In this document: one piece after another, positions 1 through 41,390 of the stretch
Layout: the number at the start of each line of letters is the position of its first letter
How positions within the stretch are numbered: position 1 is the stretch's first letter
Assembly (NCBI GenBank): GCA_007693955.1
Contig: RECR01000071.1
Span: 1 to 41,390 of the forward strand
Source: Gloeocapsa sp. DLM2.Bin57
GTDB taxonomy: Bacteria; Cyanobacteriota; Cyanobacteriia; Cyanobacteriales; Gloeocapsaceae
Length of the DNA stretch: 41,390 nucleotides
Direction: 5' to 3'
Position numbers and translations under genes: made by a program
Notes under the pieces: model-generated
The model's input: only the letters and a program-made list of their open reading frames with translations
What the model was told of the DNA's origin: nothing
Database searches by the model: none

Positions 1-328
<328 letters not shown>

Positions 329-448
329 AATATGTTGAGTTTTTTTGGCTTTTGTTTTATAATGTTTCTTTAACTGGGGGTCAGTTACTTACTTTTAAAC
401 TTATTAATTTGTTTCGGTTCAGAGTTGCGCCTCAACCGCGCATTTACT
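329..448 (-). other. 16S rRNA leader
   Basis: About 115-120 nt separate the likely transcription start (just below the -10 box at 449-454) from the mature 16S 5' end. The leader is AT-rich, with a short GC-rich element (GCGC..GCGC, complement near 427-441) that can form a small hairpin. No tRNA or ORF is visible here. It is probably removed during rRNA processing. Confidence 0.55.
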
Positions 449-477
449 AATCTATCTCTTTTCTTAGGCTTTGTCAA
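449..477 (-). promoter_or_regulatory. rRNA operon promoter (sigma70/SigA type)
   Basis: On the minus strand a perfect -35 hexamer TTGACA (complement of 472-477) is followed by a 17-nt spacer and a -10-like TAGATT (complement of 449-454). This is the best consensus promoter noticed in the window and it points at the 16S gene. The -35 box is made of the Val-Asp-Lys codons at the end of fmt, so the promoter overlaps that coding sequence. Start site and strength are inferred. Confidence 0.75.
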
Positions 478-1483
478 CCCTTTTTTGAAAAAAAACTGAA
501 AAAATTTTTTGACCTGCTGCTAATCGTTTACCGTTAACGAAGTCAATCCCTGACTGAGAGCGCTTTCCAGGTAATTGGACTTCTTTTAGTAATAATAATC
601 CTTCTCCTGTTTGGATGATTGGTCCTAAATTTTTGGCGATCGCCACGATTGAGCCTATCTCCCCAGTTAAGTTACTAAATTGGGGAATGAGTTGACTAAT
701 TATCTCGGGTAAGTCTTGACTATATTCTGTAATTAGGGGTACTGTAGCGAGAATCTTGATCTCTTGCTCTTGCCAAGATGTATAACAATTAGGAAAAAAT
801 GCTCTAATTTGATTGTGTAGAGTTAAAGCAGATTTTGACCAGTCTAATAAATAATCTGATTTTTGTAATAGTGGTGCGTAGTTAGCTTGTTGGTTATCTT
901 GGGGAATTGGAGTGATCTTACCTTCGGCTAATTTGAATAAGGTTTCTATGAGTAATTCTGCTCCTAGATTAGCTAAAGTTATAGCTAAATCTTGACTATT
1001 ATCCAATAATCCTATATCAGTATAAGCTTTGAGCAGCATTGGTCCTGTGTCCATTCCTTCATCCATGAGTATGGTAGTAATTCCCGAGCTGCGATCGCCG
1101 TTATAAATACTCCACTGAATCGGTGCTGCTCCTCGATATTGGGGTAAAATTGAACCGTGGACATTGACAGAACCTAATTTAGGCATACTAAGTATTTCAT
1201 TAGAAAGTATTTGTCCATAGGCGATGACTACGAATACATCAGCTGCTGTTGCTGCTAATTGTTGTAAAGTTGCTGGATGTTTTTTTACTCGTTTGGGTTG
1301 CCATACTGGTAAATTATGAGCTAAAGCTATTTTTTTCACTGGAGAAGGAATTAATTGACTACCTCTACCCCGACGTTTATCGGGTTGGGTAACTACCCCT
1401 AGTAACTCTATTTGAGGATGATTAATTAAAGCTTCAAGGGTAGGAACAGCAAATTGTGGTGTACCAAAAAAAACTACGCGCAT
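464..1483 (-). CDS. fmt: Methionyl-tRNA formyltransferase
   Basis: This enzyme transfers a formyl group from 10-formyl-tetrahydrofolate to initiator Met-tRNA in the cytoplasm. The 339-residue length is normal for the family. The N-terminal formyltransferase domain (about 1-205) shows the signature [13 protein letters not shown] at 111-123 and the catalytic Asn107, His109 and Asp145 in the expected spacing. The C-terminal tRNA-binding domain (about 206-330) follows. The ATG start gives the usual MRVVFFGTP opening. The gene lies just upstream of the 16S gene in the same direction, and its last codons contain the -35 box of the rRNA promoter. It is divergent from the dehydratase gene to its right. 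Confidence 0.97.
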
Positions 1484-1598
1484 TTTTTCAATTAACTAAA
1501 TTATGAACATTATCCCGATTTTAGTTATTAATCTAATTCTCTGTTTAGGATTAATAGGTTATAATAATTTAGAGGAGTTTAGTTATCAAAACAACCTT

Positions 1599-1895
1599 AT
1601 GGCTAGTACACAACTTTTATCAACAGAAGAATTAACTCAAAGTATCAGCCAGTTAGAAGGCTGGAGTATTGAAAACAAAAAGTTACATAAACGCTACCAA
1701 TTTCGTTCCTTTGTAGAAGCCTTTGGTTTTATGACCAGTTTAGCTTTAGTAGCCGAAAGTATGGGACATCACCCCGAATGGTTTAACGTCTATAATCGCG
1801 TCACCATTGATTTAACTACCCATGACGCTGGAGGAATTACCAATTTAGATATAGATTTCGCCACAAAAGCTAACGAATTAGCGAATAAATTCTAG
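1599..1895 (+). CDS. Pterin-4a-carbinolamine dehydratase
   Basis: A small dehydratase that acts on 4a-hydroxytetrahydropterins, which are by-products of pterin-dependent hydroxylation. From the chosen ATG it is 98 residues, typical of the family, with the diagnostic MGHHPEW, YNRV and TTHDAGG motifs containing the catalytic histidines. The frame stays open upstream to an ATG at 1503, which would add a 32-residue hydrophobic stretch resembling a membrane anchor. I prefer 1599 because the family length fits, and because a TATAAT hexamer at 1560-1565 would otherwise lie inside the gene; but no clear ribosome site precedes 1599, so the longer form remains possible. The stop codon shares CTAG (1892-1895) with that of the convergent kinase gene. 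Confidence 0.88.
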
Positions 1896-3718
1896 ATATT
1901 AAGAACAACTCTGAATCCTCCCCTACTGTTAGAAGCGTTTGCTGCACTTTTATAACGTTTAGCACAACGACAGTTATTCGGAGCACTAAAACAAGAACCA
2001 CCTCGTAAAACATAATAATCATCTTGAGGGTCAATTCTTGGTTTATCATCACCAGTTGCACCTAAATAATCATCATGCCACGAATCTAAACACCATTCCC
2101 AAACATTCCCCAACATATCGTATAACCCCAAGGGATTGGGATAAAAACTACCTACCTCGGTTGTTTCCTGTTTATAGACGCCTTTAGGTTCATTAGCATA
2201 GATATTGTAGCCATTATAATTAGCTAATTCTGTCGTAATAGTCTCACCACAATAGAAAGGTGTAGTTGTTCCACCTCGACAAGCGTACTCCCATTGAGCT
2301 TCCGAAGGTAGCGTGATTTTTTTACCTAGTTTTTGAGAGAGTGTAGCACAAAAAGCCAGACAATCATAATAACTCACATTTTCTACAGGTCTATTATCCC
2401 CTTTAGTTTTATTAAATAAACCTTTAAAGCGAGAGGGATTATTACCCATAATTGTGCGCCATTGCAGTTGAGTGATAGGATATTTTCCCATCCAGAAGGG
2501 GAGTACATCAACCCAATGTCGTGGTCCTTCGCTATCATCTCTACCTTTTTCTGAATCAGGAGATCCCATCATAAACCTTCCCCAGGGGATATAAACTAAA
2601 TCCAAAGTTATACTATTACCGAGGTCAAGAGTTTGATATCTAGCGGTTTTAGGTTCTTGTTTAATAACCTTACCAAAGGAATTAACAGTAATAGCCTTAA
2701 AGTTCAATACATCTCTACCAAAAGTAGAAGTTTGATTTACTGTTGTCGGACTTGGGGAAGTTACTATCACTGTGGGAGGAGGTTGGACAGGTATAACCGA
2801 AGGTTTAACAGTAGGTTGGGTTAGAGATAGTAAATCCTGTCTAACTTCTTTAGCCTCTTTATAGCGTCTTTTGAGAGCATCCTCAATCATTTTATCGAGA
2901 ACTTGGGCTAATTTGGGTTCTACAGTAATTTTTTGTTTTTTGAGATACTCTTTCCAACTCCATTTATTCTCATAGTCATCATAAATTAAATCCGTTGTTC
3001 CTGTGGGTAAACAACCCGTGAGTAAGCGTATGCAGGTTACCCCCAAACTATACACGTCACTAGCTTTAACTGCTCTACCATTGATTTGTTCACGAGAAGC
3101 ATAACCAGGACTATAAATAGAGGTTAGAACACTAGGATCTTTACCACTAGTGACTCTGACTGCGCCAAAATCGATTAAGATCAACTTATTATCACTGCGA
3201 CGACGCATAATATTTTCTGGTTTGATATCGCGGTGAAGTAAATCTTTACTTTGGATATATTCTAGAACTGGTAAAAGATTATGGAGTATTTCTCTAATTT
3301 TAGTTTCGTTAAACCGTCCTTTACGTTCAAATTCTGTTAACAGGTTCTCCCCATCTATAAACTCTTGAATCAGGAAAAAACTATTATTTTTAGAGAAATA
3401 GCGATAGATTTTGGGGATCTGATCATGATTCAGATTGTAAAGTTGTTGTGCTTCTCGTTGGAAAAGTTCCAGGACTTTGGGGTTATAACCCTCATTAGAG
3501 AGCAATTTTTTAATGACTATTTTTTGGTTAAATAAATCTACATCCTCTGCTAAATAAGTACGTCCAAATCCTCCTTCTCCTAATAGCTTAATTATGTGAT
3601 AATGTTCAAAATTGTAACTATGGGTGCTTTCGATTAATTTGCTACCGCAACCGTGACAAAACTTATTTTTGTCGGGATTATCTGGTTTAGGACAAGCAGG
3701 ATTAAGACAAAAAGGCAT
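1892..3718 (-). CDS. Zinc-ribbon Ser/Thr protein kinase fused to an FGE-sulfatase-like domain
   Basis: A 608-residue multidomain signalling protein. It opens with a zinc ribbon (Cys4, Cys9, Cys21, Cys24). A Hanks-type kinase domain follows (about 38-300), with glycine loop GEGGFGRTY at 47-55, Lys70, HRDIKPEN at 162-169 and DFG at 183-185, so the kinase looks active. A Pro/Thr-rich linker (about 300-335) leads to a SUMF1/formylglycine-generating-enzyme-like domain (about 365-608) with [15 protein letters not shown] and GGFR motifs. In this fold family such domains often bind ligands rather than make formylglycine; the Cys pattern near the C-terminus (SCF, NCRC) does not clearly match the catalytic pair. 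No membrane helix is seen. The substrate is unknown. Confidence 0.93.
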
Positions 3719-3752
3719 GAGTTAGCTCACAATTATCTCTACTCAATTAGAA

Positions 3753-5726
3753 TTATAATGGATTTCTCTGATTAGCGTAACCATTAAATTCATTGATTAC
3801 CGGATCATTTAAGAGATTATGAGCACATTGATACTCTGGTACTAACTTTTGCAGATAGACAATTACTTGTCGATGTTGATTAGCTTGAGCCTTATCTAAA
3901 AGTGTCTGTAACAGAGATTCTAACTCATGCCAACTCAAGCGACATTCATAAGCACAGAAAACCTTAGGGTGTTGGGTAGGATTAATATTATCTCCATCGA
4001 TGAGTAACTCTTCGTAGAGTTTTTCTCCCGGTCTTAAACCTGTAATTTCGATTTTAATATCTTGGTCAGGTATAAGTCCACTCAGACGAATCATTTGTAA
4101 AGCCAAGTCATAAATACGGATAGGCTCTCCCATATCTAAAAGAAATACCTCACCACCCTGGGCCATTGCACCTGCTTGAATAACCAGACGTACAGCTTCT
4201 GGGATAGACATAAAATAGCGAGTTACATCGGGGTGAGTAACGGTAATAGGTTGACGTTGGGCGATTTGGCGTCTAAACAAGGGCACGACAGAGCCACTAC
4301 TATCTAAAACATTGCCAAAACGAACGATCGCAAAACAGGTATGAGTAGTAGGTAAATCGCTCAAAGCTTGAATAACCAGTTCAGCGACGCGTTTACTAGC
4401 ACCCATAACATTAGTAGGGCGTACAGCTTTATCCGTGGAAATCAAGACGAAATTATCTACCCTATTAGCGATCGCACATTCAGCAGTAACCAAAGTTCCA
4501 TAGACATTATTATAGACACCTTGAGAAGGATTAGCTTCTACCAAGGGAACGTGTTTATAAGCTGCTGCATGATAGATGGTATTGACGCGATGTTTTGCCA
4601 AGATACTAGTTAAATGAGTTGCATCGGTGACGCTACCGAGATAAGGGATACAGTGAACTTCAGGGTATTTTTCCGCTAATTCTAGATTAATACTATAAAG
4701 TGAAAATTCACTAATTTCGTAAAGAATCAGACATTTAGGAGTTAATTGAGCGATTTGACGACATAATTCTGATCCTATCGAACCACCTGCACCTGTTACT
4801 AAGACTATTTTGTCAGTAATATTGATACGTAGTAAATGTGGTTCAGGTTGAACCTCTTCTCTCCCGAGTAAATCTGTAACATCAATGGAGCGAATTTCGC
4901 TAATAGATACCTTATTAGTAAGAATTTCCGTGAGACTAGGTACTGTTTTCACTAATATTGGTAATTCTTGTAGATTTTCGATAATTTCGCGACGACGTTC
5001 TTTATTCAGAGAAGGTATAGCCAGAATAGCAGTATCAAAAGGTTTCTGTTTATAGAGATGAATTAAATCACTAGGTGAATAAACAGGAATACCCTTAATA
5101 AGTTGTTGGTGTAATTCTAGGTTATCATCAATAAAGGCGATTAAATCATAACCTGGTTCATGGATAAGAGTACGAGCCAATTGAGATCCAGCTACTCCCG
5201 CACCATAGATAATTAACCTTTCTGGTTGTAAATCCCCATTAACGTGGTGCTTGAGTTGACGAAAACCCCAAGTAATAATTAACCTGAGATAGACGACGAA
5301 AATAAAGGTTAACATCGCGTCAATAATTAAGATCGAACGAGGTAAAGGCCATTCTCCTAAAAGATAAGCTAAAATTACCTGTGTTCCTGAACTAAAGATT
5401 ACTGCTTGAGTTGCTGTAGCTAAAAATTCTGTATCAGTATAGCGTAAGATAGGGCGATACATACCCTTCCAGCGAAAGACCAGTATTTTAATAACAATCA
5501 GTAGTAAAATTTGCCAGGAAAATTGCCAGATTTTGGTAATAGGATAAAAAAAGTTAAAGCGTACTAAAAAAGCACTAACTATCGCCAAACAAAATAAAAA
5601 TGTGTCACAAGCTATTAATAAACGCCTTTTTTTCGCTCTAGACAAAGCATGATAATGCCAATACAGCCATTCTGTAAACCGTTTTTTCATACAAAGTATG
5701 TTAATTTTACTCCTCACACCAGCCAT
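3753..5726 (-). CDS. CapD/WbpM-type membrane nucleotide-sugar epimerase/dehydratase
   Basis: A 657-residue polysaccharide-biosynthesis protein. The N-terminal part (about 36-155) has four hydrophobic helices. A CoA-binding-like Rossmann domain with GAGVAGS at 175-181 follows, then the SDR-type catalytic domain with TGAGGSIG at 311-318 and the STDKAVRPTNVMGASK block at 430-445, where Met replaces the usual catalytic Tyr as in the WbpM/FlaA1 4,6-dehydratase branch. It probably modifies UDP-N-acetylhexosamines for surface polysaccharide. An internal Met13 (position 5690) is an equally good start, because the first 12 residues do not look like family sequence and no clear ribosome site supports either. 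It lies downstream of the M3 peptidase with a hairpin between them, so it may have its own promoter. Confidence 0.93.
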   Translation of the reverse strand: MAGVRSKINILCMKKRFTEWLYWHYHALSRAKKRRLLIACDTFLFCLAIVSAFLVRFNFFYPITKIWQFSWQILLLIVIKILVFRWKGMYRPILRYTDTEFLATATQAVIFSSGTQVILAYLLGEWPLPRSILIIDAMLTFIFVVYLRLIITWGFRQLKHHVNGDLQPERLIIYGAGVAGSQLARTLIHEPGYDLIAFIDDNLELHQQLIKGIPVYSPSDLIHLYKQKPFDTAILAIPSLNKERRREIIENLQELPILVKTVPSLTEILTNKVSISEIRSIDVTDLLGREEVQPEPHLLRINITDKIVLVTGAGGSIGSELCRQIAQLTPKCLILYEISEFSLYSINLELAEKYPEVHCIPYLGSVTDATHLTSILAKHRVNTIYHAAAYKHVPLVEANPSQGVYNNVYGTLVTAECAIANRVDNFVLISTDKAVRPTNVMGASKRVAELVIQALSDLPTTHTCFAIVRFGNVLDSSGSVVPLFRRQIAQRQPITVTHPDVTRYFMSIPEAVRLVIQAGAMAQGGEVFLLDMGEPIRIYDLALQMIRLSGLIPDQDIKIEITGLRPGEKLYEELLIDGDNINPTQHPKVFCAYECRLSWHELESLLQTLLDKAQANQHRQVIVYLQKLVPEYQCAHNLLNDPVINEFNGYANQRNPL

Positions 5727-5760
5727 GAAAGCTTTAAGTTATTTTAAAGCAATTTGTAGA

Positions 5761-5784
5761 AGCCTTGAAAATATCTTCAAGGCT
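5761..5784 (-). terminator. Hairpin downstream of the M3 peptidase gene
   Basis: A perfect 9-bp stem AGCCTTGAA/TTCAAGGCT (5761-5769 and 5776-5784) with a 6-nt loop lies just after the stop of the minus-strand peptidase gene. No strong U-tract follows on the minus strand, so it may be a weak terminator or an mRNA-stabilising hairpin. Confidence 0.5.
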
Positions 5785-5792
5785 AAAGGTAA

Positions 5793-7877
5793 TTAAGCTA
5801 CGCTGGTTAGTAAACCACTATGTCTTAACAAAGCATCAGTTTTTGGTTCACGTCCACGGAAACGAGTAAATACTTCCATAGGTGGTAAACTACCTCCTAA
5901 AGCTAAAACCGTATCTCGGAAGCGTAAACCCATAGTTTGCACAGTTTCAGGGGAATCTAAACCAGCTTCTTCAAAAGCAGCAAAAGCATCAGCGCTGAGT
6001 ACTTCTGCCCATTTATAGCTATAGTAACCCGCGGCGTAACCTCCTGAGAAAATATGACCAAAAGAACATAAGAAAGAGTCTTCAGGAAGTGGGGGAATAA
6101 CGGTGGTGGTAGCTGCAAGGCGATCGCGTAGTTGTTGAGGAGTTTCTTGACCGCCTGGTTGATAGCGATAGTGCAACTCTAAGTCAACTAGGGAGAAGTG
6201 TAATTGTCTGAGCATAGACATACCACTGAGGTAATTCTTAGCTGCTAACAGTTTTTGATAGTATTCTTCGGGTAAAGATTCTCCAGTTTGATAGTGTTTT
6301 GCCATTCCCATCAAAGTTGGACGATGATAACACCAGTTTTCCATAAACTGACTAGGTAATTCTACCGCGTCCCATTCAATGTTATTAATTCCTGCTGCAC
6401 CGGTGTAATCGATTTGGGTAAGCATATGTTGTAAACCATGACCAAATTCATGAAAGAGAGTATTTACCTCCCCAAAAGTCATTAAACTCGGTTGATCTCC
6501 TACTGGTGGTGTTTGATTACAAATCAGATAAGCGATGGGTAAACGAATAGTTGTCTGATTATTTTCGGTAATTTTAGCACGATTGAGACAATCAGCCATC
6601 CACGCACCACCGCGTTTTTCAGCAGGGCGACTATAAGCGTCTAGATAGAAATAGGCGATCGCTTCTCCATCAGGATTACTAATTTGGCAATAGCGTACAT
6701 CAGGATGCCAAACCGGGGCTTTACCGTCAGCAGGAGTAATTACTACCCCAAAGAGACGTTTAGCCAAGTCAAATAAACCAGTTAATACTTGTTCGAGGGG
6801 GAAATAGGGGCGTAATTCTTCATCAGTAAAAGCGAAGAGGGCTTCTCGTTGTTTTTCTGCCCAATAACTGATATCCCAGGGTTGTAACTCTGTTGTCTTA
6901 GCAAATGCCTGAAGATCCTCTAATTCTTTTTGGGCTGCGGGATAACTTACTTGACGCAATTCTTCAAGAAGATTTTCTACCGCAGCAACACTGCTTGCCA
7001 TTTTACGAGCTAAACTCAACTCAGCGTAAGTATTAAAGCCTAGTAGTTTAGCTTTTTCCTGACGTAGTTCCAGAATCCGCTCTAAATTAGGGTAATTATT
7101 AAGTTCTCCACTTGAAGCGCGGGAGATAAAAGCGTGGTATAGTTTTGATCGTAATTCTTCATTAGCCGAGTATTTCATAAAAGGAACATAACTCGGATAA
7201 TCTAGGGTAATTACCCAAGGTCCAGTTTCTGCTGTAGCGTCCTTTTCTCCTTCACTGCGCGCGGTTTGGGCTGCTAGATTGAGTAAACTTGGGGGTAATC
7301 CAACTATTTGTTCTTTCTTGGTTAATTTGAGTTTAAAGGCTTTGGTAGCGTCGAGAACATTATTAGAGAATTTTGTGGATAATTCGGCTAATTCAAGTTG
7401 GATTTGGTTAAAGCGATCGCGTAAGTCTCCTTCTAAGCCTACCCCTGATAATTCTGCGTCTTGAATTGCACTCTCTACGATTCGTTGTTGCGCGGGTTCG
7501 AGAGTTGACCACTCAGGACCTTGTTTAATAGCTTTAAAAGCTTGATAAAATGGTTTACTCTGACTAAGTTGATTATAAAACTGAACTACTTGGGGTTGTA
7601 CACTTTCGTAAGCTTCTCGCAATTCGGGACTATTTTTTACTCCCATCAAGTGACTGATAATCCCCCAACTCCAGCTTAAACGTTCTTCAATAGCTGTGAG
7701 AGGATCTACTAAACCTGACCAAGTTGGAGTTACTGTTGTTTCTAACTTTTCCAGGGCTATTTTCAGTTCTGCTAAAAGAGTAGTTATTGCTGGTACTACT
7801 TGTTCTGGTTTAATTTCAGCAAAAGGTGGGATACCTTTGCCTATTAACAAAGGATTATCGTTAGTTACCTGATTCAT
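5793..7877 (-). CDS. prlC: M3 family oligopeptidase (oligopeptidase A type)
   Basis: A cytoplasmic zinc metallopeptidase that degrades short peptides. The 694-residue length matches oligopeptidase A/PrlC. The zinc site HEFGH lies at 476-480 (ligands His476 and His480, catalytic Glu477), and the third ligand is Glu506 in the EWDAVELPSQ motif. The C-terminal segment FGHIFSGGYAAGYYSYKWAE is characteristic of the family and helps form the substrate channel. No signal peptide is present. The gene stands between a transglutaminase-like gene upstream (48 bp gap) and the CapD-type gene downstream. Confidence 0.95.
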   Translation of the reverse strand: MNQVTNDNPLLIGKGIPPFAEIKPEQVVPAITTLLAELKIALEKLETTVTPTWSGLVDPLTAIEERLSWSWGIISHLMGVKNSPELREAYESVQPQVVQFYNQLSQSKPFYQAFKAIKQGPEWSTLEPAQQRIVESAIQDAELSGVGLEGDLRDRFNQIQLELAELSTKFSNNVLDATKAFKLKLTKKEQIVGLPPSLLNLAAQTARSEGEKDATAETGPWVITLDYPSYVPFMKYSANEELRSKLYHAFISRASSGELNNYPNLERILELRQEKAKLLGFNTYAELSLARKMASSVAAVENLLEELRQVSYPAAQKELEDLQAFAKTTELQPWDISYWAEKQREALFAFTDEELRPYFPLEQVLTGLFDLAKRLFGVVITPADGKAPVWHPDVRYCQISNPDGEAIAYFYLDAYSRPAEKRGGAWMADCLNRAKITENNQTTIRLPIAYLICNQTPPVGDQPSLMTFGEVNTLFHEFGHGLQHMLTQIDYTGAAGINNIEWDAVELPSQFMENWCYHRPTLMGMAKHYQTGESLPEEYYQKLLAAKNYLSGMSMLRQLHFSLVDLELHYRYQPGGQETPQQLRDRLAATTTVIPPLPEDSFLCSFGHIFSGGYAAGYYSYKWAEVLSADAFAAFEEAGLDSPETVQTMGLRFRDTVLALGGSLPPMEVFTRFRGREPKTDALLRHSGLLTSVA

Positions 7878-7925
7878 TATTTATCTGGTTTGAGCTAGTT
7901 TATTTTTTTAGCTTAACTTAATCTT

Positions 7926-8828
7926 TCAGATCTCGAATTCTGGAAGTGTACCTAACTTACGAATCTTGACTGATACATCCATACCTAGATAGTCTTCTGA
8001 TTCTCCAAACCAAGATCCTGATAGAGGGATGACTTGTGCGGGATGACGGGCGATCGCCACTTGAATCAAATCAAAACCCGCGGTAATCCGATTAGTGGGA
8101 TCATAAGTACGCCAACCTGCACCAGGTAAGTACAATTGTAGCCAAGCGTGTGTAGCACCTGAGCCAACCATGCCAATTTCTCCCCCATCTAAAGCTTGGT
8201 CATAAAGATAACCACTAACAAAACGACAGGCAAAACCGAGACGTCGTAAGGCTTCTATCATCAACCAGGCGTAATCTCGACAAGTTCCTGATTTTAAGCG
8301 TAGGGTTTCTGCTGGTGGTTGTGTACCTTCTACTTCTCGTGATTGATAGGTCAAGTCTTTATTGATACTATTCATCATCCTATGTAACACATCCAAGGTC
8401 TCGTCTTGATCCCCTGCGACAAAGCTTTTTACCCAACTAGCCAGAATTTCTTCTGAATCTTCCGTGTGAGGACGAATAAAACCTGATAAATCTAGCCATT
8501 CATTGGGTGTATATTGTACGGGTACTTCTTCGGCGCGTTCATCTAGGGGAAATTGGGTAATTGCTTGAATCCCAAAATGTTCACATCTGATTTTATAGGC
8601 AACAATTAGTTCTTTACCTGATTCGTTAAATTCTAATATGGCAACATTATTGGAAAGTGTATCGGTCATCCAACGAATTTTAGCAGGGATATTGGTATCT
8701 ATAGAATAATCTAAAACTCTTTCCCCATAACCACCAGTGGGTAAAAATATAGCGCGATGCTCACCAAATTTAACTGGATTAGCATATTTATAAGTAGTGA
8801 TATGTTCTAGGTCGTAAATAACGCTCAT
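7926..8828 (-). CDS. Transglutaminase-like protein (bacterial TGase N-terminal plus core)
   Basis: A 300-residue protein with a bacterial transglutaminase N-terminal beta domain (about 1-110) and a transglutaminase core (about 140-260). The catalytic triad is visible: Cys183 in GTCRDYAW, His227 in ATHAWLQ and Asp243 in YDPTN. Members are usually cysteine peptidases or amidases of unknown substrate rather than true cross-linkers. No signal peptide is seen. It starts 4 bp after the stop of the PmbA-like gene on the same strand, so the two are very likely cotranscribed, which suggests a joint role in peptide processing (inference). Confidence 0.93.
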   Translation of the reverse strand: MSVIYDLEHITTYKYANPVKFGEHRAIFLPTGGYGERVLDYSIDTNIPAKIRWMTDTLSNNVAILEFNESGKELIVAYKIRCEHFGIQAITQFPLDERAEEVPVQYTPNEWLDLSGFIRPHTEDSEEILASWVKSFVAGDQDETLDVLHRMMNSINKDLTYQSREVEGTQPPAETLRLKSGTCRDYAWLMIEALRRLGFACRFVSGYLYDQALDGGEIGMVGSGATHAWLQLYLPGAGWRTYDPTNRITAGFDLIQVAIARHPAQVIPLSGSWFGESEDYLGMDVSVKIRKLGTLPEFEI

Positions 8829-8832
8829 AATT

Positions 8833-10125
8833 TTAAGCCGATGTTGTTAGTGATAAACCTTCCACAATCACCGAGGGAGTGCGATAAAATCCTGATGTAT
8901 TGACGTCATTACCGATAGCGACTACTTTTTTTAAGGCTTCATAAACGTTACCTGCTACCATGGTATCTTTGACTCTGCCGATAATTTCGCCGTTTTCTAC
9001 TCGATAACCTAAGTCAAGATTAACAGAAAAATCACCAGAAATATCAGGACCACCTCCGAGAATTTGGTCGATGATAATACCATTATCCAATTTTTGGATT
9101 AAATTTTCTAAATTTTCTGTGCCAGGATCAAGGGTAAGGTTAACTAGTATGGGGGTGGGATAATGACCTAGACTAGGACGAAAACCATTCCCTGTACTAG
9201 TTGTCCCCCTAGCTTTAGCGGTGGTGCGATCGCTGTAAAATTCTTGGACTATTCCTTTCTCAATCAGGGTTAAATCTTGAGTTGGTGTTCCTTCGTCGTC
9301 AAAAGGACAAGTAATACCTCGAAGGTGGGGTTGTTGTCTAAAACTGAGTAAATCACTAACTACCATTTGACCCTGTTTTTCACTCCAGGGTGATGATTTT
9401 TCCAGAACTCTTTTACTATTTAAGGCTGCGCTAAGGTTTGACCAAAGTAAATCTGCGGCGATCGGGGTGATTAAGACTGGTTGTTTTCCTTGGGGTGAGG
9501 GGACATTCTGTTTAGCCCATTGTAACCGTTGCAGTAATTGATTGACTATTGGTTGATAATTTAAGTCTGTTTCGCTGTCTTCTCCTGCGTAGATTCCTAA
9601 AAAATCTTCTCCTCTGATTAATTCTACCCCTAGAAAACAACTATGTTCAACACTACTATACTGACCATAAAATCCCGAGGAGTTAATTAAGGTTGTAGTT
9701 TCTAGTTCTGAGATTAATTCTCCGTTACAAATAACTTCGGGATATTCTTCTCTAATAGAGGCGATCGCCTCTTCTCCTAGATTAACCAAATCTGCTGTGG
9801 GGATTATTTCCCCTACCTGGGGATAAACTGCGGTGGTTGTTTTTGTTAATTCTGGTGTTTCGGGTGGATTAAGTGCAGAGATAGCGATCGCCTTACTTAC
9901 CAGAGTTGCTGGATCTACTTTACCATAGGCTACCGCTAAACCAGGACAACCTTCGCGCCATAATCTCAACGCACAACCCGATGATTGAGAGGTTTCTATT
10001 TGTTTTAAGCGATTCCCTTCAAAAGATACTGGTGAGGCTTCCGAACTTACTTGATATACTTCAGCATGACTAGCACCGGCTGTGTAAGCCAGGTCTAAGA
10101 TTTCTTCTAGATTACTTTTGCTCAT
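8833..10125 (-). CDS. PmbA/TldD-family metalloprotease-like protein
   Basis: A 430-residue member of the TldD/PmbA family, whose heterodimers degrade unfolded or leader peptides (for example microcin B17 maturation in E. coli). The C-terminal half shows the family pattern, including FDDEGTP at about residue 276, GNGFRPS, GGPDISGDFSVN and the VKDTMVAGN segment. It lacks a clear HEXXH zinc motif, which places it with PmbA rather than TldD. No TldD partner lies in the window, so the other subunit would be elsewhere. It is followed after 7 bp by the stop-to-start junction with the transglutaminase-like gene, forming an operon. Confidence 0.9.
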   Translation of the reverse strand: MSKSNLEEILDLAYTAGASHAEVYQVSSEASPVSFEGNRLKQIETSQSSGCALRLWREGCPGLAVAYGKVDPATLVSKAIAISALNPPETPELTKTTTAVYPQVGEIIPTADLVNLGEEAIASIREEYPEVICNGELISELETTTLINSSGFYGQYSSVEHSCFLGVELIRGEDFLGIYAGEDSETDLNYQPIVNQLLQRLQWAKQNVPSPQGKQPVLITPIAADLLWSNLSAALNSKRVLEKSSPWSEKQGQMVVSDLLSFRQQPHLRGITCPFDDEGTPTQDLTLIEKGIVQEFYSDRTTAKARGTTSTGNGFRPSLGHYPTPILVNLTLDPGTENLENLIQKLDNGIIIDQILGGGPDISGDFSVNLDLGYRVENGEIIGRVKDTMVAGNVYEALKKVVAIGNDVNTSGFYRTPSVIVEGLSLTTSA

Positions 10126-10140
10126 AGATTATTTTAAAGA

Positions 10141-10220
10141 AAGAGAAGAGGGGAGAGGGGGAGAGGGGGAGAATTCGGAATTCTGTTCCACCGTTCCACC
10201 TAACCCCTAAAACCTAACTC
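10141..10220. repeat. Purine-rich intergenic repeat, copy 1
   Basis: This stretch has tandem GGGGGAGA units (10149-10172), then GAATTCGGAATTC, then CCACCTAACCCC and AACCTAACTC. The same order of elements (GGGGAGAGG, GGAAT, CCTAACCCC, AACTC) occurs on the minus strand at 34577-34620. It is probably a dispersed non-coding repeat; no protein is encoded. Confidence 0.5.
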
Positions 10221-10233
10221 ATCATTATTTTGG

Positions 10234-10260
10234 GCGCGCTAGCTACAATAGCCAACGCGC
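10234..10260 (-). terminator. GC-rich hairpin after the GH57 gene
   Basis: On the minus strand GCGCGTTGGCT and AGCTAGCGCGC (complements of 10250-10260 and 10234-10244) form an uninterrupted 11-bp stem with two G-U pairs and a 5-nt loop ATTGT. On the plus strand the same positions would be A-C mismatches, so the RNA fold favours the minus-strand transcript, that is the end of the GH57 mRNA. No U-tract follows; it may be a 3' stabilising hairpin. Confidence 0.5.
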
Positions 10261-10279
10261 TAGGTTTAGATCACTATCT

Positions 10280-11869
10280 CTACAGAGGTCGATAGACTTT
10301 ATAGTTAATATTAGGGAAAATATTATCAATCATTTCTACTTTTTCTAACCATCCTGAATCTATTTTGCCAATGTTGAGGTCATCATAGATTTTATTGAGA
10401 CGCATCAGGTGAGAGCGAGTACGACGCACTGCATAAGGAACCATTGTACCTGTTCGCATAATAAAAGCCCAGTCTGAGGATTGAGCTAATAATAACTCTC
10501 TGGCTGCTTGATTTAAAGCGCGTAACTCCAATTCATCTGCGGGATCTTTATAACTCAATTCAATCATTCTTTCTGCTGCTTTGTGCAGGTGGGGATATAC
10601 CCAAGCGTTGGTTTCATTCAGCCAATATTCGTGAAATCCCTTGTAACCCCAACTAGATTGAGAAGGACAAGAGACTTGTTGAGTTTTATTAGTCCGCAAA
10701 TAGTCAGCGAGGTGAGTCATTTGGTAAGTATTTTGGTCATACCAGGATTTACGGAATAAATAATCAATAAACCAAGGTCCTTCATACCACCAGTGACCAA
10801 ACAATTCAGCGTCATAGGGAGACACAACCAAAGGTGGACGCTGCATTAAATGACCGAGGTATTCTACCTGCTTTTCTCGATTATACATAAAGTTACTGGC
10901 GTGTTCAGCAGCTTTTTCCCTTGCCCAATAAGGATCATAAAGTGCCTTATCGGCTAAACCAGAGTCACGACTGGTAATTTTATGATATTTAATTCCCGTA
11001 TTTTTGCGCTGACCGTTAGGCATAATATAGGGTTTAATATACTCATACTCAGCCTCCCAACCTAAATCTTTATAAAATTCACGATAAACGGGATCGCCAG
11101 GATAACCAACTTGAGAGGACCAAACTTGCTGAGAGGATTCGTGATCACGTCCAAATACTGCTACTCCTGTTTCTGTAAAAATAGGTGCATAAGTCCCAAA
11201 ACGTGGACGTGGACGAGCGTATAAAATACCGTGACCATCGGTTAGGAAATATCGTAAACCAGCATCAGCGATTAAGCGTTCTAAACCTTCGTAATAAGCG
11301 CATTCTGGTAACCAAATCCCTTTAGGAGGACGTCCAAAGTTTTCTTCGTAATGTTCACAAGCTACCTTAACTTGAGCCCAAACCGCTTGGGGATAGGTTT
11401 TCATTAAGGGTAGATAACCATGGGTTGCACCACAAGTAATAATTTCTAGGTTATTGCTATCGAGGTACTCTTTGAAAGCTGTAACTAAATCACCGCGGTA
11501 ATTTTCCCAGGTATGGCGAATCTGGTTAAATTCATTAGCGTAAAATTCAGCTAAATATTTAACGTGACCGTTATGTTCGTTATATTCGATCTCCTTTTCG
11601 ATTAATTCTTCTAATTTGGTGAGATGTTCCTCATAACGTTCTTGTAATAAAGGATCTCTGAGCATTGACACCAATGGTGGAGTCATACTCATGGTCATTT
11701 TAAAGTCTATCCCGTCTCGCTTTAACCCTTGAAAAACGTGCAATAGGGGTATATAGGTTTCGGTAATTGCTTCAAATAACCATTCTTCTTCTAAAACATA
11801 ATCGCTTTCTGGGTGTCTGACAAAGGGTAGATGTGCATGGAGGACTAAAGCTACATAGCCATGAGTCAT
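10280..11869 (-). CDS. Glycoside hydrolase family 57, 1,4-alpha-glucan branching-type enzyme
   Basis: A 529-residue GH57/DUF1957 protein. The N-terminal (beta/alpha)7 barrel contains the family motif HAHLPFVRHPE (11-21), the nucleophile Glu189 in WLPECAY and the acid/base Asp353 in YDAELFGHWW. The C-terminal helical DUF1957 domain (about 420-529) matches branching-type members such as the Thermococcus TK1436 enzyme. It probably forms alpha-1,6 branches in cytoplasmic glycogen; an alpha-amylase-like role cannot be excluded. It is divergent from sasA (149 bp between starts), and a GC-rich hairpin follows its stop. Confidence 0.93.
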   Translation of the reverse strand: MTHGYVALVLHAHLPFVRHPESDYVLEEEWLFEAITETYIPLLHVFQGLKRDGIDFKMTMSMTPPLVSMLRDPLLQERYEEHLTKLEELIEKEIEYNEHNGHVKYLAEFYANEFNQIRHTWENYRGDLVTAFKEYLDSNNLEIITCGATHGYLPLMKTYPQAVWAQVKVACEHYEENFGRPPKGIWLPECAYYEGLERLIADAGLRYFLTDGHGILYARPRPRFGTYAPIFTETGVAVFGRDHESSQQVWSSQVGYPGDPVYREFYKDLGWEAEYEYIKPYIMPNGQRKNTGIKYHKITSRDSGLADKALYDPYWAREKAAEHASNFMYNREKQVEYLGHLMQRPPLVVSPYDAELFGHWWYEGPWFIDYLFRKSWYDQNTYQMTHLADYLRTNKTQQVSCPSQSSWGYKGFHEYWLNETNAWVYPHLHKAAERMIELSYKDPADELELRALNQAARELLLAQSSDWAFIMRTGTMVPYAVRRTRSHLMRLNKIYDDLNIGKIDSGWLEKVEMIDNIFPNINYKVYRPL

Positions 11870-12018
11870 AATAATTCACTTTCCTGATGAATTTTATACT
11901 ATTTTAAGATTTTACCTTTACATTGATCGTAATCAATAAGCTTTTCTTGAATTTGATGTAGAATAATAATACTTATTCTTTTAAATTTGTCTCTATCAAC
12001 CTTGGAAATTGCTAAATT

Positions 12019-13176
12019 GTGTTAGAACCTCACAATAATCCAGTTGAATCTGTTAAATCTCCTTCGGGAATGACTCCTTTACAGTTACTGCTGTTTGTTG
12101 ATGAACGTCCTAGTTCTCAAGATAACATTCAGCAGATCAAAAAATATCTGCAAAATTTGCTTGCTGATTATCCTTTTGAGTTAGAAGTTATCGAAATCAC
12201 TAAAAAACCCCATTTAGTAGAATATTTTCGCATTATCGCTACCCCTGCTTTAGTTAAAATTTTTCCTGAGCCTCGCCATACTTTGGCTGGTAGTAATTTA
12301 GTCATGCAACTGCAAAAGTGGTGGGAACACTGGAAACCTACTAAACAAGAACAGTTAAATAGTGATACTGAGCTTCTTTCTCTAGATAAAAGCTCTTGGA
12401 GTTATTCTAGAGAATTAATGGAGCTTAATGATGAAATTTTTTGTTTAAAAAAGGAAAAGGAAGAGTTATTAGAACAATTACGCTTTAAAGACCAAATTCT
12501 GGCGATGTTAGCTCATGATTTGCGGAGTCCTTTAACCGCTGCTTCTATTGCTATTGAAACTCTAGAATTAGTGCAAAATTACTCGGAAAATGAACGTAAT
12601 CAAGCTCTTAAGGATAATCTTAATAAACAGATTAAACAACAGTTTCAAATCATGAACCGCATGATTACTGATTTACTACAAGCTTCTAAGAATATGAGTA
12701 GTAGGTTAAGGGTTAAACCAGATGAACTTTATCTCAATCCTTTGTGTGAGGAAATTTTAGAACAATTCATACCTCATTTTCAAGATAAATCTTTACATTT
12801 AACTGAAGATATTCCCCAAGATTTACCCTCAGTTTATGGTGATAAAGAATTAATCCGTCAAGTTATTGTTAATTTACTCGATAACGCGGTTAAATATACT
12901 CCTGAAAATGGGATGATTAGTATTTTTATTCTCCATAGAACTACTCAAAAGGTACAAATAAGTATTGCTGATACAGGTCCGGGAATTCCTGAAGAGAAAC
13001 GAGAGCATATTTTTGAGGGACATTTTCGCTTACAACGAGATGAAGAAAAGGAAGGCTATGGTTTAGGATTATATTTGTGTCGTAAGATTGTCCGCGCTCA
13101 CTATGGTAATATCTGGGTGGATAGTATCCCTAATCAAGGTAGTTGTTTTCATTTTACTTTACCTGTTTATAGATAA
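12019..13176 (+). CDS. sasA: Circadian clock-associated sensor histidine kinase SasA
   Basis: SasA relays the KaiC clock state to the response regulator RpaA by phosphotransfer. The N-terminal 20-105 region is the KaiB-like thioredoxin-fold domain that binds KaiC (LQLLLFVDERP, VEYFRIIATPALVKI). A coiled segment (about 130-160) follows, then the HisKA domain with phospho-acceptor His166 in AHDLRSPLTA. The ATPase domain has the N box (NLLDNAVKYTPENG), the G1 box (DTGPGIP) and the G2 box (GYGLGLYLC). The 385-residue length is normal. The start is GTG at 12019; a later Met18 (12070) is an alternative. Neither rpaA nor kai genes are in the window. The substrate-binding-protein gene starts 8 bp downstream, so cotranscription is likely. 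Confidence 0.95.
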   Translation: MLEPHNNPVESVKSPSGMTPLQLLLFVDERPSSQDNIQQIKKYLQNLLADYPFELEVIEITKKPHLVEYFRIIATPALVKIFPEPRHTLAGSNLVMQLQKWWEHWKPTKQEQLNSDTELLSLDKSSWSYSRELMELNDEIFCLKKEKEELLEQLRFKDQILAMLAHDLRSPLTAASIAIETLELVQNYSENERNQALKDNLNKQIKQQFQIMNRMITDLLQASKNMSSRLRVKPDELYLNPLCEEILEQFIPHFQDKSLHLTEDIPQDLPSVYGDKELIRQVIVNLLDNAVKYTPENGMISIFILHRTTQKVQISIADTGPGIPEEKREHIFEGHFRLQRDEEKEGYGLGLYLCRKIVRAHYGNIWVDSIPNQGSCFHFTLPVYR

Positions 13177-13184
13177 AGTTTTTT

Positions 13185-14609
13185 ATGTCTCAAAAAGAAA
13201 CTAAAATTCTGTTAATGTCTTTTGTACTCACTCTCCTATTTTTATTGGGGGGAGGATGGTTATTATGGCAATTTGTTAACAAGGAAAATGATAATCTTAG
13301 TAATAATATCAATAAGCAAACCGAGTCAGAAGAAATCGTAACTCCAGATAGCCCAACTATTACTAGTCAACATATTAGCACTGGTCAACAATGGTTAATT
13401 AATGAAAATATAAATCCAAATAAACAAGGGGGAATTATTGCTTTTAAGAATGGTAATTATTTAGAAGCAGTAACTCAATTAGAAGCAGCAATTCAACAAC
13501 AACCTAATGATCCAGAAGCTCTAATTTATCTCAATAACGCGCGCATTGGTCAAGGTCAAGCTTATACTATTGCAGTTGTTATACCTGTGGGTAGTGATGT
13601 CAATGTAGCTAAAGAAATCTTGCGCGGTGTAGCTCAAGCTCAAAATGAAATTAATAACAATGGGAAAATTAATGGTCTTCCTTTAAAAGTAGTTATTGCT
13701 AATGATAATAATGAACCAGAATTAGCGGTGAAAATAGCAGAAGCTTTAGCTAGTCAGAATGAAATTATCGGAGTGATTGGTCATTTTTCTAGTGATGTTA
13801 CTATAGTTGCTAAGCCAGTTTATGATAGCAATAATCTAGTGGTTATTTCTCCTACTAGTACTTCAGTAGCTCTCTCGGGAGCAAGTCAATATCTGTTTCG
13901 CACTGTACCTAGTGACTCTTTTACTGGTAATGCTTTAGTTAAGTATATGCTGGAGGATTTAGTTTTAACTAAAGCGGCTATATTTTATGTATCTACCAGC
14001 GATTATAGCAATTCTTTACGCAATGTAGTCACTACTGCTTTATTTTCTAGTGGGGGAGAGGTAGTCTTTGAGTTCGATTTTGCCGAGACTGATTTTAATC
14101 CCTTTGAAGTGGTTAGACAAGCACAAAATAGGGGTGCTCAAGCTTTGATTTTTGTCTCTAATTCCCCTAACTTAGATAAAGCTCTGCAAATTATCCAAAT
14201 TAATGAAGGAAGGTTGGCTATCCTCGGGGGAGATAGTATGTATAATCCTCGTACCCTACAATTAGGTCGTCAAAACGCGGTGGGTATGGTTATCGCTATA
14301 CCTTGGCATATTGATTCTAATCGCAACAGCGATTTTGCCCAAGATTCTACCCGATTATGGCAAGGAGATGTAAACTGGCGTACAGCGATGACTTATGATG
14401 CAACTCAAGCATTGATTGGGGCGATCGCTACTAATCCCACTCGCACAGGAGTACAACAAGCTCTTTCTAACCCTAATTTCTCCACTATAGGTGCGGGTAA
14501 GGATATTCGCTTTTTACCATCGGGTGATCGCAATCTGGCGGTACAGTTAGTTATCATTGAACGTGCACCTAATACAGAACTAGGTTATCGCTTTTTTCCG
14601 TTAGAATGA
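13185..14609 (+). CDS. Membrane-anchored TPR plus branched-chain-type substrate-binding protein
   Basis: A 474-residue protein with an N-terminal hydrophobic helix (about 9-30), a polar Asn/Glu-rich linker, a single TPR-like hairpin (about 83-122, GNYLEAVTQLEAAIQQQPNDPEA) and a periplasmic-binding-protein type I domain of the Leu/Ile/Val family (about 125-470; VVIPVGSDVNVAKEILRGVAQAQ, IGVIGHFSSDV, ISPTSTS). No lipobox is visible, so it is probably held by an uncleaved helix and faces the periplasm. No LIV-type permease or ATPase is adjacent, so a sensing or ligand-capture role is as likely as transport. It follows sasA closely. Ligand unknown. Confidence 0.88.
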   Translation: MSQKETKILLMSFVLTLLFLLGGGWLLWQFVNKENDNLSNNINKQTESEEIVTPDSPTITSQHISTGQQWLINENINPNKQGGIIAFKNGNYLEAVTQLEAAIQQQPNDPEALIYLNNARIGQGQAYTIAVVIPVGSDVNVAKEILRGVAQAQNEINNNGKINGLPLKVVIANDNNEPELAVKIAEALASQNEIIGVIGHFSSDVTIVAKPVYDSNNLVVISPTSTSVALSGASQYLFRTVPSDSFTGNALVKYMLEDLVLTKAAIFYVSTSDYSNSLRNVVTTALFSSGGEVVFEFDFAETDFNPFEVVRQAQNRGAQALIFVSNSPNLDKALQIIQINEGRLAILGGDSMYNPRTLQLGRQNAVGMVIAIPWHIDSNRNSDFAQDSTRLWQGDVNWRTAMTYDATQALIGAIATNPTRTGVQQALSNPNFSTIGAGKDIRFLPSGDRNLAVQLVIIERAPNTELGYRFFPLE

Positions 14610-14638
14610 TTATTGTTATCATTCATTAGAGGGTCATT

Positions 14639-15454
14639 TTGGGCGCAATCACCGAAGCATTACAGTTTGAATTTATGCGTAACGCTATAACCGCGGGTAT
14701 CTTAGTGAGTATTGCCTGTGGTATGATAGGTTCACTAGTAGTGATTAATCGCATTGTTTTTATTAGTGGTGGTATAGCTCATGCAGCTTATGGAGGGATT
14801 GGGTTAGGTTACTTTATGAGTTTTAATCCCGTAGTGGGGGCAATATTTTTTGCGCTGTTATCAGCTCTGGGAATGGGCTGGGTAGAGCGTAAATTACAAC
14901 AACGGGCTGATACAATTATTGGGGTAATGTGGGCGATCGGGATGGCGGTGGGAATCATTCTCATTGATTTAACCCAGGGTTATAAAGCAGGTTTAGATAG
15001 TTATTTATTTGGTAGTATTCTAGCTGTGCCAAGACAAGATTTAATCATTATGTTCATTTTGGACCTAATTATTGTGGTGTTTTTGGCGCTATTTTATAAA
15101 GAATTATTGGCAATTTCTTATGACTCGGTTTACGCTACCACGCGCAATGTACCTGTTAATACTATCTATTTATTATTAGTAGCAGCGATCGCCCTTACGG
15201 TAGTCATGGTTATGCAGATAGTGGGGTTAATTATGGTTATCGCTTTATTAACTATTCCAGGAGCGATCGCCAGTCAAATGGTTAAAGAGCTTAAACAAAT
15301 GATGTTGATTGCTAGTATCCTAGGTATTATTTTTAATCTAGTTGGACTATATCTCTCTTATGTGTTTAATCTTACTTCAGGTGCAACAATTATTCTAGTA
15401 GCGGGAATAACTTATCTGATTAGTTTAGCTTTACCGAAATTAACAAGAAAGTGA
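14639..15454 (+). CDS. Metal ABC transporter permease (ZnuB/MntB family)
   Basis: A 271-residue integral membrane protein with about eight hydrophobic helices and the family block GLIMVIALLTIPGAIA near residue 200. It belongs to the ABC-3 permeases for Zn2+ or Mn2+. The start used is TTG at 14639, which keeps the N-terminal residues before EFMRNAITAGILVS that cyanobacterial relatives usually have; ATG at 14675 is an alternative. It comes 29 bp after the binding-protein gene. No cognate metal-binding protein or ATPase is next to it, so its partners are encoded elsewhere. Zinc or manganese specificity cannot be read from the sequence. Confidence 0.9.
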   Translation: MGAITEALQFEFMRNAITAGILVSIACGMIGSLVVINRIVFISGGIAHAAYGGIGLGYFMSFNPVVGAIFFALLSALGMGWVERKLQQRADTIIGVMWAIGMAVGIILIDLTQGYKAGLDSYLFGSILAVPRQDLIIMFILDLIIVVFLALFYKELLAISYDSVYATTRNVPVNTIYLLLVAAIALTVVMVMQIVGLIMVIALLTIPGAIASQMVKELKQMMLIASILGIIFNLVGLYLSYVFNLTSGATIILVAGITYLISLALPKLTRK

Positions 15455-15512
15455 GCCAGAAGTCACCAGACTCCTAACTCTATTTTCTTTTGAGCGAATG
15501 GTCTTTTTAAGA

Positions 15513-16196
15513 TTACATAGGTAATATTGATCCTGTCAGATCTTTTGCTCCATCAGAAGCTAAAAAAGCAATAACATTACCGATTGACTCAGGTTTAGTC
15601 CATTGATCTGCTTGTTGAGTTCCCATGGCTTCTCGATTGCCAGGAGTATCAATAACCCCAGGTAAAATCACGTTAGCGGTGATATCTAAATCTTGGGTTT
15701 CGGCGGCGATCGCCTTGGTTAAGGCTACTACCCCTGCTTTAGCTGCTGAATAGGCGGCTAGTTGCGCGGCAGGATCTATCGCTGCTCTTGAGCCTATAGT
15801 AATAATCCTACCAGAGCCTTGTTGACGCATTAATCTTAAACAATGTTTACAAACCAAAAAGGTTGTATCTAGATTCAAACTAAAAGAACTTTTCCAATCG
15901 CTAAAACTAAACTCGTGAGTTGCCCCCATGGTAAAACCCCCGACTAGATGAACTAAAACATCTACTCTCCCTAAATCATTGACTAGTTGTTCTACTGAAC
16001 TTTCTTGACTCAAATCTGTCTGAATAAAGCGAATACGCTCAAATTCTGTCGCTGAGAGTCTTTCTTTGAGCCTTTTAATGCCTTTTTCTCCTTGATAGGG
16101 TATAGTTAGTTTTGCGCCTTGGGCTAACAGAGTAGGAGTAACTCCTAAACCTAAACCGCCTGTTCCTCCAGTTAATAAAACTTGTTTACCTTGCAT
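15513..16196 (-). CDS. Short-chain dehydrogenase/reductase
   Basis: A 227-residue classical SDR with the NAD(P)-binding motif TGGTGGLG at 9-16, catalytic Ser136 (IGSRAA) and Tyr149-xxx-Lys153 (YSAAK). It resembles 3-oxoacyl-ACP reductase-type enzymes, but the substrate is unknown. The gene is convergent with the permease gene (58 bp gap with no strong hairpin) and divergent from the PP2C gene. Confidence 0.92.
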   Translation of the reverse strand: MQGKQVLLTGGTGGLGLGVTPTLLAQGAKLTIPYQGEKGIKRLKERLSATEFERIRFIQTDLSQESSVEQLVNDLGRVDVLVHLVGGFTMGATHEFSFSDWKSSFSLNLDTTFLVCKHCLRLMRQQGSGRIITIGSRAAIDPAAQLAAYSAAKAGVVALTKAIAAETQDLDITANVILPGVIDTPGNREAMGTQQADQWTKPESIGNVIAFLASDGAKDLTGSILPM

Positions 16197-16290
16197 AGTT
16201 TTTTGAGGGATTTTCTTTAAGATCTATAATATCATTCCCCTTGAGTTCAGATAAGCTAAAATAAACTTAAGATTAGAGAAATTGTCGGAC

Positions 16291-18120
16291 ATGATTATAG
16301 TTTGCCCCCATTGTCAATACACCAATCCCCCTGAGGCTGAAATCTGCGAACAATGTGGTACTTCCCTACTTGAACAACCTTGTTTTGATTGTGGAACTAT
16401 TGTACCTTTTACTGAGCAAAATTGTCCTAATTGTGGTGCAGCTACAGGTAAGACTTGGTGGGCGCTCATTCTCCCTCCTCAAAAAGACAATTGGCAATTG
16501 ACAGAATATTTAGATAATGATCAGCGTTATCAAATTATCACAGATTTAACTTCTTTTCATGAAGACGAGTCTGTTTCTGTTAGAGTGCTTGATGCTAAAC
16601 CTCTAACCCTTCCTGATTTTCAACATTCCTCTATTCAAGTTGCTGATGAGGAGGCAACTACTTCTGATTCTGAACCAGAAGAGCCTATAATGACTCCTTT
16701 AGTAGAATTATATCTTGAACTTAGAGATAAACTCCCCGATTTAATTCCCGCAATTCATGATCATTGGTTAGATGAAAATGGTGAATACTTACTCTTAGAA
16801 GATCGCTCCAAGTGGCAAAATATAGCTACTATCAAAAATTTGCCTAATCTGCAAATTCTTACCTATCTCAAGCAAATGACCGGTCTTTGGTCAGAATTTT
16901 CTCAACAACAACTGACTCGTACTTTTCTTGATCCTGACAATTTGTACCTTGATGAAGATGAATGTATTGTTCTCCAAAAAGTTAGTGAAAATATCTCAGA
17001 ACATGATGATAATTTAGCTAATCTAGGTAAACTATGGCAAAGTTTATTTGCTAGTTCCGAACCATCCCTACAACAACTGTATCAACAATTAATTGAGGGA
17101 GAAATTACTACTATTGCTCAATTAAACGCCACTATAGAAGAAATTGAGTCACAGTTAGATTTGACAGATTATGGCTTACCTTCTCTTAATTTAGCTTTTC
17201 AACCAGATAGTCAGGAGCAAGAGGAGGATGAAGATGATAATGAAATTCTCGGCGATCCTACCGAAGGTGATAATCTTCCCACACTGGTTTTACCAATGCA
17301 GCTGTTGAGCATCACTGATGTTGCTATTACTGATATTGGTCACCAACGCGAGCATAATGAGGATTATTATGGCATCGTTACTAAAACTTCTAAACGAGAA
17401 AATCCCCACAAGATTAAATATAGCTCTCGCGGTTTATATATAGTATGTGATGGTATGGGAGGACACGCCGCGGGTGAAGTCGCTAGTCGCATGGCTGTGG
17501 AAACTTTACAAGAATATTTTGAAGAACATTGGATTGATAAACTTCCTAGTGAAGAAGTGATTCGTCAAGGTATCTTGTTAACTAATCAAAAAATTTATCA
17601 AGAGAATTTGCAGTATGGGCGTTCCGGAAGTGGTCGAATGGGAACTACCCTAGTTATGGCTCTCCTGCAAGATACCCAAGGGGCGATCGCTCACGTCGGA
17701 GATAGTCGGATCTATCATATTACTCGTAAACGGGGTCTCAATCAATTAACTCTTGACCACGCTGTAGCTCAACAAGAAGTTTTATGTGGAGTTGAGCCTG
17801 AGATTGCTTATCGGCGTCATGATGCCTATCAACTTACTCAAGCGATTGGACCTAGAGATAATAGTTGTGTTCATCCTGAAATTCAGTTTCTAGACTTTAA
17901 AGAGGATACAATCTTATTTTTGTGCTCCGATGGTTTTTCCGATAATAATTTTCTTGAAACTGCGGCTAAAAATCAGCTGTTATCTTTAACTAGTTCTAAA
18001 GCTAATCTAGAACAAGAACTCAGACAACTTCTAGAACTCGGTAATCAACATAATGGTCATGACAATCTGACTGCTGTTTTGGTCAGAGTTAAGGTACAAC
18101 CATCCTTAGAAAGAATCTAA
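16291..18120 (+). CDS. Double zinc-ribbon PP2C-type protein phosphatase
   Basis: A 609-residue serine/threonine phosphatase. Two tandem zinc ribbons open it (Cys5, 8, 19, 22 and Cys31, 34, 45, 48). A long acidic region without recognised motifs (about 60-340) follows, then a complete PP2C domain: DIGHQREHNED, VCDGMGGHAAGE, AHVGDSRIY, CSDGFSDN and GHDNLTAV, with the metal-binding aspartates present. It probably reverses phosphorylation by Ser/Thr kinases of the type at 1892-3718, which also begins with a zinc ribbon. The ATG at 16291 is chosen over an in-frame TTG at 16282 because it places the first CxxC at the N-terminus and GAGAA-like bases lie upstream. A hairpin follows the stop. Confidence 0.93.
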   Translation: MIIVCPHCQYTNPPEAEICEQCGTSLLEQPCFDCGTIVPFTEQNCPNCGAATGKTWWALILPPQKDNWQLTEYLDNDQRYQIITDLTSFHEDESVSVRVLDAKPLTLPDFQHSSIQVADEEATTSDSEPEEPIMTPLVELYLELRDKLPDLIPAIHDHWLDENGEYLLLEDRSKWQNIATIKNLPNLQILTYLKQMTGLWSEFSQQQLTRTFLDPDNLYLDEDECIVLQKVSENISEHDDNLANLGKLWQSLFASSEPSLQQLYQQLIEGEITTIAQLNATIEEIESQLDLTDYGLPSLNLAFQPDSQEQEEDEDDNEILGDPTEGDNLPTLVLPMQLLSITDVAITDIGHQREHNEDYYGIVTKTSKRENPHKIKYSSRGLYIVCDGMGGHAAGEVASRMAVETLQEYFEEHWIDKLPSEEVIRQGILLTNQKIYQENLQYGRSGSGRMGTTLVMALLQDTQGAIAHVGDSRIYHITRKRGLNQLTLDHAVAQQEVLCGVEPEIAYRRHDAYQLTQAIGPRDNSCVHPEIQFLDFKEDTILFLCSDGFSDNNFLETAAKNQLLSLTSSKANLEQELRQLLELGNQHNGHDNLTAVLVRVKVQPSLERI

Positions 18121-18126
18121 CACTCG

Positions 18127-18159
18127 GGTTTAGTGGGGCGATCTTATCCCGACTAAACC
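18127..18159. terminator. Bidirectional hairpin between convergent genes
   Basis: GGTTTAGTGGGG (18127-18138) and CCCGACTAAACC (18148-18159) pair over 12 positions with one mismatch and a 9-nt loop, located between the stops of the PP2C gene (plus) and the small-protein gene (minus). No long U-tract is present on either side, but position and stability suggest a shared terminator. Confidence 0.6.
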
Positions 18160-18166
18160 AACCTGA

Positions 18167-18385
18167 TTAATCTTCGTCCCAAGCTTCTACCATTAAAATT
18201 TCGCTGATAGGATCGTGCATGGAAAAGCCAAACTCTGCTAGTTCCTGTTTCCAGTAGGACCACTGATCGCCATAAAGTAAAGCGACTTTTGAGATATTAT
18301 CGGTTGGTTTCAGGATGTTGGCGTCAACCAGTGAAGCTACTTTACGCTGGAACTTCACCATAGGGTGAAAGACTTGTTTGGTCAT
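18167..18385 (-). CDS. Small conserved cyanobacterial protein (probably DUF4327)
   Basis: A 72-residue soluble protein, acidic at the C-terminus (EAWDED), with the segments HPMVKFQRKV, LLYGDQWSYWKQEL and FGFSMHDPISE. From memory these match the DUF4327 family of small cyanobacterial proteins; I could not check by search. No function is known. It is a single gene, convergent with the PP2C gene. Confidence 0.82.
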   Translation of the reverse strand: MTKQVFHPMVKFQRKVASLVDANILKPTDNISKVALLYGDQWSYWKQELAEFGFSMHDPISEILMVEAWDED

Positions 18386-18487
18386 ACGCTATTTCTTAAG
18401 ATAATTTATTGTACAAATGGTTTACAGAATCTACTCCCCAACTCTAAGGAATTTACCTATGATTTAGAGTATTAAGTTGCCAGGAAG

Positions 18488-18505
18488 TATTAATATATAT
18501 TAATA
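18488..18505. promoter_or_regulatory. 18-bp perfect AT palindrome upstream of the subtilase gene
   Basis: TATTAATATATATTAATA is a perfect palindrome about 70 bp before the subtilase start, in the divergent region between the small-protein gene and the subtilase gene. It could be an operator or simply part of an AT-rich promoter. A second small inverted repeat CCTAA/TTAGG lies at 18511-18526. Confidence 0.35.
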
Positions 18506-18576
18506 GCGCACCTAACCCCATTTAGGCAAGTGTTTTTAGGAAAAAGTTCGGTAATTACTACCTTTAGTCACCAAAA

Positions 18577-20166
18577 ATGAGCAAAAAATGGCGATTCATT
18601 GTTATTAGTTTCTTAGGATTTAGTCTAATTTTACCAGGATTAGCCCTAGATACATCTATTAGCAGAACAGGTATTAACGCAAGTAAACTACATCAGCCTC
18701 CTTATAATTTAACGGGGCGTAAAATTGCCATCGGACAGGTGGAAATTGGCAGACCTGCTAAACTAGGTTGGGATAAGCCCGCTAATCGCTTACCTTTACA
18801 GGTAGCGGGAGTATTTGAACGAGATCGCCCGGCTCAACCGAATAAGGGATTAGATAGTCACGCACAAATGGTAGCGATGGTGATGATTAGTCAAGATAAA
18901 CTCCTACCTGGAGTAGCTCCCGATGCGCTATTATATTCAGGAGCGATCGCTACTGTCAAAGGTGGTGCACAAGCCGAAGAATGTCTAACGACTCAAACTA
19001 TTGCAACACAAAATAATACTGACGTCCGAGCGATTAATTTTAGCTTCGGTGAATCCCTAGAGCAAGATAGTAGAGAAGAGGCTAAACTAGACGGGAATGC
19101 ACTATTAACTCAGTGTATCGATTGGTCAGCCAGGGTTCATAACACCCTCTACGTCATAGCAGGGAATCAAGGTAGAGGAGGAATACCAATACCAACAGAC
19201 AATTATAATGGAATTACTACAGCTTACTCAAGAAAAGAAGAAAACCAATATACCAAAGTAGATTTTTCTAATTTAAGCAGAAGACCAGAAGGAATCGCCA
19301 GACGTCTAATCAGCCGAGAAATTAATACAGGAATAAGAAGGGGAATAAGTCTAATCGCACCAGGACACCAATTAACGGTATATAATCTGCAAGGGAAAAG
19401 AGAAACAGTATCAGGGACAAGTTTTGCAGCACCCCAGATCACAGCAACAGTAGCACTATTACAAGAATATGGCGATCGCCAATTAGCCCAACAAGAACCC
19501 AATTGGACAATAGCATCAAGACGTCCTGAAGTGATGAAAGCAGTGTTATTAAATTCAGCAGATAAAATCAAAGACTCTGGAGATGGTCGCTTCTTGGGGA
19601 TGGAGAGAACAACCCTTAGTAAACATAATCGCACTTGGCTAGAATCAGATGCTTATCATAGTGAAAGAATACCCCTAGACCTAGAAATGGGTACAGGACA
19701 TCTCAACGTCTATCGCGCTTATCAACAGTTTAGCGCTAAACAATGGCAACCAACAGCAGCAGTACCTACTAGAGGTTGGAATTACGGAGAGGTAAGTAGA
19801 GGAGAGGACCAAGATTATCTCATCGATGAACCTCTAGAAGGTGGTAGTTACGCTTCGATTACTTTAACTTGGAATCGTTGGGTAGAATTAAGAGACACTA
19901 ACCAGAATGGACAATATGATATCGGAGAAAGTTTTCGCGATCGCGGTTTAAATAATTTAGACTTATATCTAATTGCTGTGGATAGCGAAGAAATAACTGT
20001 ATGCGCTTCCACCAGTATCCATGACAGCGTCGAACATATTTTTTGTCCAATTCCCACCACAGGACGTTATAAAATTCGAGTATCCTATATAAGTCAGATT
20101 AATTATCCCGAGCAAGCCTACGCTTTAGCTTGGTGGACTAAAGGAAATCAAGATAATGGCAATTAA
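18577..20166 (+). CDS. Secreted S8 (subtilisin-like) serine peptidase with an atypical Asp site
   Basis: A 529-residue exported protein with a signal peptide (1-23, ending LALA or nearby). The subtilase core shows Ser282 in GTSFAAP, oxyanion Asn197 in IAGNQG and a candidate catalytic His95 in DSHAQMVA, where normal enzymes have HGTHV. The usual DTG aspartate site reads GQVEIG, so Glu56 occupies the Asp position. Activity is therefore uncertain; either the enzyme uses Glu or it is a binding-only relative. The C-terminal 400-529 region looks like a beta-rich pre-peptidase C-type domain. The last 11 bp overlap the next gene, which implies translational coupling. Confidence 0.88.
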   Translation: MSKKWRFIVISFLGFSLILPGLALDTSISRTGINASKLHQPPYNLTGRKIAIGQVEIGRPAKLGWDKPANRLPLQVAGVFERDRPAQPNKGLDSHAQMVAMVMISQDKLLPGVAPDALLYSGAIATVKGGAQAEECLTTQTIATQNNTDVRAINFSFGESLEQDSREEAKLDGNALLTQCIDWSARVHNTLYVIAGNQGRGGIPIPTDNYNGITTAYSRKEENQYTKVDFSNLSRRPEGIARRLISREINTGIRRGISLIAPGHQLTVYNLQGKRETVSGTSFAAPQITATVALLQEYGDRQLAQQEPNWTIASRRPEVMKAVLLNSADKIKDSGDGRFLGMERTTLSKHNRTWLESDAYHSERIPLDLEMGTGHLNVYRAYQQFSAKQWQPTAAVPTRGWNYGEVSRGEDQDYLIDEPLEGGSYASITLTWNRWVELRDTNQNGQYDIGESFRDRGLNNLDLYLIAVDSEEITVCASTSIHDSVEHIFCPIPTTGRYKIRVSYISQINYPEQAYALAWWTKGNQDNGN

Positions 20167-20980
20167 ATTATTAGTATTAGATATAGATGGCACGATCGCC
20201 GGAGACAATAATCAAATCAGAAAACCCGTCAAATTGGCGATCAAAGCTGCTCAAAAACAGAATATAAAAGTAACTCTAGCCACAGGGAGAATGTATCGTT
20301 CAGCTTTACCCTATTATGAGCAGATAGAGACTAAATTACCCCTGATCGCTTATAATGGAGCTTGGATTCAAAATCCTGATACTCAAGAAAAAGAACATTT
20401 ACCTATAGGTAAAGAAATAGCTCTAGAATTACTCGACTACTTTGAGTCACCAGCGATGAACTCCTATTTTGGGGTTCATTGTTATTTAGAAGATCAACTC
20501 TACGTTAAAGAAATAACTCCATCTACTCAAGAATATGCTGAGAGATCGCAAGTTGCAGCTATACCCGTAGGAGATTTAAGGAAGATACTCCAAGTTAATC
20601 CTACCAAAGTCTTGGCGATCGCTCATAAGCCCCAGATGATTAAAAAATGTTTTCCCGAATTAAAAACTCGTTATAGCAGAGAAAAAGTACATCTAACCCA
20701 ATCATCCCATAACCTCTTAGAAGCAATGCACCCCCAAGTCAATAAAGGTAAAGCAGTACAATATCTAGCGGAAAAAGTCCTAGGAATTAAACCAACAGAA
20801 GTAATGGCGATCGGGGATAATTTTAATGACCTAGAAATGTTACAATACGCAGGTGTAAGTATCGCTATGGGAAGTGCTCCCGATGAAATTAAAAAAGTTG
20901 CCCATTGGGTAGCACCAGACGTAGAAGCAGACGGAGTAGCAGTAGCGATTAATAAATTTCTAGAGAAACAAAATTACTAG
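20156..20980 (+). CDS. Cof-type HAD-IIB family phosphatase
   Basis: A 274-residue cytoplasmic HAD hydrolase. Motif I is LDIDGTIA with the nucleophile Asp9 and Asp11; motif II is TLATGR; motif III Lys is in NKGKAVQYL; motif IV is GDNFNDLEML. The inserted cap domain marks the Cof/YbiV branch, which dephosphorylates sugar phosphates and related small metabolites; the substrate is not predictable. Its ATG lies 11 bp before the subtilase stop, so the two are expressed together. Confidence 0.93.
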   Translation: MAIKLLVLDIDGTIAGDNNQIRKPVKLAIKAAQKQNIKVTLATGRMYRSALPYYEQIETKLPLIAYNGAWIQNPDTQEKEHLPIGKEIALELLDYFESPAMNSYFGVHCYLEDQLYVKEITPSTQEYAERSQVAAIPVGDLRKILQVNPTKVLAIAHKPQMIKKCFPELKTRYSREKVHLTQSSHNLLEAMHPQVNKGKAVQYLAEKVLGIKPTEVMAIGDNFNDLEMLQYAGVSIAMGSAPDEIKKVAHWVAPDVEADGVAVAINKFLEKQNY

Positions 20981-21013
20981 TAATTGCGTCTAGTAAATAA
21001 AGAGTTATCACCT

Positions 21014-21018
21014 AGGAG
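21014..21018 (+). promoter_or_regulatory. Ribosome binding site AGGAG
   Basis: AGGAG lies 5 nt before the ATG of the secreted protein at 21024. It is one of the few clear Shine-Dalgarno sequences in the window and fixes this start. Confidence 0.7.
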
Positions 21019-21023
21019 CAAAA

Positions 21024-21668
21024 ATGTTGAAACATCAATTAACCACAGCGTTAGTAGCTATGAGTTTAACCATAGCACCTTTGAGTGTTATTCAGGCAGA
21101 AACCATAGCTGTAAATAATAGAGATGTTTACCAAGCTCAAATTTATAATAATGTTGTTCCTTCAGGGACAGTTATACCCTTAGAATCCCTAGATACTGAA
21201 AAAATCCTCCTCTTACCAGGAGAATCCATGACCATTACCTTACAAGTTGCTCAAGACATTAGGAATAATCAAGGTAGAGTAGTTATCCCTAGGGGTACAG
21301 AAGTATCAGGAAGACTCGAACCAGATGGTAATGGAACTCGTTTTATTGCGGAATATCTTTATTTAAGGGATGGAAATAGTTACTCTATTGACGGTGTCTC
21401 CAGAGTCGTTACCCGTAGAGAAATAGTAGAACAAGGAGCTAATAACCGTGCTATCTTACAAGGAGCAGTAATTGGAGCTTCAGCTGCTACACTAATAGCA
21501 GGTATCACAGGGGATAAAAAAATTCGCGCACCAGAAGTCCTCGGAGGAGCCGGATTAGGTGCTCTCATCGGTTATGCTTTTAGGGGTGGTCAACGTTCTC
21601 AAGAATTAATATCTATTAATCCTAACACTGATCTAGATATCACCCTTCGTACTGATTTTTATGAGTAA
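21024..21668 (+). CDS. Secreted protein with glycine-zipper segment, function unknown
   Basis: A 214-residue protein with a signal peptide (cleavage likely after VIQA at about 25). The middle region is beta-rich, containing VIPRGTEVSGRLEP, a pattern also seen in TrbI/VirB10-like and other envelope proteins. Near residues 140-190 two hydrophobic Gly/Ala-rich stretches (AVIGASAATLIAGITG, GGAGLGALIGYAF) resemble a glycine zipper. It probably acts at the cell envelope; no specific role is assigned. It follows the HAD gene by 43 bp and has its own strong ribosome site. Confidence 0.82.
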   Translation: MLKHQLTTALVAMSLTIAPLSVIQAETIAVNNRDVYQAQIYNNVVPSGTVIPLESLDTEKILLLPGESMTITLQVAQDIRNNQGRVVIPRGTEVSGRLEPDGNGTRFIAEYLYLRDGNSYSIDGVSRVVTRREIVEQGANNRAILQGAVIGASAATLIAGITGDKKIRAPEVLGGAGLGALIGYAFRGGQRSQELISINPNTDLDITLRTDFYE

Positions 21669-21695
21669 GTACTAGGGGTTATTGAGAATTAAGAA

Positions 21696-22481
21696 TTATA
21701 ACCAACCCCGTAACCGATAAACAACTATACCTAGATACTCTTTAAGGGCTAGATTAGTTAAAGCGAGGCGATTAGCATGAGGTAAGAGATTCAAAATAAA
21801 GTCCTCGAAAGTGTAATTATAGGTTCTAGTGACTAGAAAATCCGTAGGTGCGGGGATTGCCTCTATCCCTAGTTTAGTAAAAATAGCCATAGAACGGGGC
21901 ATATGAAAAGCAGAAGTAACTAGTAAAATACGTTTAATTCCTGTTTCTTGGAGAATTTCTTGGACATTAACCGCGTTTTCATGGGTATTAAGTGAGAAAG
22001 GTTCTTCAATCATCGCTTCACGGGGTACACCTAACATCTCTAATAGAATAGCCATATCAGCAGCTTCGGAACTTCCAGGACCATCTTGCCAACTGATTCT
22101 ACCCCCTGCCAAAATAATTACAGGTGCTCGTTGAGTATGATAGAGATGTGCAGCATAAAAAAGGCGATCGCCGTGTTCATTAATATTCACCATCAATCTA
22201 GGGGGTTCAACGCTTTTGGTAGCACCTCCTAAAACCACGATCGCCTCTGCGGTAGGAGGATCAACCAAAGGAGGGTATCTTGACTCTAGAGAAGCAACCA
22301 AAGCACTACTTACCCAATCATTACTAGCAATTAATAAGATAGCTAAAGCAGTAACAACAGGAACAAAAGTCCAACGAGAACGTTTCCACCTCAGAATTAA
22401 GGCCATCATTAATAATACACAAGATAAGCCCAAAGGATACAAAAAAACAGGTAACAGTTTAGAGAGAAACAGAAAACTCAT
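21696..22481 (-). CDS. DUF218 (YdcF/SanA/ElyC-type) membrane protein
   Basis: A 261-residue protein with two N-terminal membrane helices (about 4-60) followed by a DUF218 domain: EAIVVLGG, VIILAGG, and LNTHENAVN. Relatives SanA and ElyC affect envelope permeability and peptidoglycan precursor metabolism in E. coli; by analogy an envelope role is likely but unproved. It starts 1 bp after the ispE stop, so it is in an operon rsmA-ispE-DUF218. Confidence 0.92.
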   Translation of the reverse strand: MSFLFLSKLLPVFLYPLGLSCVLLMMALILRWKRSRWTFVPVVTALAILLIASNDWVSSALVASLESRYPPLVDPPTAEAIVVLGGATKSVEPPRLMVNINEHGDRLFYAAHLYHTQRAPVIILAGGRISWQDGPGSSEAADMAILLEMLGVPREAMIEEPFSLNTHENAVNVQEILQETGIKRILLVTSAFHMPRSMAIFTKLGIEAIPAPTDFLVTRTYNYTFEDFILNLLPHANRLALTNLALKEYLGIVVYRLRGWL

Positions 22482-22482
22482 C

Positions 22483-23427
22483 TTAGGTTACTAAATGAAT
22501 ACCACTAGCACTCAGTTGCGCTGTCCAAGCGGCTAAATCAGGATCATCCATTCTCACCAATAATTTTTCTTGGAGAATTTCTGCTTCTGTTAAATTATTA
22601 CAAAGAGTAAATACCGTAGGACCTGAACCAGACATCATTGTTCCCAAACCTCCTAAACTCGACATAGTGCGTTTTAATTGTTCTACTTCGGGATACTCAG
22701 GAAAAACCGCCTTTTCTAAATCATTGTGCAATAATTGACCGATTTTAGCGCCATCTTGTCCAACGATCGCCTGTACTAATGGACCTGAATGGATTCTTTG
22801 ACTAGTAGTGAGAAAATTATTAAGATCATTAGGGTAGGTATGACCATATTCTTGACGATAAGTACCATAAGCCCAAGGAGTGGAGACGCAAAGATGACGA
22901 TATTTAGCTAAAACCACAGCTAGATTAGTTAAATCAGGAATGGGATCTAATTGTTCACCCCTACCCGTGGCGATCGCCGTTCCTCCTGTAAGAGAAAAAG
23001 GTACATCTGAACCCAATTTTGCCCCAAGTATTTGTAATTCTGGTTGAGTTAGCCCTAATTCCCACATTAAGTTTAATCCTACTAACACTGCAGCAGCATT
23101 ACCAGATCCTCCCGCTAACCCTGCAGCTACAGGTATGCGTTTATCAATGATAATATCTACACCACCATAATTAGCAGCGATTTTTGGGAATTCACCTTGG
23201 ATTAATCTTACTGCTTGATAAGCTAAATTATCCCTTGTCAGAGGAACTTCGGGATTATCACAATATACCCTAATTTCTTCAGTTCCATTAGAACGTATTT
23301 CTAGATGATCTGCTAAATCGATACTTTGCATAATCATTACCAGTTCGTGATAATTATCCTGACGAATACCGATAATTTCTAGATAGAGATTAATTTTACC
23401 AGGAGCAACAAGATGATAAGAACGCAT
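22483..23427 (-). CDS. ispE: 4-diphosphocytidyl-2-C-methyl-D-erythritol kinase
   Basis: IspE phosphorylates CDP-methylerythritol in the plastid/bacterial MEP pathway for isoprenoids, which feeds carotenoids, chlorophyll phytol and quinones. At 314 residues it is normal length. GHMP-kinase motifs are present: APGKINLYLEI at 8-18 with the active-site Lys, the ATP loop PVAAGLAGGSGNAAA at 99-113, and MMSGSGPTVF in the C-terminal domain. It lies 4 bp after rsmA and 1 bp before the DUF218 gene. Confidence 0.97.
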   Translation of the reverse strand: MRSYHLVAPGKINLYLEIIGIRQDNYHELVMIMQSIDLADHLEIRSNGTEEIRVYCDNPEVPLTRDNLAYQAVRLIQGEFPKIAANYGGVDIIIDKRIPVAAGLAGGSGNAAAVLVGLNLMWELGLTQPELQILGAKLGSDVPFSLTGGTAIATGRGEQLDPIPDLTNLAVVLAKYRHLCVSTPWAYGTYRQEYGHTYPNDLNNFLTTSQRIHSGPLVQAIVGQDGAKIGQLLHNDLEKAVFPEYPEVEQLKRTMSSLGGLGTMMSGSGPTVFTLCNNLTEAEILQEKLLVRMDDPDLAAWTAQLSASGIHLVT

Positions 23428-23431
23428 AAAT

Positions 23432-24220
23432 CTAGTTTTGTAGATAATTACTCAATTGTATCCAGTTAGATAAGCTTAACTCTTCAGCCCTAGCTTGAGG
23501 ATTTAACTGCAATGTGGTTAAAATTTCACTGAGTTGATCTACCTCTACTAAAGATTTAAGATTATTGCGTAACATTTTACGACGATTAGCGAACCCTAAT
23601 TGTAAAATTGTTCCTAAATGTTGGGGATTATTGGCTACTAAAGGAAAAGTACGAGGAGATAAACTCACTACCGCTGAGTCAACCTTGGGTGGTGGATAAA
23701 AAGCCTTAGCAGGAACTTGACAAACTAATCGACAATCGGCTAAATATTGAATACGTACCGATAAACCCCCAAAAGCTTTAGTTCCTGGTTGAGCTAAAAG
23801 GCGATCGGCTACTTCTTTTTGGACTAAAAGTACGATTAAATCATAATTTTCTCCAGCAGGTTGACTAATCGTCCCTAAGAGTTTTGCTAAAATCGGACCT
23901 GTGATATTGTAGGGTATATTAGCTACTACTTTATTAATGGGGTAATTATGATAATCTAGTTGCAGGATATCACCTTCAAGCAGATGAAAATGATCTTGAT
24001 TACTAAATCGTTTACTTAACTTAATACATAAGTCGCGATCGAGTTCTACAGCGATTACAGCTGAGACTTTAGCTAATAAACGACTAGTCAAAATACCTGT
24101 ACCTGGTCCTATTTCTAAGACTACATCATCTTGACATAAGTTAGAAGCTGCAATAATCTGATCCAGTATTGCTTCACTTTTTAACCAATGTTGAGCAAAA
24201 CGTTTGCGAGTTCGTTGCAT
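23432..24220 (-). CDS. rsmA: 16S rRNA dimethyladenosine transferase
   Basis: RsmA (KsgA) dimethylates two adjacent adenosines in the 3' hairpin of 16S rRNA during 30S maturation. The 262-residue protein has the SAM motif VLEIGPGTG (35-43), the acidic VELDRDL loop, and the NIPY motif (101-104) of N6-adenine methyltransferases. The HWLKSEAILDQI N-terminus is typical. It is first in the rsmA-ispE-DUF218 cluster and divergent from the methyltransferase gene, 12 bp apart. Confidence 0.97.
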   Translation of the reverse strand: MQRTRKRFAQHWLKSEAILDQIIAASNLCQDDVVLEIGPGTGILTSRLLAKVSAVIAVELDRDLCIKLSKRFSNQDHFHLLEGDILQLDYHNYPINKVVANIPYNITGPILAKLLGTISQPAGENYDLIVLLVQKEVADRLLAQPGTKAFGGLSVRIQYLADCRLVCQVPAKAFYPPPKVDSAVVSLSPRTFPLVANNPQHLGTILQLGFANRRKMLRNNLKSLVEVDQLSEILTTLQLNPQARAEELSLSNWIQLSNYLQN

Positions 24221-24232
24221 AATTTAACTATC

Positions 24233-25180
24233 ATGGAAACAAAATTAAAACCAGATTGGGCGGGAGAAGATTGGTTATCCCAATTCGTCAATGTCTTAAT
24301 TAACACTAAACCAATTTACGCACTGATGAGACACCAAGCTAGACAGGTGATGATTACAACCGCTGAGAAAAAAGGTATCCCCTGGCGTCAAAGTTGTCAA
24401 GCTATCTCAGCTACTGGGGTGGAATCTAGCCTAGATAGCGTTACCAATCCAGAGGTTGTTTATCCTGATTATTATCGCGTTCCCTTCCACGCTTATCCCG
24501 AAGGTAATCTCTGTTGGCTAGCTGCTTTAGAAGCCCCTTCGGCTACCTATGCTATGGCTTTACGCGTCTGGAAGGAAGAGGATTTAACCTGGGAAGCTGC
24601 CCATAATCGCTTACGAGATAATTTTTATCAAGTTTTGAGTCAATACACAACCAATCCGGTGACTCGTCTTTTAGATTTGGGCTGTTCTGTAGGTATTTCT
24701 ACTCGTACCCTCCACAACCATTATCAATCCTTACAGGATCAACCTATAGAAACTATCGGGTTGGATTTATCCCCTTATATGTTAGCAGTGGCTAAAACTC
24801 TCGACACCGATCATAGTATCTCTCAATGGTGTCATAGTCTCGCGGAAAAAACCCCTTTTGCTGATAATAGCTTTGATGTGATAACTATACAATACACCAT
24901 ACACGAGTTACCTAACGAAGCTACTCGGGCTATCTTTACAGAAGCCAGAAGAATTCTTAAACCAGGTGGTTGTCTAGGTATCGTTGATAATAACCCGCGA
25001 TCGCCTGTTATCCAAAACCTACCTCCTGCTTTATTCGTGTTGATGAAAAGTACTGAACCCTGGACCGATGAATACTATACTTTTGATGTGGAAGCTAATT
25101 TAGAAGCGGTGGGTTTCCATCATGAAACCACCGTCTCCGTTGATCCTCGTCATCGCGCCATTATAGCTATAAAAATCTAA
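24233..25180 (+). CDS. Class I SAM-dependent methyltransferase
   Basis: A 315-residue protein. An N-terminal helical region (1-140) precedes a Rossmann methyltransferase domain with motif I LLDLGCSVGIS, an acidic GLDLSPYML loop, and FDVITIQYTIHELP and RILKPGGCLGIVDNN blocks of the UbiE-like group. The substrate is unknown. The frame is open to 24188, but the ATG at 24233 avoids overlapping rsmA. The stop TAA overlaps the opposite-strand stop of the 40-residue gene (25177). Confidence 0.9.
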   Translation: METKLKPDWAGEDWLSQFVNVLINTKPIYALMRHQARQVMITTAEKKGIPWRQSCQAISATGVESSLDSVTNPEVVYPDYYRVPFHAYPEGNLCWLAALEAPSATYAMALRVWKEEDLTWEAAHNRLRDNFYQVLSQYTTNPVTRLLDLGCSVGISTRTLHNHYQSLQDQPIETIGLDLSPYMLAVAKTLDTDHSISQWCHSLAEKTPFADNSFDVITIQYTIHELPNEATRAIFTEARRILKPGGCLGIVDNNPRSPVIQNLPPALFVLMKSTEPWTDEYYTFDVEANLEAVGFHHETTVSVDPRHRAIIAIKI

Positions 25181-25299
25181 TGGGCGCAACCGTTACCATC
25201 GTATTTATCAGTATTGTAAAAACCGTTTCTGGTGGCAAAAAATAAAGCCGAAACGGTAAAAAGGCTGGTCAAAATGACCATGACTAATTTAACATCCAT
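25177..25299 (-). CDS. 40-residue single-helix membrane protein (possibly an NDH-1 small subunit)
   Basis: This short frame starts with ATG at 25299 and ends with TAG. The protein has one hydrophobic helix (about 4-23, LVMVILTSLFTVSALFFA) and a conserved-looking tail with NGFYNTDKYDGNGCAH. From memory this pattern resembles a very short conserved cyanobacterial protein, perhaps NdhP of the NDH-1 complex, but this is not verified, so no symbol is given. It comes 56 bp after the DUF3593 stop on the same strand and its stop nests into the opposite-strand methyltransferase stop, which argues for a real, tightly packed gene. Confidence 0.7.
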   Translation of the reverse strand: MDVKLVMVILTSLFTVSALFFATRNGFYNTDKYDGNGCAH

Positions 25300-25355
25300 G
25301 ATTGATAATAGCTAGTTGTGGTGAGTTCATACTAGCATTATCTTCTTAAACTTGT

Positions 25356-25469
25356 CTATGATTTATTTTTAATTCGTAAAATCGCCTGACTAAAACCTAA
25401 AACAACTACTAAATTAGAGACAGTCAGAAAAAATTCTGCGCCTCCGTGTAACCAATCTATATTAGCTAA
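25356..25469 (-). CDS. DUF3593-type membrane protein, exon 2 (after intron)
   Basis: This 114-nt segment encodes the C-terminal 37 residues (LANIDWLHGGAEFF... ending in LRIKNKS) and a TAG stop. It has no start codon of its own and is in phase with exon 1 once the intron (25470-28364) is removed. The second hydrophobic helix of the protein lies here. Recognition as DUF3593 is from memory of the conserved LANxDWLHGGAEFFLT block. Confidence 0.82.
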   Translation of the reverse strand, partial: LANIDWLHGGAEFFLTVSNLVVVLGFSQAILRIKNKS

Positions 25470-25510
25470 GTTAGAGTCGATGGGTGTATCACTACACCAC
25501 ACCTCTCTTC

Positions 25511-25550
25511 CGAAACCGTACGTGAGAGTTTCCCCTCATACGGCTACTCA
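25511..25550 (-). ncRNA. Group II intron domain V (catalytic hairpin)
   Basis: The minus strand reads AGCCGTATGAGG, a GAAA loop, then CTCTCACGTACGGTT, forming the stem-loop with the two-nucleotide bulge typical of domain V. It is the most conserved part of the ribozyme and binds the catalytic metal ions. It sits between the maturase stop and domain VI. Confidence 0.9.
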
Positions 25551-25581
25551 ACTAGAATGCGTTTTGACATTACGCGCTTCC

Positions 25582-27369
25582 TCAGTTCCAGTGACCTTCC
25601 TCGATGTACTCTTTTAGCCATCTTTTTTGATCCTGTTTTGTTTTTTCATCATGACAATGTCCATGCAGTAGTTGTAAGTTTTTCAAACCATGACCTCCAC
25701 CTTTCGATTTTGGCTTAATATGATCAACTTCCAATATATCTCCATCTTTGAAATATAAACCACACCAAGTACATCTACCCTTCTGTCTTTGTAACAGTTT
25801 CGCAACCTTATTCGGAGTTTCAGGATATTGACCTCTTCGCGTAGCCCAGTACTTCCAATCTCCATCGTAAGGACTTTTATCTCCCCTAACCTTTATATAG
25901 TCAACACTTGAATGATGTTCACCTTTAGGGTTATAGGTTTCCAACTTATACCTAACTTCTCCTTCTCTGGTCGAAAATACCTTTCTTCCATCTATCTTCT
26001 GCCAGTATTTTTTATAGAAGTTTTCTTTCGATCCCTTCGATACTGCCCAACCTCTGAGTTTTTCATACAACATACTATCACATTTTGAGAGTATCCCCAT
26101 ACTTTTTGTATCACTATGTCTGTAATACTGCCTCCACCCTCTTATTTTCGGATTTAACTCCTTAATTAGAGCAGCTTGTGGGGCTTTTCTTAGAGCTTTA
26201 ATTACTCTTTCTATCCCCTTCATATGATTCGCTATTTTCTCTTTGGTCGGATGAATGAGTACTCTCCACCCGAGGGGAACACTTTTCGTATTTCTTGCAC
26301 ACTTATGTTTACTCATCTCGTATCCACGTATATGGAATCCTAGAAAATTGAAACCTGCCTCTCCATCTTCACTTCGTTCAGGATAAACAGTGTGTGCTAG
26401 CCGTGTCTTTTCAGGTTTTAGTTCAAGTCCTATGTCAAGTAACCATGAGGATATTAATTCCTTACATTCCAAGACAACCTCTTTATTCCTATGTAGTACA
26501 ACAAAGTCATCCGCATATCTTACGAATGTTAATGACCATACTCTGCCTTCTCTACTAAGGTTATGTCCTCCAGGTGATTTCCACCCTTTTGCATTTTCTG
26601 CATATTTTTTTAGCATTCTTTCAATCCCATCTAGAGCTATGTTTGCTAATAAAGGGCTTATAACACCACCTTGAGGAGTTCCCATTTCTGTCTTAGAAAA
26701 TACCCCTTGGTCTAATACACCAGATTTTAACCAGGCTTTAATTTGTTGCCTTAACAAACCTTTATAACCTGTTTTATCTAGTAGGGCATTATGGTTTATG
26801 CGGTCAAAACATTTCGCTATGTCAGCATCTAGAACATATTTCTCTGCTCCTTTTACTGCATCTTTTATGTGTTTTATCGCATCTTGACAAGACCTTCCTG
26901 GTCTAAACCCATAACTGGAAGGCTCGAATTTTGCCTCCCATTCAGGTTCTAAGGCTAATTTTACCAGTGCCTGGAGTGCTCTATCATACATTGTTGGTAT
27001 TCCCAATGGTCTCTTCTCTGTCTTTCCGGGTTTTGGTATCCACACTCTGCGCGTAGCTTTTGATTTCCCAGTTAACTTTAATTGACCTACGAGTTTCACA
27101 CGAGCTTCTCGGGACAACGATTTAACACCATCCACACCTGCCGTTTTCTTCCCTCGATTATCTTGCGATACCTGTCTGACAGCTAACACCTTAGCCGACC
27201 AAGATCTCATCAGCGTTTTCTGGAGTTTCCTTACTTTACGGACATTACCACAACGTGAAGCTTTGTATATTCTCTTTTGGAGGCGAAACACTGTAGTTTG
27301 AACTTTCCGCCAATCGACATTAGCCCATTCCCAATCAATGTCTCTTACCACATTTTCTGTTTTAGTCAT
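25582..27369 (-). CDS. ltrA: Group II intron reverse transcriptase/maturase with HNH endonuclease
   Basis: A 595-residue intron-encoded protein that helps splicing and carries out retrohoming. The RT domain (about 75-330) shows GVDG, IPKPGKTEKRPLGIPT, SSYGFRPGRSC, TPQGGVISPLLANI and the catalytic YADD at 285-288, so it looks active. The maturase (X) domain spans about 360-470 (IRGWRQYYRH). The C-terminal HNH nuclease (about 535-585) has two Cys pairs or equivalents (CTWCG, HGHCH) and EVDHIKPKSKGG. No frameshift or stop is present. It lies inside intron domain IV. Confidence 0.96.
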   Translation of the reverse strand: MTKTENVVRDIDWEWANVDWRKVQTTVFRLQKRIYKASRCGNVRKVRKLQKTLMRSWSAKVLAVRQVSQDNRGKKTAGVDGVKSLSREARVKLVGQLKLTGKSKATRRVWIPKPGKTEKRPLGIPTMYDRALQALVKLALEPEWEAKFEPSSYGFRPGRSCQDAIKHIKDAVKGAEKYVLDADIAKCFDRINHNALLDKTGYKGLLRQQIKAWLKSGVLDQGVFSKTEMGTPQGGVISPLLANIALDGIERMLKKYAENAKGWKSPGGHNLSREGRVWSLTFVRYADDFVVLHRNKEVVLECKELISSWLLDIGLELKPEKTRLAHTVYPERSEDGEAGFNFLGFHIRGYEMSKHKCARNTKSVPLGWRVLIHPTKEKIANHMKGIERVIKALRKAPQAALIKELNPKIRGWRQYYRHSDTKSMGILSKCDSMLYEKLRGWAVSKGSKENFYKKYWQKIDGRKVFSTREGEVRYKLETYNPKGEHHSSVDYIKVRGDKSPYDGDWKYWATRRGQYPETPNKVAKLLQRQKGRCTWCGLYFKDGDILEVDHIKPKSKGGGHGLKNLQLLHGHCHDEKTKQDQKRWLKEYIEEGHWN

Positions 27370-28364
27370 TTACCTTTCCTACTTGAAACTATACTCTGTT
27401 CTAATTGCGGAGTACGTCTGCATATCCCGGGCATTACCCCTTCCCTTTTTAGGCATTACCTGTCAATTCAGGTTAGGCTTTAGCTTCTTACTCCATCCCT
27501 CCTATACCTACCGTCTGGCTGACTAACCTACTTGGAATATCGACCCTTCCAAGAGATAGATATAGGTTAATTCGTTCCGAAATTTCCATTGATTGTAATC
27601 TTTAGGTCTTATCTTTACACCGGGTCTATATAAATGCTCTACATAACGACACTTGTTCTGTAGTATTGACCTTATCCTATATTTAGGACGCCAGGAACTC
27701 AACCTATATATCTCCCTGACTACTAAATTACGATGCTTCATACGATAATTCGTTTCCTAACCCACGAGTTCCGCTTCCTTGATGCTATCTCAGTCCCGCT
27801 CGAATATAAATTACATGCTCGTTATTCTTTCGGCGCAAGGTTGTACTTTGCCTCAGTCTAACTTTTAGCCCTGCTTCAACTCCATTCGTCGTCAACGTTC
27901 ATGTGTTGAGGGTCTCCTCATCTCCTTTCAGAGAGAGGCGCTCTATGCTTTTCCACCAGCATTAAGTGGGTAGGACTTCCTCTTTTAAGATGTTCTCTTC
28001 TACTGTCTTAGTATTTACTCGGTAGAATTCAGTCACCTACATGGAAATTTCAGTTGTCAAGGTTCGGTTTTTACTGTTCGGTAATCACTACTCGGCTTGT
28101 TCGGTTTTCCTCTGTAAAGTTATGTAAACTTTATTTCTTCACCATTATTTTGAGTATGTCTTTAAGTATTATTACTTATCGATTTTCAGACTCCCTTCTT
28201 TCATCACCTTCCTCTAGAATCGATTTTAAGATATCTTAAAATCCCTTTTTGAGGATTTATACCTTGCTAGGTCTTATAGTGTCTAGAATCGTCATCTAAT
28301 GTCCTTTCAGATGATAATCTGATTAGACTTTGGCTATACACACTTCAACCTAAACGAATCGCAC
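27370..28364 (-). ncRNA. Group II intron RNA domains I to IV (5' part)
   Basis: These 995 nt hold no credible gene; they are the 5' structural part of the intron, from GTGCG at 28364 to the maturase start. Notable is a perfect 22-bp palindrome at 28222-28243 that as RNA gives a 9-bp stem with an ATAT loop, consistent with a domain I helix. I could not assign EBS1 with confidence: exon 1 ends GATTCT, and only wobble-paired candidates were seen. Confidence 0.75.
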
Positions 28365-28544
28365 AGAATCGTTATAGTGAACTTTACTATAAATCCCCGC
28401 GGGAATAGTAATCGCCACAAATAATAACAATAGATAAAAGCCAATTAAGGCTAAACGAGGGGTTGTCTCGGATTTCGTTAGAAACCAAAGAAACCCCAAG
28501 TAGGGGAATAAAGACACAGCAAAAAGAGTCTCTGGAGAAATCAT
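28365..28544 (-). CDS. DUF3593-type membrane protein, exon 1 (intron-split gene)
   Basis: The gene starts at ATG 28544, 2 nt after the feoB stop. Exon 1 encodes 60 residues (MISPETLFAVSLFPYLGFLW...KVHYNDS) with two hydrophobic helices (about 6-22 and 33-52). Without splicing the frame runs only four codons into the intron (VRFV then TAG). With splicing the product is 97 residues, the usual size for this small cyanobacterial/plastid-type membrane family. Function unknown. Tight linkage to feoB suggests cotranscription. Confidence 0.85.
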
Positions 28545-28546
28545 TA

Positions 28547-30391
28547 TTATGCTAAACCAACTAAACGCATACCTTGATAGAATAGCAAACTCATTACCCA
28601 TGCTAAGGCAAGAGGGAACACTAAGGATAAAATAGTAAAGCCAACTGAACGAGTTTCACCCCAGATAGTGCTAATAGTGGTTAAACAGGGAATATAAATG
28701 AGACTAAAGATACAGTAGCTAAATCCTTGAGCAAAAGTGATAGTCTCACTCAATTTAGCAGCTAAAAGGTCATTATCACTCAAAGAGTAAATAGTAGCTA
28801 AAGCCGAGATTTGTACTTCTTTAGCAATAAATCCAATCAACAGAGAAACAGTTAGAAAAGGATTAATCCCAATTAGACTCATAATTGGGTCAAAAATCAT
28901 TCCCAATCTACCAGCAAAAGTATCTAAACCTTCGCTGTCTGCGGGAAAATTACTTAATAACCAGATCACTGTTCCACCTACGATCGCAAAAAGAGTTACT
29001 CTCTGTACAAAATGTTTCATCTCATTCCAGACTCGCCAGAATACCTGTTTCAGGGTAGGAAAACGATAGGGAGGTAATTCTAACACGAAAGGTTCACGAC
29101 TTTGGAAATGTTGGTTATTGCTTAAAATTGCGGCTACTCCAAAAGCAACGACGAAACTAAGTAGGTAGAGGAGGAATAAAGCGATCGCCCCCTGTGGACC
29201 TGGTAAAATAATCGCTAAGATAAAGACGAATACTTGTAATCTAGCTGAACAAAGAGAAAAGGGAATAATCAGCATAGATAATAACCGCATGGATCTAGAA
29301 CGAATTACCCTAGTACCCATTATTGCAGGAACATTACAACCAAAGCCCATCATCTGCAACACAAAAGCGCGACCATCTAGCCCCAGACGCGCCATAAAAG
29401 CGTCCATAATATAGGCGGCGCGAGGGAGATAACCACTGTCTTCTAATACCGACATAGCCACGAAAAATAACCCTACCAGAGGTAAGAAAGAGATAATCGC
29501 TGCAAACCCCCCCCAAATCCCATCAATTAGTAATTCTTTGACTGTTTCGGGTAAAAAGCTCAATACTGGTTCAAGTATTGTCTCTTGTATCCAACCTGTT
29601 ACCGCATCTACAGGATCAGCAGAAGGAAGACCAATAGTCCAAATTAACCAGAATACCACTAACATGGTTAGAAAGAAGACAGGTAAGCCCCAAATTGGGT
29701 GCAACATTACCTTGTCTATAGTATTGGTAAAGGTCATCGCGGTGAGAGAAGGCATTTCTACCGCATTTTCTAGGGTGATAACTAAATCATCTTCTGTGAC
29801 AGGGTTAGTAGCAAGATGAGTTTGGAGATTATCGACTTTGTAGCTTTGAGGTTGTTCGGCTAAAACTTTTTCTATCCCTGCTATCGCCCTTTGACAACCA
29901 GTCCCATATTTAGCACTAATGGGGTAAACTGGCATTCCTAGGCGATCGCTTAACATCTCTTGGTTGATTTTAACACCATAGCGTTTAGCCTCATCGGACA
30001 TATTTAAAACTACTACCGCAGGAATCCCTAGACTTTTAACCTGTAATGCCATCCGAATCTGACGATCTATTTGCGTTGCGTTAATAACCACCAAAATCAA
30101 ATTAACCGAGTAAGTTTCTAAAAACTTTTGTACAACCCTTTCATCTTCGCTATAACCATTGAGATCATAGATTCCTGGTAAATCAACAAATTCTACCGAC
30201 TCTTGGTTCATTTTGATAGAAGCTTTCAATAAATCTACCGTTAATCCCGGCCAATTAGCTACCGCAGCCCCAGCCCCTGTAATTCGGTTAAAAAACGTGG
30301 ATTTACCCGTATTTGGTTGTCCAATCACCCCAATGCGTTTGATTTTACTGGAGATATCTGGATATACAGCCCCACTATGACAATGACTCAT
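28547..30391 (-). CDS. feoB: Ferrous iron transport protein B
   Basis: FeoB imports Fe2+ across the inner membrane. The 614-residue protein has an N-terminal G domain with GQPNTGKS (24-31), DLPG (70-73) and NMSD (130-133), then about eight to ten membrane helices with the two Gate-type segments (SARLQVFVFILA and the second half around FIAKEVQISALATIYS). It is shorter than E. coli FeoB (773 residues), mainly at the linker and C-terminus, as is common in cyanobacteria. No feoA lies upstream. A divergent SGNH gene is 177 bp away. The DUF3593-type gene follows directly. Confidence 0.95.
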   Translation of the reverse strand: MSHCHSGAVYPDISSKIKRIGVIGQPNTGKSTFFNRITGAGAAVANWPGLTVDLLKASIKMNQESVEFVDLPGIYDLNGYSEDERVVQKFLETYSVNLILVVINATQIDRQIRMALQVKSLGIPAVVVLNMSDEAKRYGVKINQEMLSDRLGMPVYPISAKYGTGCQRAIAGIEKVLAEQPQSYKVDNLQTHLATNPVTEDDLVITLENAVEMPSLTAMTFTNTIDKVMLHPIWGLPVFFLTMLVVFWLIWTIGLPSADPVDAVTGWIQETILEPVLSFLPETVKELLIDGIWGGFAAIISFLPLVGLFFVAMSVLEDSGYLPRAAYIMDAFMARLGLDGRAFVLQMMGFGCNVPAIMGTRVIRSRSMRLLSMLIIPFSLCSARLQVFVFILAIILPGPQGAIALFLLYLLSFVVAFGVAAILSNNQHFQSREPFVLELPPYRFPTLKQVFWRVWNEMKHFVQRVTLFAIVGGTVIWLLSNFPADSEGLDTFAGRLGMIFDPIMSLIGINPFLTVSLLIGFIAKEVQISALATIYSLSDNDLLAAKLSETITFAQGFSYCIFSLIYIPCLTTISTIWGETRSVGFTILSLVFPLALAWVMSLLFYQGMRLVGLA

Positions 30392-30426
30392 GACTTATCT
30401 AACTCTTGATTAACCTGAAAGTAATG

Positions 30427-30499
30427 GCAAAATAGTTTTGCTAATAATTCTCAATAGTACCAGAAAAAATCTAGACTTGCTAGAATCTTAATGATCATT
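30427..30499. promoter_or_regulatory. Inverted repeats between feoB and the SGNH gene
   Basis: The divergent region holds GCAAAA-TAG-TTTTGC (30427-30441) and a perfect AATGATCATT (30490-30499). Iron regulation of feoB by FurA would be expected, and the stretch TAATAATTCTCAATA between them is loosely Fur-box-like, but no convincing operator can be named. Confidence 0.3.
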
Positions 30500-30568
30500 T
30501 AGACTTCTGGCACTAGCTCAAAAACAGTAGCCTTATTTACATTTATTATATAACCAATTATCGATATA

Positions 30569-32029
30569 ATGTTCCTAAGCAATTTTAAATTTAAAAAAAT
30601 TAAACCTTGGGTTACTCTAGTTTTGTTAGTAACAACCTTAGTCATCAGTACAGGTTTTTATAAGTTATCGATTAATATTCAAGAATTATATCCTAACTTT
30701 AATCCAGGTTTAAATTTAGCTTATACAACTAATTTGTTATCTCAAAACGAAAGAGAAATTAGGGTATTATTTTATGGTCAATCTATTACTCGTGATCAGT
30801 GGACCGAAGAAGTAACTAGAGGATTAAAAAGACGTTTTCCCCAAGCTGATATTGTTAGTAAAAATTTAGCTATCGGTGGTTTTAGTTCACAATTATTAGT
30901 TCTCAATGTGGAGAGAGATTTAATTAATTTTTATCCAGATTTAATCATTTTTCATGTGTATGGAGCCCACGATAAATATGAACAAATCATTCAAAAAATG
31001 CGCACTTTAACCACAGCGGATATCGCTATTCAAACCGACCATTATGCAGGTAGTAATAGTGATTGGTCAAGATTTATGAATCAGTATTTTTTACCAAGAA
31101 TGGCTGAAAAATATCATTGTGAATTAATCAATGTGCGGTCAATTTGGCAAGAATATTTAAGTAAACATAACTATCAACCCCAAGAATTATTAAGAGATAA
31201 TATCCATCTAAATAGCCATGGAAACTTGTTAATGTCTCAGATAATCAAAGCTTACCTTGTAGTTAATCCCCAAGCTCAAGATATTTGGGAAGATAGAGTC
31301 AAAACTTATCAAGTTAATCGAGATATTCAGTGGAATAATGGTCAATTAAACTTAGAATTTGTGGGGAATAGAGTAGAAGCGATCGCTAGTCTTTTTGGAG
31401 AAGCTGAAGCAGAAATCTTCATAGATGGTAAACACCCCTCAGAAATCCCCGATTTATACAGTTTTACCAGAGCTAACTATGATGATACCGTAGATTGGCC
31501 CTGGGATGTTAGCGCACCCTTTCGGATTAATTGGGAATCTCCCCTACAAGCAGAAGATTGGGAAATAGAAATTTTAGAAATTGAATCAACAGCAGAAAAT
31601 ATGTTATTTAACTTTAAATTAACTGGAAGTAAAACGGGATTTGATGGAATAGGTAACAATGGGGAAAAATTTACTTCTAATTCTCATAGAATAGTAATTC
31701 TTCCCGAGGATTGGTGGTTAAAAACCGTTAATTATAAAGTATCCCCAATTAAACCAGGTTATCAATTAAGATTCAGCTCTAAATTATTAGGCACAGATAT
31801 TTATCAGAAACCTAAATTTAGAGGATTTCACCGCGAATCTACAGTAATTTTAGCTCAAGGATTGACTAACGAAAAACACACTTTAACGATTATTCCTAGA
31901 GAATCAGGAAAAGTTCCCATTACCGCAATTCGGATTTATAAACCTCCTTTAGATCCAGCTAAACTGAATTTAGAAGAAATTAACCCAGAGCAATGGATAG
32001 AAGAAAAAGGTAAGAGAATGAAGAATTAA
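30569..32029 (+). CDS. Membrane-anchored SGNH/GDSL-type hydrolase
   Basis: A 486-residue protein with an N-terminal helix (about 13-32; signal or anchor). The SGNH domain (about 63-232) has a block I variant FYGQSIT with Ser72, and block V DNIHLN with Asp210 and His213; GQS instead of GDS is unusual but seen in relatives. A C-terminal beta-rich domain (about 250-470) has no name I recognise; it may bind carbohydrate. It probably acts as an esterase on an envelope polysaccharide. Its neighbours give no further clue. Confidence 0.85.
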   Translation: MFLSNFKFKKIKPWVTLVLLVTTLVISTGFYKLSINIQELYPNFNPGLNLAYTTNLLSQNEREIRVLFYGQSITRDQWTEEVTRGLKRRFPQADIVSKNLAIGGFSSQLLVLNVERDLINFYPDLIIFHVYGAHDKYEQIIQKMRTLTTADIAIQTDHYAGSNSDWSRFMNQYFLPRMAEKYHCELINVRSIWQEYLSKHNYQPQELLRDNIHLNSHGNLLMSQIIKAYLVVNPQAQDIWEDRVKTYQVNRDIQWNNGQLNLEFVGNRVEAIASLFGEAEAEIFIDGKHPSEIPDLYSFTRANYDDTVDWPWDVSAPFRINWESPLQAEDWEIEILEIESTAENMLFNFKLTGSKTGFDGIGNNGEKFTSNSHRIVILPEDWWLKTVNYKVSPIKPGYQLRFSSKLLGTDIYQKPKFRGFHRESTVILAQGLTNEKHTLTIIPRESGKVPITAIRIYKPPLDPAKLNLEEINPEQWIEEKGKRMKN

Positions 32030-32065
32030 TTATTTTTTCCCTCATTCGCTCATTCTAAATCCTTT

Positions 32066-33460
<1,395 letters not shown>

Positions 33461-34321
33461 TTAAACAATCATTAGATCTAATTCGTTGGCGGTGTTATTA
33501 TTACTCACAGGATTGAGATAAAAGTCGGACAATAACTCAAATAATTCGCGATCTTGTGCTCCCGTAGGTACTACTCCCTCTGGTAAAGCTAAAATCTGGT
33601 CAGCTATATTCAGATAGTAATCACAGACATAAGCTAAAGAGGGATCACTTTCGGTCATTTCAAACAGGGTTTTCCCTTTAACACGAGACACTCGAATATC
33701 TTCAATTAGTGGTAAAATTTCTAAAACCGGCATAGGTACAGCTTCTACGTATTTATCGATTAAATCTCGTTTAGAGGTGCGATTACCGATTAAACCCGCT
33801 AGACGTAAACGGTGAGTACGCGCTTTTTCTCTTACTGATGCAGCGATACGATTAGCAGCAAAAAGAGCATCAAAGCCATTATCAGTGACAATCAGACAAT
33901 AATCAGAATAGTTCAAGGGAGCAGCAAAACCACCACAGACTACGTCTCCGAGAACATCAAAAAGAATTACATCGTATTGGTCAAAAGCGTTTAATTCTTT
34001 GAGTAATTTAACAGTTTCTCCTACTACATAACCACCACATCCAGCCCCTGCGGGTGGTCCTCCTGCTTCGACGCAATCAACCCCACCATATCCTTTATAA
34101 ATTACATCTTCGGGCCAAATATCTTCATAGTGAAAGTTCTTTTCTTGTAGGGTGTCAATAATCGTAGGGATTAGAAATCCAGTCAGGGTAAAAGTACTGT
34201 CATGTTTAGGATCACAGCCTATTTGTAAAACCTTTTTACCTCTTTTAGCTAGCGCTACTGAAATATTACAGCTCGTTGTTGATTTACCAATACCACCTTT
34301 TCCATAAACTGAGATTTTCAC
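33461..34321 (-). CDS. chlL: Light-independent protochlorophyllide reductase iron-sulfur ATP-binding protein
   Basis: ChlL is the NifH-like reductase that feeds electrons to ChlN/ChlB using ATP. The 286-residue protein has the P-loop GKGGIGKST (8-16 region) and the two cluster cysteines Cys95 (GAGCGGY) and Cys129 (DVVCGGF), as in the nitrogenase Fe protein. It is first in the chlL-chlN operon. An AAGG ribosome site lies just before its ATG, and an imperfect inverted repeat lies about 80-107 bp upstream. Confidence 0.98.
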
Positions 34322-34401
34322 CTTGACTTTCTCCTAATCTTTTTTTGACCTTGATCGCATTATTGTCTATCTTTCTCGGAATGAAAAGAGGTTGCTTAAT
34401 C

Positions 34402-34428
34402 ATTTAACCTAGCTAGTTCTAGTTAAAT
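34402..34428. promoter_or_regulatory. Imperfect inverted repeat upstream of chlL
   Basis: ATTTAACCTAG (34402-34412) and CTAGTTAAAT (34419-34428) pair over 10 positions with a single bulged C and a 6-nt loop. It may be an operator or an mRNA 5' hairpin of the chlL-chlN operon. Confidence 0.35.
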
Positions 34429-34576
34429 CACTTAAAAAGCTAATTTATGCTTATTTTACAGTTTAATTCTGACTGAAGCTTAAATAAGTCAATAAATCAT
34501 TTTTTTTGTTTTTACTTTTAATAATGCAAAACAATAAACAAATTCCCCACCAACATGCTAAATTGCTACTATAAAT

Positions 34577-34620
34577 GAGTTCGGGGTTAGGTATTCCGTC
34601 TCTTCCTCTCCCCTATTCCC
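34577..34620. repeat. Purine-rich intergenic repeat, copy 2
   Basis: On the minus strand this reads GGGGAGAGG, GGAAT, CCTAACCCC and GAACTC in the same order as the copy at 10141-10220 (plus). It is shorter and lacks the tandem GGGGGAGA units. Confidence 0.45.
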
Positions 34621-34679
34621 TTTTCAAGTAGAGCTATATAATTAAAAAAATGAAGTTGTAAATTATTATTAATTTTTAA

Positions 34680-34865
34680 ATGTCTAGAAGATATTGGCGA
34701 GAATTTTTACGTTACCTAGTGATTATTTCCATACCCCTAAGTACAATTATCTATTTACTCAGAGGTATCGGTATTCTTTCGGGTATGTCTGGTGGGGTAA
34801 TTTTGTTATTATTTTTATTAGCTTCTGTGAGCACTATTACTTATGGGCTAGAAAAAACCAGATAA
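34680..34865 (+). CDS. Small two-helix membrane protein, unknown
   Basis: A 61-residue protein with a basic N-terminus (MSRRYWREF) and two hydrophobic helices (about 10-28 and 33-52) separated by a Gly-rich turn. It is probably an inner- or thylakoid-membrane protein. No family is recognised. It is 29 bp upstream of the TPR protein gene on the same strand, so the two may be an operon. Confidence 0.65.
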   Translation: MSRRYWREFLRYLVIISIPLSTIIYLLRGIGILSGMSGGVILLLFLLASVSTITYGLEKTR

Positions 34866-34894
34866 AATAGAAAAAACAATAGGATATTCGAGCT

Positions 34895-35761
34895 ATGTTT
34901 ATAACCAATAAAGAAGCTAACTCTGAAGCAAGAGACTGCCAATTAGTAGATTTAGCGGCTAAAGCAATTTATGTAGATAATTTTTTAAAAGCAGAATCTT
35001 TATTACTCAAAGTTATTCAAAACACACCTACTAACTATATATATCAATATGAAGAAGCTAATCAATTAGTTATCAAGTTTTGGAATCAACAAGAATTTAA
35101 TCAATATTATAGTTGGCAAAAAAAACAAGGAATTGATCAACAAATTGTTTGGATTAAATCCGCTTATCCTAGGGCTTTTTACTTTTTAGGAATACTCAAC
35201 AATAAAACCCAAGAATATACTAAAGCTTTAGAATTTATCGAAGAAGGATTAAGTTTAGAGCCTACTAATACTAAACTTCTCTTAGAAAAAGCCAAAGCTT
35301 TCAAAGGATTAAAAGAATATCAACAAGCCTTAAAAATTTATGAGAGTATTAATCAACTTGGACCCTATATTAGTAAATATGATATTGCTAAAGCTTTACA
35401 AGAAAAGGCTTCCTTACATTTAGAGTTAGGAGATGTAGATAGAGCAGAAGAAATTTATCATCAATCACTTAATTGGGATACTTATAATGATCTAGCTATT
35501 CATAAAATTAAAGATATTCAGGAGTCTAGAGAGAGTCATTTAGGTAATTATCCTTTAACTTTAACCACCAAATCTAGTCATTTAGATAATAATCCTATTT
35601 ATCAATCTTTGCTAGAAAGAGATTATTTAAAACAAGCTAAAAAATTAGAGCCTCGGGAATTTGCACAAATAGACAAAATGAAAAATAAAATTTATTTTCT
35701 TGTGTTGATTTCTGGTTGTTTATTGATTATGACCCTTGTTTTGTCTTTAATTAGTAGTTAG
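34895..35761 (+). CDS. TPR protein with C-terminal membrane helix
   Basis: A 288-residue protein built largely of TPR-like helical hairpins (for example about 106-135 FYFLGILNNKTQEYTKALEF and about 140-200), with one hydrophobic helix at the C-terminus (about 268-287) that would tail-anchor it. Such proteins usually scaffold membrane complexes; here the partner is unknown. Codon use is AT-rich, as in the neighbours. The stop codon overlaps the first base pairs of a terminator hairpin. Confidence 0.8.
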   Translation: MFITNKEANSEARDCQLVDLAAKAIYVDNFLKAESLLLKVIQNTPTNYIYQYEEANQLVIKFWNQQEFNQYYSWQKKQGIDQQIVWIKSAYPRAFYFLGILNNKTQEYTKALEFIEEGLSLEPTNTKLLLEKAKAFKGLKEYQQALKIYESINQLGPYISKYDIAKALQEKASLHLELGDVDRAEEIYHQSLNWDTYNDLAIHKIKDIQESRESHLGNYPLTLTTKSSHLDNNPIYQSLLERDYLKQAKKLEPREFAQIDKMKNKIYFLVLISGCLLIMTLVLSLISS

Positions 35762-35779
35762 GAGCGTCAATGCGCTCCT
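35760..35779. terminator. Hairpin terminator overlapping the TPR gene stop
   Basis: AGGAGCG (35760-35766) and CGCTCCT (35773-35779) form a perfect 7-bp stem with loop TCAATG, lying between convergent genes. The stem includes the last two bases of the TAG stop of the plus-strand TPR gene. Confidence 0.65.
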
Positions 35780-35790
35780 TAATTAGCAAA

Positions 35791-36549
35791 TTATAGCGAA
35801 GAAAAGAGACTCTCTTGAGAATTACTAGCTGTTTGTAAGAACTTTTGCTTAACTACTTGTCTAAAAGTAGTCATATTTTCTTGCCAAAGATTGAGGTATG
35901 TTTTTAATTTATCTAGTTTGAGATCATCGTCATTATCTTCGGGAAGATTGTAAGTAAAGTTGCCAGCAAACAAAAGACCGGCTAAACTTACCTTATTAGG
36001 AAGTTGTATTTTAGCTTCATTAATACCGAGATTGAAAATAGTTTGTTCTAACTGATAAGATAGATTTAAGCTTGCTTGAACTGGTGCTTGACCAAATTCT
36101 TTCCAAGAACCCTCATTTAATAAAACTTCTGTGATAAATTTTCTAGCTGCATCGGGATCGCCCTCTCCAAAAGGTACAATCATTTTGGGAGTAATATTGA
36201 GCCTTTGATATTCAGCATGAGGTAATTTAGTGATGTATTCTAAAACAACATTAGGAGACAAAAGCTCTTTAAGTTTTTTACCGTTGACTCCTTCGACAAA
36301 ATTAACTACACCCGGTTGAGCGACGATACTAACCCCATTTTGAAAAGCAATCTGACTCATCCGTTGATTAGTAGCGGGTTGTTTGGCTAATTCCCAATTA
36401 CGTGGCACAATTCCACTAGAGGTAAGAAACTCATAACTTAACATCATAGGATTGAGATTATTACCGACTAGGGAAAAACCAATCTCTTCGATTTCCTCTG
36501 TCAGTAGATTAGGATTTGGTATAGAAGTATTGGTGGCTGGTGTATTCAT
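35791..36549 (-). CDS. Conserved hypothetical cyanobacterial-type protein
   Basis: A 252-residue soluble protein with no recognised domain. Visible features are an Asn/Pro-rich start, a segment on VSIVAQPGVVNFVEG near residue 75, FGEGDPDAARKFITEVLL near 127, and an acidic PEDNDDDLKLDKL stretch near 204. The pattern suggests a mixed alpha/beta fold. It is flanked by the terminator hairpins at 35760 and 36637, so it appears to be a single-gene unit. I give no function. Confidence 0.75.
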   Translation of the reverse strand: MNTPATNTSIPNPNLLTEEIEEIGFSLVGNNLNPMMLSYEFLTSSGIVPRNWELAKQPATNQRMSQIAFQNGVSIVAQPGVVNFVEGVNGKKLKELLSPNVVLEYITKLPHAEYQRLNITPKMIVPFGEGDPDAARKFITEVLLNEGSWKEFGQAPVQASLNLSYQLEQTIFNLGINEAKIQLPNKVSLAGLLFAGNFTYNLPEDNDDDLKLDKLKTYLNLWQENMTTFRQVVKQKFLQTASNSQESLFSSL

Positions 36550-36636
36550 AGTTTCCTTAATTTCTTACTACTTCTAGATTAGCTTTTTTCGGTCACCTTT
36601 GTAGGATGATATTAAGTTTGATTAATTATTTAAAAA

Positions 36637-36657
36637 TCTCCTAGTCAAGCTAGGAGA
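36637..36657 (-). terminator. Rho-independent terminator after cruF
   Basis: On the minus strand TCTCCTAG and CTAGGAGA (complements of 36650-36657 and 36637-36644) form a perfect 8-bp stem with a 5-nt loop, followed by TTTTT. It ends the cruF transcript 19 bp after the stop. Confidence 0.85.
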
Positions 36658-36676
36658 ATATTAAGGGAGGCTTGGC

Positions 36677-37612
36677 TTACTTAATTGAAGCTACAGGTAA
36701 TTGCATACCTTGCTCTTCTAGTATCTCATAATTGAGAGAGTTAGAGTTTTGATTATTTTTAGCACTACGGTAAAGCCAAAGTACAGGAATAACCCCTAGT
36801 ATAATTCCAAGTATTACAGGTATATAAATACCTTCGGCTAGACTCATAATCATAGCAAAACCAAAATTACCTAGATAAACAATCAGAGGTGTTTCTAGTT
36901 GTATATTAGTAGATAAAGGTTTAAATTTCCAGAAAAAAGTAGCCACAATCATAAATACTACTCCAGTACCAAACCAACCGACAAAGTTCTGGTAAGGCAT
37001 TCCAAAGAAAGCTCCAGGTTGCTCCCATAACCAAAAGGGTACTTTAGTTTGGCTCATCGCAGGATCTAAAACAAAGTCCCAGGAAGTTAATAATAATGAC
37101 CCTAAAGAAATTACTAGGGGAATTTTGAGCCAATTAGTCAAATTGCGGTTAGAAAGTCCTAGAAGTGCGATTAAATAGGCGCTGAAGCCCAAATAAAACC
37201 AGGATAGGGGTATAGTAAAGGGTACTAAGCCGGCGATTTTGTAACCCAAACCGTTGAGATAGCGATAATGTCCAAAAGGAAAACCAGTACTAGTTCCTAG
37301 TAATTCGCTACCCAGAGAAATAAATAAAGCGGGCAACATAAAGGTCAACCAGTGCCATAATCCTAGACTACGATAAGCGTAGATAGCTACGGTTGCTATA
37401 CCTAGGAGCATATATACCACTCCTCCACCAGCCATAGACCACCCAAAGGCTTTTTGACCAATTGCTGGTAAACTAGCGATAAATTGGGGATTAGGTAGGA
37501 CGATTAATAATCCTGCTAAACCAAAGCCCATCGACAGGATATGACCAATTAGCAGACTCCTTTCTAGAGTCAGCAGTGATTTACTTGAGTTTGAATTCAT
37601 CTGTTTTGTCAA
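36677..37612 (-). CDS. cruF: Carotenoid 1',2'-hydratase-type protein CruF
   Basis: CruF hydroxylates the psi end of gamma-carotene (or lycopene-type ends) on the way to myxol or myxoxanthophyll-type glycosides in cyanobacteria. The 311-residue protein has about seven membrane helices and the family block GSELLGTSTGFPFGHYRYLNG (about 103-123) followed by PFTIPLSWFYLG. The partner cruG is not in the window. A Rho-independent terminator follows. Assignment is by family memory; the exact product of this strain is not visible. Confidence 0.88.
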   Translation of the reverse strand: MTKQMNSNSSKSLLTLERSLLIGHILSMGFGLAGLLIVLPNPQFIASLPAIGQKAFGWSMAGGGVVYMLLGIATVAIYAYRSLGLWHWLTFMLPALFISLGSELLGTSTGFPFGHYRYLNGLGYKIAGLVPFTIPLSWFYLGFSAYLIALLGLSNRNLTNWLKIPLVISLGSLLLTSWDFVLDPAMSQTKVPFWLWEQPGAFFGMPYQNFVGWFGTGVVFMIVATFFWKFKPLSTNIQLETPLIVYLGNFGFAMIMSLAEGIYIPVILGIILGVIPVLWLYRSAKNNQNSNSLNYEILEEQGMQLPVASIK

Positions 37613-37689
37613 TTAAGTTAAATCGATTTTAACAATAGTTTACAAATCTTTAGCAAAAAATGTCACTAAGAGAAAGATTTTTTCCAGTG

Positions 37690-38568
37690 TTAAACCGCGG
37701 GAACGTAACGTTTTAAGAAATTTTCCAAGGTTTCTAGTTGAAAATCGTAAATCTGCTCCACTCTAGCCACTTCATCGGGAGTACAGAAGAATTCGTTGGC
37801 TAATAAAGTTCTTAATGTTCCCAATCCTCTCGCGATATCAGGATTGACTAAGCCAAAGAAGTTGCGCACACCGTCTAGTAATAATAGGGGAGGGTTGAGG
37901 ATAATAGGGTCTTTCTGGTATAACTTAGCGAAAATTCCGGCGATATCTTCCCTTTTGAGGATTTCTGGTCCTCCTACGGGGATAATTTGATTAAATGCTC
38001 CTTCTTTAGTCACAGAGGCGATCGCTATCTTGGCTAAATCATCGGTACTAATGATCGAGGAACGATTTTGGGTGTCTCCAATCACTAGATAGATACCGGT
38101 TTCTTTGAATCTTTCTGCCAGGGGAATCAAACTACTAGCAAAACCAGAAGGTCTCAGAATAGTATATCTAACCCCACTGTTAACTAAATATTTCTCTACC
38201 TCTCGTTTAGCTTTAAAAACTGCACTATCTTGATAACCTCTATCTACACCAATGACGGAAATGTACACAAAGTGTTTGACACCATTTTTTTTAGCTTGGT
38301 CGATTAATTCGACATTAGCGCGATATTCGATCGCCTCTGTATCTCCTCCTGAGCCATGAGTAGAGATAATATATTCTACACCTTGACAAGCTCTAGCGAT
38401 ATCGCGATCTTGTTTTAAATCTCCTAGACAAATTTCCGCACCGAGAGTCTCTAACTCCTGATATTGAGATAATAATCTCACCATAGCTCTAACAGGGAGA
38501 TTTTCTGCTCTTAATTGTTTAACGATTCTGCGTCCTAGTGAACCTGTAGCACCTGTAACTAAAAACAT
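37690..38568 (-). CDS. NmrA-type NAD(P)-binding protein (Ycf39-like)
   Basis: A 292-residue atypical SDR. The nucleotide motif is GATGSLGRR (6-14), with no clear YxxxK catalytic pair, as in NmrA and Ycf39. The latter helps assemble photosystem II with Hlips, but several paralogues exist and the role here is uncertain. It lies between cruF and the LapA-domain gene on the same strand, 15 bp from the latter. Confidence 0.88.
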   Translation of the reverse strand: MFLVTGATGSLGRRIVKQLRAENLPVRAMVRLLSQYQELETLGAEICLGDLKQDRDIARACQGVEYIISTHGSGGDTEAIEYRANVELIDQAKKNGVKHFVYISVIGVDRGYQDSAVFKAKREVEKYLVNSGVRYTILRPSGFASSLIPLAERFKETGIYLVIGDTQNRSSIISTDDLAKIAIASVTKEGAFNQIIPVGGPEILKREDIAGIFAKLYQKDPIILNPPLLLLDGVRNFFGLVNPDIARGLGTLRTLLANEFFCTPDEVARVEQIYDFQLETLENFLKRYVPAV

Positions 38569-38583
38569 TTTATACTCCTATCG

Positions 38584-38832
38584 TTAATATTGTAAGGGTT
38601 TTTTCTTTTTACTAGTAACGAGTAATCCCCAAGCAAGAGGGAGGATCGCGCCTAAAATCAGACCAAAACCCACGCAAAAGGCTAATAAAACTCCTATGGG
38701 CATTGTAATCGATTCCCAAACTAAAAAACTGATACTAACTGGTTGGATATTTTGAATCGAAAAAACCGCAACACTGACAATCCAACCCATGATTAGAGTA
38801 GCTGCGATTAAATTAGCTAGGTTTTTCATCAT
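38584..38832 (-). CDS. LapA-domain (DUF1049) small membrane protein
   Basis: An 82-residue protein with two hydrophobic helices (about 8-26 and 42-72), the motif FSIQNIQPVSISFLVWE typical of the DUF1049/LapA domain, and a Lys-rich tail. LapA-type proteins influence envelope lipid or LPS assembly in E. coli; a role here is inferred only. Its ATG follows the mutL stop directly (TAGATG), so it is translationally coupled to mutL. Confidence 0.87.
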   Translation of the reverse strand: MMKNLANLIAATLIMGWIVSVAVFSIQNIQPVSISFLVWESITMPIGVLLAFCVGFGLILGAILPLAWGLLVTSKKKKPLQY

Positions 38833-40491
38833 CTAAATTCCATGACTTTTGCCAATTACCCAATGACGACGGAAAAAACGCGCTAGACTAGACTCTTCTA
38901 AGGATAAATAAATTGGTCTTCCGTGGGGACAAGTACGAGGATTGCGCGTCATTTGCCATTGGTCAAGTAAGTTTTGCATTTGTGTTAAGCTTAATTCTGT
39001 ACCATTGCGGATTGCACTACGACAAGCGATCGCCACTTGTGCACTGTCTAAATCCCCACCTTGACTTAATTCTATCAAAGCTTCATGACAATCAGAGCGA
39101 TTAACTAAAGTAGCGGGAATATTGCGGATCAACCAGGTTTGTTCTCCAAAATTTTCTACTATTATCCCTAAATTTTCTAAGTTTTCCCTAGCTTGATTAC
39201 TAATTGTATTGAGCATAATTGGTTTATCTAGAGCAACTAAAGACCAATCTTGTTGTAATTGTTCGTAGATAACTCGTTCATGAGCTATATGTTGTTCAAT
39301 CAACCATAAACCATTACTATGTTCAGCGACTATATAAGTGCGATGAACTTGAGTTAAAGCTTTTAATTGCATCAGACTGATTTCTGATTGGGGAAGTTTA
39401 TTAAGATGATAACCTTGTTGAGGCTCGGAAACTTTCAGTAATTGTTTAACTCGTTGATTGTGAACCCCAGGCTCTAGATGTTCTAAATTAAGTTTAAATA
39501 TTTCTGTTAGTGTGGTTTTAATTTGCTCTTGGTAAAAAGTGTTATTTTCTAGATATACTTCTGATTTAGCGGGGTGACGATTCCAATCAATATGTTCTGG
39601 TGTAATCTGTAAATGGAGAAAACATAAGGGATAACGATCGCGAGGAAACATTCTGACTGTGTTAGCTAAAATTGTTTGTTCAAGTTCAGGACATTTGACT
39701 ACACGACCGTTAATAGCTATTTTAACCCAATCTGGACGTTGACGGTGACAACGATCTGGTAACCCCATCACCAGAGTTATTTTACCAGAGTTAAATTCCC
39801 ATTCTTTTTGGATTAAATCATTGAGAGTGATCGCTTTAATGATTTGTGGTATGATTTCTTTGGGGCTATTGCTAGGACTAATTCTTAACCAAGGTTGATC
39901 TTTAAGTTTAATTTGCCAATTGATTTGAGGATGAGTTAAAGCCATATCCCCAATTAGTTTTTGAATCTCTTTAAGTTTAGGTTTACTATTTTTTTGGATT
40001 GCGTCTCTCCTGACTTCCCAATTTTGAAAGAGGTTACTAACATTAATAATAGTTCCAGGAGCGATCGCTATATTCTCTTGAGAGACTATTTTTCCTTCTC
40101 GATAAACTAAACACCATCCTAAAGAATTTTGTTGATTAAGACGGCTTAAAATCTCTAAATCAGCCAATTGCGCTAAACTATAGAGGGCTTCTCCCCTAAA
40201 TCCTAAACTCTTGATTTGATGTAAATCTTGTGATTGAGTAATCTTACTGGTACTATGGGGAGCACAAGCTAAACGTAAATCTTCAGGTGACATTCCACAA
40301 CCGTTATCTACCACTTGTAAACGCCATAAATCGGGCCATAATGAGATAACTAGTCGATTTGCTCCCGCATCTAGGGAATTTTCGACTAATTCTCTCACTA
40401 CCGCTGCAAAAGAGTCAATTACTTGACCTGCAGCTAAGAGCGCACTAACATCAGTAGGTAAGATTTTGATTTTATTGGTTGGACTAAGCAC
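38833..40491 (-). CDS. mutL: DNA mismatch repair protein MutL
   Basis: MutL couples mismatch recognition by MutS to strand incision. The 552-residue protein has the GHKL ATPase motifs: RELVENSLDAGA (33-44), DNGCGMS (62-68) and SLGFRGEALYSL (near 96). The C-terminal dimer/endonuclease domain has ACR (489-491) and CPHGRP (521-526), marks of endonuclease-type MutL. The metal-site motif reads EQHIAHE (399-405) instead of DQHAxxE, with Glu in place of Asp. A LapA-domain gene follows directly. MutS is not in the window. Confidence 0.96.
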   Translation of the reverse strand: MLSPTNKIKILPTDVSALLAAGQVIDSFAAVVRELVENSLDAGANRLVISLWPDLWRLQVVDNGCGMSPEDLRLACAPHSTSKITQSQDLHQIKSLGFRGEALYSLAQLADLEILSRLNQQNSLGWCLVYREGKIVSQENIAIAPGTIINVSNLFQNWEVRRDAIQKNSKPKLKEIQKLIGDMALTHPQINWQIKLKDQPWLRISPSNSPKEIIPQIIKAITLNDLIQKEWEFNSGKITLVMGLPDRCHRQRPDWVKIAINGRVVKCPELEQTILANTVRMFPRDRYPLCFLHLQITPEHIDWNRHPAKSEVYLENNTFYQEQIKTTLTEIFKLNLEHLEPGVHNQRVKQLLKVSEPQQGYHLNKLPQSEISLMQLKALTQVHRTYIVAEHSNGLWLIEQHIAHERVIYEQLQQDWSLVALDKPIMLNTISNQARENLENLGIIVENFGEQTWLIRNIPATLVNRSDCHEALIELSQGGDLDSAQVAIACRSAIRNGTELSLTQMQNLLDQWQMTRNPRTCPHGRPIYLSLEESSLARFFRRHWVIGKSHGI

Positions 40492-40506
40492 GAAATTATC
40501 AACATA

Positions 40507-41241
40507 ATGAGTTTAGAATTATCAGCAGTAAGCTTAACTACTCCTAATCAATCTCGGTATTTACTCTCAGGAATTTCTTTTGAGGTTAAACAGGGCGATC
40601 GCCTTGGTATTATTGGTACAGTTGGTTCTGGTAAAACCTCTCTGTTAAGATTACTCAATAGACTTAATAGTCCTACTCAAGGTAAGATTTATTTTCAACA
40701 ACAAGATATTACGACAATTTCTGTCTTTAAACTGCGATCTATGATAGCATTAGTTCTCCAAGAACCTAAACTATTAGGTATGACTGTCGCTGATGCTTTA
40801 GCTTATCCTTTAATCTTACAAAAACAATCTGCGACTCTAATTAAAGCAAGAATTGATTATTGGCGAGAACAATTACATATACCCGAAAGTTGGTTAGAAC
40901 GTAACGAACTACAATTATCACTAGGTCAACGACAACAAGTAGCGATCGCTCGTGCTTTAATTCAAGAACCGAAAATATTACTACTAGATGAACCTACCTC
41001 AGCTTTAGATGTAGCTGTAGCCCATCATCTCATGGAAACGCTCATCAAACAAGCTCAAGAACGTCAAATGACCATTATTATGGTTAATCATCAATTAAAT
41101 TTAGTCCAACAATTCGCACAACAAATCCTCTGGTTACACCAAGGTAAAATTTATCAACATACTCCTAATAGTCAAATAGATTGGCAAACCTTAAGCTCAA
41201 AATTTAGTCAATTATCTCAGGAAAATCACGAGGAATGGTGA
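40507..41241 (+). CDS. ABC transporter ATP-binding protein (FetA-like)
   Basis: A 244-residue cytoplasmic ATPase subunit. Walker A is GTVGSGKT (37-44), Q-loop Gln85, signature LSLGQRQQ (137-144; Leu replaces Gly of LSGGQ), Walker B ILLLDEP (157-163), and H-loop His195. The closest type I can name is FetA/YbbL, an exporter ATPase that normally has a FetB permease, but no permease follows in the window. It is divergent from mutL with only 15 bp between starts. The substrate is unknown. Confidence 0.92.
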   Translation: MSLELSAVSLTTPNQSRYLLSGISFEVKQGDRLGIIGTVGSGKTSLLRLLNRLNSPTQGKIYFQQQDITTISVFKLRSMIALVLQEPKLLGMTVADALAYPLILQKQSATLIKARIDYWREQLHIPESWLERNELQLSLGQRQQVAIARALIQEPKILLLDEPTSALDVAVAHHLMETLIKQAQERQMTIIMVNHQLNLVQQFAQQILWLHQGKIYQHTPNSQIDWQTLSSKFSQLSQENHEEW

Positions 41242-41333
41242 TAATTAACGTAAGTCCTTATATATATAATATATATGATTGAGTTAGTTAGAGTCAAAGT
41301 AAAATATATACCAGTTTTAGCGCCCAAATCTTA

Positions 41334-41390
41334 TGTAGGGCTTGCTGAATAAGTCTAAAACTGAGACTGGAAAAAGAAGATAAGGCAATT
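41334..41390. mobile_element. Possible insertion-sequence terminus at the window edge
   Basis: TGTAGGGCTTGCTGAATAAG and the following bases look like the end of a cyanobacterial insertion sequence, as I recall similar GGGCTTGCTGAA termini, but no transposase or target duplication is visible because the window stops here. Confidence 0.3.

Follow-up and report, generated by a model that had tools for sequence, protein, structure and literature searches.

Group II introns in protein-coding genes have reportedly been described for Trichodesmium erythraeum, by Liu in 2003 and Meng in 2005, and such introns are also said to reside in a bacterial heat-shock operon and, outside this phylum, in the recA gene of Geobacillus kaustophilus. 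The ends of group II introns follow the motifs GUGYG at the 5′ side and AY at the 3′ side. According to one review, group II introns inside housekeeping genes are uncommon in bacteria at large, and it is in cyanobacteria, with the CL and ML lineages, that introns do sit in such genes (PMC4424553). CL-type introns have expanded in cyanobacteria, as stated in a second study (PMC8919778). For Trichodesmium, a third report describes several genes interrupted by group II introns, documents splicing in vivo for 17 introns, of which ten lack an ORF, and cites trans-acting maturases (PMC4649490).

The window, by which we mean the whole stretch of 41,390 nt that was analysed, contains a small conserved gene divided by such an intron. 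From its sequence we suggest with high confidence that a mobile group II intron has retrohomed into a DUF3593 gene and that splicing would restore the full protein of 97 aa. All features given below lie on the minus strand. Exon 1 (28365..28544, 180 nt) carries codons 1–60 and exon 2 (25356..25469, 114 nt) carries codons 61–97 and the stop codon. They are separated by a group II intron of 2895 nt (25470..28364, GTGCGATTCGTT...CTCTAAC), whose 5′ end was placed by the motif of its family and whose 3′ end by the Rfam model RF00029. The exons join in phase 0 at Ser60–Leu61, give 97 codons and a stop in frame, and are free of stops and frameshifts, whereas the unspliced reading meets a stop after four intron codons beyond exon 1 (a 64-aa product). 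In a profile search the joined product matched DUF3593 (PF12159) with 136.5 bits against a cut-off of 25 (E 3.2e-40), over residues 5–90 and profile positions 2–87 of 88. In the preliminary description of this locus the exons had been proposed to join exactly at this point to a DUF3593-type protein. All coordinates of the exons and the intron check, the profile match bears out the family, the exact boundaries are supported, and intron-free relatives have the same junction residues.

The gene product is a small conserved cyanobacterial membrane protein. We compared it with 81 homologous loci, namely that of the sister genome G001 of the same genus and the best 80 of 237 homologues, which were chosen as good matches and are all cyanobacterial by title; from these homologues the window is taken to be cyanobacterial. 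The joined protein keeps 45 of the 47 columns conserved at ≥95%; exon 2 keeps all 16 of its columns at this level and encodes the conserved block LAN-DWLHG-AE-FLT, which is wholly retained. The two conserved residues that are altered are K4P and A53S, and G001 also lacks K4 and also has a serine at position 53. Synonymous sites of the gene are saturated relative to this sister genome, so that a dN/dS value for DUF3593 is unusable.

A DUF3593 match was found in 277 of the 291 genomes of the order, the window genome included, and among the matches listed the window genome has the only intron-split DUF3593 gene seen in these 277 genomes. This statement is based on the match counts per genome and on the re-examination of 21 genomes. 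The 14 genomes without a match gave a best E of 0.018 on re-examination; of the other seven, three belong to the genus g88 and have matches broken by stop codons, one has a match that begins at the edge of a contig, and three have extra matches that are not split halves. The gene is single-copy in the window genome, where no second copy was found (99.95% complete). In G001 the gene is whole, 81% identical, and reads NDSLAN at the junction, and none of the 81 loci needed more than one aligned piece. The relatives thus provide intron-free alleles with the same junction residues. In the genus g88 the gene is stop-broken in three and unmatched in the fourth of the genomes G181, G191, G229 and G251, which measure 2.5–3.1 Mb; the same-genus genome G168 (4.8 Mb) has an intact DUF3593 gene. 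In the open-access literature we found no report of an intron in a DUF3593 gene; DUF3593 is mentioned there for a diatom.

The gene had been described as lying directly behind feoB, and this holds: feoB (28547..30391, 614 aa, TIGR00437 with 582 bits) is directly upstream of exon 1, with a gap of 2 nt between its stop codon and the exon-1 ATG. This arrangement is not found among the homologous loci, as feoB lies within 400 nt upstream of DUF3593 in none of the 81 (one of which has only 394 nt of upstream sequence). A DUF2499 gene (PF10693) occupies this position in 60 of the 81 loci. In the window genome DUF2499 is on a separate contig, C51, and the position of DUF3593 behind feoB therefore looks like a local rearrangement. 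At the edge of the window (1–328) a minus-strand 16S rRNA gene is truncated by the end of the contig, so that its 5′ part alone is present.

The intron itself has the expected RNA anatomy. Its ends, GTGCG...AAC, fit the group II end motifs, and the 5′ motif GTGCGA[CT]TCGTT occurs in all 29 related loci of the order that were fetched; these loci are the best-matching related introns of the order search and not all of its matches. Domains V and VI (25470..25548) match RF00029 with 59.5 bits (gathering score 40), and the last 83 nt of the intron (25470–25552) fold 4.4 sd better than shuffled sequences. In the computed minimum-free-energy fold domain VI has a bulged GA, and its A at 25477, the eighth base from the intron 3′ end, is the predicted branch point. 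The earlier reading as a group II intron with a domain V and a candidate branch-point A is upheld by these matches.

The exon-binding sites were located in an alignment of 34 introns (that of the window, the 29 order loci, two more introns of this genome and one each of G001 and G002), each taken over 1000 nt starting at its 5′ splice site and scored for complementarity to its own 5′ exon. The EBS1 column reaches a mean complementarity of 0.79 to the last five exon bases (33 rows; background 0.375, sd 0.057) and the EBS2 column 0.70 to exon bases −13 to −8 (34 rows; background 0.384, sd 0.049), and several introns show little pairing at the two columns, in some cases because they are aligned out of register there. 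By this covariation EBS1 (AGTGTCG) is at 27647..27653 and forms six of seven pairs with IBS1 (CGATTCT, 28365..28371), which was placed in exon 1 by its complementarity to the EBS1 column. EBS2 (TTTAGT) is at 27722..27727 and forms five of six pairs with IBS2 (ACTATA, 28373..28378), also in exon 1 and in a register one base off the commonest one of the family. Both helices of the window intron hence have one mismatch each. In the window intron alone, equal or better chance pairings are found elsewhere in domain I, and it is for this reason that EBS1 could be located by the covariation of the family only.

Domain I of the window intron contains an extension of about 235 nt net (28065..28341, edges approximate) that is absent from the copies on contigs C66 and C132 of the same genome. 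BLAST alignments of the window intron with these two copies begin at intron nt 300, and the EBS2 motif is found at nt 630 in the window intron and at 395 and 397 in C66 and C132, respectively. The window intron could be taken for a chimaera, as its first 300 nt are unlike C66 and C132. We rejected this as unneeded, since introns of the same-genus genomes G001 and G002 have a stretch about 70% similar to the extension, which is about as diverged as the RT genes (64–67% over the aligned pieces), and a loss in C66 and C132 explains the difference.

The intron encodes a protein (IEP; 25582..27369) of 595 aa with a reverse transcriptase, a maturase (X) domain and an HNH endonuclease, as assigned with Pfam and NCBIfam (RVT_N, RVT_1, GIIM and HNH; the accessions for the RT/maturase being PF00078, PF08388 and PF13655). 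The frame is without stops, contains the YADD motif and scores 316 bits with TIGR04416, above the cut-off of 300, so that the RT/maturase is indeed intact as had been claimed. By sequence the closest solved structure is PDB 6me0 chain C (291.7 bits, IEP residues 7–581), which we take to be the maturase of the Thermosynechococcus elongatus group II intron T.el4h. Against the partial copy on contig C137 the dN/dS of the IEP is 0.15, which indicates that the IEP has been under purifying selection. Relatives of the IEP at E ≤ 1e-150 are present in 140 of the 291 genomes of the order, and the intron is probably of type IIB and chloroplast-like.

The window intron has company in its genome, a draft assembly of 138 contigs with eight domain V matches. 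Its nearest copy shares 88% identity with it overall and 91% over one stretch of 700 nt; the 5′ kilobase of the intron matches only the window, C66 and C132. On C66 the RT frame is 86% identical and open for 590 aa with two TAA codons at its very end. As both TAA codons are at the end of the frame, the IEP of C66 may well be intact. The flanks of the C66 intron read as pieces of a tnpB-like gene which do not give a single joined frame. The C132 copy has been reduced to 1070 nt by a deletion that removed the EBS1 region and the greater part of the ORF, and its flanks join in frame within a tnpB-like gene. On C137 (locus L132) the RT frame is 81% identical and stays open for 510 aa until the contig breaks off inside the intron. 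The 3′ exon of this intron is a Dus-family gene (PF01207, profile positions 65–309; dusB-like by eye), and a search of the assembly for the matching 5′ exon found none; besides this 3′ part, the genome has a single PF01207 match, to an intact paralogue on C44. Next to the matches on C114 and C89 and both of those on C33, the 3′ flanks show no conserved frame that reaches the intron.

Eleven domain V matches are present in G001 and two in G002 (77% complete), and the 5′ end could be located for five of the eleven in G001, leaving six without. The clearest case is on contig C193 of G001 (L195), where truB is split directly after GHGGTLD and the joined exons match TruB_N across the junction. Another G001 intron is in a PMT-like glycosyltransferase gene, in which the joined frame is open and the Pfam match starts past the junction. 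In G002 one side each was seen of a gene whose 3′ exon matches PfkB (contig C97, L202) and of a gene whose 5′ exon matches ABC_tran (contig C179, L204; livG-like by eye), the latter beside a livM-like frame. A further 5′ exon of G002 (L172) reads like the RNR small chain and at 50 residues has no Pfam match. Pfam likewise gave no match for a HAD-like exon of G002 and for two cases in G001, a glycosyltransferase-like exon and a join at the end of a gene, and the labels of exons without such a match were assigned by eye.

We regard the anatomy as correct and the mechanism as most likely correct. In this mechanism a mobile group II intron would have retrohomed into the single-copy DUF3593 coding sequence, the site being chosen through pairing of the final bases of exon 1 with EBS1 and EBS2. 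The feoB–DUF3593 transcript would then contain the intron, and the maturase encoded by the intron, or a related one acting in trans, would help the intron RNA to fold. The bulged A of domain VI would attack the 5′ splice site, and the exons would be ligated at Ser60–Leu61 to yield the full 97-aa protein. The anatomy, the in-frame junction, the conserved exons and the intact and constrained IEP are observed; co-transcription with feoB, splicing in vivo and the need for the maturase are what we infer from sequence. Related maturases could act in trans on the window intron, as the genome has two further open RT frames related to it, on C66 (590 aa) and on C137 (510 aa to the contig end).

The most serious alternative is that the insertion is dead for splicing, a defective intron having recently turned DUF3593 into a split pseudogene. 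The imperfect pairing of EBS1 and EBS2 and the deletion-damaged copy C132 in the same genome would fit such a history, and the gene can be lost, as the three stop-containing remnants and the one unmatched genome of g88 illustrate; a very recent insertion could moreover leave a dead gene looking intact. Nevertheless, the exons have not acquired a stop or a frameshift, exon 2 retains every one of its 16 conserved columns, and the IEP is both intact and constrained, and we consider this alternative unlikely. It is much less probable still that exon 1 alone encodes a functional protein of 64 aa and that exon 2 is a relic. The unspliced frame does stop four codons into the intron, but the conserved LAN-DWLHG-AE-FLT block is in exon 2 and fully kept, no functional-looking truncated DUF3593 was seen among the matches listed, and the weak matches that were re-examined contain stop codons or lie at a contig end. 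That an assembly chimaera placed an intron copy in the gene is hardly credible even for a draft of 138 contigs in which another contig, C137, breaks off within an intron, since the boundaries fit the 5′ motif of the family and the RF00029 3′ end to the base and the nearest copy is only 88% identical overall and does not share the first 300 nt of the window intron, which makes a collapse unlikely.

Related introns outside the genus were also examined. The sample consists of the loci that best match the window IEP and is not random. Domain V matches at the gathering score were obtained for 25 of the 29 order loci, and L139, L147, L150 and L166 were dropped as they had none. Adding five introns of G001 and the three of this genome (window, C66 and C132) brings the number with both ends located to 33; for L153 only 2 nt of downstream sequence are available. 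When the 240-nt flanks were joined and inspected by eye, a clear joined frame was seen in nine of the 33 (the window, L135, L195, L201, L151, L156, L160, L165 and L167). A Pfam match spans the junction for a ferredoxin (L167) and for PhoX (L160), and the photolyase-like join of L151 gave no Pfam match. At L165 the RNR small-chain gene is probably split, its Pfam match across the junction scoring 28.8 bits, under the cut-off of 33.6. The exon here is 42 nt long and is followed by the start of a second intron, so that this gene of genome G238 seems to contain two or more group II introns in succession. The G002 intron L172 is about two bases from the RNR small-chain intron site of L165.

A broader proposal, which we put forward with considerable doubt, is that the introns of this genus behave like organellar introns. 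They would repeatedly settle in conserved genes, of which both exons were seen for DUF3593 and truB and one exon for Dus, PfkB, an ABC-ATPase and probably the RNR small chain, and a few intact maturases would act on them in trans. That of the window would be among these, co-transcribed with feoB and possibly iron-responsive, and the expression of unrelated genes would thereby become coupled.

The DUF3593 locus offers a precise and testable case of a bacterial gene needing RNA splicing, with related introns in other conserved genes, and the genus lends itself to a natural comparison with the introns of chloroplasts. The results also suggest that annotation which does not join the exons may overlook such split genes or record them as fragments.

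Several known systems can be set beside it. The window IEP resembles the maturase of 6me0 over its full length, the match spanning the residues given above. As with the introns reported for Geobacillus recA and for the heat-shock operon, a housekeeping gene or operon is concerned, and the genes are different ones. The preliminary description had called an intron inside a conserved gene uncommon; this is right for bacteria at large (PMC4424553) and does not apply to cyanobacteria or to this genus, where truB is split and exons of Dus, PfkB and ABC-ATPase genes, each seen on one side, flank introns. Gene-splitting introns are thus familiar in cyanobacteria and recurrent in this genus. The closest parallel is Trichodesmium erythraeum, in which introns (PMC4649490) also sit in conserved genes, one of them of unknown function, and splicing also gives an intact frame. 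In vivo splicing is documented there for 17 introns, whereas here one ORF-bearing intron in another gene is concerned and its splicing is predicted. The DUF3593 intron is a clean new example of the gene-splitting introns already known in cyanobacteria.
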